Of a stretch of DNA of 64,000 bases, positions 1 through 64,000 are shown one piece after another. Both the position numbers and the translations under genes were made by a program. This DNA comes from Gelidibacter mesophilus DSM 14095 (GTDB taxonomy: Bacteria; Bacteroidota; Bacteroidia; Flavobacteriales; Flavobacteriaceae). The stretch is taken from assembly GCF_000423005.1 (NCBI RefSeq), contig NZ_AUHD01000008.1:124001-188000 (forward strand), written 5' to 3'. Numbering within the stretch: position 1 is the first letter of the stretch; each line of letters begins with the position of its first letter. The notes below the pieces were generated by a model. The model worked only from the letters and a program-made list of their open reading frames with translations. It ran no database searches and was not told the DNA's origin.

Positions 1-906
1 AGAAATCAATTTGATAGAAGCTGCTCCTTCAATAATAATGTATGGAATGCAGTGTATATACAACATGCCGATGGCAGCGTGGCACTTTATGGCCATATGA
101 AAAAGAATTCTCCAACTACAAAAAGTATTGGTGATATGGTAGAACGCGGAGAATACCTTGGGATTGTGGGAAGTTCAGGCAACTCCACCGGACCACATTT
201 ACATTTTGAAGTGTATTCATCCATTAATCCTGACGTGTTCATTGACCCTTTTGCGGGGAAATGCAATGACATGAATACAGATTCTTGGTGGGAAAATCAA
301 AAACCATATGTAAACACCAATATCAATGCGCTTTTGACACATTCCGCACCTCCTATTTTGCCTACATGTCCGGATCAGGAAATAACGAATGAAAAAAATA
401 TTTTTGCGCCTGGCGAAGAGGTTTATGTTGCAGTTTATTTAAGAGACCAAATGAAAGGGACTAAAATAAATCTAGAAGTTCTAAGACCGAATGGCTCAGT
501 ATATAATAATTGGGATTTTGATCTAGCAAAAGATTATTCCAGCTCTTATTGGTATTGGATAATTGAAGTACCTTCCGTGCAAGGCGAATGGACTTGGCGT
601 GCCACCTACCAAGGTCAAGTTTTAGATCATAAGTTTACAGTAAAAACATTGGGCATTGAAGATGAAGACTTCCAAACCGCTTCCATATATCCAAACCCGT
701 TTAATGACGTGGTCAATATCCAATCCAAGAGCCCTGTCAAAAAAGTATCCGTAGTGGATATTCTTGGAAAAACAGTAATGGCCAAAGCCAATGCTGCAGC
801 TAGCATCAATGAAATCAATCTCGAATCGTTATCTAAAGGCCTTTATTTTTTGACTTTGGAAGGGAATGACAATCAGAAAAAGATCATTAAAATGATTAAA
901 GAATAA
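1..906 (+). CDS. M23 peptidase with T9SS sorting domain (5' truncated)
   Basis: The frame is open from base 1, so the gene begins outside the window; the GTG at 52 is only an internal valine. The visible N-terminal part is the end of a LytM/M23 metallopeptidase domain: HADG, YGHM and the hallmark GPHLHFEVY, whose HxH pair would bind zinc; the first metal ligands lie upstream of the window. A beta-rich middle region of about 130 residues follows. The last 75 or so residues form a type A T9SS sorting domain (IYPNPFND start, LSKGLYFL near the end, basic tail). The protein is therefore probably exported by Sec and then by T9SS, and acts on peptidoglycan or extracellular peptide outside the cell. 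Class confidence is high; substrate unknown. Confidence 0.9.
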   Translation, partial: RNQFDRSCSFNNNVWNAVYIQHADGSVALYGHMKKNSPTTKSIGDMVERGEYLGIVGSSGNSTGPHLHFEVYSSINPDVFIDPFAGKCNDMNTDSWWENQKPYVNTNINALLTHSAPPILPTCPDQEITNEKNIFAPGEEVYVAVYLRDQMKGTKINLEVLRPNGSVYNNWDFDLAKDYSSSYWYWIIEVPSVQGEWTWRATYQGQVLDHKFTVKTLGIEDEDFQTASIYPNPFNDVVNIQSKSPVKKVSVVDILGKTVMAKANAAASINEINLESLSKGLYFLTLEGNDNQKKIIKMIKE

Positions 907-919
907 GACAGTTATCCAA

Positions 920-958
920 TTGACAGCAGTTGTAAGAGCTATTCTTAACTGCTGTCAA
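920..958. terminator. Intergenic hairpin between convergent genes
   Basis: A perfect 12-bp inverted repeat (TTGACAGCAGTT at 920-931, AACTGCTGTCAA at 947-958) with a loop that can pair further (AAGA with TCTT). It lies between the convergent M23 gene and trhO. No U-tract follows on either strand, so intrinsic termination is uncertain; it may act as a 3'-end-stabilising structure. Confidence 0.45.
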
Positions 959-991
959 GCGGAAACTACGGGTTCGTTGGGCCCAGAGAGT

Positions 992-2056
992 TTATTTTTC
1001 TAATATCTCAAAAATATTTCTTAAGTCCTGCTTGAAAGGCAAATGGTCAGCACGTCCTTTTTTAAAGATATCATTGCTATTTCCCTGACCTTTACGGAGT
1101 TCCTTTTGGGCCTCATAAGGTAATTGATGAACTTCCATACATGTGGTAGAACAACAGTTATCCATTTTCTCCTTACATTCCTCACATTGTATAAAAAGCA
1201 AATGACAGGCGTCATTGGCACAGTTAGTATGCAAATCAGCGGGTTTTCCACATTGATGGCAATGTGCAATCACATCATCAGAAATACGTTCTGAACGGCG
1301 CTCATCAAACACGAAATTTTTTCCGATAAACTTATTTTCGAGGCCTTTTTCATTAATCTGCCTCACATAATTGATGATACCACCATCCAATTGAAAAACA
1401 TTTTTAAAGCCTTTATGCTTATAATAGGCACTGGCTTTTTCGCAACGAATCCCTCCCGTGCAATACATCACCAAATTCTTATCTTCTTTATGGTCTTTTA
1501 AATCTTCCTCAATGATGTCCAAAGATTGCCTAAAAGTGTCCACATCAGGAGTTACAGCATTTTTAAAATGCCCTATTTCACTTTCATAGTGGTTGCGCAT
1601 ATCCACCAAAACCGTATTCTCATCTTCAATAAGCTCATTGAATCGCTCAGCATTGACATGAACACCTATATCAGTCACATCAAAAGTGGCATCGTTCAAT
1701 CCGTCCGCCACAATTTTATCACGCACTTTGATTTTTAGCTTCAAAAAAGCAAAATTATCTTGCTCTATGGCAATATTGAGCCTGACGTTTTCCAAAAAGG
1801 AAATACTGTCTAAATGGGTCTTGAAGGCTTCAAAATGATCCGCAGGTAGCGACAATTGGGCATTAATACCTTCATGTGCGACGTAAATCCTGCCAAGAAC
1901 GTCAAGGTCGTTCCAAGTTAAAAATAAATGGTTTCTAAAAGTTTCCGGATTGCCAATTTTGGCATACGCGTAGAAAGAAATAGTCAAGCGGTCTTTTCCG
2001 GCTTGCTCAATAAGTGCTGCTCTTTCTTTAGCGCTTAAGTTATTGTACAGTTGCAT
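992..2056 (-). CDS. trhO: tRNA uridine(34) hydroxylase TrhO (rhodanese family)
   Basis: 354 aa, the usual length for the TrhO/YceA family, which hydroxylates U34 of certain tRNAs using prephenate-derived chemistry as a first step to 5-oxyacetyl-uridine type wobble modification. An N-terminal acylphosphatase-like domain (about 1-125) is followed by a rhodanese domain (about 135-245) with the active-site loop C199-T-G-G-I-R-C205. The C-terminal part (about 265-310) is Cys-rich with CxxC and CC pairs and probably binds a metal, as in long family members. A good promoter box lies 31 bases upstream of the ATG. The gene is transcribed alone and converges on the M23 gene. Confidence 0.93.
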   Translation of the reverse strand: MQLYNNLSAKERAALIEQAGKDRLTISFYAYAKIGNPETFRNHLFLTWNDLDVLGRIYVAHEGINAQLSLPADHFEAFKTHLDSISFLENVRLNIAIEQDNFAFLKLKIKVRDKIVADGLNDATFDVTDIGVHVNAERFNELIEDENTVLVDMRNHYESEIGHFKNAVTPDVDTFRQSLDIIEEDLKDHKEDKNLVMYCTGGIRCEKASAYYKHKGFKNVFQLDGGIINYVRQINEKGLENKFIGKNFVFDERRSERISDDVIAHCHQCGKPADLHTNCANDACHLLFIQCEECKEKMDNCCSTTCMEVHQLPYEAQKELRKGQGNSNDIFKKGRADHLPFKQDLRNIFEILEK

Positions 2057-2087
2057 GCTATACTAATTTTTTAAGGTTAAAGTTGGG

Positions 2088-2095
2088 CAAAGGTA
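2088..2095 (-). promoter_or_regulatory. Promoter -7 box for trhO
   Basis: On the minus strand the sequence reads TACCTTTG, an exact match to the Bacteroidota -7 consensus TAnnTTTG, 31 bases before the trhO ATG. No clear TTG/TTTG -33 element is seen at the expected distance. Confidence 0.5.
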
Positions 2096-2105
2096 AGAAA
2101 AAAAG

Positions 2106-2154
2106 TTTTCAGAGTTTGGAGTTCAGGGTTCCAAATTTGGAATTTGGAATTTTT
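2106..2154. repeat. GGAATTTGGAATTTT-type dispersed repeat, copy 1
   Basis: Tandem-like short words (TCAGAGTTTGGAGTTCAG, then GGAATTTGGAATTTTT). A close relative with the same word order occurs at 7200-7233 upstream of trpS, so this is a dispersed intergenic repeat rather than chance low complexity. Confidence 0.6.
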
Positions 2155-2647
2155 GCATTGGGCAGTGAAAAATTTGAGAAATTAGGCATTAGGTATTGGG
2201 CGCCAGTTTTGAGAAACTCTGTGTAATCTTCGGGAAATATATTAAGCGTTGGTCACCACTCAACGCTCATAAAAAAAGCACCAAAGATTCCATCTCCAGT
2301 GTTTTTTTGAGGACTAACTCGTTACTACTATCTTTTAAATATTCATTTAGCAAATAGTCTACGAGCTAACCTCCATCAGCTTTACAATTGCCATTCAAAC
2401 AAATCGCAATTGAAACGCCCAATGTGGTGTTAAAAATAATTTTGTTAAAAAATCTCATCTGTTAGATTTTAAAGGTGATTTAAAGTCAGATGGAAGTTGT
2501 TACTTATAGAAAGTAAACTATTTCATAGCAAGATTTCCCAATCTTATTAGGTAGATGCACAAGGAATAAAAAGGTTGCGTCTTTAAATTTTTAAGATGAA
2601 AAAAAGTCGTATTTTAGCTTCAATAAAAATCAGAAAAAGAACGACAC

Positions 2648-3664
2648 ATGAGTAGTGAAAAAGAAGCAAAATTAAAAGCCCTAAAACTGACATTAGACAA
2701 GTTGGATAAAGCCTATGGCAAAGGGACTGTAATGAAAATGAGTGATAAATCTGTAGTGGATGTAGAGTCTATTTCTTCCGGTTCATTAGGTTTGGACATT
2801 GCGCTAGGAGTTGGTGGCTATCCACGTGGTAGGGTTATTGAAATATATGGACCAGAATCTTCTGGTAAAACAACCCTAACTTTGCATGCTATTGCTGAAG
2901 CACAAAAAGTTGGAGGAATAGCGGCATTTATCGATGCTGAGCATGCTTTTGATAGAACTTATGCCGAAAAACTAGGTGTAGACCTAGAAAACTTGATCAT
3001 TTCACAACCTGATAATGGAGAACAAGCCTTAGAAATTGCCGATAATTTAATCCGCTCCGGCGCAATTGATATTGTGGTGATAGATTCAGTGGCGGCATTG
3101 ACTCCAAAAAGTGAGATTGAAGGTGAAATGGGAGATTCGAAAATGGGATTGCACGCCCGATTAATGTCTCAAGCCTTAAGAAAATTAACGGGCTCCATCA
3201 GTAAAACCAACTGTACGGTTATTTTTATTAACCAGTTGCGTGAAAAGATTGGAGTGATGTTTGGTAATCCTGAAACAACTACGGGAGGTAACGCATTAAA
3301 ATTCTATGCCTCTGTAAGGTTAGATATCAGGCGTTCTACACAGATCAAAGAAACCGACGGCAACGTAATGGGTAACAAAACACGTGTTAAAGTGGTGAAA
3401 AACAAAGTTGCACCACCATTTAAGTTGGCCGAATTTGACATAATGTATGGCGAAGGAATTTCCAAAGTGGGTGAAATCTTAGACATTGCCGTTGAAAACG
3501 AAATCATCAAGAAAAGTGGTTCATGGTTCAGTTATGGAGACACCAAGTTAGGTCAAGGTAGAGATGCCGTTAAAGCCTTAATAAAAGACAATCCGGAATT
3601 GATGGATGAACTAGAGGCCAAAGTTAGAGTAATCGCTAAGGCTGCTGCTTCTGGTGACGACTAA
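2648..3664 (+). CDS. recA: Recombinase RecA
   Basis: 338 aa, typical RecA length. Walker [10 protein letters not shown] at residues 68-76, Walker [11 protein letters not shown] at about 141-150, the RecA signature around ALRKLTGSI, and the L2 loop region [21 protein letters not shown] split over about 200-220. RecA forms the filament on single-stranded DNA for homologous recombination and stimulates LexA-type self-cleavage where LexA exists. Monocistronic, with a strong terminator at 3701. The ATG at 2648 matches family N-termini. Confidence 0.98.
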
Positions 3665-3700
3665 AACAATTCATTTAAGCAGTAAAACAGTGTCATATAT

Positions 3701-3730
3701 AAAAATCCCTTTTTTCGAGGGATTTTTTTT
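3701..3730 (+). terminator. Rho-independent terminator of recA
   Basis: Stem AAAAATCCC (3701-3709) and GGGATTTTT (3719-3727) with a 9-base loop, running directly into a T tract, 37 bases after the recA stop. Confidence 0.85.
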
Positions 3731-3802
3731 GTTTTTAACGCAACCTTTAAGACTATAGCACATCTACATTATGAAAAAGAAAAATACCCTAATTCTATTT
3801 TT

Positions 3803-4219
3803 ATGAAAAAGTTAGTTTTTTTATGCGTTGTGCTGCTATCATTAGCTTCTTGTAGCTTTGATGATTCCAACGATTTCTATAATGAAATCTTACCTATTGA
3901 AAGCGTTGACATTCCAGAAGAATTTGTTCTTGGTGAGGTATATCCTATCACAGTAACTTATATTCGACCTGCTGGCTGTTATGTATTTAATGATTTCTAT
4001 TATACACGCGAATTGAATCAGCGCACCGTAGCGGTGGTTAACGCTGTGTATCCCAACCAAAATTGCGGACTTCCCGAAGAGGGAGAAGCTGAAGCCACAT
4101 TCAACTTTAAAGTGACCAGCAATGGCACTTATATCTTTAAATTTTGGCAGGGCAAAGATGAAAGCGGCACAGATTTATATTATATTGTAGAAGTACCAGT
4201 AGTAGAACCAGACGCGTAA
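3803..4219 (+). CDS. Small lipoprotein, function unknown
   Basis: 138 aa. The N-terminus is a lipoprotein signal peptide with lipobox LASC and lipidated Cys17, followed by an acidic stretch (SFDDSND) typical of Bacteroidota lipoproteins. The mature part is predicted to be beta-rich, has two Cys (in AGCYV and QNCGL) that could form a disulfide, and ends in VVEP. The pattern resembles small immunoglobulin-like lipoproteins. It precedes the sigma factor by 25 bases and could be co-transcribed. I do not recognise a named family. Confidence 0.75.
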   Translation: MKKLVFLCVVLLSLASCSFDDSNDFYNEILPIESVDIPEEFVLGEVYPITVTYIRPAGCYVFNDFYYTRELNQRTVAVVNAVYPNQNCGLPEEGEAEATFNFKVTSNGTYIFKFWQGKDESGTDLYYIVEVPVVEPDA

Positions 4220-4244
4220 ATCAATCACTAATACTAAAAAACCT

Positions 4245-4787
4245 GTGAGTTTAGAACAACTCATTATCAGTTGTAAAAAAAATGATGCTAAAGCGCAAAG
4301 CCAAATATACAAGCTCTTTTCGAGCAAATTATTCTCGCTTTGTCTTAAGTATTCAAAAAATTATGCGGAGGCACAGGACAATCTGCAAGACGCCTTTGTG
4401 ACCATTTTTAAAAAAATGGATCAGTTTAGTCATAAAGGTTCTTTGGAAGGTTGGATGAAACGCATCACTATCAATACAGCGCTTCAGCGATATAGAAGTG
4501 TTGGCGTTTTTGATCTTGTCAATGAAGCTCAAATAGAAGATGTTGAAGTTGAAATTGATGAAGAGACCATCAGTCTGGATTTTTTATTAGGCATCATTCA
4601 AGAATTGCCTGATAGATACCGGTTGGTATTCAATCTTTACGTATTAGATGGTTATTCCCATCAGGAAGTGGCTGAGATGCTTGATATTTCAACCGGAACT
4701 TCAAAGTCAAATCTTTCTAGGGCCAGAATGATTTTAAAAGAGAAAATAGAACATTATAAAGTACGAGATAATTCGCAAAGTTTATAA
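4245..4787 (+). CDS. ECF-type RNA polymerase sigma factor
   Basis: 180 aa, sigma-70 family, ECF group. Region 2 covers about residues 10-80 (AEAQDNLQDAFVTIFKKM, the -10-binding helix) and region 4 about 115-170, with the helix-turn-helix YSHQEVAEMLDISTGTSKSN. The start is a GTG at 4245, chosen because it places region 2 at the normal distance from the N-terminus; no in-frame ATG is nearby. The stop TAA (4785-4787) is immediately followed by the ATG of the next gene, a tight sigma/partner arrangement. Flavobacterial ECF genes placed like this are usually controlled by the adjacent membrane protein. Confidence 0.9.
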   Translation: MSLEQLIISCKKNDAKAQSQIYKLFSSKLFSLCLKYSKNYAEAQDNLQDAFVTIFKKMDQFSHKGSLEGWMKRITINTALQRYRSVGVFDLVNEAQIEDVEVEIDEETISLDFLLGIIQELPDRYRLVFNLYVLDGYSHQEVAEMLDISTGTSKSNLSRARMILKEKIEHYKVRDNSQSL

Positions 4788-6320
4788 ATGAATGATAAAA
4801 AACATATAGACCGTCTGTTTCAGGAGAAATTCAAAGATTTTGAAGCAACTCCTGATGCTGCTGTATGGCACACTATACACAATACCTTGCATAAAGATAA
4901 ACACAAGCGGCGTGTGATTCCGATATGGTGGTTTGCAGGAGGCGCTGCTGCTCTTTTAATATTATTGTTGACGGTTGGAAATATTTTTAAGAATGGTGAA
5001 GCATTTGACCAACCTGAACCACATATGGTTGGTACGGAAAACAATCAAAGCACCTCTGAATCCAAAGAAAACAGCATAAATGATGGCATTGAAACTCTTT
5101 CAAAAGCAACTGCCAATGCCATTGCAGATACTGATACCTCTGAAGATACATATGCGAACTCAAAGAAGAACACTTATAATCAAAATGCAACTAATACCGG
5201 GACAACAGCAATCACCATTGCCGATGATGCTATCCCCAAGAGTAACAGCATCAATGGATCCAATTCAAAAGCTGAATTGAACTCTTTAGAAAAAGACAGA
5301 ATAGTTGTTTCCAATTCTAAAGAAGAAAGCGTTGCAAAAAATACCGCAGATCCTCAGTCATATAATTCCAACAAGGAGGATTTTAACCAAATTCATAAAC
5401 GTGCTAAAACAATCCTTAAAACCGATAAAGCACCACCTAAAATTGCCAAAGTTACAGATCAGACTATTGCAAATGATTCAGAAACACTCAAAGAAAACAA
5501 AGAGCTCATCGCTTTAAGCGATAAAGGTGAAAATATTGAGGAAGCTATTGCCAAAGCCAACCCAACAAATGAAGAAGAAAAAAAAGAGCAACCAAACAGG
5601 TGGAACATCACCCCAAATGTGGCACCTGTTTATTTTAATAGTTTAGGCAAAGGCTCCACCATTGCGAATCAGTTTGTAAATAACAATAAGAGCGGCGAGG
5701 TCAATATGAGCTATGGCATAAATAGCAGTTATGCAGTTACTGATAAGCTAAAACTTAGAGCTGGGATCAATAAAGTCAATTTAGGTTATCGTACCGACGG
5801 TGTTATGGCAATTAAAGATGTAAACAGTTTTAGTGGTAACGCTTCTGGAAATGAAGCATTGAAGAATATAACCTTTAACAACCAGTCCAAATCCGATGCT
5901 TATTTAAGTACCTCCAGCATCAATTCAGATACAGCGCCACAATTTGTGGTGTCCAATTTAGACGGCGCTCTAGAACAGCAATTTGGTTATATTGAAGTGC
6001 CTTTGGAAGTGGAATATAGCATCATTGACCGCAAATTTGGATTTAACGTTATTGGAGGATTTAGCACGCTTTTCCTTAGCAATAATGACATCTATTCTGT
6101 TTTGGATAGCTCAAGAGTTCTTGTAGGCGAGGCTAATAACATTAACAGTACAAGTTATAGTGCCAATTTCGGGTTAGGGTTTAATTATGACATATCGCAT
6201 GCCTTAAAACTAAATCTTGAGCCGATGTTCAAATATCAAATAAACACTTTCACCAATACTTCAGGCGAATTTAGGCCTTATTTTATTGGTGTTTACACCG
6301 GATTTAGTTTTAAATTTTAG
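4788..6320 (+). CDS. Membrane-anchored protein with C-terminal barrel-like domain (sigma partner)
   Basis: 510 aa. Residues 1-44 are a short cytoplasmic segment (IDRLFQEKFKDFEATP), 45-66 a single transmembrane helix, about 70-265 a polar Asn/Ser/Lys/Glu-rich linker of low complexity, and about 270-510 a beta-rich region with alternating hydrophobic strands ending in GFSFKF, as in outer-membrane beta-barrel proteins. It starts directly after the sigma-factor stop, so its N-terminal segment is a candidate anti-sigma contact; that role is inference. The length of the linker would suffice to cross the periplasm. Bacteroidota proteins annotated 'outer membrane beta-barrel' after ECF sigma genes look like this. 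Confidence 0.8.
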   Translation: MNDKKHIDRLFQEKFKDFEATPDAAVWHTIHNTLHKDKHKRRVIPIWWFAGGAAALLILLLTVGNIFKNGEAFDQPEPHMVGTENNQSTSESKENSINDGIETLSKATANAIADTDTSEDTYANSKKNTYNQNATNTGTTAITIADDAIPKSNSINGSNSKAELNSLEKDRIVVSNSKEESVAKNTADPQSYNSNKEDFNQIHKRAKTILKTDKAPPKIAKVTDQTIANDSETLKENKELIALSDKGENIEEAIAKANPTNEEEKKEQPNRWNITPNVAPVYFNSLGKGSTIANQFVNNNKSGEVNMSYGINSSYAVTDKLKLRAGINKVNLGYRTDGVMAIKDVNSFSGNASGNEALKNITFNNQSKSDAYLSTSSINSDTAPQFVVSNLDGALEQQFGYIEVPLEVEYSIIDRKFGFNVIGGFSTLFLSNNDIYSVLDSSRVLVGEANNINSTSYSANFGLGFNYDISHALKLNLEPMFKYQINTFTNTSGEFRPYFIGVYTGFSFKF

Positions 6321-6364
6321 ATTGTTAGTTGGTTAGGTAGTTATTGCAATAGGCAATAATGATG

Positions 6365-6397
6365 AAAAAGCTGCTCTGTGCCTAGAGCGGCTTTTTT
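6365..6397. terminator. Bidirectional terminator between convergent genes
   Basis: AAAAAGCTGCTCT pairs with AGAGCGGCTTTTT (one G-U pair), loop GTGCCT, with A-run on the left and T-run on the right, so it can serve both strands. The right T tract runs into the stop codon of the minus-strand acyltransferase. Confidence 0.8.
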
Positions 6398-7139
6398 AGT
6401 TTTTTTGATAGGCTAATAATTGCTCATATATCGTGGTCCGCGCGCGTTCATTAAGCGCTTTGGCATCCTTTGAAGTGAGGCCATCCGTACTTAAAAATGG
6501 ATGGACCTTAACCCGCATTTTCCCTGGACCTCCACTAAAAAAGACATAAGAAAAACGATCTTTATTATCAGCAAAAGTTATTGGTACAATAGGAATTTGA
6601 TGGTTGATTGCCAATCGGAAGGCTCCGTCCTTAAACGCATCTAAAATCATCGATGTGTCATCTGGCACACCCCCTTCGGGAAAAATACAAATACTCAAAC
6701 CTTGTTTTAGGCGTTTTTGGGCTCTTAAAAACACCGCCTTTCTGCTCTTTTCAGAACTTCTATCCACCAAAATACAGGTACGCTTATAAAAAAATCCGAA
6801 GAGTGGAATTTTGGCCAACTCAGCCTTACCCACAAAAACGAACGGATTTTTGACACTCACCAGCATCAACATGATGTCTGCCATTGACGTATGGTTGGCA
6901 ATAAACATATAACTTTTGTTAGGCTCTGGCGTCTGTTCTCTTTTAATGATTATCCTAAAACCCATCCCTATCAAAATAATTTTCGCCCATAAGCGCGCCA
7001 GTTTAAAAAAATAGGGATACCATTCTTCTTTTAAGATAGAGAGAATCAAAATCGGAAATAGTATCAGGATAGGTAAGGTTACCAAGACGTAAAACCAAAT
7101 GCGGTAAAGGATCCAAAATGGGTATTTAAAAAATTTCAT
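6396..7139 (-). CDS. plsC: 1-acyl-sn-glycerol-3-phosphate acyltransferase (PlsC family)
   Basis: 247 aa. The N-terminal 60 residues contain one or two hydrophobic helices that anchor the enzyme to the inner membrane. Acyltransferase block I is NHTSMAD (residues 82-88, the HX4D catalytic pair) and block III is FPEGG at about 155-159; PIVPITF is block IV. The family transfers a second acyl chain to lysophosphatidic acid in phospholipid synthesis. A promoter box TAGTTTTG ends exactly five bases before the ATG, so the mRNA may be nearly leaderless. It could also be a lyso-ornithine-lipid-type acyltransferase; family members are hard to separate by motif alone. Confidence 0.85.
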   Translation of the reverse strand: MKFFKYPFWILYRIWFYVLVTLPILILFPILILSILKEEWYPYFFKLARLWAKIILIGMGFRIIIKREQTPEPNKSYMFIANHTSMADIMLMLVSVKNPFVFVGKAELAKIPLFGFFYKRTCILVDRSSEKSRKAVFLRAQKRLKQGLSICIFPEGGVPDDTSMILDAFKDGAFRLAINHQIPIVPITFADNKDRFSYVFFSGGPGKMRVKVHPFLSTDGLTSKDAKALNERARTTIYEQLLAYQKN

Positions 7140-7144
7140 CGGCT

Positions 7145-7152
7145 CAAAACTA
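7145..7152 (-). promoter_or_regulatory. Promoter -7 box for the acyltransferase, 5 nt before ATG
   Basis: Minus-strand TAGTTTTG matches TAnnTTTG exactly. Only five bases (AGCCG) separate it from the ATG at 7139, which would put the transcription start at or next to the start codon. Confidence 0.5.
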
Positions 7153-7162
7153 ATTAAATTAA

Positions 7163-7193
7163 TTGAGCTATTGTTTGAAAAAAAGTACCTTTG
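7163..7193 (+). promoter_or_regulatory. Promoter for trpS
   Basis: TTG at 7163-7165, a 20-base spacer, then TACCTTTG at 7186-7193, a good Bacteroidota sigma-A promoter. It predicts a leader of about 80 nt before the trpS ATG. Confidence 0.6.
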
Positions 7194-7199
7194 CTGAAG

Positions 7200-7233
7200 G
7201 TTCAGAGTTCAGAGTTTTGGAATTTGGAATTTT
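7200..7233. repeat. GGAATTTGGAATTTT-type dispersed repeat, copy 2
   Basis: TCAGAGTTCAGAGTTTTGG followed by AATTTGGAATTTT, the same order of words as at 2106-2154. It lies in the presumed 5' leader of trpS. Confidence 0.6.
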
Positions 7234-7278
7234 ATTATTGTTTAATTAAAAGAGATTCCCGTTTTCTCGGGAAATGTT

Positions 7279-8247
7279 ATGGCAAGAATACTTACAGGCA
7301 TACAAAGCACAAACACCCCACATTTAGGAAATATTTTAGGCGCCATCCTCCCGGCAATTGAAATGGCAAATGACACTAAAAACAATTCGTTTTTATTTAT
7401 TGCAGACATGCATTCTCTAACACAGATCAAGGATGCAGACATTTTAAGACACAATACCAATAGCGTGGCAGCAACATGGCTGGCCTTTGGTTTGGATATT
7501 GAAAAAGTGGTATTCTATCGCCAGAGTGATGTACCTCAAACAACAGAACTCTCTTGGTATCTCAGTTGTTTTTTTCCTTTTCAGCGCCTCACCTTGGCGC
7601 ATGGCTTCAAAGATAAAGCTGACCGGCTTGAAGATGTGAACGCAGGGTTATTTACCTACCCTATGTTGATGGCGGCTGACATTTTGTTATATGATGCTGA
7701 AATAATTCCCGTAGGAAAAGACCAATTGCAACATATTGAGATGACCCGTGATGTGGCTTCTCGATTTCATGCAAAATTTGGCGAAACTTTCGTGATACCA
7801 GAAGGCAAAATTCAAGAAAGCGGGATGCTTATTCCCGGAACCGATGGCGCAAAAATGAGCAAAAGCAAAAACAATTTTATCAATATATTTTTACCTGAAA
7901 AGCAGTTGCGCAAACAAATTATGTCCATTGAAACGGATAGTACGCCTTTAGAAGATCCTAAAGACTGGAGTACTTGTAATTGTTTTGCTCTTTATAGTTT
8001 GTTAGCTTCTTATGGAGAAACCCATGAAATGAAGCAAAATTACGAACAAGGAAATTATGGCTACGGACATGCCAAACAAGCTTTATTTGAATTGATCCTC
8101 TCAAAGTTTGAAACTCCTCGTGAGCGCTACCACTATTTTATGGGGCATTTGGACGAAATAGACAAAGCTCTCTCGGTTGGTGCTGAAAAAGCAAAAGTCG
8201 TAGCTGATGACGTTTTGGGACGGGTTCGAAAGAAATTGGGATATTAG
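7279..8247 (+). CDS. trpS: Tryptophan--tRNA ligase
   Basis: 322 aa class I aminoacyl-tRNA synthetase of the usual bacterial length. The HIGH-type motif is TPHLGN (residues 13-18) and the KMSKS loop is KMSKS at 192-196; GIQ and the segment VPVGKDQLQHIEMTRD-like (here IIPVGKDQLQHIEMTRD) are standard TrpRS blocks. It charges tRNA-Trp with tryptophan using ATP. Single gene with its own promoter; converges on dprA across a repeat-rich spacer. Confidence 0.97.
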   Translation: MARILTGIQSTNTPHLGNILGAILPAIEMANDTKNNSFLFIADMHSLTQIKDADILRHNTNSVAATWLAFGLDIEKVVFYRQSDVPQTTELSWYLSCFFPFQRLTLAHGFKDKADRLEDVNAGLFTYPMLMAADILLYDAEIIPVGKDQLQHIEMTRDVASRFHAKFGETFVIPEGKIQESGMLIPGTDGAKMSKSKNNFINIFLPEKQLRKQIMSIETDSTPLEDPKDWSTCNCFALYSLLASYGETHEMKQNYEQGNYGYGHAKQALFELILSKFETPRERYHYFMGHLDEIDKALSVGAEKAKVVADDVLGRVRKKLGY

Positions 8248-8717
8248 CCAATTCCCTGCGAAGGCAGTGATCTCGTAATTCAGAAGACCATCTACACTAA
8301 CATTTAATTCAAATTATACCTAAGTTAGAGGTAGACTTTGAAATTAAGTGTTCAGTTAAAAACCTCAAGACTCCTGCCTGCGCCGGAATTTAAAATCTAG
8401 ACTTCTGCTCCTTTTAAAGGAGGAGTGTCTTCTGCTTCGAAAAAAAAGCAGAAGACGAGGTGGTTACACCGTGGTCAAAAACTATTCAGTTTTGAAAAAA
8501 ACATCCTCGAAGAACCTAAAGCAATCTCATTTCGACAAGCTCAACGAAAATCACAGGAATTAATTTAACCCTTCCGTCTTTGAGCTCTCCCCAGCTCAAA
8601 TTTAACATCCCTTGAGAGGAAAGGAATTTAAAAAATAGTCTTAATCTAAGATGTGAATAGGTTTTTAAAATGGAGTATTTAGATTTAAACTTCAATATAC
8701 CTGTCTGCCCAGGAATC
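8248..8717. repeat. 470-bp intergenic region made of repeat debris
   Basis: No gene found. The spacer holds three degenerate CCTGCC-type palindromes (8254-8267, 8372-8389, 8700-8716), a perfect hairpin (8427-8456), an 'ATTTCGACAAGCTCAACGA' element near 8528 that resembles a stretch at about 15200-15235, and CTCTCCCC/GAGAGGAAAGGAATTT elements. It looks like a site where several short intergenic repeat families have accumulated between two convergent genes. Confidence 0.6.
8427..8456. repeat. Perfect 11-bp inverted repeat
   Basis: GTCTTCTGCTT (8427-8437) and AAGCAGAAGAC (8446-8456) around an A-rich loop. There is no T tract after either arm, so it is a repeat element rather than a clear terminator, although it sits between two convergent genes. 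Confidence 0.65.
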
Positions 8718-9821
8718 CTAAACAACCTCAAACAACTTACCAGGAAGCGGTCTAATTACGCCTTTCAATTCCATATTCAAGAGCACTCCCACCACTTTAA
8801 AAATTGGCATATTACATTCCAAGGCGATACTATCTAAAAGTTGGGATTCTCTGCTTTTAAGGAAATTATAGATAATTTTCTCCTCTTCTTCCAATTCCAC
8901 AAACAGTTGTTTTTGGATAGCAGGCTTTTTATCATGTTCTAGCTCCCAATTTAAAATATAAGGCACATCTAGAGGTGTGGATAGCAAATGTGCTTTTTGG
9001 TATTTAATCAAATTGTTGCAACCAACACTTTGAGAATCTGTAATCCTTCCAGGAACTGCAAAAACATCCCTATTGTAAGAATTAGCTATATCTGCAGTGA
9101 CCAAACTTCCGCCCCGCTCAGCAGATTCAATCACAATGGTTGCTTCACTCATACCGGCAATAACCCGATTACGTTTTAAAAAATTTTCTCGTTCGGGATT
9201 AGAAGTACTCCAAAATTCGGTCAAAAAACCACCGTTCTTTTCAATTTCGGCGACGTATCTTTTATGAACTTTAGGATAAACCTGATTCAGTCCGTGTGCC
9301 AAACAGCCTACAGTTTGTAAATTGTGTTTTAATGCAGCTTTTTGGGCCGTAATATCGGTACCGTAAGCAAACCCTGAAATAATTACTGGATTGAAAACTG
9401 CCAATTGTTCTACTAGTTGTTCACAAAATGCCACGCCAGAAGAGGTGATTTTACGCGTGCCCACAATACTTATGAGTCGACGCTGTTTTAAATCCACTTG
9501 TCCTGACTGAAACAAAAGGATAGGGCCATCAATACAATGTTTTAACTTTTCAGGATATTTGGTGTCCATAAAATACAAACATGTAATATTAGTTTCCTTT
9601 ATGAATCTCAATTCGGCTTCTGCCGCGATCAAATGATTTTTGTTATAAACATCCTGCAACATATGGTACCCAATACCGTCAATTTTTAGCAGATGATTTC
9701 TCTTCTCTTTGAACACCGCTTCCGCAGATCCGCAATGCGCAATCAACTTTTTAGCAGTAATGTCGCCTATTTTGGGTACATTTTGTAGCGCAATAATAAA
9801 AATTAAGTCCTGATCTGACAT
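8718..9821 (-). CDS. dprA: DNA-processing protein DprA
   Basis: 367 aa. An N-terminal SAM/HhH-like region (about 1-65) precedes the Rossmann-like DprA core with IVGTRKITSSG, SGFAYGTDITAQ, GCLAHGL, FPGRITD-like VPGRITDSQSVGCN motifs. The last 60 residues are a winged-helix domain (SIALECNMPIFKVVGVLLNMEL). DprA binds incoming single-stranded DNA during natural transformation and loads RecA. Residue order and length are canonical for Bacteroidota. The dprA gene stands alone here; no other competence genes are nearby. Confidence 0.95.
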   Translation of the reverse strand: MSDQDLIFIIALQNVPKIGDITAKKLIAHCGSAEAVFKEKRNHLLKIDGIGYHMLQDVYNKNHLIAAEAELRFIKETNITCLYFMDTKYPEKLKHCIDGPILLFQSGQVDLKQRRLISIVGTRKITSSGVAFCEQLVEQLAVFNPVIISGFAYGTDITAQKAALKHNLQTVGCLAHGLNQVYPKVHKRYVAEIEKNGGFLTEFWSTSNPERENFLKRNRVIAGMSEATIVIESAERGGSLVTADIANSYNRDVFAVPGRITDSQSVGCNNLIKYQKAHLLSTPLDVPYILNWELEHDKKPAIQKQLFVELEEEEKIIYNFLKSRESQLLDSIALECNMPIFKVVGVLLNMELKGVIRPLPGKLFEVV

Positions 9822-9911
9822 CTATAAGATTGATTAAGAGGATAAACTGTTTAAACTTAAGCAATGTTAATAAATAGTAACCGTTTAATTTCCACGAAAA
9901 TCAAAAATTCA

Positions 9912-9919
9912 TAACTTTG
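9912..9919 (+). promoter_or_regulatory. Promoter -7 box, 5 nt before ATG of the SPOR protein
   Basis: TAACTTTG matches TAnnTTTG; the spacer to the ATG at 9925 is five bases (TTTCA), the same spacing as at the plsC promoter. It implies a leaderless or near-leaderless transcript. Confidence 0.5.
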
Positions 9920-9924
9920 TTTCA

Positions 9925-10878
9925 ATGCATATAGAAACTTACATAAGCGATTTACTCTACCGTTACGACTGCGTAACGATTCCGGAATTTGGTGCATTTT
10001 TGACCAAACGCGTTTCGGCAAGAATTGATCAAAGCAACCATACTTTTTTTCCTCCTAAAAAAGTCATTTCGTTTAATGAGCAATTACAGCATAACGACGG
10101 CCTTTTAGCTAGTTATATTGCAGATGTGGAAAACATTCCTTACGAAATTGCTGTTCAAAAAATCAGCAAGCACGTGAAGTCTATTAAGTCTTTTCTGGCT
10201 GAGGGCGAAACTTTGAATTTTAACACTATTGGTGACTTAGTGTTAAATAGTGATGGTAGAATTCTTTTTGAACCAATCTATAACAGTAATTACCTAACCG
10301 AAGCCTTTGGACTTACAGAATTTAAAACTACCAGCGTCAATCGTGAAGTTTATGGGCAACAGGTAGAATCGCTAGAAGATGTTATTCCTATTGGAATCAC
10401 TCCTGAAAGACGGATTACTAATGAAACCAACAAGAAACCGTATCTTAAATATGCAGCGGTAGCATTAATTGCTTTATCCGTTGGAGGTTTTGCGGTCTCA
10501 TCTTTCTATAATAGTCAAGTAGAAACCCATAACCAATTAGCTCAGGAAGAAGCTAATGAACAATTGGATGTCAAAGTACAGCAAGCGACGTTTGTGATTG
10601 AAAACCCATTACCTGCCGCTACCTTAAATGTTGAGAAACAACAAGGCAAATATCATATTATTGCTGGTGCCTTTAGGGTTGAAGAAAATTCTGATAAAAA
10701 AGTAGAGCAACTCCAAGAACTCGGATTCAAAGCCAGAAAAATTGGGGTCAACAAATACGGACTTCATGAAGTGGTCTATTCCAGCTATGAAAATGGTAGC
10801 GATGCCTTAATGGCATTACGTGATATTCGTCAGAACTACAACAAAGAAGCTTGGATGTTAGTGCGAGAAATTCACTAG
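9925..10878 (+). CDS. HU-like (CCDC81-type) plus SPOR-domain membrane protein
   Basis: 317 aa. Residues about 1-130 form an HU-like fold of the prokaryotic CCDC81 type (ETYISDLLYRYDCVTIPEFGAFL; repeat at about 60-130). One transmembrane helix lies at about 175-195, and a SPOR domain at about 239-315 (YHIIAGAFRV ... ELGFKARK). The topology puts the HU part in the cytoplasm and SPOR in the periplasm, where SPOR domains bind denuded septal peptidoglycan. It thus links a DNA-binding-like or scaffold domain to the division site. The start at 9925 agrees with family N-termini even though it leaves almost no leader. Confidence 0.88.
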   Translation: MHIETYISDLLYRYDCVTIPEFGAFLTKRVSARIDQSNHTFFPPKKVISFNEQLQHNDGLLASYIADVENIPYEIAVQKISKHVKSIKSFLAEGETLNFNTIGDLVLNSDGRILFEPIYNSNYLTEAFGLTEFKTTSVNREVYGQQVESLEDVIPIGITPERRITNETNKKPYLKYAAVALIALSVGGFAVSSFYNSQVETHNQLAQEEANEQLDVKVQQATFVIENPLPAATLNVEKQQGKYHIIAGAFRVEENSDKKVEQLQELGFKARKIGVNKYGLHEVVYSSYENGSDALMALRDIRQNYNKEAWMLVREIH

Positions 10879-11121
10879 GTTTTTGCTTGTCAATCATTAG
10901 AAATTGGCTTTTTAGATACAAAGGACAAAAGGCATCATTCATTCTTTTATACACTTTCAATATTTAATTGAGCATGGTCTCCCCTGCTTATTTTTTATGT
11001 GATTTGGTCATTCCGAGGGTTAGAATTAGGAAATCATCCTGAATCATAAATTGATCGATATCACAGCGAATTCTTATAAAAAACATTCGTGTATTCATGA
11101 CAAAAAATCCCAAATGCAACC

Positions 11122-11129
11122 TATCTTTG
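11122..11129 (+). promoter_or_regulatory. Promoter -7 box that decides the thioesterase start
   Basis: TATCTTTG, an exact TAnnTTTG, lies 23 bases before the ATG at 11153. The upstream candidate starts (TTG 11051, ATG 11114) lie on the wrong side of this box, which supports 11153. Confidence 0.5.
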
Positions 11130-11152
11130 CACCTCAATTAAAAAACACACCC

Positions 11153-11662
11153 ATGCAAGCCAAACACCCTAATGATTCCGTCTGTATAATGACCGATTTG
11201 GTGCTTCCGAGCGAAACTAACCCACTCAATAATTTATTTGGTGGCGAATTGTTGGCCCGTATGGACCGCGCGGCAAGTATTGCAGCGAGACGGCACAGTA
11301 GACGTATTGTGGTAACTGCATCCGTCAATCACGTTGCGTTCAATAGAGTTATTCCATTAGGAAGCGTGGTTACTGTGGAAGCGAAGGTTTCGAGAGCATT
11401 TAAAACTTCTATGGAAGTGTATATTGATGTGTGGATTGAAGATCGTGAATCTGGAGTAAGATCTTTAGCAAATGAGGCCATTTACACTTTTGTTGCAGTA
11501 GATGAAACCGGTCGTCCAACCGCAATTGAAGAAATTGTTCCGGTATCCGATTTGGAAAAAGAACGTTTTGAAGCCGCACTTAGACGTAAACAGTTAAGTT
11601 TGGTATTGGCCGGAAAAATGAAGCCAAATGAAGCTACAGAGCTAAAAGCCTTGTTCAATTAA
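11153..11662 (+). CDS. Acyl-CoA thioesterase (hotdog fold, YciA-like)
   Basis: About 169 aa from the ATG at 11153, the usual length of this family. The open frame extends upstream to 11051, but the extension is not hotdog-like and lies upstream of the promoter box. Hotdog domain: LVLPSETNPLNNLFGGELLA, in which the NxLGG-type loop and following helix carry the catalytic Asn/Asp (here PLNNLFGGELLARMD), then VTASVNHVAFNRV and IPLGSVVTVEA. These hexameric cytosolic enzymes hydrolyse acyl-CoA to the acid and CoA. Convergent with the EnvC-like gene. Confidence 0.9.
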   Translation: MQAKHPNDSVCIMTDLVLPSETNPLNNLFGGELLARMDRAASIAARRHSRRIVVTASVNHVAFNRVIPLGSVVTVEAKVSRAFKTSMEVYIDVWIEDRESGVRSLANEAIYTFVAVDETGRPTAIEEIVPVSDLEKERFEAALRRKQLSLVLAGKMKPNEATELKALFN

Positions 11663-11677
11663 CGAATTTTTCGTTAA
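11659..11677. terminator. Short palindrome over the thioesterase stop codon
   Basis: TTAACGAA and TTCGTTAA (8 bp each) with a TTT loop, overlapping the stop codon at 11660-11662. No U-tract follows, so this is a weak terminator candidate only. Confidence 0.3.
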
Positions 11678-11723
11678 AATCTAAATAGCGGTATTCTTAG
11701 AAAGTCACAACGGTAAAATGATT

Positions 11724-12947
11724 CTATCTCACAATCCAAGCCGATGGATCCTGGAATTTTGAATCTTTATAGATGTGGAAGCTCAGCATACATTCGCCAT
11801 TGGATGGGTCAGTGAAAACCTCCCCAATATCTTGGTTGGTGACAACCTTATCGCCTTTTGCTACATACACTTTAGATAGGTTTTTATAAACCGTAATGTA
11901 GTTACCATGTTGCACTAAAATCCAAGGATTTCCGGTTTTTGTACCTTGAACGGCTAACACCTCGCCATTAAATACGGCTCTTACCTTTGCGTTTTTATCT
12001 GTAGCAATTCTAATTCCACTACTATTGATTTCAATCGTATTATCAATGGACGAACGTTGCTTGCCGTAACGCACTTTAATGACTCCTGTACGCACGGGCC
12101 ACGGTAATTTACCTTTATTGGACTCAAACTTGGCTTCCAACGCTTTGGCTTCCGGAGTTAAAGCAAATCCTTTAGAAGTAGTTTCAGATTTCCCTGCTTT
12201 TTTGTTGGATGCCGCAATGGCCTCTCGAATCAGCTTTTCTATTTCTCGGTCAATTCGATCAGCTTCCTGTTGTTTTTTCTTGATTTGTGAAGCGTAAGTG
12301 GTCATGTTTTTCCTTACGGAAGCCATGAGTTTTTGATGCTCCTTTACATCTTCCTCCAAGCGTTGCTTTGCCAATCGGTTTTCTTCCACCAATTTGTCCT
12401 TGTCCTTCTTCTGTTGAAGTAAGGTCGTGTTCAATTCTTGCAGTTTATCTGTCTTTCGCTTGATTTCCTCGCCTTGCTCCTTTTGATAGTCTGTATATTG
12501 CCTAATGTACTGAAGTCTCTTGTAAGCCTGCTTAAAATTCTCAGAAGAGAGTAAAAACATCACACGACTTTGTTCTGATTTACTTTTATAGGATTTGACC
12601 ACCATGGCCGCATAATCCTCTTTCAGATATTTTAACTGATCACGAAGACTGCTGATTTGTTTTTGGTTGTTATTTATTTCCCGCGTTAATAGATTGGCTT
12701 GATCATTAGTAATTTTAATGAGATTTTTTCGGACATTTACCTTATAATTCAGATCTTCAACCGTGGTAATAATAGATTTCTCCTCCTTTTTGGTGGTGAA
12801 AAGTAGATTATTGATTTGCTGAATTTCCTTCAGAATTGTTTGACGTTTGGCCTCCAACTCTTTTTGCTTTTTACTTTGTGCGGTCATTGTGAATGTGCAC
12901 AAACTAAAAAGTAAGATCAATCTGAATATGTTAGGTTGGTAACGCAT
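11724..12947 (-). CDS. EnvC-like murein hydrolase activator (degenerate M23)
   Basis: 407 aa: signal peptide (1-23, ending TMTAQ), a long coiled coil (about 25-245, rich in Lys/Glu/Gln heptads) and a C-terminal LytM domain (about 290-405). The LytM zinc ligands are lost: the usual HxH is replaced by LSFHIY and the first His...Asp motif is absent, as in EnvC, which activates amidases rather than cutting peptidoglycan itself. Its start codon shares base 12947 with the stop of the DUF4292 gene, so the two are translationally coupled. Confidence 0.88.
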   Translation of the reverse strand: MRYQPNIFRLILLFSLCTFTMTAQSKKQKELEAKRQTILKEIQQINNLLFTTKKEEKSIITTVEDLNYKVNVRKNLIKITNDQANLLTREINNNQKQISSLRDQLKYLKEDYAAMVVKSYKSKSEQSRVMFLLSSENFKQAYKRLQYIRQYTDYQKEQGEEIKRKTDKLQELNTTLLQQKKDKDKLVEENRLAKQRLEEDVKEHQKLMASVRKNMTTYASQIKKKQQEADRIDREIEKLIREAIAASNKKAGKSETTSKGFALTPEAKALEAKFESNKGKLPWPVRTGVIKVRYGKQRSSIDNTIEINSSGIRIATDKNAKVRAVFNGEVLAVQGTKTGNPWILVQHGNYITVYKNLSKVYVAKGDKVVTNQDIGEVFTDPSNGECMLSFHIYKDSKFQDPSAWIVR

Positions 12948-13720
12948 TATTCAAGTTCAATTTCTTTGTATCCTGATGGAATGTTGAATGGGAATCGGAC
13001 CTCTCCGTTTAAACTAATGGATTTAAAATCGAGATCAATAGTAATTTCATCATTTTTTTCTACTGCAATAATACGAATGTTTTCAGGAAAAATTTGTTTG
13101 CCCACCGCCTGATATTTCTTGTAATCTATCTGCAGCATACGTTTCTCTTTGGGTTGGTATAACTGTTGGGAATCCAATTTAAAAAACCCAGGATTAACAA
13201 GAAAAAACAACTCAAACAAGGCACGTTGATCTTTAGGTTTCAAAACATAGGAGTGATCATTTGGATCGGTTAAATAAGTGTCATCTTTCAAATTGAAAAT
13301 AGGCTCCCCTAGAAAAATATTTTGGATCTTTTCAAAGTCAATCTCAGTGCCCAACAGTTTTGTCAATAAGGAAAAATCACCATCAAAATATTGATTGTTT
13401 ATCTTGTCATAAAATTTGACACTATCCTGAGTGATCATTACTCGCGCAACCGCTAAAGGTGCGCTCATCCAGATGACCTTATCCTTTTCCATTCTCAAGT
13501 TTACCGTAGTTCCATTACTACTACTGCCTTCAGAATAATCAATTCGGACTCTGGCCTGCAAGGTTTTAAACCGAACATCTTGTTTAGCATTCTCCCTGAT
13601 GATCTGTTTTGCGGTCATGTCTTTGTCAATTTCCGCATTGGAAGTAAGGCTCTTGGTAGATTTACAGCCCACACTTAAAGCTAATATAAGTAGCAATACA
13701 CTTAGTTTATAAAGTCTCAT
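12947..13720 (-). CDS. DUF4292 lipoprotein
   Basis: 257 aa. Lipobox SVGC with Cys19 after a hydrophobic signal. The rest is beta-rich and resembles LolA/LolB-type lipoprotein-carrier folds (KVIWMSAPL, QLYQPKEKRMLQIDYKKY), the structure inferred for DUF4292. It probably sits in the periplasm or outer membrane. It is squeezed between the TPR and EnvC-like genes with one-base overlaps at both ends, an arrangement seen across Flavobacteriaceae. Its exact job is unknown. Confidence 0.85.
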   Translation of the reverse strand: MRLYKLSVLLLILALSVGCKSTKSLTSNAEIDKDMTAKQIIRENAKQDVRFKTLQARVRIDYSEGSSSNGTTVNLRMEKDKVIWMSAPLAVARVMITQDSVKFYDKINNQYFDGDFSLLTKLLGTEIDFEKIQNIFLGEPIFNLKDDTYLTDPNDHSYVLKPKDQRALFELFFLVNPGFFKLDSQQLYQPKEKRMLQIDYKKYQAVGKQIFPENIRIIAVEKNDEITIDLDFKSISLNGEVRFPFNIPSGYKEIELE

Positions 13721-15078
13721 TAATTTGGATTTGTTAAGGCAGCCGCCTTTTTTGCAAACGCTTGCGATTTGGAATTATTATTATTGAGTTTATAAGCTAC
13801 ACTCAGTTGATTGTAAAAGTCAGCTTCCATCTTTGGATCATCAATCACATAATCTAAGCCTGTTTCCAAAGTTGAAATGGCTTTTTTACCTTGCTTCAAT
13901 TTGTTATGCGCAACGCCATTGATCAGATATAAAATAGGTTGCGCCGGGAATAACTCTATAGCCTGCTCACTTTTTTCAATGGCATTTTTTTCCTGATTTA
14001 GGTCAATTTGAAGTAAGAGCACATCTTTAATCACCGCAAAATTGTTTGGCTCCAATTTTAAGGCATCTTCAAAATACATTAAAGCTTTTGGTTTATCTTC
14101 AAGTTTTAGATAGTATTGCGCCAATTCGACAAGCGTTTGAAAGCTCTTATTTTCATCAATCATAGCGGTCACATCAATCAGATCTTTTTCATACTCTGGA
14201 TGCTTTGCTACAAAATTTATAAAATCGTTGAGGACTTTAGTTTTGGCATCGGCATTAATTTCCGGGGCTGTCAAAACGGTTTTCATTGAGGCAATCGCTT
14301 GGCTTGTTTGATTCTTATCCAAATAAAACTTGTACAACGCCAAATGTACCAATTTGGATTCTGGTTGCACTTCTAAGAGCTTCTGTGCAGTTTCAAATGC
14401 CTTTTCTGTTTCTCCAGTTTCGCTATATCTATAAATCAGGGTGAGGTAATTGGTTTCATTATCAGGATCTTGATCCAAACGCTCTTGTAAATTGTCAATT
14501 CTGTCTGCATCACGTCCCGTGATGTTGTATATTTCATTTCTCAAAAAATCCCTATCGGCACTTATCCCAAACTCCTTATCCAGTTCATCCAATAGCTTTA
14601 AAGCATCTTTATAGTCTTTACTTTTAATGTATAAGGAGGCCAAATCCTGACGGTAATCAGGATGGTATTTAACGAGTTGTTTAACCGTTTTTATGGCTTT
14701 TTTAGTATCTCCTTGTTGATTATATACATCATAAAGCTCATCTAAATACCACTCATTATCGGGTTCTTTGGAAACTGCTCTTTTCAAAGCATCTTCAGCA
14801 GCACCAAAGTTTTTGAGTTTGTTATAATTTTTGCCTAACTCATAATATACGACAGGTTTATCATCCAATTTTTTACATTTTAGAAGAGCATCAATGGCGC
14901 GTTGGTAATTTTCAATGCCCTGTTGCTTCAAGGCCTCAAAAAAATGTTCCTGAAACATATCTTCTACATTTCCAAGATCATCCATTGGTTTCTGGGTAAA
15001 ATCAACTTGGGCATGAGAAGCTTGAGGGATGCTAAACATTACTATAAAGAGAATTAATATGTGGATTTTATATTTCAT
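13720..15078 (-). CDS. Tetratricopeptide-repeat protein
   Basis: 452 aa with a signal peptide (1-23, PQASHA) and about nine TPR-like helical pairs from residue 50 on (for example VYYELGKNYNKLKNFGAAED, ALMYFEDALKLEPNNFAV). TPR arrays are protein-interaction scaffolds; here it is periplasmic. It is the first of three overlapping genes with the DUF4292 lipoprotein and the EnvC-like protein, which suggests one envelope function. No promoter box recognised; 154 bp separate it from the upstream nucleotidyltransferase. Confidence 0.85.
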   Translation of the reverse strand: MKYKIHILILFIVMFSIPQASHAQVDFTQKPMDDLGNVEDMFQEHFFEALKQQGIENYQRAIDALLKCKKLDDKPVVYYELGKNYNKLKNFGAAEDALKRAVSKEPDNEWYLDELYDVYNQQGDTKKAIKTVKQLVKYHPDYRQDLASLYIKSKDYKDALKLLDELDKEFGISADRDFLRNEIYNITGRDADRIDNLQERLDQDPDNETNYLTLIYRYSETGETEKAFETAQKLLEVQPESKLVHLALYKFYLDKNQTSQAIASMKTVLTAPEINADAKTKVLNDFINFVAKHPEYEKDLIDVTAMIDENKSFQTLVELAQYYLKLEDKPKALMYFEDALKLEPNNFAVIKDVLLLQIDLNQEKNAIEKSEQAIELFPAQPILYLINGVAHNKLKQGKKAISTLETGLDYVIDDPKMEADFYNQLSVAYKLNNNNSKSQAFAKKAAALTNPN

Positions 15079-15232
15079 TTTGCTGCCCCGACTGCACTAA
15101 TTGTTTTAACGGATGATTAGAATGTGATAAGCGTGATCTCGAATATATTATCTGGTTAATTTGCGAGATCAACTTCGTTGAACCGCAAGAATTTCGGCCG
15201 TTACTTCGATAAACTCAGCAACAACTCAGGAA
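15079..15232. repeat. Spacer with degenerate repeat elements
   Basis: No gene. The stretch about 15200-15235 (CTTCGATAAACTCAG ... CTCAGGAATTA) resembles 8528-8562 (TTTCGACAAGCTCAACG ... CACAGGAATTA), so both are copies of one intergenic repeat. Confidence 0.5.
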
Positions 15233-16252
15233 TTAGCTAAGATCAGAATAATCCCCAATACTAATCGTTTTAAAATTGCCATCATAATAAACATGATTTC
15301 CAATCATGGCCTCATCTAAATTAGCATTTTTTATGATGCTGTGTGTTTGGATCAAGCTGTTTTTTATGGTAGCATCCGTTACGGTACAATTGTTACCAAT
15401 AGACACATTTGGACCGATGGTTGCATTTTTTAAAATGACATTTTCACCAATAAAACAAGGTTCAATAATCTTTGAATTTTCTAAAGTCACTGATCCTGCC
15501 ATCATTTGTTCTTCGCCATCCGATTGTATAAATCCTAACATTCTTGTGTTGGTTTCAACAGTTACCGCTTTATTGCCACAATCCATCCACTCCTCAACTT
15601 CTCCTGTTTTAAAGACTTTGCCTTTGGCCATCATGCCTTTAATACCATCATTGATTTGATATTCTCCTCCATTAATGATATTATTGTCCAAAACAATCTG
15701 CAACTCCTGTTTAAGAACGTTGACATCCTTAAAGTAGTATATCCCGATAACTGCTAAATCGCTCACAAAGTCCTTTGGTTTTTCCACAAGCTCCACAATT
15801 TCTTTATTGGTATTTAATTTAACAACGCCGTAGGCTTCAGGTTGATCGACTTGTTTTACCCAAATAACGGCATCAGCTTCTGGATCCAAATTAAAATCGG
15901 CTCTAATCAAAGTATCCGCATAAGCAATTACAGCTGGTCCTGAGAGCGAATCCTTGGCGCACATAATGGCGTGGCCAGTGCCCAAAGGTTGATCTTGCCG
16001 GTAGATGGATGCTTTGGCGCCTAAACTGGTGGCCAACTCCTTTAAACTTTCAACGACCTCATCTCCAAAAAATGCAGGATCTCCCAAAATAAATGCAATC
16101 TCTTCAATAGGTTGGTCCAATACTTTGGCAATATCCTTGACTAATCGATGCACTATAGGTTGTCCCGCCACCGGAATTAATGGTTTTGGAACTGTTAATG
16201 TGTGTGGGCGTAAACGTGAACCACGTCCCGCCATTGGAACTATTATTTTCAT
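15233..16252 (-). CDS. Sugar nucleotidyltransferase (RfbA/GlmU-like)
   Basis: About 339 aa from the ATG at 16252; the open frame begins two codons earlier at a TTG, a less likely start. N-terminal nucleotidyltransferase domain with the signature MAGRGSRLRPHT (metal and NTP binding), PKPLIPVAGQP, and YADTL (the Asp that binds Mg2+). The C-terminal third is a left-handed beta-helix of hexapeptide repeats (IIEPCFIGENVILKNA-type). It transfers an NMP to a sugar-1-phosphate, giving an NDP-sugar for envelope glycans; the sugar is not fixed by the sequence. Neighbours are dut and a flippase, as in other flavobacteria. Confidence 0.85.
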   Translation of the reverse strand: MKIIVPMAGRGSRLRPHTLTVPKPLIPVAGQPIVHRLVKDIAKVLDQPIEEIAFILGDPAFFGDEVVESLKELATSLGAKASIYRQDQPLGTGHAIMCAKDSLSGPAVIAYADTLIRADFNLDPEADAVIWVKQVDQPEAYGVVKLNTNKEIVELVEKPKDFVSDLAVIGIYYFKDVNVLKQELQIVLDNNIINGGEYQINDGIKGMMAKGKVFKTGEVEEWMDCGNKAVTVETNTRMLGFIQSDGEEQMMAGSVTLENSKIIEPCFIGENVILKNATIGPNVSIGNNCTVTDATIKNSLIQTHSIIKNANLDEAMIGNHVYYDGNFKTISIGDYSDLS

Positions 16253-16260
16253 ATTCAATT

Positions 16261-16276
16261 ACCTGCGAAGGCAGGT
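16261..16276. repeat. REP-like palindrome
   Basis: ACCTGCGAAGGCAGGT, near-perfect palindrome with core CCTGC/GCAGG, immediately beside the GIY-YIG pseudogene. Part of an eight-copy family in this window. Confidence 0.65.
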
Positions 16277-16293
16277 ATCTATTTTGGTTAAAC

Positions 16294-16596
16294 TTATTTT
16301 CTAAATTTATTATAATTCAAATTTAAATGTATATCCATCCAACTTGGGTTCTAAGACCTGTGGAGGAAGGTATCCAACAATGCCAAATTATTCTCTCAAC
16401 TTATTGTAATTCAGCTTCCAATCCGTTATCATATTCTTCCAAATATACCAATATGTCACAATTATATTTGGCAGTAAATGATTTTGGGTACACTTTTAAC
16501 CTATGCTCCTTCACTCTTTCCTCTATACTATCCGATATTCCAATATATAAAACACCGTTCATTTTATTTGTAATTATATATATACCAAAGCTTCAT
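16294..16596 (-). pseudogene. Decayed GIY-YIG endonuclease
   Basis: No intact frame, but the minus strand translates from about 16589 as GIYIITNKMNGVLYIG, followed by ERVKEH, YPKSFTAKYNCDIL and VYLEEY, the canonical start of short flavobacterial GIY-YIG proteins. An ATG (16594-16596) is out of frame with this and the frame stops at 16401. A later piece, NPSWMD at about 16320-16350, matches the family C-terminus in another frame. The middle (catalytic Arg/Glu helix region after EE) is lost. The remnant is flanked on both sides by REP-like palindromes. Confidence 0.72.
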
Positions 16597-16702
16597 AGTT
16601 TCTATAACGAGATTAGAAATGTTGGATTTAAACTTAGCTTATCCTTAATACTTTCCTTTAGAAGTATCAGAACTGAGTATTTCTTGTCTTTTAAATCACG
16701 AG

Positions 16703-16722
16703 ATTCCTGCCTTGGCAGGAAT
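16703..16722. repeat. REP-like palindrome
   Basis: ATTCCTGCCTTGGCAGGAAT, a palindrome with central CTTG. It abuts the 3' end of dut (stop at 16724) and borders the GIY-YIG remnant on the other side. Confidence 0.7.
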
Positions 16723-16723
16723 T

Positions 16724-17158
16724 CTACAAAACGCCAGTACTCCCAAATCCACCGTCACCTCTTACTGTTTCAGAAAGCGTTTCAACAGAAACCCATTCTG
16801 CACGTTCGTGCTTGGCAATTACTAATTGTGCAATACGTTCGCCATTAACAATTTCAAAATCTTCGTTGGACAAGTTGACCAAGATAACGCCAATTTCGCC
16901 TCTATAATCGGCATCTATCGTTCCAGGAGCGTTCAATACAGTTATCCCCTTTTTTGCAGCGAGACCACTCCGAGGTCTTACTTGTGCTTCAACCCCAATT
17001 GGAAGCTCTAAGAATAAACCTGTACCCACAATACTTCTTTCTAATGGTTTTAATAGTCTTGATTCTGATAAATTGGCACGTAAATCCATTCCCGCCGAGG
17101 CTATAGTTTCATAGTTGGGTAAGGCGTGATTGGATGTGTTGATGATTTTGATCTCCAT
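16724..17158 (-). CDS. dut: Deoxyuridine 5'-triphosphate nucleotidohydrolase
   Basis: 144 aa, the normal trimeric dUTPase size. The five motifs are visible: SAGMDLRA (I), [10 protein letters not shown] (II), [16 protein letters not shown] (III), GERIAQLVI (IV), and [10 protein letters not shown] (V). It hydrolyses dUTP to dUMP, keeping uracil out of DNA and supplying dTMP synthesis. It lies downstream of the flippase and upstream of the nucleotidyltransferase in one transcriptional direction; this is a recurrent flavobacterial order. Confidence 0.97.
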
Positions 17159-17276
17159 AAATGATTTATTTTCTTGCTACAAATTCACGACTATTTATTT
17201 ATCAGATATAATCGGAATCGTTTGATTTATTTTTATTTACTATAATTCAGCTAAACACTCAGTTGTTCAATACAAC

Positions 17277-18740
17277 CTATTTGTTTTTTATGAGTTCTTT
17301 AATCTGATTTTTTTCGAGCATAACCACTAAAAATAGGAACATCAACAATAAGCCAATGCCTACCACATAATTCTCTCGAAATACATAAAACGAAATTACC
17401 GAAAATGCCGAGGATACTGCTAAATAGAGTCCCATTTTTTTCAAATTATACGGAATTGGGTAATATTTTTGTCCGTAGTAATACGAAACAAGCATCATAC
17501 AAGCGTAAGCAGACAAAGTCGCTATCGCCGATCCCACATAACTGATGATGGGAATGAGCCAAAAGTTAAGTGCTAAGGTTAAAAGCGCTCCAAACACTGA
17601 AATATAGGCGCCAAACTTCGTTCTATCGGTTACTTTGTACCACACCGATAAATTATGGTAAATACCAAGACATAAATTGGCCAATAAAATAATCGGAACA
17701 ATGACCATGGCTTTCCAATACGCTTCATCGCCTATCAGCATCATTTTTAAAATATCGGCAAAAACCACAACGCCTAAAAGGATAACAGATCCTAAAATAA
17801 CAAAGTACTCAAGAATTATAGCATAGTTCTTTTTAGGATTTTTACTATTGGCATGACTAAAAAAGTAAGGTTCCACACCAAGTTTATAAGCCGTTACAAA
17901 AAGTGTCATAAACATGGCCAATTTGTAACAGGCTGAATACATTCCGATCTCACTTTTAGCAATGTTTTCTGGTAGAAGTTTATTGAGAAGCACCCGGTCA
18001 AAGGTTTCATTAATTGAAAACGCAACACCCGCAACCAATACTGGAAAGGCATAAGTCATCATTTTTTTCCAGAGTTTGGTATCGAAGGTATATTTAAGTT
18101 TGAAATAGAAGGACGACATCAATATCAACGTTACCGCACTAGCGACTAAATTGGCAATAAAAATATAGTTGATTTCAAAATCTGGCCTGTAAATGGCTCC
18201 CAACCATGATGAGTCTGTTGCCAAATCCTTTAACCACAATAACAAAAAAAGGTTTAAACCCAAGTTTATGGCGACGTTCAGAATTTTAATGACTGCATAT
18301 TTAACTGGTCTTGCATTAGCCCTTAACCAAGCAAATGGTATAATGACCAACGCATCCAACAACAAGATCCAAATCACCAAATTAATATATTCGGCTTTGA
18401 TGTCTATAAAATTTGCAATATCATTCTGAAAAATTAGAGCAACACTAAAAAAGAGAAAAGAAGATACTATCAGTGAAATTGAAGACGTTCCTATAACTTT
18501 AGCCTGATCTTCCTCCTTATTAAAGAACCTAAAAAAAGCCGTTTCCATACCATAAGCCAGAATAACGTTGAACAGTACAAAATAAGTGTAGATTAAGGAC
18601 ACATCGCCATAATCTGCCACCGATTTTAAGACGCTTTCGTCGGTATGCAAACGCACTAATAAAAAACTCAACATTCGTGGCAGCACTGTGGCTAAACCAT
18701 AAATAAAGGTTTGTTTAAAGAGAGATTTTAAAGTGCTCAA
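17277..18740 (-). CDS. Oligosaccharide flippase-like polytopic protein
   Basis: 487 aa with about 14 hydrophobic helices, MVF/MATE-type Wzx topology (Polysacc_synt family). It likely flips lipid-linked sugar repeats across the inner membrane. The start is TTG at 18740; MSTLKSLFKQTFIYGLATVLPR matches family N-termini and no in-frame ATG is upstream. The surrounding run with dut and the sugar nucleotidyltransferase is conserved in Flavobacteriaceae and is distinct from the polysaccharide locus at 38-60 kb, which has its own flippase. Confidence 0.85.
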   Translation of the reverse strand: MSTLKSLFKQTFIYGLATVLPRMLSFLLVRLHTDESVLKSVADYGDVSLIYTYFVLFNVILAYGMETAFFRFFNKEEDQAKVIGTSSISLIVSSFLFFSVALIFQNDIANFIDIKAEYINLVIWILLLDALVIIPFAWLRANARPVKYAVIKILNVAINLGLNLFLLLWLKDLATDSSWLGAIYRPDFEINYIFIANLVASAVTLILMSSFYFKLKYTFDTKLWKKMMTYAFPVLVAGVAFSINETFDRVLLNKLLPENIAKSEIGMYSACYKLAMFMTLFVTAYKLGVEPYFFSHANSKNPKKNYAIILEYFVILGSVILLGVVVFADILKMMLIGDEAYWKAMVIVPIILLANLCLGIYHNLSVWYKVTDRTKFGAYISVFGALLTLALNFWLIPIISYVGSAIATLSAYACMMLVSYYYGQKYYPIPYNLKKMGLYLAVSSAFSVISFYVFRENYVVGIGLLLMFLFLVVMLEKNQIKELIKNK

Positions 18741-18829
18741 GAGTTTTTTTTGGTCTGCTAAATTACAGTTTTATAAGCCTAATTGCAAGCTATGTTTTAT
18801 TGCGCTTGAGTAAGATAAAGTGGCTAAAT

Positions 18830-19306
18830 TTAATTAGACTTTTCAATGATATCTTCAATCTTAAAATAACGGGTTTCACCATCCACTATATAACTGATAA
18901 TACCCTCTGATTGTCCCAATTTATAGGGTATGGTCTTAGGAATTCTTGGCGGTTTATTTTTCATTTCTTCCAAAGGATCACTGCTCATAATGATATCAGG
19001 GTTTGATTTTTCAGGAATTTCAAATTTGCCGATATAAAACGTATTTGAATCTACGGACTCTTTAACCAGTTTGGTGATTTGGTTTCTAAAATAAACAGAA
19101 TCTAAAACAATGCTGCTATTGTCATTTCCAACTATAGGAATATGTAATGTAAAACCTGTATTGGCAACTTCAGGAGAAGTCCAAGATTCAACGTAAACTT
19201 CCCCAATAGCAAAAGGTGGGGCATCTTGTAATTTTTGATTCTCCGAGCATTTTGAGGTGCTTAAAATCATCATTACGACTGTTGAGATAAGAGGTACAAT
19301 TTTCAT
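18830..19306 (-). CDS. Small secreted or lipoprotein, function unknown
   Basis: 158 aa. The hydrophobic N-terminus ends in LSTSKC (Cys20), a poor lipobox because Lys precedes the Cys, so lipidation is uncertain. The rest is soluble and beta-rich; no family recognised. It stands alone between the flippase and the atpG 3' repeats. Confidence 0.6.
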   Translation of the reverse strand: MKIVPLISTVVMMILSTSKCSENQKLQDAPPFAIGEVYVESWTSPEVANTGFTLHIPIVGNDNSSIVLDSVYFRNQITKLVKESVDSNTFYIGKFEIPEKSNPDIIMSSDPLEEMKNKPPRIPKTIPYKLGQSEGIISYIVDGETRYFKIEDIIEKSN

Positions 19307-19390
19307 AAGTCATGTTTTTCTTTGTGGTACTAATAACAAATAGTATTCCATAAAATAAACATAAGTATCCAAACGAACACTACAAAAACT

Positions 19391-19425
19391 AAAAAGCCTC
19401 AATTCTGAGGAAGTGAGGCCTTTAA
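19391..19425 (-). terminator. Terminator attached to the duplicated atpG fragment
   Basis: Minus strand reads AAAGGCCTCA, loop, TGAGGC then TTTTT. Its sequence aligns with the terminator at 19545-19578, so it was copied together with the neighbouring atpG fragment. Confidence 0.6.
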
Positions 19426-19540
19426 ATTACAAGATTAGCTGCGCTCCCCAACAATTACTAAAAATTCTTTTGTAATGGTAGCTTTACGTGTTTTGTTATA
19501 GTTCGATTTAAAGCTGATCAATCAACTCTGTAGTGGTAAG
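19426..19540 (-). pseudogene. Decayed duplicate of the atpG 3' end
   Basis: The minus strand encodes TELIDQL, then after one extra T (frameshift) KSNYNKTRKATITKEF followed by LVIVGERS and a stop. This aligns with the atpG C-terminus TELRDQLKLTYNKARQAS...EIVGGAEALNN. It is an old, frameshifted partial copy about 400 bp downstream of the real end. Confidence 0.75.
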
Positions 19541-19544
19541 AGGG

Positions 19545-19578
19545 CAAAAAAAAGCCTCACTTTTGGAAAGTAATGCTT
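19545..19578 (-). terminator. Rho-independent terminator of the atp operon
   Basis: Minus strand AAGCATTACTTT pairs with AAAGTGAGGCTT (one mismatch, one G-U), followed by eight Ts (19546-19553). It is the strongest intrinsic terminator downstream of atpG. Confidence 0.7.
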
Positions 19579-19623
19579 CTTATTATGAGATTAGCTGCGC
19601 TGTACCTAAAGGTTTCCTGCCTT

Positions 19624-19643
19624 CCTGTCTGCCGACAGGCAGG
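19624..19643. repeat. REP-like palindrome
   Basis: CCTGTCTGCCGACAGGCAGG, with CCTGCC/GGCAGG-type arms; a second partial arm (TTTCCTGCC) precedes it at about 19612. Confidence 0.6.
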
Positions 19644-19656
19644 CGCATGAATTGGT

Positions 19657-19834
19657 TAATTATTAAGAGCTTCCGCTATTTAATAATTTAGCTCCACTGT
19701 ATTCCGCCTAATTATTGAGAGCTTCCGCTCGTGGATAATTTGGCTCCACTGGGTTCCGCCTAATTATTAAGAGCTTCCGCTCGTGGATAATTTGGCTCCA
19801 CTGTGTTCCGCCTAATTATTAAGAGCTTCCGCTC
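19657..19834 (-). repeat. 52-bp tandem repeat carrying the atpG stop region
   Basis: Three full 52-bp units (19657-19708, 19709-19760, 19761-19812) plus a 22-bp partial that is the true 3' end of atpG (19813-19834). Each unit holds a copy of the codons for the last residues AEALNN and the stop; unit 1 is the most diverged. The period is not a multiple of three. Confidence 0.85.
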
Positions 19835-20672
19835 CTCCAACAATTTCAAGGATTTCATTAGTAATAGAAGCTTGACGTGCTTTATTATAAGTCAATTTCA
19901 ATTGATCTCTCAACTCGGTAGCGTTATCTGTTGCTTTATGCATGGCCGTCATACGAGCCCCGTGTTCAGAAGCGAAAGAATCTCTAAGGGCTTTGTAAAG
20001 CTGTGTCTTTAAAGATTTAGGGATTAATTGCTTAACTATTTCTGCTTTTGAAGGCTCGAAGATGTAATCAGTATCAACATCATCAGCATCTTCCATAGGA
20101 ACAATTGGTAAAAATTGCTCGGTCATGATTTCTTGAGTTGCCGCATTCTTAAACTTGTTATACACCAAAACAATTTTATCTGCCTCTTGTTTCAAGAATT
20201 TATCCATCAATACTTCGGCTATCTCTGCAACAGTATCAAAAGTCAAATCATCATAGATGTCACTTTTATTTCCAATTACTCTATTGCTTTTCTTAAAGGC
20301 ATCATTGGTTTTTTTACCAATCGCCAAAATAGAAACTTCCTTACCTGCATATTCCGCATGTATCAAGCGATTAGTTGCTTTGATAATGTTAGAGTTGAAA
20401 GCTCCTGCCAAACCTCTGTTAGAGGTTATGGATACCAACAACACTTTGTTGACCTCACGCTGGTCAGCAAATTCACTTCCAGAATCAGCATCTAACGTTG
20501 CGCTTAAGCTTTGTAACAGTTCTGTTAATTTATCAGAATACGGACGCATTGCAGTAATAGCATCTTGTGCCTTCTTTAACTTTGCAGCCGATACCATTTT
20601 CATGGCACTGGTAATCTGCATCGTAGAAGATACCGATGTAATTCTGTTACGTATTTCCTTTAAGTTTGCCAT
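19812..20672 (-). CDS. atpG: ATP synthase F1 subunit gamma
   Basis: 286 aa. The long N- and C-terminal helices that form the rotor shaft are visible: MANLKEIRNRITSVSSTMQITSAM at the start, and TDNATELRDQL...NKARQASITNEILEIVGGAEA at the end. Gamma connects the c-ring to the alpha3beta3 head and turns proton flow into ATP synthesis. The stop codon is immediately followed by tandem repeats of its own end. Separated from atpA by 127 bp of repeat-like DNA rather than the short gap expected in an atp operon. Confidence 0.97.
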   Translation of the reverse strand: MANLKEIRNRITSVSSTMQITSAMKMVSAAKLKKAQDAITAMRPYSDKLTELLQSLSATLDADSGSEFADQREVNKVLLVSITSNRGLAGAFNSNIIKATNRLIHAEYAGKEVSILAIGKKTNDAFKKSNRVIGNKSDIYDDLTFDTVAEIAEVLMDKFLKQEADKIVLVYNKFKNAATQEIMTEQFLPIVPMEDADDVDTDYIFEPSKAEIVKQLIPKSLKTQLYKALRDSFASEHGARMTAMHKATDNATELRDQLKLTYNKARQASITNEILEIVGGAEALNN

Positions 20673-20687
20673 TTTTCAATTAGAATT

Positions 20688-20801
20688 AAGTATTAAGATG
20701 CGAGTATTAAGACTAGCACAGATACTTTGCTAAATATTTGACTTTATACACAAAGACTAAAAGTTTTCAATTTCTAATCTTTGTACTTCGTACTTAATAC
20801 T
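20688..20801. repeat. Inverted repeat in the atpA-atpG spacer
   Basis: AAGTATTAAG (20688) and GAGTATTAAG (20702) face CTTAATACT (20793-20801), the last overlapping the atpA stop. The spacer also holds TTTGTACTTCGTACTTAATAC. This looks like a small inserted repeat unit. Confidence 0.5.
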
Positions 20802-22380
20802 ATTTACGATACTTCGCCGACAACTCCTTAGCTACAGAAGATAATGTATCTGTATCTGCATCAGTTAGTTTTCCTGCTTTCAAAGAAGCAAGGGTATCGC
20901 TATGTTTCGCTTTTAAGAACTCTAAATAATCACGTTCAAATTCTTTCACTTTTTCTACAGGAACGTCTCTCAATAAGTTTTTAGATCCGGCAAAGATAAT
21001 TGCCACTTGATCTTCTACTCTAAATGGATCGTTTTGTGCTTGCTTTAAAATTTCAACGTTACGTTTTCCTTTGTTAATAACATTTAAGGTCACGGCATCA
21101 AGGTCAGAACCAAACTTAGCAAAAGCTTCCAACTCGCGGTATTGAGCTTGATCCAATTTTAAAGTACCTGATACTTTTTTCATGGATTTGATCTGGGCGT
21201 TACCACCAACACGAGATACTGAAATACCTACGTTAATTGCTGGACGTACGCCGGAGTTAAACAAGTCACCATCCAAGAAAATCTGTCCGTCAGTAATAGA
21301 AATTACGTTCGTTGGGATATATGCTGATACGTCACCCGCTTGCGTTTCAATAATTGGCAATGCTGTTAATGAGCCACCACCTTTTACGATTGGTTTCAAA
21401 ACATCTGGTAAATCGTTCATTTCTTTAGCAATTTCATCATTGTTGATGATTTTTGCCGAACGCTCCAGTAATCTAGAGTGAAGGTAGAAAACATCTCCAG
21501 GATACGCCTCACGTCCCGGTGGACGACGTAGCAATAATGAAATCTCACGGTAAGCTACCGCTTGTTTTGATAAATCATCAAAAACAATCAATGCAGGACG
21601 GCCAGTATCTCTAAAATACTCACCAATGGCAGCACCAGCAAATGGCGCATACACTTGCATAGCCGCAGGATCAGAGGCATTAGCTGCAACTATTGTGGTG
21701 TAGGCCATTGCTCCTTTCTCTTCTAGTGTTTTTGCAATTAAAGCAACTGTTGACGCTTTCTGGCCAATAGCTACATATATACAATATACAGGCTCACCTG
21801 CATCATAAAATTCCTTTTGATTGATAATAGTGTCAATACAAACTGCTGTTTTACCAGTTTGACGGTCACCAATTACCAACTCACGTTGACCACGACCTAC
21901 AGGAATCATGGCATCAATAGCTTTGATACCTGTTTGTAATGGTTCAGTTACCGGTTGACGGTAGATAACACCCGGAGCTTTACGTTCTAATGGCATTTCA
22001 TAAAGCGTTCCTTCAATTGGGCCTTTACCATCAATTGGAGTCCCTAAAGTATCTACAACCCGTCCTGCAATGCCTTCACCTACTTTTAAGGAAGCAATTC
22101 GTTTGGTACGTTTTACAGTTGAGCCTTCGCTGACACCTACAGAAGGTCCTAACAATACCACACCTACGTTATCTTCTTCAAGATTCAAAACGATGCCTTC
22201 TAGACCGTCAGCAAATTCAACCAATTCACCATACTGAACGTTTGCTAAGCCGTAAACACGGGCAATACCATCTCCAACAGTCAATACTGTTCCTACTTCG
22301 TCCAATGAAGCGCTAGCTTCAAACCCTGACAATTGTTGCTTTAAGATTGCTGAAATTTCAGCTGGTTTTACTTCTGCCAT
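20800..22380 (-). CDS. atpA: ATP synthase F1 subunit alpha
   Basis: 526 aa. Walker A-like P-loop GDRQTGKT, the alpha signature region [14 protein letters not shown], and the family C-terminal helices. Alpha makes the non-catalytic nucleotide sites of the F1 head. Upstream atpH is 56 bp away. The N-terminus [17 protein letters not shown] is the family start. Confidence 0.98.
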
Positions 22381-22436
22381 TTTTTATTAGTAATTAGAGG
22401 TTAGAAGGTAGAGGGTAGTCCTCTAGTTCCAACGCT

Positions 22437-22973
22437 TTAGTTTAATGTAAATTCTCTTTTTAACTTATTTAATTTGTTTGCAATACTAGCATCATACTGC
22501 ATATCTCCTACACGTAAAATGAAACCACCTAAGATTGATTCATCTACCATGTTTACAATTTCAGCTTCTTTTCCGGTCAACTCTTTTACTTTGGCCAAAA
22601 CTTTTGTTTTAAGCTCATCTGTTAACGATACTGCTGACGTCACTTTTGCGACTTGCTTACCTTCACCTTCATTAAATAACACAGAATATTGTTGGGCCAC
22701 TTCACCCAAAATATGCAGACGTTTGTTAGCGATTAAAGTATCAATCAAACTTGCGCTCAATTTATGCAGGTCTTTAAAAATGGCCAACAAAGCTGATTTC
22801 TTTTTAGCAGCAGGTATTACAGCACTTAAAAGCATGTCGTTTAGCTCTGTGCTGGTTTCTACAGCGTTAGCTATGGATTTCATATCCGCATTTACCGCCT
22901 CGGCTGACTTTTGCTCTTTAGCAAGATCCAAAACTGCTTTTGCGTAACGTACTGCTGTTCTTGTTTGTGCCAT
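22437..22973 (-). CDS. atpH: ATP synthase F1 subunit delta
   Basis: 178 aa OSCP/delta family: helical N-terminal domain (ARTAVRYAKAVLDLAKEQ-type start), and a C-terminal segment with ILGGFILRVGD. It is the peripheral-stalk cap joining F1 to subunit b. It is separated from atpF by 88 bp containing a CCCCTCTT/GGGGAG-type element. Confidence 0.95.
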   Translation of the reverse strand: MAQTRTAVRYAKAVLDLAKEQKSAEAVNADMKSIANAVETSTELNDMLLSAVIPAAKKKSALLAIFKDLHKLSASLIDTLIANKRLHILGEVAQQYSVLFNEGEGKQVAKVTSAVSLTDELKTKVLAKVKELTGKEAEIVNMVDESILGGFILRVGDMQYDASIANKLNKLKREFTLN

Positions 22974-23061
22974 ATTATTCCTATCCTAAATCCTTTCCAC
23001 AGGAAAGAACTTGTTAAACTTTATTATCCATTTCTCCCCTTCGGAAAGATCAAGAGGGGGC
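22974..23061. repeat. Repeat-like spacer atpH-atpF
   Basis: Holds CCTTTCCACAGGAAAG and TCTCCCCTTCGGAAAG...AGAGGGGG, short complementary words like those in the 8.2-8.7 kb repeat region. No gene. Confidence 0.4.
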
Positions 23062-23556
23062 TTAATTTAATTTTGCGTCAGACAACATTGACTCCACTAA
23101 TTCCAATTGCTTGCCTTTATTAGAAAGCTCTTCACGAACCACTTTTTCAGCAATCTCAATGGATAAGCTTGCCACGTGATTTTTGAGTTCAGCCATAGCT
23201 GATCTTTTTTCATTTGCAATAGCTTCTTGAGCTTGCGCAATCATTTTATTCGCTTGTTCTTGAGCTTCTTCTTTAGCATCACTGACCATTTTATTTTTGA
23301 TCTCACGTGCTTCTTTCATCATCGCTTCGCGTTCAGCACGTGCTTCGTTTAGGATACGTTCATTATCTGCCTTAAGATTCTCCATCTCCATACGCGCCTT
23401 ATCAGCCGCTTCCAATGCATTTTTAATGCCGTTTTCACGTTCATCAATGGCTCCTAAAATTGGTTTCCAAGCAAACTTTTTCAATATTACAAGAAGAAAG
23501 AAAAAAGTTATAAGTGACCAAAAAACGAGTCCGAAACCTGGTGTAATTAAATCCAT
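23062..23556 (-). CDS. atpF: ATP synthase F0 subunit b
   Basis: 164 aa. One transmembrane helix near the N-terminus (about 8-25, FWSLITFFFLLVIL), then a long charged coiled coil (about 35-160, repeated AREA/KAR heptads). It forms the peripheral stalk. 83 bp before it lies atpE. Confidence 0.95.
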   Translation of the reverse strand: MDLITPGFGLVFWSLITFFFLLVILKKFAWKPILGAIDERENGIKNALEAADKARMEMENLKADNERILNEARAEREAMMKEAREIKNKMVSDAKEEAQEQANKMIAQAQEAIANEKRSAMAELKNHVASLSIEIAEKVVREELSNKGKQLELVESMLSDAKLN

Positions 23557-23639
23557 TTATTATAGGTTTTTAGTTTTAACAATTTAAATTTTAAAATACA
23601 GAGGCAACCAACCGTTACCTCTGTATCTTTTAATCCTAA

Positions 23640-23846
23640 TTAAACGATTAATGATGCAACAACACCAAAAAGTGCTACTGCCTCTACGAAAGCTGCTAAG
23701 ATAAGCGCTGAAGTCTGAAGTTTTCCTTGGATTTCCGGTTGACGAGCCATAGCGTTCATAGCTGACTCACCGATTTTACCAATTCCCATTCCAGCTCCAA
23801 TAACTGCGATACCAGCTCCGATTGCTGCAATTCCTGTAATAGTCAT
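23640..23846 (-). CDS. atpE: ATP synthase F0 subunit c
   Basis: 68 aa, two transmembrane helices joined by the polar loop ARQP (34-37). The ion-binding carboxylate is Glu55 (AFVEAVALF). The pattern after the Glu (EAV) is not the Na+-type ES/T signature, so a proton-driven ring is likely. 20 bp separate it from atpB. Confidence 0.96.
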   Translation of the reverse strand: MTITGIAAIGAGIAVIGAGMGIGKIGESAMNAMARQPEIQGKLQTSALILAAFVEAVALFGVVASLIV

Positions 23847-23866
23847 AATAATAAAATTTAAATTAA

Positions 23867-24949
23867 TTAATGATTGTCTTCTGCGGTTGCCGTTCCAATA
23901 TATAAGGCTGACAACACGGTAAATATATATGCTTGAATTGCAACAACTACAATTTCTATGATCATGATGAACAATGAGAATCCTACAGATACTGGTGCAA
24001 TAAACTCACTCTTGAAAATAAAGACTAGGGACATCAATGACAAAATAATAATGTGTCCTGCGGTGATATTAGCAAACAAACGAATGGTTAACGAGAAAGG
24101 TTTTACAAACATCCCGATAATCTCAATGGGCATTAGGAATATTTTCATCGGTACCGGAACGCCTGGCATCCAGAAAATATGTTTCCAATAATTTTTGTTA
24201 CCACTAAACAGCGTAATGACGAACGTAAATAATGCCAAAGACAACGTAAAGGCAATATTACCGCTCACGTTGGCACCGTTTAAAATTGGAATCAATCCAA
24301 AAATATTATTGATCCAGATAAAGAAAAACACACTCAATAAGAATGGCATATATTTTCTATATTTATGTTCGCCAATCATTGGAATGGCAACCTCATCTCT
24401 AATAAAAATAACAAGCGGCTCCATAAATGAGGCAATACCACTTGGAACAAATCGGTTTGATTTTTTGTATTTACGGGCTGAAGAAATGAATATTAATAAG
24501 AGCACCAGGACCGAAACCCACATCATAAAGACGTTTTTGGTAATAGAAAAATCCAAAGGCAATACAGCGTTTGTAGGATGGTGCTCGTCATCAAAAGCAA
24601 GTGCATCTACACCAGCGTTTAACTGGTAAATTTTTTCATGATATTTAACAAAGCGCTCTCCGTTTTTTTCAACGATGTTCACCCCTGAATCGTCATGGTG
24701 AAACGCGCTAGACATAAACGTTGTCAATCCATTATCCGTAAAAAGAATAATTGGTAAAGGAATTGTTATAGGCTCATTGTTCCAATCAACTATATGAAAC
24801 TCATGCCCATCCTTTACGTGATGCATGATCATCTCTTTGGCATTGAACTCTTTGTCTTGATCATCGTTATCTTGAACTGCAAATCCGAAATTGGAAACTG
24901 CAACAGAAAAAACTAAAAATAATACGGCTCTTAAAGTGTTTAATGTCAT
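23867..24949 (-). CDS. atpB: ATP synthase F0 subunit a
   Basis: 360 aa, longer than E. coli AtpB because of a signal-like N-terminus and an acidic/His-rich periplasmic extension of about 110 residues (HHVKDGHEFH, FHHDDSG), a common Bacteroidota feature. The membrane domain has five or six helices; the essential Arg lies in LTIRLFANITAGH. It provides the proton half-channels next to the c-ring. First gene of the atp operon, with its own consensus promoter. Confidence 0.95.
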   Translation of the reverse strand: MTLNTLRAVLFLVFSVAVSNFGFAVQDNDDQDKEFNAKEMIMHHVKDGHEFHIVDWNNEPITIPLPIILFTDNGLTTFMSSAFHHDDSGVNIVEKNGERFVKYHEKIYQLNAGVDALAFDDEHHPTNAVLPLDFSITKNVFMMWVSVLVLLLIFISSARKYKKSNRFVPSGIASFMEPLVIFIRDEVAIPMIGEHKYRKYMPFLLSVFFFIWINNIFGLIPILNGANVSGNIAFTLSLALFTFVITLFSGNKNYWKHIFWMPGVPVPMKIFLMPIEIIGMFVKPFSLTIRLFANITAGHIIILSLMSLVFIFKSEFIAPVSVGFSLFIMIIEIVVVAIQAYIFTVLSALYIGTATAEDNH

Positions 24950-24987
24950 TATGAATAGCTTAAAAATACCTTGCTCTAAATTCCGTG

Positions 24988-25018
24988 CAAATGTACGTAC
25001 ATTATGTTAAATGTCAAA
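24988..25018 (-). promoter_or_regulatory. Consensus promoter of the atp operon
   Basis: Minus strand: TTTG (plus 25015-25018), exactly 19 bases, then TACATTTG (24988-24995), a textbook Bacteroidota promoter. It predicts a leader of about 35 nt before atpB and makes atpBEFHAG independent of the genes upstream. Confidence 0.75.
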
Positions 25019-25050
25019 CACTTTTTTTGTGTATATTAACCATAAGGAGA

Positions 25051-25452
25051 TTATGACGATTTTTGAAGGAATTTTGTAATGGAATAAACCTCAAACGCCA
25101 AGTATAAAAAATATGGAATAAAGAAATTGAAAATATCCGGTTGCTTCTTTTCAAAATCTGATAGGATTATAGGCAAAAGAAATAAAATTGAAAGAAACAT
25201 TTTTATAAATGTACTGGCCATAAACAATATAAACACATCGGTTTTGCCCGTTGAGAACTTATAGTTTACCACAGTGTACAACAGCGTGGTCACTGAAAAG
25301 TGAAACACATAAATTTGCCATACCGGAAAAAACAGCTTCAGTTCTGTCCCAAAATAACTAAGTAAATAACTATGAATGCCATACAGCACTAAACTCAAAA
25401 CAGTGATAAGAAGTAAAAAATTAAGTTCTCTTTTTAAAAATGTTGGATTCAT
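25051..25452 (-). CDS. Small polytopic protein, possibly DUF6168
   Basis: 133 aa with four predicted transmembrane helices (ITVLSLVLYGIHSYLL, VYHFSVTTLLY-like, FIKMFLSILFLLPI, YFLYLAFEVYSI). It sits between the AtpZ-like gene and atpB in the position of AtpI-type assembly factors. I believe this corresponds to DUF6168, but that is memory, not a search. A role in F0 assembly or ion supply is only suggested by position. Confidence 0.65.
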   Translation of the reverse strand: MNPTFLKRELNFLLLITVLSLVLYGIHSYLLSYFGTELKLFFPVWQIYVFHFSVTTLLYTVVNYKFSTGKTDVFILFMASTFIKMFLSILFLLPIILSDFEKKQPDIFNFFIPYFLYLAFEVYSITKFLQKSS

Positions 25453-25618
25453 TGAATAAGGAAATTGAAATTTATATGATATTGCCGAAAAACCATCCTC
25501 ATCATTTCAATAGATAGAACTTAATTTTTTTTTTTTAAAATTCATATCCTATCAAAAAGAAACGGCATTGCTATTCCTCACTTTTAGGAAAAAGAACTCA
25601 AGATTATCTTGATAGCCT
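25453..25618. other. 166-bp spacer, no feature seen
   Basis: AT-rich with poly-T runs; no promoter consensus, gene or clear hairpin found. Confidence 0.4.
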
Positions 25619-25846
25619 TTAATTATCGTCTTTTGAGTTTGCAATAATACGTCTTATTACAAAAATAATGGCAATAATTGTTGAGGTCAACGACAAAACA
25701 ATCGTCCACAAATTATTGGTGTTTTCATTGTAATCGTCAAGTTTGACGCCTATAAAGCTTCCTATCCCAATGATAACAAACATTTGTATGGCAATTCCAG
25801 AGTATTTGGCGTAACTGTTAAACTGGTTGTCCTTTTTTGGTAGCAT
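25619..25846 (-). CDS. AtpZ/AtpI family small membrane protein
   Basis: 75 aa from the ATG at 25846 (the frame is open to 25888, but the family begins close to the MLPKKDNQ start). Two transmembrane helices flank a polar turn (GIAIQMFVIIGIGSFIGVKLDDY and TIVLSLTSTIIAIIFVIRR). AtpZ/AtpI-type proteins assist c-ring assembly or supply Mg2+ to the ATP synthase. It overlaps the 3' end of the bactofilin gene by about 29 bases and precedes atpB by two genes. Confidence 0.82.
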   Translation of the reverse strand: MLPKKDNQFNSYAKYSGIAIQMFVIIGIGSFIGVKLDDYNENTNNLWTIVLSLTSTIIAIIFVIRRIIANSKDDN

Positions 25847-26246
25847 TGTCGTCTGGTGCTTTAGAAATGTTGTTTGTGCCTTTGGCATGCCCTTTCATAA
25901 TACAAGTAGCGTTAAAAGTAGCGCCTGGCTCTACTGAAAATTTCCCCACCTCAACATCGCCTTCAACAAAGGCCGAGGATCTCAACGTAAGCGTATCTGT
26001 AAGGCTCAGATTTCCTGAGAATTTGCCTTCAATATCAGCATTAGCCCCTTCAAGCGTACCTTTAATAATGCCTGTTTTACCAAGAACCACTTTGCCAGGG
26101 GTTTTAATATTTCCCAAAATGGTACCTTCAATCCTGAAATCACTGTCGCTAATAATGTCACCAGTAAAAGTGGTACCTTTAGCGATTGTGTTTTGTTGGT
26201 TAACTGCTTCTGCGGAAGTTTTTCCTTTTTTGTTTTCTGCGAACAT
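25818..26246 (-). CDS. Bactofilin-type cytoskeletal protein
   Basis: 142 aa. A central right-handed beta-helix (about 20-115) of short repeats (TTFTGDI, FRIEGTILGNI, VVLGKTGIIKGTL, ADIEGKFSGNL) flanked by polar termini, the bactofilin pattern (polymer-forming cytoskeletal, DUF583). Bactofilins form filaments near the membrane and help place cell-wall enzymes. Located between the SprE/PorW gene and the AtpZ-like gene. Confidence 0.92.
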   Translation of the reverse strand: MFAENKKGKTSAEAVNQQNTIAKGTTFTGDIISDSDFRIEGTILGNIKTPGKVVLGKTGIIKGTLEGANADIEGKFSGNLSLTDTLTLRSSAFVEGDVEVGKFSVEPGATFNATCIMKGHAKGTNNISKAPDDNATKKGQPV

Positions 26247-26258
26247 AGATTTGGTTGT

Positions 26259-28847
26259 TTATTGCGACTTTAGGTAGTCGTTAAGATTTTTATGTCTTTG
26301 CACAATTTCATAGTTAGGCGATGAAATGGCAATATAAGGTCGTGTAATATTTGCTTTTCGCTCTTGAAGTAAATCGGCAAAACCTCTTGCTCCTTGAATA
26401 CTTTTTAAGCCATGGACGACCACAAAGATGGTGTTTTTATCATAAAGATCTTTAGAAACGCTCAAATCATAGTACCTAATTTGAGTGACCTCATCATTTA
26501 ATTTCTTTATAAATGCATCCACATCTTCATTGTTTGCGTGGTCAAATTGATAAAGCACATTAAATCTAGTGCCTATTTCATTATCCTGAAACTCCCTTTT
26601 TGATAAAACGGGGATGACATTGTTAATGATTTCTTGCGCACGCTTGCCTTCTTCGGAATTCGGATAATTTAGGGCTACGTAATTCACTCCTTCTTTATAG
26701 GCTTCAAATCCAAATAGTCGCCCTTTTGCGGAAGCTTTTAAAATTTCAAACTTAGGTACAATAGGCTCACCTTGAAATTCGAGAATGTAGGCATCACTCT
26801 GGTCAATGACCTCCTGAAACTTCTGCGCTTCATAACTGGCATAAGTACGTTCATAGATGCTTTCAGGACTGTTTTCATCCTTTGACATCTCCGATTTTGG
26901 ATTCAGTAGAATGGCAGCGTATCTTGACTCTGGGTTATTAGCAATAATATCCTGCTTCATCTGTTCTGCAGCATTGGTCTCCCCCAACAACACATAAGTT
27001 TTGTATAAATTGTATTTTGCAGGCAATACCAAACGTTCTTCTGGATTGTTGTTCAATAGCGCTTTGAGCTTGTCTTTGGCAAGTATGTTTTCATTAAACT
27101 TTTCCTTATAGATAACTCCTAGCTGATAATAGGCGTAATTGCGATCTTTAATGATGCTATCAATGACTTTCTGATCTGTCGGGATTTGTGATACGTAAAA
27201 CGCCGGATCAAAACGTTCGTTATCAGAAGCGTCAACAGCTAAATCATTATTTTGAACAGTAAGTGCATTACTTCTGGTGCTAGAAAGGCGCCAATTATCT
27301 TTTAGAGAACGGTCTCCCCAAATTTTTAGAAACTCATTCTTTCCATAGGCTACTGTGGTCGGATTATAAAAATAGAACGATTGGTTGGCCCCTCCCGGAG
27401 GAGTGATACCTGAGCTAGGCTGCATGTTGTCTAGACCCGTTCTATTGGAAGTCTTATCAAAAGTTTCAATCCCTGAACTTTCATTGCGTTGCGCGGTTTC
27501 CTCCTGTTTTTTTAAATCGTCTGCCTCTGCTTTTAATTTATCGGTATAGGATGTAAAAATCGCAATTCTATCAGCCTCTGATAAATTCACCAAATCCAGA
27601 ATGCTATCGTTTACTAACGCTACATTTTCATAGTAGATGACATCTTCTAAGTTCTCTCGTTTTCGTTTGATAGTCCTATAAGGCTTAGAATTGATCACCA
27701 TATTCGTCATCGTACTATCATAATAAGCACCAGCAGTTTTATATTCAGACCGATCGAAACTCATATCACCCAGAGTCATATAGTCCATAGCACGAAGATG
27801 CCTATCGGATGAAGATGCTCTTAGTGATTTATTGTAATACACGATCGCTAAAGAATCGCGATCAGATTTTTTGTGAAATTCAGCAACTCTATAGTATATC
27901 TTGTCTAGAAACGGTCTGTTCTCACGATCTTCTTCCAACTCCTTCAAATATTCTGAAAATGCGACCACATCACCAAGATCAAGATCAAAATTTATCGCTT
28001 TTGCCAAATGTGCATGGATGTAATAGGCTCGCGGTACTTTTCGGTGTAAATCCATGACCTTATCAAAGGCAATATTCGCACTGTCTTTATGGCCAAACTC
28101 GTTATACAATTGCCCTCTGATATAATTGTAACGCGCTTTTTCGTTATTTTTTTTGGTGTAGGCTGCAGCAATTGCCAATTGTGCCAACGCGCTGTCTTTT
28201 TCTTGAATGTTGATATAGGCCTGGGCCAAAGTGGCGGTAGCATCAGCTAAATTTTGATCGTCCAATTGCTCCAATCGCAACAAACGTTTTAAATTTTTAA
28301 TGGCAAGCTCATTATTTTCAAGACGCATATTCGTTTTTTCACGCCATATTTTTGCCTCGTTAATCTTATCGCTTGCCGGATATTTAAAAAGAATATAGTT
28401 GAATGCTTCAACCGCGGGAATAAAACGTTGATCAAAATAACGTGCTTTTCCAAGCAACAAATAGGCTTCATCAATCTGGGGATTGTACTCCTTTCCATTA
28501 ATGTTCATCCCATGTTTTTGAACGGCCTTAATGGCCTTTTCTTCTGCACGTTCAAAATCGGAATTTTTAGATTGTCCCGGTAAGGTAAAATCATCAGTGG
28601 TCTCCATCCGTTCCACTGGAAGTAATTCCCAATAATTATCCGTAAACGCATCATCTACACTGGCTCTACCATTTTCCAAAGCAATATTTCCATTGTATAA
28701 AATATTATACTCGGTACCCAAAGCATGGAAATTCCTATTGATAAACGTATCCTTCTTTCGCGAGCAACTTGTGACGATAAGTGCCGCAAAAACCAGGAAC
28801 ATCATGGACTTTAAAAAGGTGCGCAACGTAGGTTGTATTGGATTCAT
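26259..28847 (-). CDS. sprE: SprE/PorW-like TPR lipoprotein (T9SS/gliding)
   Basis: 862 aa lipoprotein: signal ending TSC (Cys28), then TPR-like helices over the N-terminal half (about 115-420), an Asn/Gly/Ser-rich middle (about 440-510) and more TPR-like and FFxFxP-type segments at the C-terminus. The N-terminal block GTEYNILYNGNIALENG is what I associate with SprE/PorW of Flavobacterium and Porphyromonas. SprE/PorW is needed for T9SS secretion and gliding. It lies directly upstream of bactofilin and the atp genes, a recurrent flavobacterial order. Symbol from family resemblance, not from a search. Confidence 0.82.
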   Translation of the reverse strand: MNPIQPTLRTFLKSMMFLVFAALIVTSCSRKKDTFINRNFHALGTEYNILYNGNIALENGRASVDDAFTDNYWELLPVERMETTDDFTLPGQSKNSDFERAEEKAIKAVQKHGMNINGKEYNPQIDEAYLLLGKARYFDQRFIPAVEAFNYILFKYPASDKINEAKIWREKTNMRLENNELAIKNLKRLLRLEQLDDQNLADATATLAQAYINIQEKDSALAQLAIAAAYTKKNNEKARYNYIRGQLYNEFGHKDSANIAFDKVMDLHRKVPRAYYIHAHLAKAINFDLDLGDVVAFSEYLKELEEDRENRPFLDKIYYRVAEFHKKSDRDSLAIVYYNKSLRASSSDRHLRAMDYMTLGDMSFDRSEYKTAGAYYDSTMTNMVINSKPYRTIKRKRENLEDVIYYENVALVNDSILDLVNLSEADRIAIFTSYTDKLKAEADDLKKQEETAQRNESSGIETFDKTSNRTGLDNMQPSSGITPPGGANQSFYFYNPTTVAYGKNEFLKIWGDRSLKDNWRLSSTRSNALTVQNNDLAVDASDNERFDPAFYVSQIPTDQKVIDSIIKDRNYAYYQLGVIYKEKFNENILAKDKLKALLNNNPEERLVLPAKYNLYKTYVLLGETNAAEQMKQDIIANNPESRYAAILLNPKSEMSKDENSPESIYERTYASYEAQKFQEVIDQSDAYILEFQGEPIVPKFEILKASAKGRLFGFEAYKEGVNYVALNYPNSEEGKRAQEIINNVIPVLSKREFQDNEIGTRFNVLYQFDHANNEDVDAFIKKLNDEVTQIRYYDLSVSKDLYDKNTIFVVVHGLKSIQGARGFADLLQERKANITRPYIAISSPNYEIVQRHKNLNDYLKSQ

Positions 28848-29010
28848 TAGATAACTAAAAACAGTTGCAAATATTATGCAATGCCGTAAAAATAAGCATC
28901 TTTTTGAATTATAGAGGAAAAAATAGAGGAGTTTTCTAAGTGCGTAACCGGGGTGTTTCTCGGGTTCGACTCACAAAAACGCAAAGACGCAAAGACTAAA
29001 AAGCAGTGCG

Positions 29011-29043
29011 AGACCTGACAGGTTTTAGAAACCTGTCAGGTCT
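29011..29043. repeat. Perfect 15-bp inverted repeat
   Basis: AGACCTGACAGGTTT (29011-29025), loop TAG, AAACCTGTCAGGTCT (29029-29043). It follows an A-rich region with the words AACGCAAAGACGCAAAGAC. It lies 20 bases beyond the ABC ATPase stop codon and may also act as a transcript 3' end. Confidence 0.75.
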
Positions 29044-29063
29044 TGGTTGCCATTGCTAACCTG

Positions 29064-29762
29064 TTATTCTCCAGCAAAATGCGCTTCCAATTCTTTTAAA
29101 GTGGCGGCACTAGTCGCTAAATCCTTTATAACCTCCCCTTTCTCCAAAACCACAATGCGCTCACAAACCTCAGTAACATGCATGAGATCATGACTCGAAA
29201 CCAATACCGTAACGCCTTGTTGCTCAGCTAGATTTTTAATAATCTGTTTCAAACGGATTTGAGTGGTTGGGTCTAAATTGGCAAAAGGTTCATCTAAAAT
29301 AATAACTTCAGGCTTTCCAATCAGTGCTGCTACGATGCCCACCTTTTTCTGGTTCCCCTTGCTTAAATCTCGCAAATACTTTTTTTGTTTCAATATTTCG
29401 CCATGAAAAAAATCGCCAAATTGGCCTAAAAGCGCATCCACATCGGCTTTATTTTCTCCGCGCAATTCTCCAATAAAGTAGAAGTATTCCTCTGGCGTTA
29501 GATAACCGATCAAAAAAGTTTCATCAATGTAGGCGGACGTAAAAGGCTTCCAGTCTTCACTTTCATTAACCTGAATGTCCTTACTTTTAATATAGCCGCT
29601 AGTAGGTTGAATTAAGTCTAATAGCAAACTAAAAAAAGTAGTTTTCCCTGCCCCGTTATTGCCTACTAAGCCAAAACTTTGACCTTTTGGAATCTCTAGA
29701 CCTTCAATATGTAATACCGGGCCTGAATTATACGCTTTTGATAAATTGGATACTGCTATCAT
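29064..29762 (-). CDS. ABC transporter ATP-binding protein
   Basis: 232 aa. Walker A GNNGAGKTT, ABC signature LSKGNQKKVG, Walker B EVIILDEPFANLD, then H-loop SSHD. This is an export-type ATPase. The ATG of the ATPase lies 2 bases after the stop of the permease gene (DUF5687 family), so they form a two-gene exporter. Substrate unknown. Confidence 0.93.
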   Translation of the reverse strand: MIAVSNLSKAYNSGPVLHIEGLEIPKGQSFGLVGNNGAGKTTFFSLLLDLIQPTSGYIKSKDIQVNESEDWKPFTSAYIDETFLIGYLTPEEYFYFIGELRGENKADVDALLGQFGDFFHGEILKQKKYLRDLSKGNQKKVGIVAALIGKPEVIILDEPFANLDPTTQIRLKQIIKNLAEQQGVTVLVSSHDLMHVTEVCERIVVLEKGEVIKDLATSAATLKELEAHFAGE

Positions 29763-29764
29763 AA

Positions 29765-31237
29765 TTAGTTGTTTTGTTTGTAAGCGGCTAATGTTTTATA
29801 TTTTTCTGATTTATAGACTTTTTCTATAATGTTGAATACTTTGTTTTTGAATAAGAAACCGCCTAAGCCTGAAATTGCGACTAAAGCAAAGCCAAAACCT
29901 TCCCCAAGCGTATAATGCCCTGCGGCGTAAATGGCCATTGGCAATAATAATTTAGGAACGGTCAACAACAATGTCTTTGTATTAAACGCCTGCTTATCTC
30001 CAAACGCTTTTTTACTTGTGGTCAAATCTATTGGTGTTTTGATATATGCGCCACCCCACAGTACTAAATGACTGTTGACGCCGATATTATAAATGGCGCC
30101 AACCACTACTGCTGCGTACGCTTGCCACCCCCAATAGAGATAGAAAACTGATATGATTGTTGAAATTATTGTGGCAATAACCATCAAATACCATTTAGAG
30201 GCGATATACTCCTTATAGCGAATATTCTGGCTCATCATTAACGGATAATACGCACTATCCCAACTTGGCACAAATTGTCCAAAAGTGAATAAAAATCCGC
30301 CAGATACAAAGATCCCTGCAAAAATTCGCCAAAAAGGGCCATCATACGATTCAATAGAGCCCGTAAAAAACAGCAAGCCATAAAAAATAAATAAGAAGCT
30401 CATGAAGATCGTCATCTTTGAGCGCTTATTCCGTCTTAATAACTTAAGATCGTTTTTAAGGAAAGTGGACATACTTCCAAAACGGTTCAACCATGAATAA
30501 TCTTGGGTTTCTGCAACATCGTGCTTAATCGAAAGACCTGCATCTAAATACAGGTTCTTTTTAAAATAGCTAAATGCCATTTTATAGAACACCACGGCCA
30601 AAATAATAGGAATGATTGCTAAATAAGGCACTGCATAAAAACCCTTAAAAATAGGATAGGTATATTGTGTGACATCAAACACACCGTAGTACTGAAGACC
30701 AATCATTACCAAGATAACAGCTACCACTCCAAAAAAAACAATGTCTTTATTATTAACAAAAATATTTATAAAGTTGTTACAATAAATCAAGCCTAAAATA
30801 GCAGCGTACCAAGCCAAGACTTGTAAAACAGGAAAACCTTCTATGATCAGGACGATGGAAAAGGGAATAAAGAAAAAAGCATGCAACACATTAAAGAAGG
30901 AAATCATGGTTTTTCCAATTGCAAAATTGACAATCTTGGTTCTTTCAATTGGTAAATACATCAATGGTTTAATGTTGATTACCGGCATTTTTTGAAGGAA
31001 ATATCGGAATACCAAATCAAATACCATATAGTAAATCAGTGCTTGGTTGACCACTTGAAAAGGTTCCATCTTTAAGCCGTCTTCTATCATATAATAAGCG
31101 CCAAAACCTAAAATTGAAAATGAGGCGATCATCCAAAGGGCGAAAAAAGCCATCATTATTTTTAAGAAGAGATTGGTCTTAAAAGAAGCTGACCTAATAA
31201 AGGATTTCCACTCGAGACTAATAAAATATTTGAACAT
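29765..31237 (-). CDS. DUF5687 ABC exporter permease
   Basis: 490 aa polytopic protein with about 12 hydrophobic helices (N-terminal SLEWKSFIRSASFKTNLFLK, then helices to about 470). I place it in DUF5687, membrane partners of flavobacterial ABC ATPases; this is recognition, not a search. It is upstream of the ATPase and almost touches it. The substrate and the direction (export is likely) are not evident. Confidence 0.82.
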   Translation of the reverse strand: MFKYFISLEWKSFIRSASFKTNLFLKIMMAFFALWMIASFSILGFGAYYMIEDGLKMEPFQVVNQALIYYMVFDLVFRYFLQKMPVINIKPLMYLPIERTKIVNFAIGKTMISFFNVLHAFFFIPFSIVLIIEGFPVLQVLAWYAAILGLIYCNNFINIFVNNKDIVFFGVVAVILVMIGLQYYGVFDVTQYTYPIFKGFYAVPYLAIIPIILAVVFYKMAFSYFKKNLYLDAGLSIKHDVAETQDYSWLNRFGSMSTFLKNDLKLLRRNKRSKMTIFMSFLFIFYGLLFFTGSIESYDGPFWRIFAGIFVSGGFLFTFGQFVPSWDSAYYPLMMSQNIRYKEYIASKWYLMVIATIISTIISVFYLYWGWQAYAAVVVGAIYNIGVNSHLVLWGGAYIKTPIDLTTSKKAFGDKQAFNTKTLLLTVPKLLLPMAIYAAGHYTLGEGFGFALVAISGLGGFLFKNKVFNIIEKVYKSEKYKTLAAYKQNN

Positions 31238-31395
31238 GCTGTTTTGGTTGTAGTTTAATCATAGGTAATATTAAAACACTTTTTGTTACAAACAAATTTC
31301 AAATAAGGGAAATTTTAGGAGATTTGAAGTCTCAAAATAGAATGATCATTTCTTATTATTTTGTTAGAGAAGTGGCATTTATTATAAGCATTCGT

Positions 31396-31403
31396 TACTT
31401 TTG
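31396..31403 (+). promoter_or_regulatory. Promoter -7 box for the PaaE-like gene
   Basis: TACTTTTG matches TAnnTTTG, 16 bases before the ATG at 31420. No TTG at the expected spacing. Confidence 0.4.
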
Positions 31404-31419
31404 AGGAAAATATTAAAAC

Positions 31420-32475
31420 ATGTCACATTATCATACCCTAACCATAAAAAGTATTGAAAGAGCTACGTCTAAAGCGGTAACTCTCAGTTTTGAAGTGCCG
31501 CAGGCTTTAAAAGAAGATTTTAAATTTAAAGCAGGCCAATATATTACCTTAAGAAGTGTGCTTAATGGCACAGAAATAAGACGCGATTACTCCTTATGTT
31601 CGTCTCCAAAAAGTGGTGATTTAAGAGTGGCCGTAAAGGAAGTTAAAGACGGTACTTTTTCGGCCTATGTCAATAGAGAATTAAAAGTTGGAGATCAATT
31701 GGAAGTCGCCCCCCCAAGAGGTCATTTTGTTTTTGAACCGAATGATTCCAAAACCAAACACATTGCAGCCTTTGCGGCAGGAAGTGGCATCACGCCTATT
31801 TTAAGCATCGTTAAGTGCGCTTTAGAAGAAGAAGTGATGAGCAATGTTGTATTGGTGTACGGCAACAAAACTACTGATGATACCATGTTTATGGACGAAT
31901 TATTGGACCTGCAACGTCAGTATAGTGATCGATTGGCCATTCAGTTTGTGTTTAGCCAAATGCAGGAAGATGATTCTATTTTTGGACGTATTGAAAAGAG
32001 CACCGTCAATTTGATTTTAAAGCACAAACATAAAGACTTGAGCATTGATGCTTTTTATTTATGCGGTCCAGAAGCCATGATCCATACAGTAAAAGATGTG
32101 CTTGTTGAGCATGAAATCCCGAAAGATCGCGTATTTTTTGAGCTCTTTAAAGCTGCGAAACCTACCGAAAGAGATACCGTCAGCATTCCTGATGGACAAA
32201 CCAAAATCTCTGTGGTGTTGGATGATGAGACCACAACTTTTGAAATGTCGCAGAAACAGACCATTCTTGAGGCCGCTTTGGATGAAGATTTGGATGCACC
32301 TTATTCCTGTCAAGGCGGTATTTGCAGTAGTTGTTTGGCCCGCGTTGTAGAAGGCGAAGCGAAAATGCGCCAAAATAATATCCTGACGGATGGTGAAGTT
32401 GCCGAAGGTTTAATCTTAACCTGTCAAGCACATCCTTTAACTCCAACTATTAAAATCGATTATGATGATATTTAA
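31420..32475 (+). CDS. PaaE-like ferredoxin reductase (FAD + 2Fe-2S)
   Basis: 351 aa: FAD-binding domain (RDYSLCSSP at 55-63), NAD(P)-binding domain (GSGITPILSI), and a C-terminal plant-type ferredoxin domain with Cys297, Cys302, Cys305 and Cys335 (CQGGICSSC...CQA). It passes electrons from NAD(P)H through FAD and a [2Fe-2S] cluster to a partner oxygenase or reductase. Close in layout to PaaE of phenylacetyl-CoA epoxidase, but paaABCD are not next to it, so a different acceptor is possible. Monocistronic with a terminator at 32648. Confidence 0.9.
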   Translation: MSHYHTLTIKSIERATSKAVTLSFEVPQALKEDFKFKAGQYITLRSVLNGTEIRRDYSLCSSPKSGDLRVAVKEVKDGTFSAYVNRELKVGDQLEVAPPRGHFVFEPNDSKTKHIAAFAAGSGITPILSIVKCALEEEVMSNVVLVYGNKTTDDTMFMDELLDLQRQYSDRLAIQFVFSQMQEDDSIFGRIEKSTVNLILKHKHKDLSIDAFYLCGPEAMIHTVKDVLVEHEIPKDRVFFELFKAAKPTERDTVSIPDGQTKISVVLDDETTTFEMSQKQTILEAALDEDLDAPYSCQGGICSSCLARVVEGEAKMRQNNILTDGEVAEGLILTCQAHPLTPTIKIDYDDI

Positions 32476-32647
32476 ATCATCTTTATTGTAATAGAAAAGT
32501 CATTTAATCCTTAATATTATTATTTCATCGAAAAACCAGAAGTAGCTCTCTTAAAATTATGTTAATAAAAATGAATTTTATATTTTTATGACTGATTTAA
32601 TTGTTACTATTATAAGGACTATCTATTAACATAAGATTAGATCTCAT

Positions 32648-32675
32648 AACCCCGCTTTTTAGTGGGGTTTTTTTA
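32648..32675 (+). terminator. Terminator inside the 3' end of the convergent GT9 gene
   Basis: AACCCCGCT...AGTGGGGTT followed by seven Ts. It terminates the plus-strand reductase gene; the same bases encode the last residues (KKPH) and stop of the minus-strand glycosyltransferase, so the two genes share this DNA. Confidence 0.8.
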
Positions 32676-33681
32676 TGATGTGTTCGATCTTTTCGATTAC
32701 CGCTTGGGGATTTATTGTTTCCATACAGGTTTCATAACCTTCTGGGAAATTATTGCCGTAGATGGATGTTGGAATTTTTGGAAATTTTGTTCGATCTGCT
32801 AAAAGTGCATTGGTTGCATCCTGATGAAAAGGAAAAAATCCGGCATAAGGATGGGTTACCCCCCAAAGCGTCAGTACTTTAATTCCTAGCATGGCTGCCA
32901 TATGTGCATTGCCAGAATCCATAGAAACCATCACCTCCAAATTTGAAATAACATCCAATTCTTCGTCAAGACTTAATTTTCCAGCAATACTGCTGACATT
33001 TTCATTTTCTAAGGCACACAGATAATCTGCTTCTGCCTTTCCTCCAAAGAGCAAAATTTGATAGGTTATTGAAAGTTCTTTTATAACTTCCTCCATCAAT
33101 TTTAAAGGATAGGTTTTGCTTTTATAGGCTGCAAATGGCGCAATTCCAATCCAGCCTCTTGTAGGCTCTCCTAAGATTTGAATTGTTTTTGAATTCAATT
33201 TGGCACGCTCTGGAAAATTAGGTTCAGAATTATTCAGCGGAAACCCTAATTTTTCAAATACGTCTCTATAGCGCTGGTGCGTCGTTTTAAGTTGCTCAAA
33301 AACCTTCCCTTTTACCAAGGCTTTCTTTTCCGCTCTTCCTTTATCAATTTGAATGATGTTAAGATCTAGAAGAAAGATTTTTAAAATATTACTACGAAGT
33401 ACATTGTGCAGATCAGCAACGGCATCAATCCCCAGAATTCTTAGCTCCTTTGAAAGTTCCAAAAGACCAAAAAACCCTTTGTGTTTTCCTTTTAAATCTG
33501 CAGGAAAAATTGTGACATTCTTTAAATCACGAAAAAAAGGTGTAAAAAACTCTCTGGTTAATACTGTTAATTTGATCTCAGGATACTGTTCAGTAAATGC
33601 TCTCAAAACAGGAATGGTCATAGCAACATCTCCCATTGCGGAAAGACGGATGACAAGAATGTGTTTGGGTTGTTTAGGCAT
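32659..33681 (-). CDS. Glycosyltransferase family 9 (heptosyltransferase-like)
   Basis: 340 aa. N-terminal LVIRLSAMGDV and the C-terminal half with FGGKAEADY, SMDSGNAHMAA, and LWGVTHPYAGF, as in GT9 enzymes that move ADP-heptose onto LPS core. The sugar may differ in flavobacteria, and the acceptor is unclear. The stop codon overlaps the reductase terminator. The DUF4254 gene lies 36 bp upstream, a conserved pair. Confidence 0.88.
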   Translation of the reverse strand: MPKQPKHILVIRLSAMGDVAMTIPVLRAFTEQYPEIKLTVLTREFFTPFFRDLKNVTIFPADLKGKHKGFFGLLELSKELRILGIDAVADLHNVLRSNILKIFLLDLNIIQIDKGRAEKKALVKGKVFEQLKTTHQRYRDVFEKLGFPLNNSEPNFPERAKLNSKTIQILGEPTRGWIGIAPFAAYKSKTYPLKLMEEVIKELSITYQILLFGGKAEADYLCALENENVSSIAGKLSLDEELDVISNLEVMVSMDSGNAHMAAMLGIKVLTLWGVTHPYAGFFPFHQDATNALLADRTKFPKIPTSIYGNNFPEGYETCMETINPQAVIEKIEHIIKKPH

Positions 33682-33694
33682 ATTACAAATGTGG

Positions 33695-33710
33695 TTCCTG
33701 CCTGCGCAGT
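33695..33710. repeat. REP-like half-palindrome
   Basis: TTCCTGCCTGCGCAG, degenerate copy of the CCTGCC family in the 36-bp gap between the GT9 gene and the DUF4254 gene. Confidence 0.45.
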
Positions 33711-33717
33711 AACTCGG

Positions 33718-34326
33718 TTATTTTTGTCCTCGCAATACAGGATTTAACTCATCGTCATTATACATTTTCATTTGCTTATAAACCTTCATGTATTTATCAC
33801 CATTCTCGATATCAACGAGCAAATCATCAATGGCCTGACTCAAATCTTTACGCTGTTCCAAAAGCACATTTAGTTTTGTGGAGCAACTGAGTTTATGTGC
33901 TGAAGAGGCATCAGGACGTTCTGCTTCTTCATTCATATGGTAAATCTTTAAGGCTAGTATAGATAACCTATCAATAGCCCATGCTGGACTTTCACTATTG
34001 ATGGTTGCATTCGATTTTGGTTGAACATCACTATATTTGGTCAGAAAGTAACTATCAATATATTCCACCATATCTGTTCTTTCCTGATTTGAAGCATCAA
34101 TTTGACGTTTCAGTTTAATGGCAGCAACAGGGTCAATATTTGGATCTCTAATAATATCTTCATAATGCCATTGAACGGTATCAATCCAACATTTTCGATA
34201 TAAAAGATGTTCTATGAGCTGTTTGTCTTCGTTATAAATATTGTTAAAGGGCTGGTCAACGGTATTTTTTAAGTGATAGGTAGTGATGACCTCCTTGAAA
34301 ATTTCATTGGCTTTTGCTGTAAACAT
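33718..34326 (-). CDS. DUF4254 family protein
   Basis: 202 aa, mostly alpha-helical and acidic, with no signal peptide or membrane helix. DUF4254 proteins accompany GT9 heptosyltransferase-like genes in Bacteroidota, which fits its place here. Function unknown; maybe an accessory of LPS core synthesis. Confidence 0.8.
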   Translation of the reverse strand: MFTAKANEIFKEVITTYHLKNTVDQPFNNIYNEDKQLIEHLLYRKCWIDTVQWHYEDIIRDPNIDPVAAIKLKRQIDASNQERTDMVEYIDSYFLTKYSDVQPKSNATINSESPAWAIDRLSILALKIYHMNEEAERPDASSAHKLSCSTKLNVLLEQRKDLSQAIDDLLVDIENGDKYMKVYKQMKMYNDDELNPVLRGQK

Positions 34327-34399
34327 AATCTGATGATTTTAAGACGTAAATATACTTCTAATTAATTAACTTTACCATTCAAAACAGAGTTTAAGCCTT

Positions 34400-35059
34400 A
34401 TGCACATTCACAACTTAACTGAAAAAAATTCCATTTTAAATACGTTTATTTCAGAAATGAGAGACGTTAATATCCAAAAAGACAGTATGCGATTTCGCAG
34501 AAATATTGAACGTATTGGAGAGATTTTGGGATATGAAATCAGTAAGGTCTTGAACTATAAACCTGCGGTCATTGAAACGCCCTTGGGAACCTGTGAGATG
34601 AACATCATGGACAATGAGATTGTGCTTTGTTCCATTTTAAGAGCGGGGGTGCCATTGCACGATGGTTTGTTGACGTATTTTGACAATGCTCAAAATGCGT
34701 TTATTTCAGCCTACAGACAGCATCATAAAAAACCGGATAGTTTTGAGATTGTAGTAGAATATTTGGCCTGCCCGAACTTAGAAAACAAAACACTTATTTT
34801 GGCCGACCCGATGTTGGCCACTGGACAGTCCCTTCTTGCCACTTTTGAAGCATTAAAACCTTTTGGAAAACCTAAGGAGGTCCATTTAGCATGTGTGATT
34901 GGGGCTCAACCAGGGATTGATTACATTAGTAAACATTTTAGTGCAGACACCCATTTATGGATTGCCACTGTGGATCATGAATTGAACGAACAAGGGTATA
35001 TCATGCCTGGTCTAGGAGACGCTGGCGATCTCGCATTCGGAGAAAAATTACAACATTAA
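34400..35059 (+). CDS. upp: Uracil phosphoribosyltransferase
   Basis: 219 aa. PRPP-binding segment LILADPMLATGQSL and the substrate loop; type I PRTase. It converts uracil and PRPP into UMP for pyrimidine salvage. Its last 12 bases overlap the end of the DUF6427 gene on the other strand, a convergent overlap. Confidence 0.95.
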   Translation: MHIHNLTEKNSILNTFISEMRDVNIQKDSMRFRRNIERIGEILGYEISKVLNYKPAVIETPLGTCEMNIMDNEIVLCSILRAGVPLHDGLLTYFDNAQNAFISAYRQHHKKPDSFEIVVEYLACPNLENKTLILADPMLATGQSLLATFEALKPFGKPKEVHLACVIGAQPGIDYISKHFSADTHLWIATVDHELNEQGYIMPGLGDAGDLAFGEKLQH

Positions 35060-35971
35060 GTTGATCAAAGAAACAAGGATCAATACAACAATCAAACTTT
35101 CTTTAAACCACCTTTCAGGTATAATCTCAAGATAATTGGACATGATAATGGCCAATGGTGCAAATAAAAAGATGAATTCGCTCCCGTCTTTATACGGCGA
35201 TACCAGAATAATCACCAAGGCTATCAATGATGAGAAAATAACAATTATAAATGAGGGTCTGTAACTTTTTAGTTGATGTTTAATACTTCTCATAAAATAG
35301 AATGAGGCCCAGGCTCCATAAGACAACAATAAGGTTGCTGCAATGATAATACGCTTTGAATTGAGCGGTGTAAAATCAAAACTTACATCAAAGAAACCAT
35401 GCAGATATGGTTCAAAATCAATATCCATGACAATCATGAAAGAAGCAGCTACGATCGCAACACATAAGGTTCCGGTGAGCGGGATGATCCAATTTTTAAC
35501 ATCTATTATGCCATATAACAGCAAGGCCACTAAAATCAAAATATAAAATAACGAAGCCCAAAAGAATAAGAGTGTTGCCAAACTAATCCAAAAAGCCGCA
35601 TCAAACAGTTTTTTCTTGATGTCCTTTCGTGACCTCAAACTGATAATCCGCCTCAGCGCCAACAAAATGAAGAGATTGGCGAGCAATAATTTTGAATTTA
35701 GCAAGGTTTCCGGTAAAACCGCCACAAATAGCCCAAACATCAAGATTTTATAACTATTCTTTTTTGTCAGATTATTTTTACTCACAAAAAAATCTAGCAC
35801 AAAAAGTGAGGCCAGAACCACCGCAAAAAGTAATGCTTCCTTAAAAAAAAGTTCAACAGAAAAAGCCGCAGTTATGGCGGTTAGTTTTGCCACGATAAAA
35901 ACCACCAATAGCAATGCGCTTACCACCAAAAGATGTATGGGTTTTGCCTTACTAAAAAAACTTGAAATCAT
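35048..35971 (-). CDS. DUF6427 polytopic membrane protein
   Basis: 307 aa with eight to ten hydrophobic helices. The N-terminus MISSFFSKAKPIHLLVVS fits what I recall of DUF6427, found beside upp and purD in Flavobacteriaceae. Function unknown. 3' overlap of 12 bp with upp. Confidence 0.8.
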   Translation of the reverse strand: MISSFFSKAKPIHLLVVSALLLVVFIVAKLTAITAAFSVELFFKEALLFAVVLASLFVLDFFVSKNNLTKKNSYKILMFGLFVAVLPETLLNSKLLLANLFILLALRRIISLRSRKDIKKKLFDAAFWISLATLLFFWASLFYILILVALLLYGIIDVKNWIIPLTGTLCVAIVAASFMIVMDIDFEPYLHGFFDVSFDFTPLNSKRIIIAATLLLSYGAWASFYFMRSIKHQLKSYRPSFIIVIFSSLIALVIILVSPYKDGSEFIFLFAPLAIIMSNYLEIIPERWFKESLIVVLILVSLINLML

Positions 35972-36064
35972 TTAAAGCTATGTTCTTGAATTATGGTTGG
36001 ATCCTGACTTCTCTGAAAACAAAATTCATCAGCACTTTATGAAACGTTTCCAATAAAAAAAGTG

Positions 36065-36072
36065 TAATTTTG
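36065..36072 (+). promoter_or_regulatory. Promoter -7 box for the small membrane protein
   Basis: TAATTTTG matches TAnnTTTG, 25 bases before the ATG at 36098. The upstream element is not clear. Confidence 0.4.
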
Positions 36073-36097
36073 TAGGGTAAATATAATATTTATTATC

Positions 36098-36325
36098 ATG
36101 AAAGACTTTTTTAATGGTTTTGCAAATCTATTTGTCGACTACTTATTTTGGCCTTTGGATGCTTTAAGAGATTTAGAGCTTGACAATTGGTGGCTCGCTA
36201 ATATATTTTCTTGGATACTTATCATTATAGGATTTGTAGCCTTTGTATATTGGATGCTGGAGTTGAAAAAATATGACGATAACAACGAAGAGGACAAGAG
36301 CATTTCATCCCACTCGTATTTATAG
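36098..36325 (+). CDS. Small membrane protein (DUF6341-like)
   Basis: 75 aa, with one clear transmembrane helix (WLANIFSWILIIIGFVAFVYWM) and a Trp-rich N-terminus (LFWPLDALRDLELDNWW). I recognise it as the DUF6341 protein often found between DUF6427 and purD; function unknown. The last 6 bases overlap the end of purD on the other strand. Confidence 0.75.
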   Translation: MKDFFNGFANLFVDYLFWPLDALRDLELDNWWLANIFSWILIIIGFVAFVYWMLELKKYDDNNEEDKSISSHSYL

Positions 36326-37591
36326 ATCAAAACCAATATCCTTACGGTAATATATCTTATCAAAATGTAGTTTTTCTATATTTTGGTAAGATTTTTTTAT
36401 GGCCTCCTGGTAAGTGTTTCCAAACGCTGTTATAGCCATGACCCGTCCGCCAGATGTGACCACTTTATGGTCTATCAACATGGCACCGGCATGAAAAGGA
36501 AGAACATCAGTCAGGTTTTCCAATCCTGTAATTTCTTTACCTTTTTCATAACTTTCAGGATAACCACCCGAAACCAACATTACTGTAGTTGCGGCGCGTT
36601 CATCAATTTCAATCTCTATTTTATCCAATGTTTGATTGGCAATGGCTTGAAGAATTTCAACCAGATCATTTTTGAGTCTCGGTAAGACAACTTCCGTCTC
36701 CGGATCTCCCATCCTTACGTTGTACTCAATAACCTTAGGGTCGTCTCCTACTTTAATCAAACCAATAAAAATAAAGCCTTTGTAATCCAATCCATCTTTT
36801 TGGAGTCCAGATACTGTAGGCTTCACCACGCGTTCCTCAATCTTCTTTAAAAATGATTCTGTAGCAAACGGTACAGGAGAAACCGCTCCCATACCTCCAG
36901 TATTTAATCCGGTATCACCGTCACCAATACGTTTATAATCTTTGGCTGTCGGTAATAGTTGGTAGTTTTTTCCATCGGTAAGCACAAAACAACTAAGTTC
37001 AATCCCGTCCAAAAACTCTTCAATGACCACTTTCGTACTGGCTGTTCCAAATTTGGCATCCACCAGCATACTTTTAAGTTCTGCTTTGGCCTCATTTAGG
37101 TCATTCAAAATCAAAACACCTTTACCGCCCGCCAATCCATCAGCTTTTAAAACATACGGTGGATTTAAGGTCTCCAAAAACTGATAGCCGGCGTCCAATG
37201 AAGTAGCATCAAAACTTTGGTAAGTTGCAGTTGGAATGTTGTGACGAAACAAGAATTCTTTTGCAAATTCCTTGCTGCCTTCCAATTGCGAAGCGGCTTT
37301 TTGGGGCCCAATAACCGCCACGTGCTTCAGTTCTTTATCGTTCAGAAAGAAATCGTGGATGCCCTCAACCAAAGGATCTTCAGGACCCACCACAACCATA
37401 TCAATGTTCCTTTCCAGAACCAGCTTTCTTATGGCTCTAAAATCTGTAACCTTGAGATCGATATTTATAGCTATTTCCGCAGTTCCGGAATTTCCTGGGG
37501 CAACAAATAGTTTTTGACATAATGGACTTTGGACAATTTTCCAAGCAAAAGTATGTTCCCTTCCACCGGAACCGAGAATTAAAATGGTCAT
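36320..37591 (-). CDS. purD: Phosphoribosylamine--glycine ligase
   Basis: 423 aa, ATP-grasp enzyme of purine synthesis that joins glycine to phosphoribosylamine to make GAR. N-terminal ILGSGGREH, ATP-grasp loop ADGLAGGKGV, and the metal site NVRMGDPETE. Standard length. A tandem 9-bp repeat lies directly before its ATG within the likely leader. It converges on the small membrane gene. Confidence 0.97.
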   Translation of the reverse strand: MTILILGSGGREHTFAWKIVQSPLCQKLFVAPGNSGTAEIAINIDLKVTDFRAIRKLVLERNIDMVVVGPEDPLVEGIHDFFLNDKELKHVAVIGPQKAASQLEGSKEFAKEFLFRHNIPTATYQSFDATSLDAGYQFLETLNPPYVLKADGLAGGKGVLILNDLNEAKAELKSMLVDAKFGTASTKVVIEEFLDGIELSCFVLTDGKNYQLLPTAKDYKRIGDGDTGLNTGGMGAVSPVPFATESFLKKIEERVVKPTVSGLQKDGLDYKGFIFIGLIKVGDDPKVIEYNVRMGDPETEVVLPRLKNDLVEILQAIANQTLDKIEIEIDERAATTVMLVSGGYPESYEKGKEITGLENLTDVLPFHAGAMLIDHKVVTSGGRVMAITAFGNTYQEAIKKSYQNIEKLHFDKIYYRKDIGFDL

Positions 37592-37626
37592 GTTTGTGTT
37601 GTTTGTGTTGTTTGTGTTGTTTGTTG
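37592..37626 (-). repeat. 9-bp microsatellite in the purD leader
   Basis: On the plus strand three full TTTGTGTTG units and a partial fourth (37593-37601, 37602-37610, 37611-37619, 37620-37626); the transcript reads CAACACAAA repeated. It starts one base from the purD ATG and fills the leader up to the promoter. Confidence 0.8.
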
Positions 37627-37655
37627 CAAAAATATAGTTTATGACCTGAAAACAA
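37627..37655 (-). promoter_or_regulatory. Promoter of purD
   Basis: Minus strand TTG (plus 37653-37655), 18 bases, TATTTTTG (37627-37634). The spacing fits Bacteroidota promoters; the 9-bp repeats begin just after it, so they would form the transcribed leader. Confidence 0.6.
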
Positions 37656-38023
37656 TAATATTTTTGACGATTAAATCGATAATGAAAGATAAAAGAAATA
37701 AGACTGCTGTGCTGTTAAATTCAACCTGTCTGCCGGCAGGCATGGAATCTAGACTTAAACGAATAAGTATTAAAAATATAGATTTTAAGGCTTAACTTCA
37801 GCACGAATCATCATGTATTGCGATACTTCCAAAAAATTAAAACGCTGGTTGCCCTCAAGCTATTGCGCTCTTTATACTGACGAAGCATTGCCCACAGACA
37901 ACTTCTTAGAGAATCTTTAAAACCAAAAAGTTTAAATCGAACTAGAACGGAATTAAAACTTGAATGTTCAAGATTGATTTTAGGTAAGAGTTTAATAAAT
38001 TTCTTTACTTTACATTCTTATAA
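37656..38023. other. 368-bp spacer before the polysaccharide locus
   Basis: Holds a REP-like palindrome (37725-37740, followed by GGAATCTAGACTT) and a small ATG-to-stop frame (37813-37920, 35 aa) with no recognisable homology or motif. No good promoter for the CapK-like gene was found. Confidence 0.45.
37725..37740. repeat. REP-like palindrome with GGAATCTAGACTT tail
   Basis: CCTGTCTGCCGGCAGG, followed two bases later by GGAATCTAGACTT; the copy at 8372-8389 is followed by similar words (GGAATTTAAAATCTAGACTT), which shows a shared flanking sequence. Confidence 0.65.
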
Positions 38024-39343
38024 ATGGCCTTACACTTGAATTTATTTGATGTTTCCTTAAAACTGAGTGGCTTTCCAATCAAGAAAGCAAAATCTGTCTT
38101 GAACAGTATTCAGAATCTTAAAATGAACGACTTTGAAAGCTATATTGCAAATCAGAAAGAATCAATTGTTAATTATCACCTCAACCATACCCCATTTTAC
38201 AAATCGATTTTTAAAGCCACTACCTTTTCATCCTGGAATGCAGTTCCAATAATGAGGAAAAGCGATTTACAACAACCTTTGGCGCATCGTCTATCCGACG
38301 GATTTTCTATAAAAGACGTTTATATCAATAAAACTTCGGGTTCGTCTGGAGATCCGTTTGTATTTGCAAAAGACAAATTTTGTCACGCACTCACTTGGAG
38401 CATGATACAAAACCGATTTGGCTGGTTCAATCTCGATTTTAATAGTTCCAAACAGGCTCGATTTTATGGGATCCCACTAGATACAAAAGGATACTATAAA
38501 GAGCGATTTAAAGATGCTTTAAGCAAACGGTTCAGGTTTTCAGTTTTTGATTTGAGCGAAGCTGCTTTTCAAACTTATTTAGAAAAATTTAAATATACTA
38601 AATTCGATTATATCAACGGTTACACTAGCGCTATTGTTCAATTTGCGAAATTTTTGGAACAGAAAGAGCTAATATTAACCTCCGTCTGCCCTACGCTCAA
38701 AGCTTGTGTGGTCACTTCAGAGATGTTGTTTGAAAACGATAAACTTTTACTAGAGAAACACTTTGGCATTCCCGTAATCAATGAATATGGCGCTTCCGAA
38801 TTGGATTTAATTGCTTTTCAAAATAAAAAAGCCGAATGGGTAGTGAACAGTGAAACTCTTTTTGTTGAAATAGTTGATGACAAGGATAATGTTTTGCCAT
38901 ATGGAGAAGAAGGCCGTATAGTCATTACGTCATTATACAATAAAGCACATCCATTTATCCGCTATGATATTGGCGATACAGGCGTTCTGTCAAAAAAAAG
39001 CACTATCCAAAAACCGCTGCTTCAGAAATTAATAGGTCGCACCAATGACATTGCCATCTTACCTAGTGGGAAAAAATCTGCTGGACTTACATTTTACTAT
39101 ATTACCAAAAGTATTATTGAAGATGATGGCAATGTGAAGGAGTTTATAATTGAACAATTGGACCTTCAAACCTTTAAAATCAAGTATGTCAGCACTGAAA
39201 TATTATCAGTTAACCAATCCGAAATGATCATTAAGCAAATGGAACATTATCTTGAAAAAGGACTACAGGTTATTTTTGAACGCCAACCGCATTTAACTCG
39301 ATCCAAATCAGGCAAATTAAAACAATTTACGTCATTATTATAA
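38024..39343 (+). CDS. CapK-like (phenylacetate--CoA ligase family) enzyme
   Basis: 439 aa. Adenylate-forming family: P-loop TSGSSGDPF (KTSGSSGDP) and the NEYGASELDLIAFQ segment (A5-type motif), C-terminal SGKLKQF. CapK-type proteins are common in capsule loci; their reaction is not well established. It opens the plus-strand part of the locus and is 5 bp from wecB. Confidence 0.85.
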   Translation: MALHLNLFDVSLKLSGFPIKKAKSVLNSIQNLKMNDFESYIANQKESIVNYHLNHTPFYKSIFKATTFSSWNAVPIMRKSDLQQPLAHRLSDGFSIKDVYINKTSGSSGDPFVFAKDKFCHALTWSMIQNRFGWFNLDFNSSKQARFYGIPLDTKGYYKERFKDALSKRFRFSVFDLSEAAFQTYLEKFKYTKFDYINGYTSAIVQFAKFLEQKELILTSVCPTLKACVVTSEMLFENDKLLLEKHFGIPVINEYGASELDLIAFQNKKAEWVVNSETLFVEIVDDKDNVLPYGEEGRIVITSLYNKAHPFIRYDIGDTGVLSKKSTIQKPLLQKLIGRTNDIAILPSGKKSAGLTFYYITKSIIEDDGNVKEFIIEQLDLQTFKIKYVSTEILSVNQSEMIIKQMEHYLEKGLQVIFERQPHLTRSKSGKLKQFTSLL

Positions 39344-39348
39344 AAAAG

Positions 39349-40446
39349 ATGAACATCACCATTATAGCAGGAGCGCGACCGAATTTCATGAAAATTGCCC
39401 CAATTATTGAGGCTATAAAGCAAAAAAATGCTGCAGGTGTAGCTCTAAATTATCAATTGATCCATACGGGCCAACATTATGATAAAAACTTAAGTGATAC
39501 GTTTTTTGAAGAGTTAGATATTCCGTTTCCAGATATCAATTTAAATGTTCAAAGTGGCACCCAGGCCGAACAAACCGGTGCAATAATGATTGGATTTGAA
39601 AAGGTATTAGTGAACAATCCGACAGATTTAGTTTTGGTGGTTGGCGATGTGACCTCAACCATGGCCTGTACGATAGTAGCGAAAAAAGCGGGACTAAAAG
39701 TAGCTCATGTTGAAGCGGGTATTCGCTCAGGCGATTTAACCATGCCTGAAGAAATCAATAGAATCGTCACCGATAGTTTAACCGACTATTTTTTCACCAC
39801 GACATCTTTAGCATCAGAAACCCTTAAAAATTTGGGTGTGTCAGAAAACCAAATTTATTTTGTGGGGAACGTCATGATTGATACGCTACTCAAAAATGAT
39901 AACAGACTCCAACAACCTAAATTGTGGAGAACGCTTCAGTTAGAAGCAAAAAAATACCTTGTCATGACCTTGCACAGACCAAGCAATGTTGACGGAGAAC
40001 AGCAACTCAAGGCTTTAATTTCGCAATTGGCGCAATTAGGAAAAGATTATCCCATCATCTTTCCGGTTCACCCAAGAACAAAAAAACTCTTGGAAGGTCT
40101 AAACCTGAATTTTCCAAATCTCCATTATGTAGCACCTTTAGGATATTTAGAATTTAATTATTTGGTAAAATATGCCTTTGCAGTCCTAACGGATTCTGGT
40201 GGCATTACTGAAGAAACAACTGTCATGCACGTGCCATGCATTACTTTAAGAACTAGTACAGAACGGCCAGAAACCTGCACTATTGGAACAAACGTATTGG
40301 TGGGCAATGATCCTGTAAAGATCACTCATGCTTTTGAAGAACTACTTTCTGGTAATTGGCGGATAGGTGACATCCCTGAGCTCTGGGATGGTTGTGCTGC
40401 GGAACGCATCATCAATCATTTGGTAGATATTTATAAAGTATCATGA
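39349..40446 (+). CDS. wecB: UDP-N-acetylglucosamine 2-epimerase (non-hydrolysing)
   Basis: 365 aa. The family blocks GARPNFMKIAP, HTGQHYD, HVEAGIRSGDLTMPEEINR and LTDSGGITEE are all present. It interconverts UDP-GlcNAc and UDP-ManNAc, a precursor of ManNAc-containing or acidic sugars. It overlaps the next gene by 4 bases (ATGA), so they are coupled. Confidence 0.93.
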   Translation: MNITIIAGARPNFMKIAPIIEAIKQKNAAGVALNYQLIHTGQHYDKNLSDTFFEELDIPFPDINLNVQSGTQAEQTGAIMIGFEKVLVNNPTDLVLVVGDVTSTMACTIVAKKAGLKVAHVEAGIRSGDLTMPEEINRIVTDSLTDYFFTTTSLASETLKNLGVSENQIYFVGNVMIDTLLKNDNRLQQPKLWRTLQLEAKKYLVMTLHRPSNVDGEQQLKALISQLAQLGKDYPIIFPVHPRTKKLLEGLNLNFPNLHYVAPLGYLEFNYLVKYAFAVLTDSGGITEETTVMHVPCITLRTSTERPETCTIGTNVLVGNDPVKITHAFEELLSGNWRIGDIPELWDGCAAERIINHLVDIYKVS

Positions 40447-41609
40447 AAGACGTTCTCATCATTACAAGTTATTTTCCTCCAGAAACTGGCGCAGCATCTA
40501 ACCGGATTTTTCATTTGGCAAGTGGGTTGCAACAGCATAATTTTAAAATTTCTGTCATCACGCCACTACCTAATTATCCGACAGGAAAAATTTTTAAATC
40601 GTATCGTGGAAAATTTAAAGATACTTCAGTTGAGAAAGGCATTACAATCCATCGTTTATGGGTTTACGCTTCTATTTCAAAGAATAAAGTGGTTCGACTA
40701 TTTGCAATGCTCTCTTACAGCCTGAGTCTTATTTGGTATTTCTTATTCCACAACATACCTAAAATCGTCATTGTACAGTCGCCGCCACTAATCGTGGCTT
40801 TTACGTGCTGTACCTTTTTACGTTCAAAAAGACGTAAACTTATACTCAATGTCAGCGATTTGTGGCCCATTGCTGGCTTGGAATTAGGGGCTTTAAAAAA
40901 GAACTTTAGTTATAGTCTTCTAGAGCGCATTGAAAGTGCAAATTACAAGAAAGCCGATCTAATTCTGGGACAAAGTGAAGAGATTTTAAAACATATCAAA
41001 TCATTGTACCCCAATAAGAACACTATTCTATATAGAAATTATCCTGATTTTAGATCTCCCGAAACAAGCATAAAAACTGAAAAAGCAACTCCTAAAATAA
41101 AATTGGTCTACGCAGGGTTATTGGGCATTGCGCAAGGTGTTTTAAAACTTTGCCAGAGCCTCAATTACGAGCCTATTGAATTTCATATCTATGGGGCTGG
41201 TGCAGAACAAATAAAAATTGAAAACTACATCAAGATGCATCCTGAGCTACCTATCGTATTTCATGGTGAAGTTTCAAGGGACATGTTGCACCAAGAACTG
41301 ATAACGTATGATTTGGGCATTATTCCGCTCTTAAATCGTATTTACGGCTCCGTGCCCTCAAAAATATTTGAATACGCTAAATTAGGGCTTCCTATGCTTT
41401 ATTTTGGAGGCGGCGAAGGTGAAACTATTATTTCTGAGCATCATCTGGGGTGGATCGCAAAAGCAGGAGATTATGAAGATTTAAACAAAATACTTCGTAA
41501 TATTGATAAGTCGAGTCTCAATACAGATTTAAAAGAAAAAATCAAAAGCACAGCAGCAATTCATTTTGACTTTGACAAACAACTTAATTTCTTGGTAAAA
41601 CAAATTTAA
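40443..41609 (+). CDS. Glycosyltransferase family 4 (WbuB-type)
   Basis: 388 aa. GT-B fold; N-terminal ITSYFPPETGAASNRI typical of WbuB/WcaI-like GT4 proteins, and a C-terminal donor site with VPSKIFEYAKLGLP. The gene overlaps the start side of the wecB stop (ATGA) and its 3' end overlaps the convergent initiating transferase by 4 bases. It adds one sugar of the repeat unit; linkage unknown. Confidence 0.88.
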   Translation: MKDVLIITSYFPPETGAASNRIFHLASGLQQHNFKISVITPLPNYPTGKIFKSYRGKFKDTSVEKGITIHRLWVYASISKNKVVRLFAMLSYSLSLIWYFLFHNIPKIVIVQSPPLIVAFTCCTFLRSKRRKLILNVSDLWPIAGLELGALKKNFSYSLLERIESANYKKADLILGQSEEILKHIKSLYPNKNTILYRNYPDFRSPETSIKTEKATPKIKLVYAGLLGIAQGVLKLCQSLNYEPIEFHIYGAGAEQIKIENYIKMHPELPIVFHGEVSRDMLHQELITYDLGIIPLLNRIYGSVPSKIFEYAKLGLPMLYFGGGEGETIISEHHLGWIAKAGDYEDLNKILRNIDKSSLNTDLKEKIKSTAAIHFDFDKQLNFLVKQI

Positions 41610-42964
41610 TACGCTTTTTCTTCCCCTTTGATTGCATTAATAAAGGTTCTTACAATGATTCTTATGTCCAATAACAGAGACCAATTTTCAATGTAAAAAA
41701 TATCATATTTAACTCGGCCAATCATATCCTTATCTGTTTCAATTTCACCTCTAAAACCGCTTATTTGGGCAAGTCCAGTTATCCCAGGCTTCACAAAATG
41801 TCTGACCATAAACTTATCAATCCGCTTTGCATAAAGATTGGTATGACTCACCATGTGCGGTCTTGGACCAACCACAGACATATCCCCAAAAAGTACATTA
41901 AAGAATTGTGGGAGCTCGTCGATACTCGTTTTTCTTAAAAAACGTCCTACTTTAGTAATCCGTTGATCATCTTTTTTGGCTTGATTTACATGGGCCTCTT
42001 TATTGGGCATCATAGACCTAAATTTATAACAGTCAAACACTTTATAATTAAAACCGTTTCTCGATTGTTTAAAAAATACGGGGCCCCTAGTTTCCAACTT
42101 GATAAAAATAGCAATTATTGGGGTAAGCCACGACAATAGGAAAACAATAACCAAACTAGAAAATAAAATATCGAAACTCCGTTTGACAATCTGGTTGATG
42201 GATTCTTCTAAAGGAATATTTCTAAATGAAAGTATTGGGAGATAATCATAATATTCATATTTCAATTTCTTAGTGTAGATATCTTTAGTGTCCGGAAGGA
42301 ATTTTAGGATTTTAAGATTGTTATCGGCAAAACTTGTAATTTCTGCGATCTGTTTATTGGAAAGCTCTGAAATAGAGCAGTAAATTTCATCAACTGAATT
42401 CTCAACAATATAATCAAAACATAAGTCAAGATCGATTTCCTTTTTATCTCTGAAATTAAAAGATTTTTTATGGACATATCCGTATTCAGGATTCTTGTTA
42501 AAGAAATTTTCTAAGGCCAAAGTTTTCTTGTTGACTCCCAATATGACCGTATTTCTATAGTTACCCCCAAATGAAGTTCTATATTTTTGGAGCAGATAAT
42601 ATATTGCAAACTTAAAAATAGTAATTAGTACGAATACCAGAAACACATACTTAAAAACCTTATTAGGGGCGATATTGAATTGTTGATTATAGCCTGAGAA
42701 CGCAAAAATAATCAAGGTGAATAATATCATTTGCCGAATTATTAAAGCAAAGATGGTCACCTCTCTAGTATACCGATACACTTCATAAAATTTTGAAGAG
42801 ATGGAAAGGATGACCCAAGCAAGCGATATCGCTATAAAAAAAATAATGGGATCAATATGCTTAAAAAAATAAAGTACTGCCAATCCATTGACCACACATA
42901 AATCAATCATGTATGAAATGGGTCTTAAGTATCCTGAATATCTACCTTGCTTAAAAGTATTCAC
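41606..42964 (-). CDS. Polyprenyl glycosylphosphotransferase (initiating enzyme)
   Basis: 452 aa. Four or five N-terminal membrane helices, a CoA-binding-like middle domain, and the C-terminal bacterial sugar-transferase domain (VFFKQSRNG, YKFRSMMPN, LRKTSIDELPQF, SVVGPRPH). It transfers a hexose-1-phosphate to undecaprenyl phosphate, the first step of repeat-unit assembly. Two bases separate it from the UXS-like gene on the same strand. Confidence 0.93.
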   Translation of the reverse strand: MNTFKQGRYSGYLRPISYMIDLCVVNGLAVLYFFKHIDPIIFFIAISLAWVILSISSKFYEVYRYTREVTIFALIIRQMILFTLIIFAFSGYNQQFNIAPNKVFKYVFLVFVLITIFKFAIYYLLQKYRTSFGGNYRNTVILGVNKKTLALENFFNKNPEYGYVHKKSFNFRDKKEIDLDLCFDYIVENSVDEIYCSISELSNKQIAEITSFADNNLKILKFLPDTKDIYTKKLKYEYYDYLPILSFRNIPLEESINQIVKRSFDILFSSLVIVFLLSWLTPIIAIFIKLETRGPVFFKQSRNGFNYKVFDCYKFRSMMPNKEAHVNQAKKDDQRITKVGRFLRKTSIDELPQFFNVLFGDMSVVGPRPHMVSHTNLYAKRIDKFMVRHFVKPGITGLAQISGFRGEIETDKDMIGRVKYDIFYIENWSLLLDIRIIVRTFINAIKGEEKAY

Positions 42965-42965
42965 A

Positions 42966-43955
42966 TTATTTTTTTATGTGGTTTGTAAAATCCTTGTGTT
43001 CACTTTTGTACAATTCCTCTTCGGAAAGGCTTTTAAAATAATTATAGGTAATGCTCATTCCCTCCGCTCTACCAATTTTAGGCTCCCAACCAAGAAGCTT
43101 CTTCGCCAAACTGATGTCCGGTTGCCGTTGCATTGGATCATCAACTGGCAGGGGTTTATAGACCACCTTCTGATCGGTATTGGTGAGTTTTATGATTTCT
43201 TCAGCAAAATCCCTTATGGATATCTCATGTGGGTTACCAATATTAACAGGATACGCATAGTCACTAAACAACAATCGGTATATGCCTTCTACCTGATCGC
43301 CAACATAGCAAAACGAACGTGTTTGAGAACCATCTCCAAAAATAGTCAAATCTTCTCCCCGTAGGGCTTGCCCCATAAAGGCTGGAATGACCCGACCATC
43401 ATTGAGCCGCATTCTGGGGCCATAAGTGTTAAAAATTCTAACGATACGAGTTTCTAGACCATGAAATCTATGATAGGCCATTGTAATTGATTCCTGAAAA
43501 CGTTTGGCTTCGTCATAAACACCACGGGGTCCAATGGTATTGACATTGCCATAATAATCTTCGGTTTGAGGATGTATCAACGGATCACCATAAACTTCAG
43601 AGGTCGATGCAATGAGCAGTCTTGCTCTTTTATTCTTAGCCAATCCTAATAAGTTGTGAGTTCCCAAAGAACCTACTTTTAAGGTTTGGATAGGAATTCT
43701 CAAATAATCTACGGGACTTGCAGGCGATGCAAAATGCAAAATATAATGAATGTCTTGGTCAATGGTAATGTGCTCAGTGACGTCATGCTCCATAAATTTA
43801 AACTGCGGATGACTCTCTAAATGCCTAATATTATCAAAATCGCCAGTAATGAAATTGTCCATTCCAATAACGTTGAAGCCTTCTTTTATAAAGCGGTCAC
43901 AGAGGTGAGACCCTAGAAAGCCCGCAGCTCCTGTGATGAGTACATTTTTGGACAT
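42966..43955 (-). CDS. UDP-glucuronate decarboxylase-like SDR
   Basis: 329 aa short-chain dehydrogenase/reductase. [11 protein letters not shown] (NAD site), [16 protein letters not shown] (catalytic Tyr/Lys), and [14 protein letters not shown] are typical of UDP-xylose synthase. It would convert UDP-GlcA to UDP-xylose. A UDP-glucose dehydrogenase is not in the window, so UDP-GlcA must come from elsewhere. Confidence 0.9.
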
Positions 43956-44094
43956 TTGCTTTTATGTTTATAAATTTGAATGGAAAAATATATGTTCAAA
44001 TACCTGACTATCAAAAATAGATTATTGTTCAAAATTTTTTAAATATCAAAATCCTTATTTGGACAACATTCCCATTGATAATGATAAGAAAACA

Positions 44095-44102
44095 CAAAAA
44101 TA
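44095..44102 (-). promoter_or_regulatory. Possible promoter box for the UXS-like gene
   Basis: Minus strand TATTTTTG fits TAnnTTTG, about 140 bases before the ATG at 43955. AT-rich context makes chance matches likely. Confidence 0.3.
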
Positions 44103-44240
44103 GTAAGTATTTCTTAAGATTGACGGTTTAATTAATTAAAGTCTATCTAATTATAATTAATATAATTTATGAATTTTTATGACTATTAAAATAAAGAAAA
44201 AGGGTCTTAAATTATATAACATTGATAGCACGTTGATAAA

Positions 44241-45377
44241 TTAATAATTGTCTAAGGTGTTTGTATTAATGCTTAGCGATTTTAAAGTAATTAAAAAAAG
44301 AAAACAATTAATTGGGTAATAGAGAAAGTTACCTGCAATTATTATAAAAAACAAAACTGAAGTAAAACAAAAGATAGTTAATTTATTAATTACAAAATGT
44401 CGTTTTAATATTATAAAAAAAATAATGAATATAATTACGCCTAAAGTGCCAAAATGTAATATTATATCCACGAGATCCATCTCTACCCTATGTTCAAAAA
44501 GATTGATACCTCCAGTAATTAAATTATAATCGAGTTGACTTAAATTGTGCCAAACAGAAACTATGGCGTCATTTCTATATGAAAATATTGCAGATAGTAT
44601 TCCATCAGTATCTATAATACTCAAGAAGGTGCCTTGATTGAAAAGAAAATAAAGGGAGATTAAAAAAATAACGACCAAAATAAAACTCATTATTCGTTTT
44701 GATTTTTCGTTTTTTAAATTTGTAAGAATCATATAAATTCCAATGCACAATAAAAAGAACAATAGAATTTTAGTTCCTATAACTAACGAACTTATTACAC
44801 TGATTGTAAAAAAAACCATGTCTTTTCGATTGATAGCAATAAGAATAGCCGAAATATAGAAATAAGTAGATTGCATTGAAGTTAGCAGCAATCCGTTGTA
44901 GCCTAGCCGCAAGTAATAAGTCTGAAAAAGCTTGACATCAAATAAAATTCCTAGAATGATGAAGAAAATATTGATGTACACCAAATATTTAAAAATGCGT
45001 TCTACATATTTTATCCATAATTCATTCTGATTGTTGAATAAAAACATAGGAGCAAAAAAGAAAAAACAGCTATATTTTAGAAAATATTCAAAACTCAAAT
45101 CATATAAAAACCAATTCAAAAGGTTGATTATTAGTAACGAAACCAACAACAAGTAGATTTTACTTATCTTCTCAGGTATGCTTTTGAACAAGAAATAAGA
45201 ACAGCCAATAGACACTAATACTAGCAAGACTTTGACATATCTATTCGGCAATGTAAAAGTACTATGGTCTATTGGCAATTGGATAAGAAATTTACTTAAA
45301 CCATCTGCAATATAAATAGTTATAAGGCTGACTGTGATGATGAAAATCGTATTTTTTTCAATTTTCGATTGTTTCAT
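44241..45377 (-). CDS. O-antigen polymerase-like protein (Wzy candidate 1)
   Basis: About 378 aa from the ATG at 45377 (a TTG two codons upstream is possible). About 10-12 transmembrane helices; no sequence motif that names it, as is usual for Wzy. It would polymerise repeat units in the periplasm. It overlaps the preceding gene by about 20 bases. It is one of three Wzy/WaaL-like proteins in a row. Confidence 0.7.
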   Translation of the reverse strand: MKQSKIEKNTIFIITVSLITIYIADGLSKFLIQLPIDHSTFTLPNRYVKVLLVLVSIGCSYFLFKSIPEKISKIYLLLVSLLIINLLNWFLYDLSFEYFLKYSCFFFFAPMFLFNNQNELWIKYVERIFKYLVYINIFFIILGILFDVKLFQTYYLRLGYNGLLLTSMQSTYFYISAILIAINRKDMVFFTISVISSLVIGTKILLFFLLCIGIYMILTNLKNEKSKRIMSFILVVIFLISLYFLFNQGTFLSIIDTDGILSAIFSYRNDAIVSVWHNLSQLDYNLITGGINLFEHRVEMDLVDIILHFGTLGVIIFIIFFIILKRHFVINKLTIFCFTSVLFFIIIAGNFLYYPINCFLFLITLKSLSINTNTLDNY

Positions 45378-46632
45378 AGTCAAATATTGAAAATATAATC
45401 AAAAAGAAAGGAAAAGCGATAACCCCCCATTGCCTATTTAAAATTGATTCAGTAATAAAACCCAAAAAAAAGATATTTGTTATCAAAAACAAATATAATT
45501 TGGTGACAGAAGACTTATAGGCAAAATAGAAAATGAAACCTAACAGAATTAAACCCATTGGACCAACATATAATAAGGTATCTAAGTATTGATTGTGGGC
45601 ATTGTATTTATTATAATAAGCCAAATAAAATTTATCTTTTTTAAATTGGTTTATTAGGGCCTGCTTGCCATCGCCAACGCCATATCCAATAACCGGTCTT
45701 TTTGCTATACCATTTATAGCACTCCTCCATTTCTTTACACGTAATGAGGTACTTCCAAAATCATCTTTGTAAAATGCTTCTTTGTATGAAAACGCTTCAA
45801 AAAATCGCGTCTTCGTTACAGGATTAATTAAACTGACTAAAAGTATAAAGGACGCACATAACGTAATTCCAAGGAGTTTTTTGGAAAGTCTTAAATCTTC
45901 AAAAAATAAAATGAAAATAACAAAATTTAGAGCAAAAATTAGAATTTGCCATCTTGAGGCTGTGAGTAATATTAAAACGCTTAATACTATGAGCTTAAAA
46001 TAATAATATTTGATTTGTTTTATCTTCTTAAGAAAGAACAAAAAAACAATTCCTATGTTAGTAAAAAGCCCTAAATAAATAGGCTGGATGACCAAAGGGG
46101 ATGTGAAATTATCATAAACAAAATACCAGTAATTGAAATAGCTATATTTATCTTTCGGCACTTCTAGCCCTTGTAATCTTTGATAAACATACTCAATGGA
46201 ATAGCCCTCATTCCAATTCTTATAAAAGGCAATGAAAACTAACAGAAAAAAAATACAACATAAAAAGCTTATGAAAATATTTGAAATAAAGGATAAGCTT
46301 ATCTCTTTCCTGGAAATGAACAATGGAAGTATAGGAATAATTAAAAGCGGGAATGACTGACTAACATAAGCAATTCCATTATTTAAATCTTTGGAATAGA
46401 TTAAAGACACGACTAGAATTACAAAATAAAGAATAAATGTTATAGAAATATTAGTGATATTATCCTTGTAAAAAGTTTGCTTATTTCTCAGATATCTAAT
46501 TAGAACAAAAACAAAGAGCAGCCCAATAAAAATTGGATTTAATATAAGCGGCGGTATTATAAAAGTTATTATTATTAACGCCACTAAAATATTTACAACC
46601 CCAATATTTTTTAATTTAGAAATCATTTCCAT
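45358..46632 (-). CDS. O-antigen ligase/polymerase family protein
   Basis: 424 aa, about 12 helices. The periplasmic loop and RPVIGYGVGDGKQALI...NAHNQYLDTLLYVGPMGL segments match the O-antigen ligase (Wzy_C/WaaL) family signature H/N-rich motif NAHNQYLD. It may ligate or polymerise the glycan. It overlaps the DUF1972 glycosyltransferase by 17 bases. Confidence 0.85.
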   Translation of the reverse strand: MEMISKLKNIGVVNILVALIIITFIIPPLILNPIFIGLLFVFVLIRYLRNKQTFYKDNITNISITFILYFVILVVSLIYSKDLNNGIAYVSQSFPLLIIPILPLFISRKEISLSFISNIFISFLCCIFFLLVFIAFYKNWNEGYSIEYVYQRLQGLEVPKDKYSYFNYWYFVYDNFTSPLVIQPIYLGLFTNIGIVFLFFLKKIKQIKYYYFKLIVLSVLILLTASRWQILIFALNFVIFILFFEDLRLSKKLLGITLCASFILLVSLINPVTKTRFFEAFSYKEAFYKDDFGSTSLRVKKWRSAINGIAKRPVIGYGVGDGKQALINQFKKDKFYLAYYNKYNAHNQYLDTLLYVGPMGLILLGFIFYFAYKSSVTKLYLFLITNIFFLGFITESILNRQWGVIAFPFFLIIFSIFDYETIEN

Positions 46633-47734
46633 AAAGTTTAGACATCAAAAAAGTCTCATACTGAGAGTTGATATAGTTCCAATTGAAATTGGTATTTATT
46701 TCATCTATGTTATGGGATTTATAGAGCTCTTTATATTTTTTATAAACTGAATCATTATCAATAATGTGTTCTACATCTGTAGAATTGTTAAAATATAATG
46801 CATTGCCTTTTAAAATACTTTTGTTGAAAACATTATCATTTGCAACAATTAACGCGCCTGATGCCATTGCTTCTAGCAAAGAAGGATTTGTCCCTCCAAC
46901 GGAATGACCATGAAAATAAAGTTTTGAATAATATCTCAAATTATTCAAATGGTTTAAATTATAAACTCCTCCAATGAATTTTATATGTTTTTGGTCTTTG
47001 TATTTCTCCTTTAAATAGGCTCCAAATTTATTAACATCATGTTTACCGATAACTAGAAATAAATCCTTTGTTTTAGCAGCGCTTACACCATCTAAAATAA
47101 CCTCAATATTGTTTTCAGGTTCCAATCTTGCTATCAACATGTTGTACTGACCAGCTTTTACTTTGTATTGCTCTAAAACAGTCTCTGAAGGTTGTTCAAA
47201 TACATCAGCTCCATAAGCAATGTAGGTGGATTCTTTTTTATAAGCATCTCTAATATATTGTTGTATTCCAATGGAGTCTGAGATTAGGAAATCACTATTA
47301 AAAATAGCTAACCCTTCTGCATATTTTAAAAATTTTCTAACTGGTTTTTGATATTTTGATCTCTTCCATTCCAAACCATCCATGTTAGTAATTACTAAAG
47401 AGGTCTTTGGCATTAATTTGCTCCACACGGAACTGCTTGTATACCCTAATTGGAGAATGATATCATAGTGTTCTTTTCTGCAGTGCATCACACAGTTAAG
47501 ATCATATATAAATTGCCCTGCAGTACCAATGTTATTTTCAGGATCCTTTTTATGAATTATTTTTACCCCATTCCACTCTTCAAGTTGATAAGGATGGGTA
47601 TGTGAATTAAAAACACTTACATCGTGTCCTTTATCAACCATATAAAGTGAAAAATACTCAGCAAATTGCTCAAATCCTCCATGATTATTTGGCACACCTC
47701 TAGTCCCTAATATAATTAGCTTCATTTTTTTCAT
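46616..47734 (-). CDS. DUF1972-type glycosyltransferase
   Basis: 372 aa. GT-B protein whose N-terminal ILGTRGVPNNHGGFEQFAEYF is the DUF1972 signature; C-terminal GHSVGGTNPSLLEAMASG is the donor-site block. DUF1972 enzymes include rhamnosyltransferases; given the rfb genes downstream this is attractive but inferred. Start at 47734 gives two possible ATGs three codons apart. Confidence 0.85.
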   Translation of the reverse strand: MKKMKLIILGTRGVPNNHGGFEQFAEYFSLYMVDKGHDVSVFNSHTHPYQLEEWNGVKIIHKKDPENNIGTAGQFIYDLNCVMHCRKEHYDIILQLGYTSSSVWSKLMPKTSLVITNMDGLEWKRSKYQKPVRKFLKYAEGLAIFNSDFLISDSIGIQQYIRDAYKKESTYIAYGADVFEQPSETVLEQYKVKAGQYNMLIARLEPENNIEVILDGVSAAKTKDLFLVIGKHDVNKFGAYLKEKYKDQKHIKFIGGVYNLNHLNNLRYYSKLYFHGHSVGGTNPSLLEAMASGALIVANDNVFNKSILKGNALYFNNSTDVEHIIDNDSVYKKYKELYKSHNIDEINTNFNWNYINSQYETFLMSKLYGNDF

Positions 47735-48908
47735 AAATCATCATGTAAAATAGATATAGTAAGAGAATTGGATAATAATAGTAGAAGCCATTAAAAAAAG
47801 CTGACAACCAAAAGCTAGAAAAAGCCAAAAATATAAAAATATTACTCTTTATAATGACTTTGTGTCGTTTATAAATATTTATGAATAAGATGAAATATAG
47901 AATTAGTGGTATAATTCCATAGGAATACGAAATACTCAAAAAATCATTATGAAACCAAATACTGTTGAAGGTATTCTTAAGATTTGCTTCAATAGAAGAA
48001 TTAAAGCCACGCCCAAAAAGAACATCAATTAAATTAAATGTTTTGATTTCCTTCCACCAAGAAGACCAAATTATCACTCTTGAGAGCCTACTAAAGTTTG
48101 ATAAAATTGTTTTAACAACTGTAAGATATTGGTAAATAATAGTGTTGCTAAACACTATTAAAACCTTATCTATATATATAATAACCAAGGTCCCTAAAGT
48201 AGCCAAAGGAATAAGAAATTTTAAAAACTTTACCTTAAAATAGTACATCGCTAATCCTAATATCATTACAACAATAGGTGTTCTGGATCCTGTTAAGAGT
48301 ATTATGGTAGCTAAAGGAAGCACCGTAATAATATACCTAAGGCTTGATGCTCCATACGTTTTATATTTATTCAAAAAGTATAACAATAGAAACATAAAAA
48401 AATAAGATGCTATATGTGCTTTTCTAAAAAAGCCCTGCCTATAAGATCTACTAAACTCTATGTCTGTGGTCTCGTACCCCATAGTATTACCCCATAAATT
48501 TTGATCAAAACCAAGATAAGTTGATAAAAACAAGAGGAGTGAGATAATTAAAAAAAAATTAATCAGTTTTTTATTTGACGTTATACTTTCAGCACTTTTG
48601 CCATAACCATAAAAGTAAAAAGCACCAAAAAAGGAAATTATAAACAAATAATCAGATAACGACTCTTTATAGAATCCATATCTTAGAAAATTAAGTATTA
48701 ACGAAACAGTAAAAAAAAGGACAACAATTAAAAAAGATTGATATTTTTTGATCGAAAAAAAACCAGGAATTAAAAATGAGCAGAATAAAAAAATAAGTGA
48801 TATTACAAACAGAGGAATATTGTAAAAATAATTCACCACACTATCCAAGACAAAAACGAAAACATATACAAAAAAAATTATCGATCTTTTATCTAATGAC
48901 ATTAGCAT
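47700..48908 (-). CDS. O-antigen polymerase-like protein (Wzy candidate 2)
   Basis: 402 aa with about 11 transmembrane helices, including a periplasmic loop with RVIIWSSWWKEIKTFNLIDVLFGRG. GxG-loop and the RSYRQGFFRKAHIASY segment recall Wzy/EpsG-like families. It overlaps its neighbours by 35 and 7 bases, so translation is likely coupled. Confidence 0.7.
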   Translation of the reverse strand: MLMSLDKRSIIFFVYVFVFVLDSVVNYFYNIPLFVISLIFLFCSFLIPGFFSIKKYQSFLIVVLFFTVSLILNFLRYGFYKESLSDYLFIISFFGAFYFYGYGKSAESITSNKKLINFFLIISLLLFLSTYLGFDQNLWGNTMGYETTDIEFSRSYRQGFFRKAHIASYFFMFLLLYFLNKYKTYGASSLRYIITVLPLATIILLTGSRTPIVVMILGLAMYYFKVKFLKFLIPLATLGTLVIIYIDKVLIVFSNTIIYQYLTVVKTILSNFSRLSRVIIWSSWWKEIKTFNLIDVLFGRGFNSSIEANLKNTFNSIWFHNDFLSISYSYGIIPLILYFILFINIYKRHKVIIKSNIFIFLAFSSFWLSAFFNGFYYYYPILLLYLFYMMIYEKNEANYIRD

Positions 48909-49759
48909 ATTTTTTTAATTGCTTTGTCAGGTCTAAACATACTTGAAAGACCTAAGAACCATATTTTTTTTAACCAATTCTTTTCAAAATAATAATTTCT
49001 ATAATATTTTAAATTAAGATAGTTTATAAGTATTTTAAAATTACTCGTTTTAGTTTTAAAAATTTCATCTCTTAGATCGTAAGTTTTTTTTACCGTAGAA
49101 TATGGTAAAGCATTAGAAACACTATTTTCATGAATCCTAACAAAAGTAAGGGTTTCTTTAATACTTTGCGCATTTGCCCCACCCTTTATCATTCTCGCGA
49201 AGATGTCATAATCTTCGGCTGGCACTTGTTTTTGGGAATATTTGTATTTTTTAAAAAGAGTGGTTCTCACCATTATAGTTCCATGCAAAAGGCCATGTTC
49301 TCCTTTTTGATACCTTTTATAGATAAGTTCACCTTTTTCAGGAAAATTTGAAGACCCAACCTTATTTTCTATATTTTCATTAAAGTAAATCACATTAGAA
49401 CCCGTAAGATCAATATCACGGTTTTCATTTAAAAAATTATATTGTTTTTCTATTCTTGTTCGCTCCAATATATCGTCTGGATCAATTCTTAAAATATATT
49501 TTGCGGTTGCTTCTTCAACACCAACATTGAGAGCGTTTGCAAAACCTATATTTTTCTTTAAATCAATTACTTTAAGGTACTCTAAATTATATTTTGACAG
49601 AATGGCCAATGAATCGTCTGTCGAGCCATCATTCACTAAGATAACTTCCTTAACAAGCATACTGGACTCCATGACACTGTTCAAAAACTCCTCCAAATAT
49701 TTACCATTGTTATAATTGGCGCACACAATGGATACATCACAAACCTTCTTATTACTCAT
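48902..49759 (-). CDS. Glycosyltransferase family 2
   Basis: 285 aa. GT-A fold: VSIVCANYNNG (nucleotide site), LVNDGSTDDSL, and the DxD-type LRIDPDDIL. Inverting transferase adding one sugar of the repeat unit. Overlaps the GT-B gene upstream by 8 bases. Confidence 0.9.
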   Translation of the reverse strand: MSNKKVCDVSIVCANYNNGKYLEEFLNSVMESSMLVKEVILVNDGSTDDSLAILSKYNLEYLKVIDLKKNIGFANALNVGVEEATAKYILRIDPDDILERTRIEKQYNFLNENRDIDLTGSNVIYFNENIENKVGSSNFPEKGELIYKRYQKGEHGLLHGTIMVRTTLFKKYKYSQKQVPAEDYDIFARMIKGGANAQSIKETLTFVRIHENSVSNALPYSTVKKTYDLRDEIFKTKTSNFKILINYLNLKYYRNYYFEKNWLKKIWFLGLSSMFRPDKAIKKIC

Positions 49760-50768
49760 AGCTCATATATCTTTTCTTTTGATCCTTATCCATGATATGA
49801 TCAATATAATGATTGATTTTAGGGTTTTTAGAGGTGGTTTTTATGCTTGATAGCACCTTGTGTCCAAAGCTTTCGGCGTAATACAGCAGAGAGGTGTGCA
49901 TCCCGATAACCATAAGTTTTTTTGACTTTAAAAATTCGAGTTCTAAAATAACACTATCATTCAAGCATACTACACTTTCAAACTTTGAGAGGTGTTCAAT
50001 ATAACTTAAAGTTTTCTTTCTAATTTCGTCGTTTTGCTCTGGATGAAACTTTACTAGAAGTTTTTTGTTTTTTGACTTTAAAAGGTCCAATGTGGTTTTG
50101 ATAATAACATAATACTCTTTTTCGCTAATCTTGGTTCTTTCCATAAATGAATCCAAAACAAATACCAAATCACCATCTTCAACTACCGGCGCATACTCAG
50201 CTATTGCTTCTCTATTTATAGCGACTATCTTTTTATTTTCAATAAAAGGAAAACCATTTTCATTTACAGTAATTGCATATTTAAATTTTGCCAAGGGAAA
50301 TGGTCGATAGTGGTTATTCTTTAAAACAAAGCGCTTACTTATCCTACTCGATAGAAATTGAGAAAGCCCTGTTTTTGTGGGTAGATAAAGGGATTCATCA
50401 AATTTATATGCAGTTATACCTTCTTCTATCAAAACTGTGTATTCACACAATTTATGGCTGCTCAAAATTTGAAAAATTGAGTGATTAAACTGAGGTACAT
50501 ATACAGTGAAAGCATCATTATCTACCAACAAATTTATTTGAGCGTCCAATGTTTTAATTTTTCTATTTAAATTAAACAATTTGTTAAGCTTAGAAACTTG
50601 TTCCAAATAATTATAAAAACCTGTAATGTCAAGTGTTATGGACTCTTCTCTTAAAGCATATCTTCTTGAGGTAATAAACTTCACCTCTTCAGATAGCAGT
50701 TTATGCTCAGCAATAAAAAGCTTTGCCATGACATAAGTGATATGGCTGTGAATATAAAAAACGTGCAT
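49752..50768 (-). CDS. Sialyltransferase-like GT-B glycosyltransferase
   Basis: 338 aa, not named with certainty. It carries EEG (residues 115-117) and, about 125 residues later, FHPEQ (HP at 242-243) followed by HTSLLYYAE (291-299). The D/E-D/E-G and HP pair plus a Ser/Thr block is the bacterial sialyl-/polysialyltransferase pattern (CMP-sugar donor GT-B). The neighbouring CMP-sugar synthetase-like gene fits. No signal or membrane segment, so it works at the cytoplasmic face. It overlaps the GT2 gene by 8 bases and is 2 bases from the flippase gene. Confidence 0.6.
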   Translation of the reverse strand: MHVFYIHSHITYVMAKLFIAEHKLLSEEVKFITSRRYALREESITLDITGFYNYLEQVSKLNKLFNLNRKIKTLDAQINLLVDNDAFTVYVPQFNHSIFQILSSHKLCEYTVLIEEGITAYKFDESLYLPTKTGLSQFLSSRISKRFVLKNNHYRPFPLAKFKYAITVNENGFPFIENKKIVAINREAIAEYAPVVEDGDLVFVLDSFMERTKISEKEYYVIIKTTLDLLKSKNKKLLVKFHPEQNDEIRKKTLSYIEHLSKFESVVCLNDSVILELEFLKSKKLMVIGMHTSLLYYAESFGHKVLSSIKTTSKNPKINHYIDHIMDKDQKKRYMSYE

Positions 50769-50770
50769 AT

Positions 50771-52204
50771 TTAGACCTTTTTTAGAAGTTTTTTCAAATT
50801 GAAAAACTTCATTTTATAATTCAATATTAAAAGAACAACCATATAATAAACAATTGCAGAACCCACTACAACCCATTTTATTCCGAAGAATGCGTTGATA
50901 AAATAAAAAGGTAGGTAAAGTACAATGGAAACAAAAATGATTTTAAAATATGTTTTTACAGGAAAATAGTCACTAATTTTAAGTTTCAACTTTTTATTTA
51001 TAAAATAAAATGAGATTGCTATAGTACTCAAACTGGCAATAACAATTGCCCAGGATGCCCCAATAATTCCATATATAGGTATCAATACAATATTTAAAAT
51101 CAAACCAATGATTGCACTAAGCAAAATAATAAAATTAGAGCGTTTTTCTAAACCTATGCTTCCCATAAATACAGAAAATGCCATGACGCTTAAAGAATAT
51201 CTTAATACATATATTTTAAACACCTCTCCCGAAGCTTCAAAACCATCACCATATAAAAATTTAATTAAGGGAATTGCTTCAAAAAAACAGTAAATTAAAA
51301 TTGGCATTAAAAAAAAAGCGCACTTAATAATGGCTTTTTTGGTTTCTAGAGCCAATTCTTTTATTTTGTCTTTCACATTCAATTCAGCAAAAACTGGAAT
51401 TAAGGCAATAAAAAGTGAGCTCGTAATTATATTGACAAAAGGAAGGTTGATGGCCCCGTTCTGATAATAAACAAACTCCGTGGGATTTAACAATGTGGCC
51501 ACTAAATATTTGTCAATATATAAATTAAAAGCCCCAAGAATTACTCCTGTAGTTATAGTCAAGATGTAGATAAATTCATTTTTATTGAAGGCCGCAAAAT
51601 TAATCTTCAGTTCCTTTTTTTCTATGATTACAAAGTTAATTGTTAACCTGAAAATCTCAACACATAATAGTTGAATGAGAATGTTTTCAATACTAAAATT
51701 CCCGAAGATATAATTGTACGTAAAACATCCAACTAAAGTAACAGTCGTAATAATATACAAAAAAAGGTACTTATTTAACTTATCTGTGAGATAATGATAG
51801 TTTGGAAAGATTGTATTGATCAATTTTATAAAAAAAAAAGATACGATTACAAATATAAAGCTTTCGAAAGCTTCATTTTGGAAACTTGTAGCTATAAAGC
51901 CTTTAAGGATAAAAACTAGTGAACAAAGAATAAGTGCAATTGCACTTAACATTAAGAAAAACTTTCCGAACAACAAGTGTTTCTTTTCTGACTCACTGTA
52001 TTTTCCGTAAAAGAAATTTAAAGATAGTGGCATACCAGAAATTAAGGTCACCAAAACTGAAGAAATAAAGATAATTTGCAACAGCTGGCCCAATGCATTC
52101 TTATCTAATAAGAAACGCGACAAAAAAATCGAAATTAATAAAACTTCAAAAGTTCTTATCAAATTCGATAAAGAAAAAAGTACCTTATTATTTAGTCGCA
52201 TCAC
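50771..52204 (-). CDS. Polysaccharide flippase (Wzx)
   Basis: 477 aa, about 14 transmembrane helices, MVF/Wzx-type. It moves undecaprenyl-linked repeat units across the inner membrane. Its start overlaps the HAD gene stop by 4 bases (ATGA). Confidence 0.85.
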   Translation of the reverse strand: MMRLNNKVLFSLSNLIRTFEVLLISIFLSRFLLDKNALGQLLQIIFISSVLVTLISGMPLSLNFFYGKYSESEKKHLLFGKFFLMLSAIALILCSLVFILKGFIATSFQNEAFESFIFVIVSFFFIKLINTIFPNYHYLTDKLNKYLFLYIITTVTLVGCFTYNYIFGNFSIENILIQLLCVEIFRLTINFVIIEKKELKINFAAFNKNEFIYILTITTGVILGAFNLYIDKYLVATLLNPTEFVYYQNGAINLPFVNIITSSLFIALIPVFAELNVKDKIKELALETKKAIIKCAFFLMPILIYCFFEAIPLIKFLYGDGFEASGEVFKIYVLRYSLSVMAFSVFMGSIGLEKRSNFIILLSAIIGLILNIVLIPIYGIIGASWAIVIASLSTIAISFYFINKKLKLKISDYFPVKTYFKIIFVSIVLYLPFYFINAFFGIKWVVVGSAIVYYMVVLLILNYKMKFFNLKKLLKKV

Positions 52205-52815
52205 AAGTTGATGTTTGTGAATGTATTTATATAATGGTCTTTATTTTTAAGGTCACTATTGTTATAGCCATAAAACGTGATGCCATTTGAGGTTGCTGCA
52301 TCAAAATCATTAATTGAATCACCGATTAAACAGGTTAGGCTTTTAGAATAACCATGCTTATTTAAAAGCTCTTGTACCAATATGCTTTTGGGAGTTGGAG
52401 AACCATGGATAGACAAAAAATAACTTGACAATTTTAATTCTTGACACAAAAATCGAAGTTCCTCTTGATCTGATCCAGATACAATATGAAAATTATAAGT
52501 TTTATAATTATTTTCAATGAAATTTACGGCATCTTGAATTAGGTTTTTTGGATGGGTTAATTCAACCCGCATTATATCAGAAAATTTTGCTGCAAAATCA
52601 TGAACCTTTTCTTCAGTAATTTCCTTATTCAAAATATTTTCAAAAAAGTACCGTATTTTGACATACCGCGATAAACCACCATTTGCGCGATGGTATTTTA
52701 TCAGTTGGTTGACTGAATCCTTACCAAACTCTTTGAATATTTCTTTAAAACCAAAATCCCTAACTTCCATGGAGTCTAAAATGACACCGTCAAAGTCCCA
52801 TAAAATATTCTTCAT
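52201..52815 (-). CDS. HAD-superfamily phosphatase
   Basis: 204 aa. Motif I WDFDGVILDS (Asp7, Asp9), motif II VSGSD, motif III Lys in TPKSILV, motif IV GDSINDFDAA. Cap-containing phosphoglycolate-phosphatase-like HAD. By its neighbours it may dephosphorylate a ulosonic acid phosphate in the CMP-sugar pathway, in the role of KdsC; this is inference. Confidence 0.88.
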   Translation of the reverse strand: MKNILWDFDGVILDSMEVRDFGFKEIFKEFGKDSVNQLIKYHRANGGLSRYVKIRYFFENILNKEITEEKVHDFAAKFSDIMRVELTHPKNLIQDAVNFIENNYKTYNFHIVSGSDQEELRFLCQELKLSSYFLSIHGSPTPKSILVQELLNKHGYSKSLTCLIGDSINDFDAATSNGITFYGYNNSDLKNKDHYINTFTNINL

Positions 52816-52821
52816 TGTTTT

Positions 52822-53568
52822 TTATTTGTTATTATCTAATTTTTCGAGAATTTCCCTGACTTTGATTGCATCATCTTGTGTGTCAACCGCAACGGAATCT
52901 GATGATAACTCAAGCATTCTTACTTCATACCCTAATTCTAAAAACCTTAAAATCTCTATATCTTCTTCTTTTTCCAATGGTGATTTTTCTGTCTGCTCCG
53001 CAAATTTGATCAACGTGTTTTTCGGAAATCCATAGACACAGATTTGCCTCCAAGATTTTTGAAAGCTTCTAGATTTATTACCAGGAATGGGTGAACGTGA
53101 CATATATAACAAACGCTTATCAGGCCTAAAAACTACTTTCGGGATTGTTAAGCTGTTATACTGCTCAGCAGTTTCTATAGCTGCATAACCATTAATAATA
53201 TCGTTTGGAAATTGGATAACAGCGCTTATGACCTGTTGTATATCTTCAGGGTTTATTAATGGCTCATCCCCTTGAACATTAATGTAGGATTTTGCTTTGA
53301 TTTTTTGCGCAAATTCAGCCACCCTGTCTGTGCCTGTCAAACAATTAACAGAAGTCATTTCTACATTGATATTATGTTCTAAACAGTATTTGAAAATTCG
53401 GTCATCATCAGTAGCCACATAAATTAAATTTTTATCTACAGCCTTACAGCATTGCTCATAGGTTCTCAATAGCAAACTTTTACCATTTAAATCAATTAAA
53501 GGTTTTCCGGGTAGGCGAGATGATTTATATCGGGCAGGAATTACTATAACAAAATCTTCCATTTTCAA
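52822..53568 (-). CDS. kdsB: CMP-Kdo synthetase-like cytidylyltransferase
   Basis: 248 aa. VIPARYKSSRLPGKPL (CTP-binding), LLMS/MSRSPIPG, QVQGDEPLI-like NVQGDEPLI, and the length fit 3-deoxy-manno-octulosonate cytidylyltransferase. It activates a 2-keto sugar acid as the CMP-sugar. The organism will also need KdsB for LPS Kdo, so this copy may be a paralogue with another substrate; position in the polysaccharide locus with an aldolase favours that. Confidence 0.85.
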   Translation of the reverse strand: MKMEDFVIVIPARYKSSRLPGKPLIDLNGKSLLLRTYEQCCKAVDKNLIYVATDDDRIFKYCLEHNINVEMTSVNCLTGTDRVAEFAQKIKAKSYINVQGDEPLINPEDIQQVISAVIQFPNDIINGYAAIETAEQYNSLTIPKVVFRPDKRLLYMSRSPIPGNKSRSFQKSWRQICVYGFPKNTLIKFAEQTEKSPLEKEEDIEILRFLELGYEVRMLELSSDSVAVDTQDDAIKVREILEKLDNNK

Positions 53569-53618
53569 CTATATCCTAATTAGCATTAAATTGATGAGAA
53601 CGCAAATGACCATGGGTA

Positions 53619-55157
53619 TTAAATAAAACTGTAAATTGAGGTGGTTGCCACTTTTTTATATTTAGTTGGTGTAATGGTCTTTATGTTTAAATATTTAAAC
53701 CTTAAAATATCATTAATAATATTCTGATTTTCTTGAGCCAAAACAAATTGAGTTTGGTCAATTGACGTATCATAACCATCAAATCCGGCTAAAAGAATAT
53801 TTTGAACGCCCAAATTTAAAGCGGTTTGTATCCCAATTGCCAATAACGAGTCTTTAGATGCATTTGTAAAGTCAATGGATGCCAACTCATAAGAGATGTC
53901 TTTAATTTCAGCAGGAATAATAGTGCCCATATTTCTAGGAAATGGTGGATAAACACATCGGTGATCGATCTTGGTTAAACTACCAATATTTCTCAATAAT
54001 TTTTCACTTTCAAACCCTACAAGCGCATAGAATTGACTAACATTAACGTCAATGAAGTCAGACACATTTCTTGCACCTGCGTGCACAATACAAAAGCCTT
54101 CGTCACTTTCTGCCAATTTTTTAATACCTCGATAATGATTTTTGACAGATTTACCACCACCTAAAATGATAGCGGTTTTAAATGTGGAAGTTTCGTTTAA
54201 AACTGGAAGCTTAATGTTATCATCTAAAGATTCCTTTTGGTTGTTCAAAGCATTTAAAATGCATCCTAATGAATACCTATTCATTCCTACCCATTCCATT
54301 ACTTGTTTTTGAGGCAATGAAAAGGCTCCTGAAAACATATATGGTAGATTGGTTCCCCAAGAATGGTGGGACTTTAGTGCTTCAAAGGATGACACAACAC
54401 CGCTCATACTTGCATACCTAGTTTTTAGAATGTTTTTGCTATCAAAATAGGTCAATAGCAACTCCGTTCTCAAATTACCTGCCCCCCTACCCATTCCAGT
54501 GATGGTGCCGTCAACAATTTGACAACCTTCTTCTATGGCCGTAATGGTATTGATTAAGGCCATTTCTAAATTATTATGACCATGAAATCCTAAAGGAACG
54601 GTTGTTTTTGATTTTACTAAGTTCACGATTTCAACCACATCCTGCGGCAAAACGCCACCAAATGAGTCCACCATATAAAAGTAGTCAATTGTGTTTTCCA
54701 AGCCCTCCAGTAAATCCAAAAAGCTAGAATCTTCTTGCCATTTGGACATATACATTACATTGAAAGCAACTTCAAACCCCATGGCCTTTACTGCTTTTGC
54801 CAAGACAATCGCTCGTTCCATATTTTTAGGGTCTATTGCTATTCTTACCATAGTAATGTATGGTAAACATGGCTCTAAAAGTGATTTAACGTGAACTGCT
54901 CTTATGTTTTTTTCATCAAGAATAATGGTTAGTTTTTTGGAAGGCATCAACGCTTTCATCTCTTTCATAACGTACTCAGGACAATAAAAATATTCTCCTA
55001 AGTATCCTTCCAGCCTAATACTTCTATATCCAATTTCAACATAATCAATAGGAAGTTCTTCCATTGCTTTGCAGTAATCTTCAACAAGTTCTTTATCAAA
55101 ATCCCAATTGGTATAATAACCACCATCTCTAAGTGTACAATCTAATATTTTCGCCAT
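53619..55157 (-). CDS. DRE-TIM aldolase fused to a C-terminal Rossmann-like domain
   Basis: 512 aa. Residues 1-260 are a DRE-TIM metallolyase (4-hydroxy-2-oxovalerate aldolase-like): DCTLRDG (6-12), VDSFGG, HGH metal pair (192-194), GMGRGAGN (221-228). Residues about 320-512 are a second domain beginning AIILGGGKSVKN (333-337 GGGKS) and containing ILLAGFDGYD (457-463), which resembles DUF115/GT42-like folds. Family members cleave or make 4-hydroxy-2-keto acids with pyruvate. It precedes the cytidylyltransferase by 50 bp. A C-C bond forming role in ulosonic acid synthesis is inferred. Confidence 0.72.
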   Translation of the reverse strand: MAKILDCTLRDGGYYTNWDFDKELVEDYCKAMEELPIDYVEIGYRSIRLEGYLGEYFYCPEYVMKEMKALMPSKKLTIILDEKNIRAVHVKSLLEPCLPYITMVRIAIDPKNMERAIVLAKAVKAMGFEVAFNVMYMSKWQEDSSFLDLLEGLENTIDYFYMVDSFGGVLPQDVVEIVNLVKSKTTVPLGFHGHNNLEMALINTITAIEEGCQIVDGTITGMGRGAGNLRTELLLTYFDSKNILKTRYASMSGVVSSFEALKSHHSWGTNLPYMFSGAFSLPQKQVMEWVGMNRYSLGCILNALNNQKESLDDNIKLPVLNETSTFKTAIILGGGKSVKNHYRGIKKLAESDEGFCIVHAGARNVSDFIDVNVSQFYALVGFESEKLLRNIGSLTKIDHRCVYPPFPRNMGTIIPAEIKDISYELASIDFTNASKDSLLAIGIQTALNLGVQNILLAGFDGYDTSIDQTQFVLAQENQNIINDILRFKYLNIKTITPTKYKKVATTSIYSFI

Positions 55158-55161
55158 CTAA

Positions 55162-55713
55162 TTAATCCATTAAAGAGAACGTTATGTCTTCCAAGTTTAT
55201 CGAAACAAAATTAGGATCATAAGCTCCATCAATTGGTTCTGTAATAATTTCTTGATCACTCTCCCCGTAAACAACAAATTTATTCGGTTTAAATAATTGT
55301 TCAAATTTGCCATCGTCAAAAACAAATTCATTCTTATCAAATCGAATTTTAAGAGTGTTCAGTTTTATCGGATCCTGACCATAATTTGTTCCAAAATCCA
55401 AGCGCAAACCATTTGGAATTATGTCTTCTGGAAGAGCAAAAACTAATTGTTGGTTATCTTTTTTTCCTTTTACATTAACCTCGATGACCTTTTCTTCCGA
55501 ATAACCTTCATCATTAAAGTCTTTGTAAAAGACATGAAATATATCATCCTTCAAAACAACCACGTCCATTATTACCTCAAAATACATATTCCCTTCAATG
55601 TCATTATTTTTTATAATAGTATTGGCATCTGAAGGTTCTATAGCTTGTTCTTTTTTATCTGATTTGCATGAAATCAAAGAAGCAAAACAAATAAGTATAA
55701 TAATTCTTTTCAT
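55162..55713 (-). CDS. Lipoprotein, function unknown, at the head of the aldolase operon
   Basis: 183 aa. Lipobox SLISC (Cys16) and a Lys/Asp-rich linker, then a beta-rich body ending DITFSLMD. It sits four bases from the aldolase ATG and directly downstream of a consensus promoter, so it is likely the first gene of the operon. No family recognised; position is unusual, since most genes here are cytoplasmic or inner-membrane. Confidence 0.7.
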   Translation of the reverse strand: MKRIIILICFASLISCKSDKKEQAIEPSDANTIIKNNDIEGNMYFEVIMDVVVLKDDIFHVFYKDFNDEGYSEEKVIEVNVKGKKDNQQLVFALPEDIIPNGLRLDFGTNYGQDPIKLNTLKIRFDKNEFVFDDGKFEQLFKPNKFVVYGESDQEIITEPIDGAYDPNFVSINLEDITFSLMD

Positions 55714-56069
55714 TAATTTCTGTTTTAATATTTTTAATAATTACATGTGCCTAATAAAAGTAAATCATACTTAAAGTCTTTTTAAGAGGTTCTTTAATTT
55801 AATAATTAAGCTGTTTTATAATCCAGTATATCATCTAAATAGAGTAATAAATGACAAAATATAATAGCCCTATAGTGCACAAATAGAATTCTATTTCTTT
55901 TGCAAAGATAGGACTTTAAATAACCTCAACAAGGTAGCTTTGGTTTTTAAAGAAACACAATTAGCCAATATGATTCAGCAATTTTTAATAATTTAATCAA
56001 CGCCAAATTATCCTTCTCGAATAGGTTTTAAAGTGTTTTTATGAATAAACTCCTATTTGTGTTTCTATT
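55714..56069. other. 356-bp spacer with operon promoter
   Basis: Separates the rfb genes (upstream on the minus strand) from the lipoprotein gene. It contains a good minus-strand promoter at 55903-55932 and then about 185 bases of AU-rich leader before the lipoprotein ATG; no terminator or small gene seen. Confidence 0.5.
55903..55932 (-). promoter_or_regulatory. Promoter of the lipoprotein-aldolase operon
   Basis: Minus strand TTG (plus 55930-55932), 19 bases, then TATCTTTG (55903-55910). Matches the Bacteroidota consensus; the leader to the ATG at 55713 is about 185 nt, long enough for regulation. Confidence 0.65.
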
Positions 56070-56927
56070 TTAAATGTTCTTAGATTCAAAACATGTCATC
56101 AAACTATCCCTCCAATAAGGCGGTCTCATATTAAATACGCGTTTAATCTTTGCATTATCCAAAACACTAAAAACAGGTCGGCGTGCAGCGGTTGGAAAGC
56201 TATCCGAAGGAATCGGATGTACGTCAATTTTCACTTCCCCTATTTCAAAGATTGATTTTGCAAAATCATACCAACTCGCCACGCCTTCATTACTGTAATT
56301 ATAAAGGCCATATGAATTACTCTCAGTCAAAATCAGCCCGATTATAAATTGCGCCAGATCTCCTGCGTAGGTTGGCGTGCCAATTTGATTGTCCACAATC
56401 TGCAATTCATCCTTTTCCTTGGCCAGTCTTAACATAGTATTCAAAAAATTGCGCCCAAATTCAGAATAGAGCCATGAGGTCCTCAAAATAAAATAGGCAT
56501 CCAAAATAGACACTATTTCTCGCTCGCCATGTAATTTTGTTTTTCCGTAAATATTTATTGGGTCAGGTTGATCCTCTTCCGTATACGCTTTATTATGGGC
56601 TCCGTTAAACACAAAATCAGTAGAAATATGAATCAGTTTGGAATTGCTTTTTTTACATGCTTGGGCCAAATTCTGCACGCCAGTGATATTCACTTTTTCT
56701 GCCACTTCAATATCGGTTTCTGCCTTATCAACATTGGTATATGCGGCACAATTAATAACCCAGTTGATTTCTTGTTCTAAAAAAATTTGATCCACATGGG
56801 ATTTGGAGGTAATATCCAAACTCTCTGAATCATGAAACAAAAATTCAAAATTCTTGTTTTTAGGCACATATTTTTTGATACAATGAGCGAGTTGCCCACC
56901 TGCTCCAGTAACTAAAATGGTGGTCAT
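56070..56927 (-). CDS. rfbD: dTDP-4-dehydrorhamnose reductase
   Basis: 285 aa SDR. TGAGGQLAHCIKKY (NAD(P) site), STDFVFNGAH, YGKTKLHGE (catalytic Tyr/Lys). Last step of dTDP-L-rhamnose synthesis. Overlaps rfbC by 4 bases. Confidence 0.94.
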   Translation of the reverse strand: MTTILVTGAGGQLAHCIKKYVPKNKNFEFLFHDSESLDITSKSHVDQIFLEQEINWVINCAAYTNVDKAETDIEVAEKVNITGVQNLAQACKKSNSKLIHISTDFVFNGAHNKAYTEEDQPDPINIYGKTKLHGEREIVSILDAYFILRTSWLYSEFGRNFLNTMLRLAKEKDELQIVDNQIGTPTYAGDLAQFIIGLILTESNSYGLYNYSNEGVASWYDFAKSIFEIGEVKIDVHPIPSDSFPTAARRPVFSVLDNAKIKRVFNMRPPYWRDSLMTCFESKNI

Positions 56928-57469
56928 AATTCGGCGTTTTTGAATTCTGGAAGAATAGTATCCTTATTAGAGACTATTATATCATCATCAGGTAATTGCC
57001 AGTCAATATTTAGAGTGGCATCGTTATAAATGATGCCAGCTTCTGACGCCTTGTTATAAAAATTATCGCATTTATAGGAAAACAAGGTATCATCTTCAAG
57101 GACAATGAAACCATGGGCAAACCCTTTTGGGACAAAGAACTGGGTTTTATTCTCGCCCGATAGTTCTATTGCCACATGCTCTCCAAAAGTTGGTGATCCT
57201 TTTCGTAAATCAACAGCCACATCCAATACTTTACCTTGAATGACACGTACCAGCTTGGCTTGGGCATGTTGTCCCAATTGATAATGTAATCCTCTTAAAA
57301 CACCTCGTGAAGAAAGAGATTCATTATCCTGAACAAACCTAGTGTTTTCACCAGTTAATTGTTGGAAAGTGTTGTGATTATAAGTTTCTAAAAAATAACC
57401 TCTATTATCAGTAAAAACCTTAGGTTCAATTATATAACAACCTTTAAGCTTCGTCTCTTTTACAATCAT
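56924..57469 (-). CDS. rfbC: dTDP-4-dehydrorhamnose 3,5-epimerase
   Basis: 181 aa cupin. FLETYNHNTF, HYQLGQHAQAKLVRV and GFAHGFIVLED blocks with the catalytic His/Asp. Third step of dTDP-L-rhamnose synthesis. Shares base 57469 with rfbA. Confidence 0.94.
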   Translation of the reverse strand: MIVKETKLKGCYIIEPKVFTDNRGYFLETYNHNTFQQLTGENTRFVQDNESLSSRGVLRGLHYQLGQHAQAKLVRVIQGKVLDVAVDLRKGSPTFGEHVAIELSGENKTQFFVPKGFAHGFIVLEDDTLFSYKCDNFYNKASEAGIIYNDATLNIDWQLPDDDIIVSNKDTILPEFKNAEL

Positions 57470-58335
57470 TATTTAGTATTAAGTAGTCCCAATAAATTTT
57501 TGCCATAACCACTTTTTAAAAGAGGCTCAGCTAAAGCTTTAAATTGTGACTCATCTATATATTTCATTTCGTACGCTGCAGCTTCAATTGAGCCAATTTT
57601 TAAACCCTGACGCTCTTCAATGACTTCCACAAACTGTGAGGCTTGCATCAAAGACTGAAAAGTACCGGTATCTAACCAAGCTGTCCCCCTATCTAAAATA
57701 CTGACGCTTAATTTATTTCGTTTCAGATATTCTTGATTAATATCTGTAATCTCCAGTTCTCCTCTTGGACTTGGTTTAATGTTTTTTGCAATGTCTATGA
57801 CGGAGTTATCATAAAAATAAATACCAGGCACCGCAAAATTCGATTTTGGAATTTCAGGTTTTTCTTCAATCGAAATGGCTGTACCACTTTCATCAAATTC
57901 AACAACACCATAACGTTCTGGGTCGTTGACACGATACGCATAGATAATACCGCCCTCAGGATCATTATTGGCTTGCAACAAACCAGAAAGACCGGTACCA
58001 TAGAAAATATTATCGCCCAAAATGAGCGCGACCTTATCATCTCCCACAAAGTCTGCTCCTATAATGAAGGCTTCTGCCAGGCCATTTGGAGCCTCTTGAA
58101 CGGCGTATTCAAATTGACACCCATACTTTTGACCATCACCTAAGAGTTCCTTAAAAAGCGGCAGATCTTTTGGGGTAGAAATGATCAAAATTTCTTGAAT
58201 ACCAGAATACATTAAGGTTGATAGTGGATAGTATATCATTGGTTTATCATAAATAGGCATCAATTGCTTACTGACAGATAAAGTCAATGGATGCAATCGT
58301 GTACCTGACCCCCCTGCTAAAACTATTCCTTTCAT
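57469..58335 (-). CDS. rfbA: Glucose-1-phosphate thymidylyltransferase
   Basis: 288 aa. [34 protein letters not shown] (Asp for Mg2+), and EKPEIPKS. First step of dTDP-L-rhamnose synthesis. rfbB lies 9 bases upstream. Confidence 0.96.
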
Positions 58336-58344
58336 GGCGTTGGT

Positions 58345-59403
58345 TTATTGTTGGTATTGTAATTTGTAGTAATCTTGATAGGCCCCCGAGGTGACATGGT
58401 TTAACCACTTCTCATTCTCCAAATACCAAGATATTGTTTTTTCTAACCCTTCTTCAAAGGTAACGGATGGCTCCCAGCCCAATTCGCTTTTAAGCTTATT
58501 GGCATCAATGGCATAGCGCAAATCGTGCCCAGGTCTATCTTTTACATAGGTAATAAGAGCTTCAGAAGTTCCTTTTGGACGCGCTAATTTAGAATCCATT
58601 TGCTGACATAATAATTTAACCAAGTCAATATTTTTCCATTCATTAAAGCCTCCAATATTATAAGTTTCTTTAATTATACCTTTATGGAAAATCAAGTCAA
58701 TGGCTTCGGCATGGTCAATTACAAAAAGCCAATCTCGTGTATAATTACCATCTCCATAAACAGGAAGTGCCTTCCCATTTAAGATATTATTGATAAATAA
58801 AGGAATCAATTTCTCTGGAAATTGATGAGGGCCATAATTATTTGAGCAATTGGAAATTATATAGGGCATTCCGTAAGTTTCTCCATAAGCCCTTACAAAA
58901 TGATCAGAACTTGCTTTAGAAGCAGAGTAGGGAGAATTAGGATCATACGACGTTTCTTCAGTAAATAGGCCTTCTGTACCTAAACTGCCATAAACTTCGT
59001 CCGTACTAATATGGTAAAAAAGTTTGTTTTTAAAATCGTTTTTCCACAGCGATTTGAAGGCATTTAACAAATTCATGGTACCAATAACATTGGTCATTAC
59101 AAACGCCAACGGATCTTCTATGGAGCGGTCTACATGAGACTCCGCCGCCAAATGGATGACACGGTCAAATTTATAGGTGTCAAATATTTCGTTTATAAAT
59201 TCTTGATCAACAATATCACCTTTTATGAATTTATAATTTGGCAAGTCCTCAATGTCCTTTAGGTTCTCCAAATTTCCAGCATAGGTAAGATTATCCAAGT
59301 TATAGATTTGGTACTGAGGATATTTTTTGACAAATAACCTCACTAAATGAGAACCAATAAAGCCTGCGCCTCCTGTTATTAATATGGATGTCTTAGCTTT
59401 CAT
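58345..59403 (-). CDS. rfbB: dTDP-glucose 4,6-dehydratase
   Basis: About 352 aa from the ATG at 59403; the frame extends 15 residues further to 59448, but that part overlaps the Wzz-like gene and is not family-like. NAD site GGAGFIGSHL, STDEVYG, YSASKASSDH (Tyr/Lys). Second step of dTDP-L-rhamnose. The gene overlaps the end of the Wzz-like gene by 11 bases. Confidence 0.95.
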   Translation of the reverse strand: MKAKTSILITGGAGFIGSHLVRLFVKKYPQYQIYNLDNLTYAGNLENLKDIEDLPNYKFIKGDIVDQEFINEIFDTYKFDRVIHLAAESHVDRSIEDPLAFVMTNVIGTMNLLNAFKSLWKNDFKNKLFYHISTDEVYGSLGTEGLFTEETSYDPNSPYSASKASSDHFVRAYGETYGMPYIISNCSNNYGPHQFPEKLIPLFINNILNGKALPVYGDGNYTRDWLFVIDHAEAIDLIFHKGIIKETYNIGGFNEWKNIDLVKLLCQQMDSKLARPKGTSEALITYVKDRPGHDLRYAIDANKLKSELGWEPSVTFEEGLEKTISWYLENEKWLNHVTSGAYQDYYKLQYQQ

Positions 59404-60454
59404 AACCGCTAACAAATTTAACGATTCGTGTAATACTAAAAATAGCAATCAAAGCTAGAAAAGCCAGTAATGGGAAAAGTAGGGTATATTTTCGTCCAAA
59501 TTTTGAGCTTTTATTTCCTACTTCCTGAAAACCCGATACGACATCAAAATAACTGTCTTCCTGAACTATCTTTTCTTCTAATTCCACCAATTCATTTCTT
59601 AGTCCAATTTCCCTATTTAGCAGTTGAAACTCTTTTGTTTTGGAATTACTTTCGGGCTCCATGGAAAGGTTTTCGCCAAAACTGATTTTTGTGGACCCTC
59701 TTCGAGCTTCTTCTTTAAGAACTGAGATATACACTTTGCTAAGCGTATCAATAGAGTTTAGGGCCGCTAAGATATTTGATCTTTGAATTTCAAATAAGGT
59801 ATCTCTTTTTTCTTTTAGTCGCGTAGAATAGGTGTTTTTAAAGGTCTTATTTAATCCACTTTCGAGACTTTTAAAAATATCTTTCTTTGTAGACTCAACG
59901 TTGACTTCAAAAAGCTCCATTGAATAGATATCTCTGTTTTGGATAAATTCTCTGTATGTAAAAGTTTTTGCACTGGCGCTGTCAATAGTTTCCAAAAACT
60001 CACCGTAGGCCTTTACCCGTTCATTATCACTTTCTGGACCTGGGATAACTTCAAAGCTTTTTAATTCACTTGCTGAAGCTTCAGGAATATCAAATATCAA
60101 GGACAATTCTTCTGTATTACCAATAGAGATTAATGAATTGTAATAATTAACATTATTAATCAGTTGGTATTTTGAATCAAAATAAGGCTTCACCAACATT
60201 TGGGAGGTGTAAACCGCAGGTTTCATTTTTTGTAAGGTCAGGCCTAATAAAAAGGCAGCAACCATAACCGCCATTATCAACTTAAAGTGGGAAATTACAA
60301 CCTTAAGTATAACTACAATAAAACTGAATATCGCCTTAAATATGGAACCAATAAATCTAAAAAACTTTTCAAATAGCTTTCCAATGGCATTAAATAATTG
60401 CCCCAAATCAACTTCGTCATTTGGTGGCTGATTATTCTTTAAATCTTCATTCAT
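59393..60454 (-). CDS. Wzz-like chain-length protein
   Basis: 353 aa. Two hydrophobic helices (about 53-72 and 322-345) with a long, largely helical periplasmic segment between, the Wzz/PCP-1 topology. No Walker motif or tyrosine-rich tail, so no built-in kinase. It would tune glycan chain length. It is the first of the rfb run and follows the 561-aa gene by 9 bases. Confidence 0.75.
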   Translation of the reverse strand: MNEDLKNNQPPNDEVDLGQLFNAIGKLFEKFFRFIGSIFKAIFSFIVVILKVVISHFKLIMAVMVAAFLLGLTLQKMKPAVYTSQMLVKPYFDSKYQLINNVNYYNSLISIGNTEELSLIFDIPEASASELKSFEVIPGPESDNERVKAYGEFLETIDSASAKTFTYREFIQNRDIYSMELFEVNVESTKKDIFKSLESGLNKTFKNTYSTRLKEKRDTLFEIQRSNILAALNSIDTLSKVYISVLKEEARRGSTKISFGENLSMEPESNSKTKEFQLLNREIGLRNELVELEEKIVQEDSYFDVVSGFQEVGNKSSKFGRKYTLLFPLLAFLALIAIFSITRIVKFVSGYES

Positions 60455-60463
60455 AACTGCGTA

Positions 60464-62149
60464 TTAATTAAATATCTGTTGCAATATTTTTCTAGTAATG
60501 AGATAAGTTGGTTTCACCCCAGATGTTCCCAAACCTCCTGATGCCAATGTACTCCCTGTTTCTAATGGATTATCACTGGCATAATAAGCATATCTTACCT
60601 TCACATCTGGGTTAATACTGCCCCTAACTCTTGAAGCCGCCTGAATTGCTTTTTGGTAATGCGCTCCTTCCATTTCTAAGCCAATGACATTCCAAGTGGA
60701 ATTAAAAAAGAATTTTAAGATCTCTTTGTTTTGAAGAGAAGTTCCTAAAACAGTGATCATCGTTCCTTCATAGACATCAATACCCTGTCCTTCAAAATCT
60801 GATTTGGAAAGTTGATTTTCCAATGGATAGTTGTCTGCAGTACCTTCAAAGATATGTGCAGATGGAATCATAATATCTCCTTTACCTCCTTCCAAAATTC
60901 CAGCTTTACCCATAATGGATATAGAATCAATATTCAAATGGATTTGGCTATCCTTCAATTTAATTGGCTTTAGCAACTCATCAATGGTTTCATAAGCTTG
61001 TTCTCCAAAGGCGTAATCCATAACAAATATCACCGGTTTATCTGAATCTGCAAACTCTTTAGAGATCTCTATATCTGTTTTAGAAAAATCAATCTTTGCC
61101 GTATCAAAAATTTGGACGTCGATGTTGGTTCCTGAAGTGTCTGGAATATAAATCATCCCTCTTTGCAAGGCCTCTTTGGTCACTTTATTTCGTAGTTCTT
61201 GATTCTCCTTTTGACTTAAGGATTCATAAACTTCAAAAATACTCCTTTTCGTTGCCATAGACTTTAAAGCCTGAGGAGCAAATAGAGAGTTCATAACACT
61301 GTGCATGTTCGCGCTAATGACATGGATAGGACGATCAATCAATCCATTTTTTGTTAAGGCTTCCTTGATGGTGTCCGACCATACTTCGCCATGGATATGA
61401 TGTCCTAAACGTTCTCTTAAAACTGGACTGAAAGTCACCGTTCGCCGTTTATTGTTTACTACTTCTTCAATGGCAAGTTTACCTAACCAATACACTAAAT
61501 GAAGCAAGCGTTCCGGTTGGTTTGGTAAGGAGAATGCACTGTACATTTCAGTGAGTTCATTAAATGTCCTCCCTAAAATATTTGCAGTATGCGCTATTGC
61601 AATCTCTCTTTCCGGTTGAGACAATTCTTCATTGGAAAGCACTGCTTTTTCAAGTTTCAACCAGTCTCTAGTTGTGGTTCCCTCCTCATCAATAAGAACA
61701 CGTTTGCTAATTTTGTGGGACTCCACAAACATAAAGGTCAAATGCGTTAATATATCATAGATTTCTGAGCGACCCCGCGTGATTTCAATATTCATCTGCT
61801 CCTTATCAATCCGAAAGCAATTGCGTCTTCTTTTTGGTGGAACAATCGCCTTAAAATGAGAGTTGATATACCCTTCATCACTAGTAAGATTTATAAAAGT
61901 ACATTCTTCTATGCCATAAGGTAATCTGTCAACAACATAAAGTAAGCCTTCTAATTCCGCTTTTTCTTCTCCAATAGAACCATAAATCTCAGGTCTTAAA
62001 AGTAATAGCGACTCGCGAAGGGTTTCACCAGAAATGCCCATTGGTTTGTAAAATCCGCGATTAAACAAATGACGCATGGTAATATACATTCTTTCAATGG
62101 CATTTGAGCTTTCTTGAGCTCGCGTTCTGGCATGATGCTTTTTATTCAT
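60464..62149 (-). CDS. Conserved Bacteroidota protein with nucleoside-phosphorylase-like C-terminus
   Basis: 561 aa, cytoplasmic. The C-terminal half has DMEG-type signature (GLEMEGAHYQKA), a glycine-rich segment EGGKGDIMIPSA and YASDNP, as in the purine-nucleoside phosphorylase/AMP nucleosidase superfamily; the N-terminal half is helical with an Arg/Lys-rich start. I believe this is the family listed as DUF6909, unverified. A nucleotide- or nucleoside-related reaction is plausible; the sequence does not prove it. Confidence 0.6.
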   Translation of the reverse strand: MNKKHHARTRAQESSNAIERMYITMRHLFNRGFYKPMGISGETLRESLLLLRPEIYGSIGEEKAELEGLLYVVDRLPYGIEECTFINLTSDEGYINSHFKAIVPPKRRRNCFRIDKEQMNIEITRGRSEIYDILTHLTFMFVESHKISKRVLIDEEGTTTRDWLKLEKAVLSNEELSQPEREIAIAHTANILGRTFNELTEMYSAFSLPNQPERLLHLVYWLGKLAIEEVVNNKRRTVTFSPVLRERLGHHIHGEVWSDTIKEALTKNGLIDRPIHVISANMHSVMNSLFAPQALKSMATKRSIFEVYESLSQKENQELRNKVTKEALQRGMIYIPDTSGTNIDVQIFDTAKIDFSKTDIEISKEFADSDKPVIFVMDYAFGEQAYETIDELLKPIKLKDSQIHLNIDSISIMGKAGILEGGKGDIMIPSAHIFEGTADNYPLENQLSKSDFEGQGIDVYEGTMITVLGTSLQNKEILKFFFNSTWNVIGLEMEGAHYQKAIQAASRVRGSINPDVKVRYAYYASDNPLETGSTLASGGLGTSGVKPTYLITRKILQQIFN

Positions 62150-62166
62150 AATTCTTATTTAGCCTG

Positions 62167-62174
62167 CAAATATA
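62167..62174 (-). promoter_or_regulatory. Possible internal promoter box
   Basis: Minus strand TATATTTG (TAnnTTTG) in the 28-bp gap between the GH3 and phosphorylase-like genes. A -33 element is missing at the right distance. Confidence 0.35.
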
Positions 62175-62177
62175 GCA

Positions 62178-63680
62178 TTAATTAGTCAAATCTTGTTGTG
62201 TGAGAGCGTCTGCTATGTTTCGATCATTTGAAAGTCTTGGGAGTTTATTCTGACCGCCCAATTTCCCAATGGATTTCATATAATCCTGAAACCCATTCTT
62301 TTTGACTTTTGAAATCTTCAATGACTGTAATACTTTACCTTGTATCAAATCCAAATAATAACTGTTTTGCTTCTGCAATGACATCTCAATCCTTTCTGCC
62401 AATTGAGACATACTCTTAGGCTCGTTTTCAAATTCGATAAACCATTCATGATAAGGTAGCCCGCTGGCTGGATTGATTTGCGGGGCTACTGTAAATTCTG
62501 AAACTTGAATCGTTGTCCCTTCAATAGCTTCATGAAGTGCTTGTTCTACCTCTTTACCTATCACGTGTTCTCCAAAAGCAGAAATGAAGTGCTTAATCCG
62601 GCCTGAGACTATAAGGCGAAAGGGCGCCAAAGAAGTAAATTCTATGGTATCCCCAATATTATACGCCCAAAGACCAGCAGTGGATGAAATGATCATGACA
62701 TAATTGGTGCCCAATTCAACATCATGGATGGTCATACGCTTTGGACGCTCATGAAAAAACTCATCTGATTTGATAAATTCATAAAAGATACCCGAATTTA
62801 ACTGCAGCAGCATGCCTTTTTGATCCTGACGATCTTGGTAGGCAAAAAATCCTTCACTGGCGGGATAGAGTTCAATGCTATCTACCTTTCGTCCTATTAG
62901 GCTCTCAAATTTTGCGCGATAAGGTTCATAGTTCACGCCTCCAAAAATAAATAGGTTGAAGTTTTTAAAAACCTCACCAACTTTTTTTCCTGTTTTTTGA
63001 TTGATTTTCTCAAAATACATTTGCACCCAAGATGGAATTCCAGAAATAACAGTCATATTTTCTGGTAAGGTTTCATCCACAATAGCTTCTACTTTAGTTT
63101 CCCAATCTTCTAGGCAATTGGTTTCCCATGAAGGCAATCGGTTACTTTGTAAATATTTTGGCACATAATGCGCAACGATTCCTGATAAACGTCCAAGCTG
63201 AATACCGTTACTTTCGTTTAACACTGGACTCCCCTGCAGAAAAATCATTTTGCCCTTTATAAAATCAGTATTCCCGGTTTCTGCAACATACATAAGGATA
63301 GCATTTCTAGCAGCTTCAATATGTGTGGGCATGCTCTCTTTGGTGATTGGAATGTATTTGGCACCAGAAGTAGTTCCTGAAGTTTTTGCAAAATAAAGCG
63401 GTTTCCCCTTCCATAAAATATCTGGCTCTCCTGCCACAACACGTACTACATAAGGTTTGAGGTCTTCATAATCACGAACGGGAACCCGGGAAACAAAATC
63501 GGCATGTGATTTAATATGACTAAAATCATGGTCTTTACCAAACTGTGTATCCTTGGCCGCTTCAATAAGGCTTTCAAACACCGCATTTTGGGTTTCAATA
63601 GGATTGTGGGCCCATTTTAAAACCGACCTTTTTATAAACAGCGCAAAGGGTTTGGCAAGTGCCGATTTTATTGAAAACAT
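62178..63680 (-). CDS. GH3-family (auxin-responsive-like) protein
   Basis: 500 aa. Adenylate-forming GH3 fold: AKTSGTTSGAKYIPIT (P-loop), LYPASEGFFAYQ, and INPASGLPYHEWFIEFE segments. Bacterial GH3 proteins presumably form acyl-amide bonds, substrate unknown. Its ATG overlaps the stop of the M23 gene (TAATG), implying coupling. Confidence 0.88.
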   Translation of the reverse strand: MFSIKSALAKPFALFIKRSVLKWAHNPIETQNAVFESLIEAAKDTQFGKDHDFSHIKSHADFVSRVPVRDYEDLKPYVVRVVAGEPDILWKGKPLYFAKTSGTTSGAKYIPITKESMPTHIEAARNAILMYVAETGNTDFIKGKMIFLQGSPVLNESNGIQLGRLSGIVAHYVPKYLQSNRLPSWETNCLEDWETKVEAIVDETLPENMTVISGIPSWVQMYFEKINQKTGKKVGEVFKNFNLFIFGGVNYEPYRAKFESLIGRKVDSIELYPASEGFFAYQDRQDQKGMLLQLNSGIFYEFIKSDEFFHERPKRMTIHDVELGTNYVMIISSTAGLWAYNIGDTIEFTSLAPFRLIVSGRIKHFISAFGEHVIGKEVEQALHEAIEGTTIQVSEFTVAPQINPASGLPYHEWFIEFENEPKSMSQLAERIEMSLQKQNSYYLDLIQGKVLQSLKISKVKKNGFQDYMKSIGKLGGQNKLPRLSNDRNIADALTQQDLTN

Positions 63681-64000
63681 TATTTAAAGTCTATAAAATT
63701 AGTTGGGTTAATAGGGTAGCCTTTACTCCATAATTCAAAGTGCAAATGGGGTCCTGTAGTATATTCTCCAGTGTTTCCAGTCATGGCAATAACTTCTCCT
63801 GCTTTAACTACATCACCCTGTTCTTTGGTAAGGGATGCATTGTGTTTGTAAACAGAAATCAGTTCATAACTGTGCTCCATGATAACAACATAACCGGTTT
63901 CAACAGTCCATTCCGCAAAAATAACAGTACCATCTGCGGTGGCTTTGACCGGGGTGTTTTTTGCAACAATAATGTCCACCGCATAATGTTTGTCTTTCAC
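63680..64000 (-). CDS. M23 peptidase (5' part outside window)
   Basis: Only the C-terminal 106 residues are inside; the frame runs to the window edge. M23 motifs are complete: HYAVD (first His, Asp) and TGPHLHFELW (HxH), plus the glycine-rich VVKAGEVIAMTGNTG. It is a peptidoglycan hydrolase-type zinc peptidase. It precedes the GH3 gene in the same operon. Confidence 0.9.
   Translation of the reverse strand: MKDKHYAVDIIVAKNTPVKATADGTVIFAEWTVETGYVVIMEHSYELISVYKHNASLTKEQGDVVKAGEVIAMTGNTGEYTTGPHLHFELWSKGYPINPTNFIDFK

Follow-up and report, generated by a model that had tools for sequence, protein, structure and literature searches.

A conserved aldolase, cytidylyltransferase and phosphatase cassette in Gelidibacter mesophilus DSM 14095 predicted to make a CMP-activated sugar acid other than Kdo

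The Kdo pathway (KdsA, KdsC and KdsB, with KpsU for capsules) is among the described systems closest to the locus reported here; it resembles our reading of the locus in a phosphorylated 2-keto-3-deoxy acid, a HAD phosphatase and CTP-dependent activation, and the activating enzyme of the locus is homologous to KdsB. The locus differs in having a DRE-TIM aldolase and no KdsA, a HAD enzyme of another type, and a KdsB-like enzyme that falls in a clade apart and has altered residues in its sugar domain. The nonulosonic acid pathways (NeuB/NeuA, pseudaminic and legionaminic acid) share CMP activation by PF02348 enzymes, and NeuA-like enzymes occur in half of the homologous cassettes and polysialyltransferase- or GT29-family glycosyltransferases in some, whereas NeuB is absent from the window and was not found in 49 of 54 sources. 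To our knowledge, the described CMP-ulosonic acid routes compared here begin with a KdsA/NeuB-type synthase that depends on PEP. Like 4-hydroxy-2-oxovalerate aldolase (DmpG/BphI/MhpE), the first enzyme of the locus (ALD) has a DRE-TIM barrel bearing the motifs RDG and HGH. PDB entry 3DXI (N-terminal domain of the putative aldolase BVU_2661 of Bacteroides vulgatus) belongs to the same family as ALD, but only the barrel was solved and the entry title gives no function; MptE/archaeal 6-hydroxymethylpterin diphosphokinase (8SD5) is the best fold match of the C-terminal domain of ALD.

The window is the whole stretch of DNA analysed, 64,000 nucleotides of contig NZ_AUHD01000008.1. Its positions 49752-55157 hold five intact ORFs on the minus strand, transcribed in the order ALD, KdsB-like enzyme, HAD enzyme, flippase and glycosyltransferase; the initial annotation had named these five families from the sequence alone, and the Pfam matches agree.

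53619..55157, minus strand: ALD, two-domain protein, 512 aa (PF00682, HMGL-like; match to 3DXI; AF2 model)
52822..53568, minus strand: KdsB-like cytidylyltransferase (CTP gene), 248 aa (CTP_transf_3, E 2.6e-40; TTG start, ATG at codon 3)
52201..52815, minus strand: HAD-IA family phosphatase, 204 aa (HAD_2, E 4.7e-16)
50771..52204, minus strand: Wzx-type flippase, 477 aa (Polysacc_synt_3, E 2.4e-12)
49752..50768, minus strand: polysialyltransferase-family (PF07388) glycosyltransferase (GT), 338 aa (A-2_8-polyST PF07388, E 6.4e-10)
55162..55713, minus strand: small ORF directly upstream of ALD, 183 aa, with a lipoprotein-like N-terminus (judged by eye)

The EEG and HP motifs noted earlier in the GT are both visible in its translation. 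The small ORF gave no match in a Pfam search; its homologues adjoin the cassette in five loci (L007, L011, L012, L017 and L023; cluster c21). The absence of a KdsA/NeuB synthase from the locus, as first remarked, was borne out by phmmer: at E 1e-6 no window ORF matched either NeuB protein of the genome or either of its two PF00793 (KdsA/DAHP-type) proteins.

We propose, with a probability of roughly 0.6, that the enzymes of the first three genes together yield a 2-keto-3-deoxy sugar acid in CMP-activated form, and that this acid is not Kdo. The metal-dependent, HOA-like barrel of ALD would add a pyruvate enolate to a hydroxy-aldehyde that is small and most likely carries a phosphate, giving the phosphate of a 2-keto-3-deoxy-4-hydroxy acid, from which the HAD enzyme would strip the phosphate; the KdsB-like enzyme would then join the anomeric 2-OH to CMP, supplied by CTP. 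The PF07388 GT, of sialyltransferase type, would place the activated residue onto a repeat unit, and the flippase would export this unit in what is predicted to be a Wzx/Wzy-type locus for a surface polysaccharide. Which reactions occur, in what sequence and on which aldehyde is our inference. The earlier proposal of a CMP-activated, non-Kdo 2-keto acid for which the locus has no PEP-dependent synthase thereby stands as a putative route, with support from the separate Kdo and NeuB genes, the KdsB clade and the GT family.

Homologous loci were collected by a pattern-seeded genome scan, and neighbourhoods were counted on 42 non-truncated loci, leaving out L034 and L048, whose ALD is truncated where the contig stops, and L051, which lacks ALD. 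In all 42 a CTP gene comes after ALD (directly in 38, with one or two genes between in four), and the gene set is therefore not a chance assembly. The HAD gene lies in the stretch in 39 of the 42 loci, in 37 as the next gene behind the CTP gene, and was not found in the fetched stretch of three Bacteroidales loci (L039-L041). Carriers are marine and other bacteria across phyla, and three Leisingera plasmids have the same gene order at an ALD identity of about 25%. In a phylogeny of 49 ALD proteins, from which L082 and L086 (duplicates of L025 and L037) and L089 (with a score under the limit) were dropped, the enzyme beside ALD is KdsB-type in 23 and NeuA-like in 25; both families belong to PF02348, and the switches between them amount to 13 steps, at least 8 of them forced by starred branches. 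Both types follow ALD in L041, so they need not be interchangeable. No KdsA homologue was found at E 1e-6 in the 54 sources, and NeuB homologues are present in five (L009, L026, L027, L042 and L087), four of which have a second CTP gene, with none found in L042.

An additional aldolase, of HpcH/HpaI type and closest in the PDB to 2-dehydro-3-deoxyglucarate aldolases, lies inside the cassette in five loci (L018, L025, L027, L083 and L084), which the initial annotation had not foreseen.

ALD consists of a DRE-TIM barrel close to 4-hydroxy-2-oxovalerate aldolase (residues 1 to about 310; PF00682, E 6.7e-23) and an MptE-like Rossmann-type domain (residues 318-512). The N-terminal domain matches 3DXI with 52% identity over 301 columns and a Foldseek E of 4.5e-38. 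Structure prediction, initially suggested for all five proteins, was carried out for ALD (AF2 model; pLDDT 89.5 for the whole protein, 92.5 for the C-terminal domain); the second domain had already been noticed from the sequence, its MptE-like fold had not been foreseen. Residues R10, D11, H192 and H194 (RDG and HGH motifs), presumably the metal and substrate residues of the DRE-TIM fold, are invariant in 43 rows, and together with N228 are kept in at least 97% of 49 rows. The nearest named families, by sequence and by fold, are HOA aldolases, but ALD falls well under the HOA-aldolase equivalog cut-off (TIGR03217; 94 versus 286 bits), has a tyrosine (Y14, invariant in 43 rows) where HOA aldolase 4LRS has a histidine after RDGS, which we take to be the catalytic base, and carries the additional domain; none of the ten genes scanned in its neighbourhood encodes an aldehyde dehydrogenase.

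The best fold match of the C-terminal domain, 8SD5, was obtained at E 8.7e-4 with 16% identity and a TM-score of 0.49. PF01973 (MptE-like) scores 18.7 bits on window ALD, below the gathering score of 34.6; with an E limit of 0.05 it recognises 26 of 44 family members, the strongest at 4.2e-7. The domain has invariant polar residues of its own (D460, Y462, N477, Y500 and S507), and a second ALD reaction is therefore possible. A GT42/GT29-type sialyltransferase, an idea that came from a pattern and from sequence and Foldseek matches, was rejected for this domain: the top sequence matches to alpha-2,3/8-sialyltransferase chains are not significant (E 0.19 to 0.47), those of Foldseek to ST6GALNAC2 start at E 0.012, and unrelated proteins of lower probability rank between these and the MptE-type HPPK that is the best fold match (the CAZy labels GT42 and GT29 are those that we take to apply to the matched PDB chains). 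When the domain was compared by profile with GT29-type proteins from neighbouring loci, the only match spanned 20 residues, with a probability of 19%.

Because an HpcH/HpaI aldolase is present in five cassettes, ALD may share the formation of the carbon-carbon bond with another enzyme or have no part in it. On that reading, which we hold to be unlikely, ALD would carry out a Claisen-type or cleavage reaction or prepare the aldehyde, another enzyme (HpaI where present) would form the 2-keto acid, and the module would still yield a CMP-activated acid. The tyrosine in place of the 4LRS histidine and the invariant polar residues of the C-terminal domain are consistent with it; against it, the HpaI model finds no gene at E 1e-5 in the other cassette loci, and HOA aldolases are the nearest named relatives of ALD.

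The product proposed here is other than Kdo, and the genome has a separate set of Kdo genes: KdsA-type on contig C1, KdsB on C3 and KdsC on C19, the last scoring over the TIGR01670 cut-off of 106.95. Two NeuB genes lie 1.6 and 2.5 kb from CTP genes of their own. The window CTP enzyme is thus the only one of four PF02348 genes that has no PEP-type synthase as a partner. Such a genome-wide homologue search had been advised in the initial annotation, which named plain LPS Kdo synthesis, with the cassette copy as the sole KdsB, as the reading that would overturn its own; with a KdsB on contig C3, the separate KdsA- and KdsC-type genes and the distinct clade and residues described below, plain LPS Kdo is rejected.

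The window KdsB-like enzyme passes the subfamily model NF009905 (277.9 versus 255 bits) and falls below the kdsB equivalogs TIGR00466 (137.4 versus 155.2) and NF003948 (149 versus 281), the latter cut-off not being discriminating because the top-scoring KdsB in all 20 genomes searched, with the contig C3 copy among them, likewise falls under it. The CTP-domain residues I10-P11-A12-R13, Q99-G100-D101-E102-P103 and D229, assigned to CTP/Mg by motif (IPAR, QGDEP and C-terminal Asp), are kept in at least 95% of 47 rows. Phylogeny, compared with the LPS copy as first proposed, places the cassette enzymes in a clade of their own (24 rows, support 100/99) with LPS copies and 1GQ9 outside; L075, L087, L107 (which duplicates L003) and L112 (of unusual composition and on a long branch) were left out of this tree, and with L075, L087 and L112 retained the support is 80/68 for the cassette grouping and 97/79 for the 24-row core. 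The signature of the sugar (Kdo-binding) domain is changed at four positions: His to Gln and Gly to Cys separate 22 of 22 ordinary KdsB rows from 24 of 24 cassette rows, and Arg to Lys (21/22 versus 24/24) and Val to Pro (20/22 versus 24/24) do so nearly as fully, while QGDEP and D229 are unchanged.

The window HAD enzyme scores over the cut-off of TIGR01549 (HAD-IA; 28.5 versus 23.3 bits), matches the beta-PGM and phosphoglycolate-phosphatase models only below their cut-offs, and is not KdsC (TIGR01670, 14.6 bits versus 106.95). Its motifs DFDGV, SGS and GDSxND are conserved across 45 aligned members; no PDB match was obtained at E 1e-5.

These data bear on the idea that the cassette supplies a capsule with CMP-Kdo by a second, PEP-independent route, much as E. 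coli has KpsU in addition to KdsB; we consider this distinctly improbable. The Leisingera plasmid homologues are annotated as 3-deoxy-manno-octulosonate cytidylyltransferase, and the best PDB match of the window enzyme is 1GQ9, which we take to be KpsU; however, 1GQ9 falls outside the cassette clade and has the Kdo-type H, G, R, V and F that are replaced there, no KdsA homologue was found at E 1e-6 in any of the 54 sources, KdsA-, KdsB- and KdsC-type genes already exist elsewhere in the genome, and the HAD enzyme is not KdsC. Given the clade and its residues, the KpsU-like reading appears weakened, as far as sequence comparison can tell.

Less probable again is that ALD serves in the retro-aldol breakdown of an unwanted keto acid and that the CTP gene acts on a NeuB or KdsA product made elsewhere. 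Aldol reactions are reversible, and the genome has its two NeuB genes and a KdsA-type gene, but the tight ALD-CTP-HAD order across phyla, with the CTP family swapped repeatedly, argues against it, as does the presence of a CTP gene of its own close to each NeuB. Activation of a compound that is not a sugar acid, e.g. a phosphonate, with the aldolase in the same pathway, is very improbable: nucleotidyl activation is known in phosphonate biosynthesis (PMC6697681), but both CTP families at cassettes are PF02348, and a PF13714 search of the genome found no convincing PEP mutase, only a partial over-cut-off match (positions 64-147 of 240) in a 557-aa frame that is probably another enzyme of the superfamily, and another match below the cut-off.

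For the CMP-activated non-Kdo acid preferred here, the window GT is the candidate transferase by its family: PF07388 matches it with 39.5 bits (gathering score 23.3), and the genome has just one further match to this model, on contig C1, some 2 kb past the CTP gene that is paired with NeuB there. Sialyltransferase-family GTs were found in the fetched stretch of 17 of the 42 loci (13 PF07388-type, four GT29-type), and 25 had no strong gene of either type there. PF07388 matches occur in only 6 of 80 Bacteroidota genomes, own genome included, and among the three cassette carriers in this set PF07388 adjoins the cassette in the window genome only (1.3 Mb away in G005; no match in G054). A 327-aa neighbour family (c27) was considered as a distant polysialyltransferase and rejected, such enzymes not being among its best profile-comparison matches; the GT of locus L032 had no PDB match at E 0.01.

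More tentatively, and at somewhat under even odds, the cassette may represent a widespread and so far undescribed CMP-sugar-acid route in which a metal-dependent pyruvate aldolase with a fused MptE-like nucleotide-binding domain replaces the PEP-dependent synthase, the product being a 2-keto-3-deoxy acid new to nature or known only as an orphan glycan component. Among the matches listed in a search of the open-licence literature (titles and abstract starts), there was no apparent description of the cassette. An orphan 2-keto acid of this kind, 3-deoxy-pentulosonic acid, occurs in a Klebsiella capsule; a search of the open-licence literature yielded nothing under that name, and the cassette could suggest routes to such glycan components. 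If the proposal is true, the pairing of another aldolase with an activating enzyme would be a further entry into ulosonic surface sugars, the orphan structure 3DXI would gain a testable function, genes annotated as KdsB would not all be Kdo enzymes, and the cassette would be a marker for new acidic sugars in marine Bacteroidota.

The polysaccharide locus of the window contains five adjoining genes, all on the minus strand; their presence at the place given in the initial annotation (49752-55157) was confirmed, and each of the five assignments is supported by Pfam:

55157-53619, minus strand, two-domain aldolase-like protein (ALD), 512 aa
53568-52822, minus strand, KdsB-like cytidylyltransferase, 248 aa
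52815-52201, minus strand, HAD phosphatase, 204 aa
52204-50771, minus strand, flippase, 477 aa
50768-49752, minus strand, glycosyltransferase, 338 aa

The glycosyltransferase passed the gathering score (23.3) of the alpha-2,8-polysialyltransferase family PF07388 with 39.5 bits. The surroundings comprise rmlA/B/C/D-, UDP-sugar decarboxylase- and initiating-sugar-transferase-like genes (by eye), as well as GT2 and GT4 family proteins and O-antigen-ligase/Wzy-like proteins (Pfam); the arrangement is that of a locus for a surface polysaccharide of Wzx/Wzy type. This one locus encodes several membrane proteins resembling O-antigen polymerases/ligases (44241-48908, minus strand):

44241-45383, minus strand, by eye only
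45358-46632, minus strand, above the PF04932 cut-off
47700-48908, minus strand, slightly under the PF04932 cut-off

A lipoprotein-like ORF without Pfam match lies at 55162-55713 (minus strand), and its homologues adjoin the cassette (ALD, cytidylyltransferase and HAD phosphatase genes) in loci L007, L011, L012, L017 and L023 of the genome scan below.

A genome collection (one genome per species, 84,980 species by its own description) was scanned for ALD with six peptide patterns as seeds, which picks up near relatives and is not exhaustive. The scan yielded 44 strong loci (L007-L050) and one weak non-member (L051); by record title and lineage, the strong loci represent 41 Bacteroidota, two Balneolota (Balneola, Rhodohalobacter) and one Campylobacterota (Malaciobacter). 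A contig end truncates two loci (L034, L048), and neighbourhood counts refer to the other 42. A cytidylyltransferase gene is found downstream of ALD on the same strand in all 42, directly after it in 38; in L018, L025, L027 and L028 an HpcH/HpaI aldolase and/or epimerase gene lies between. A HAD gene of the window kind is present in the stretch of 39 of 42 loci, immediately 3' of the cytidylyltransferase gene in 37 and elsewhere in L013 and L043; none was found in the stretches of L039, L040 and L041. Three Leisingera plasmids (Alphaproteobacteria) carry the same order, i.e. ALD (~25% identity), KdsB-type and HAD genes, annotated as 'aldolase catalytic domain-containing protein', '3-deoxy-manno-octulosonate cytidylyltransferase' and 'HAD family hydrolase'. 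A sample of 395 genomes from the phylum, the own one among them, contained nine with a full-length ALD match (E < 1e-200; two copies in one, an internal stop in one), hence the cassette is accessory; its KdsB-type copy was found solely in the window genome among nine genomes of the genus.

The initial annotation had proposed a CMP-activated 2-keto sugar acid other than Kdo, made without a PEP-dependent synthase (KdsA/NeuB) in the locus, and the rest of the genome (4.43 Mb, 55 contigs) agrees with this: it encodes separate KdsA-, KdsC- and KdsB-type genes and two NeuB genes near cytidylyltransferase genes of their own. Of two PF00793 genes, the 276-aa frame at C1:351416 (contig C1) appears to be KdsA by size and score, and the longer one on C5 appears to be DAHP-synthase-like; KdsC is on C19, above cut-off. 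Four PF02348 cytidylyltransferase genes are present. Those at C1:21505 and C9:67701 lie 2.5 kb and 1.6 kb from NeuB (C1:18284 and C9:65373, respectively), and the C3 copy (254 aa) corresponds to the KdsB present in 20 of 20 genomes searched (own included); since these three have a PEP-type synthase to pair with, the window copy is the only one without such a partner. No KdsA homologue was found at E 1e-6 in the fetched stretches of 54 sources (the window, the 44 loci of the scan and nine others); a point against the proposal is a NeuB homologue in five of them, four of which also contain a second cytidylyltransferase gene. The cassette, conserved in its gene content, is separate from the Kdo and NeuB genes and is not the LPS Kdo pathway.

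The phylogeny of the KdsB-like protein versus the LPS copy is in line with this separation: when 47 proteins of the KdsB family were placed on a tree, the 24 from cassettes, those of Leisingera among them, formed one clade with support 100/99, and 19 LPS copies as well as three sequences from the PDB fell outside it. The NF003948 cut-off carries no weight here, because it is reached by the best KdsB match in none of 20 genomes. In all 24 cassette rows, His and Gly (each 22/22 in ordinary KdsB), Arg (21/22) and Val (20/22) are replaced by Gln175, Cys177, Lys165 and Pro143, respectively, and Phe (22/22) by Met156 in 21 of 24. The replaced His and Arg are presumably contacts to Kdo in ordinary KdsB. 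On the CTP side, the motifs IPAR and QGDEP and an Asp close to the C-terminus are retained. By alignment, the replaced positions fall in the part matching the C-terminal domain that is assigned to Kdo binding in PMC3149649. With CTP motifs kept and Kdo-domain residues replaced, the enzyme has the look of a CTP:2-keto-acid cytidylyltransferase, though probably not one for Kdo.

The cytidylyltransferase is KdsB-type in 21 of the 42 loci and a shorter, NeuA-like protein in the other 21 (PF02348 confirmed directly for members from the window, L010, L043, L084 and L089). A maximum-likelihood tree built from 49 ALD proteins shows 13 changes of this label, at least eight of them forced by starred branches; shuffled labels gave a mean of ~16, and 33 of 500 shuffles were as low as observed, so the label follows ALD lineage only weakly. 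Both families activate 2-keto acids via the anomeric hydroxyl, and the simplest reading of their exchange is therefore that the ALD product, or its derivative, is the substrate of the adjoining enzyme. Locus L041 encodes both types in succession after ALD (9524-11022), which counts against full interchangeability.

The nearest families of ALD by sequence are 4-hydroxy-2-oxovalerate (HOA) aldolases, with 105 bits for NF006049 and 94 bits for TIGR03217 (cut-off 286). Its N-terminal domain is 52% identical to PDB 3DXI ('putative aldolase', function not named), followed by HOA aldolases, and R10, D11, H192, H194 and N228 are kept; Tyr14, however, replaces the His of RDGSH in HOA aldolase 4LRS. The C-terminal domain (318-512) has a confidently predicted fold (pLDDT 92.5) resembling that of 8SD5, an archaeal MptE-type 6-hydroxymethylpterin diphosphokinase (E 8.7e-4; the sole match below E 0.001). 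Thiamin pyrophosphokinase ranks lower (E 7.7e-3, probability 0.97), as does the sialyltransferase ST6GALNAC2 (E 0.012, probability 0.92), both among unrelated matches of lower probability. As the domain has near-invariant residues of its own (GGG 333-335, E383, G458-x-D460-G-Y462, E476-N477, Y500, S507), it is probably nucleotide-binding or catalytic.

An HpcH/HpaI aldolase is encoded inside the cassette in five loci:

L018, 9596-10363
L025, 9551-10267
L027, 9534-10244
L083, at 5389, minus strand
L084, at 5343, minus strand

The closest solved relatives (PDB) of the L018 protein are 2-dehydro-3-deoxyglucarate aldolases. ALD keeps its five residues in these loci too; either two aldol steps take place there, or ALD has another job. 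L083 and L084 are two cassettes ~20 kb apart in one genome. In L072, a weaker HpaI relative (E 6e-8) adjoins a 337-aa HOA-like gene. HOA-like proteins with a different architecture (348 and 681 aa) are encoded near PF02348 cytidylyltransferases in L076 (3598-7273; with fusions to class-III aminotransferase and aldo-keto reductase) and L075 (3143-6049); the pairing may be wider than the cassette (two of nine such loci, L072-L080). On a Desulfobaculum plasmid (L092, 3846-8014), an HOA-like gene (~28% identity) accompanies rfbH and two transketolase genes, possibly another carbohydrate use of this aldolase family.

If the product of the ALD pathway is CMP-activated, sialyltransferase-like transferases are expected nearby. 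PF07388-type proteins occur in the fetched stretches of 13 of 42 loci (nine of the window-protein group, four of a Pedobacter group), which are not independent, the Pedobacter and Winogradskyella loci being near-copies of one another. Direct scans with PF07388 covered the window protein and that of L032 (the latter, of the Pedobacter group, E 4e-61), and the others were assigned through cluster models; L050 has a weak member. GT29-type proteins occur in four of 42 loci (L046, PF00777 E 2.3e-13), and no strong member of either type was found in the fetched stretches of 25. The GT29-type sialyltransferase genes of L035, L045, L046 and L047 (Gramella, Salegentibacter) lie directly 3' of the HAD gene (~10.8-11.6 kb). 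PF07388 matches were found in six of 80 Bacteroidota genomes (own included); the window genome has two, at the cassette locus and ~2 kb beyond the cytidylyltransferase gene of the C1 NeuB pair. Among three cassette carriers in this set, PF07388 lies beside the cassette in the window genome only; it is 1.3 Mb away in G005 and absent in G054.

In the best-supported mechanism, ALD would add pyruvate to an aldehyde, the HAD enzyme would dephosphorylate the product, the KdsB-like or NeuA-like enzyme would activate it with CMP, and a PF07388 or GT29 enzyme would transfer it. The activated acid must close its ring through C5 or C6, which calls for a hydroxyl-bearing aldehyde of at least two carbons. 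The phosphatase is of HAD-IA type with sub-threshold matches to beta-PGM and phosphoglycolate phosphatase as nearest models, which suggests, as a guess, a small phosphorylated aldehyde, e.g. glyceraldehyde 3-phosphate or erythrose 4-phosphate. The cassette would belong with the CMP-ulosonate modules, with a real chance that its product is a new sugar.
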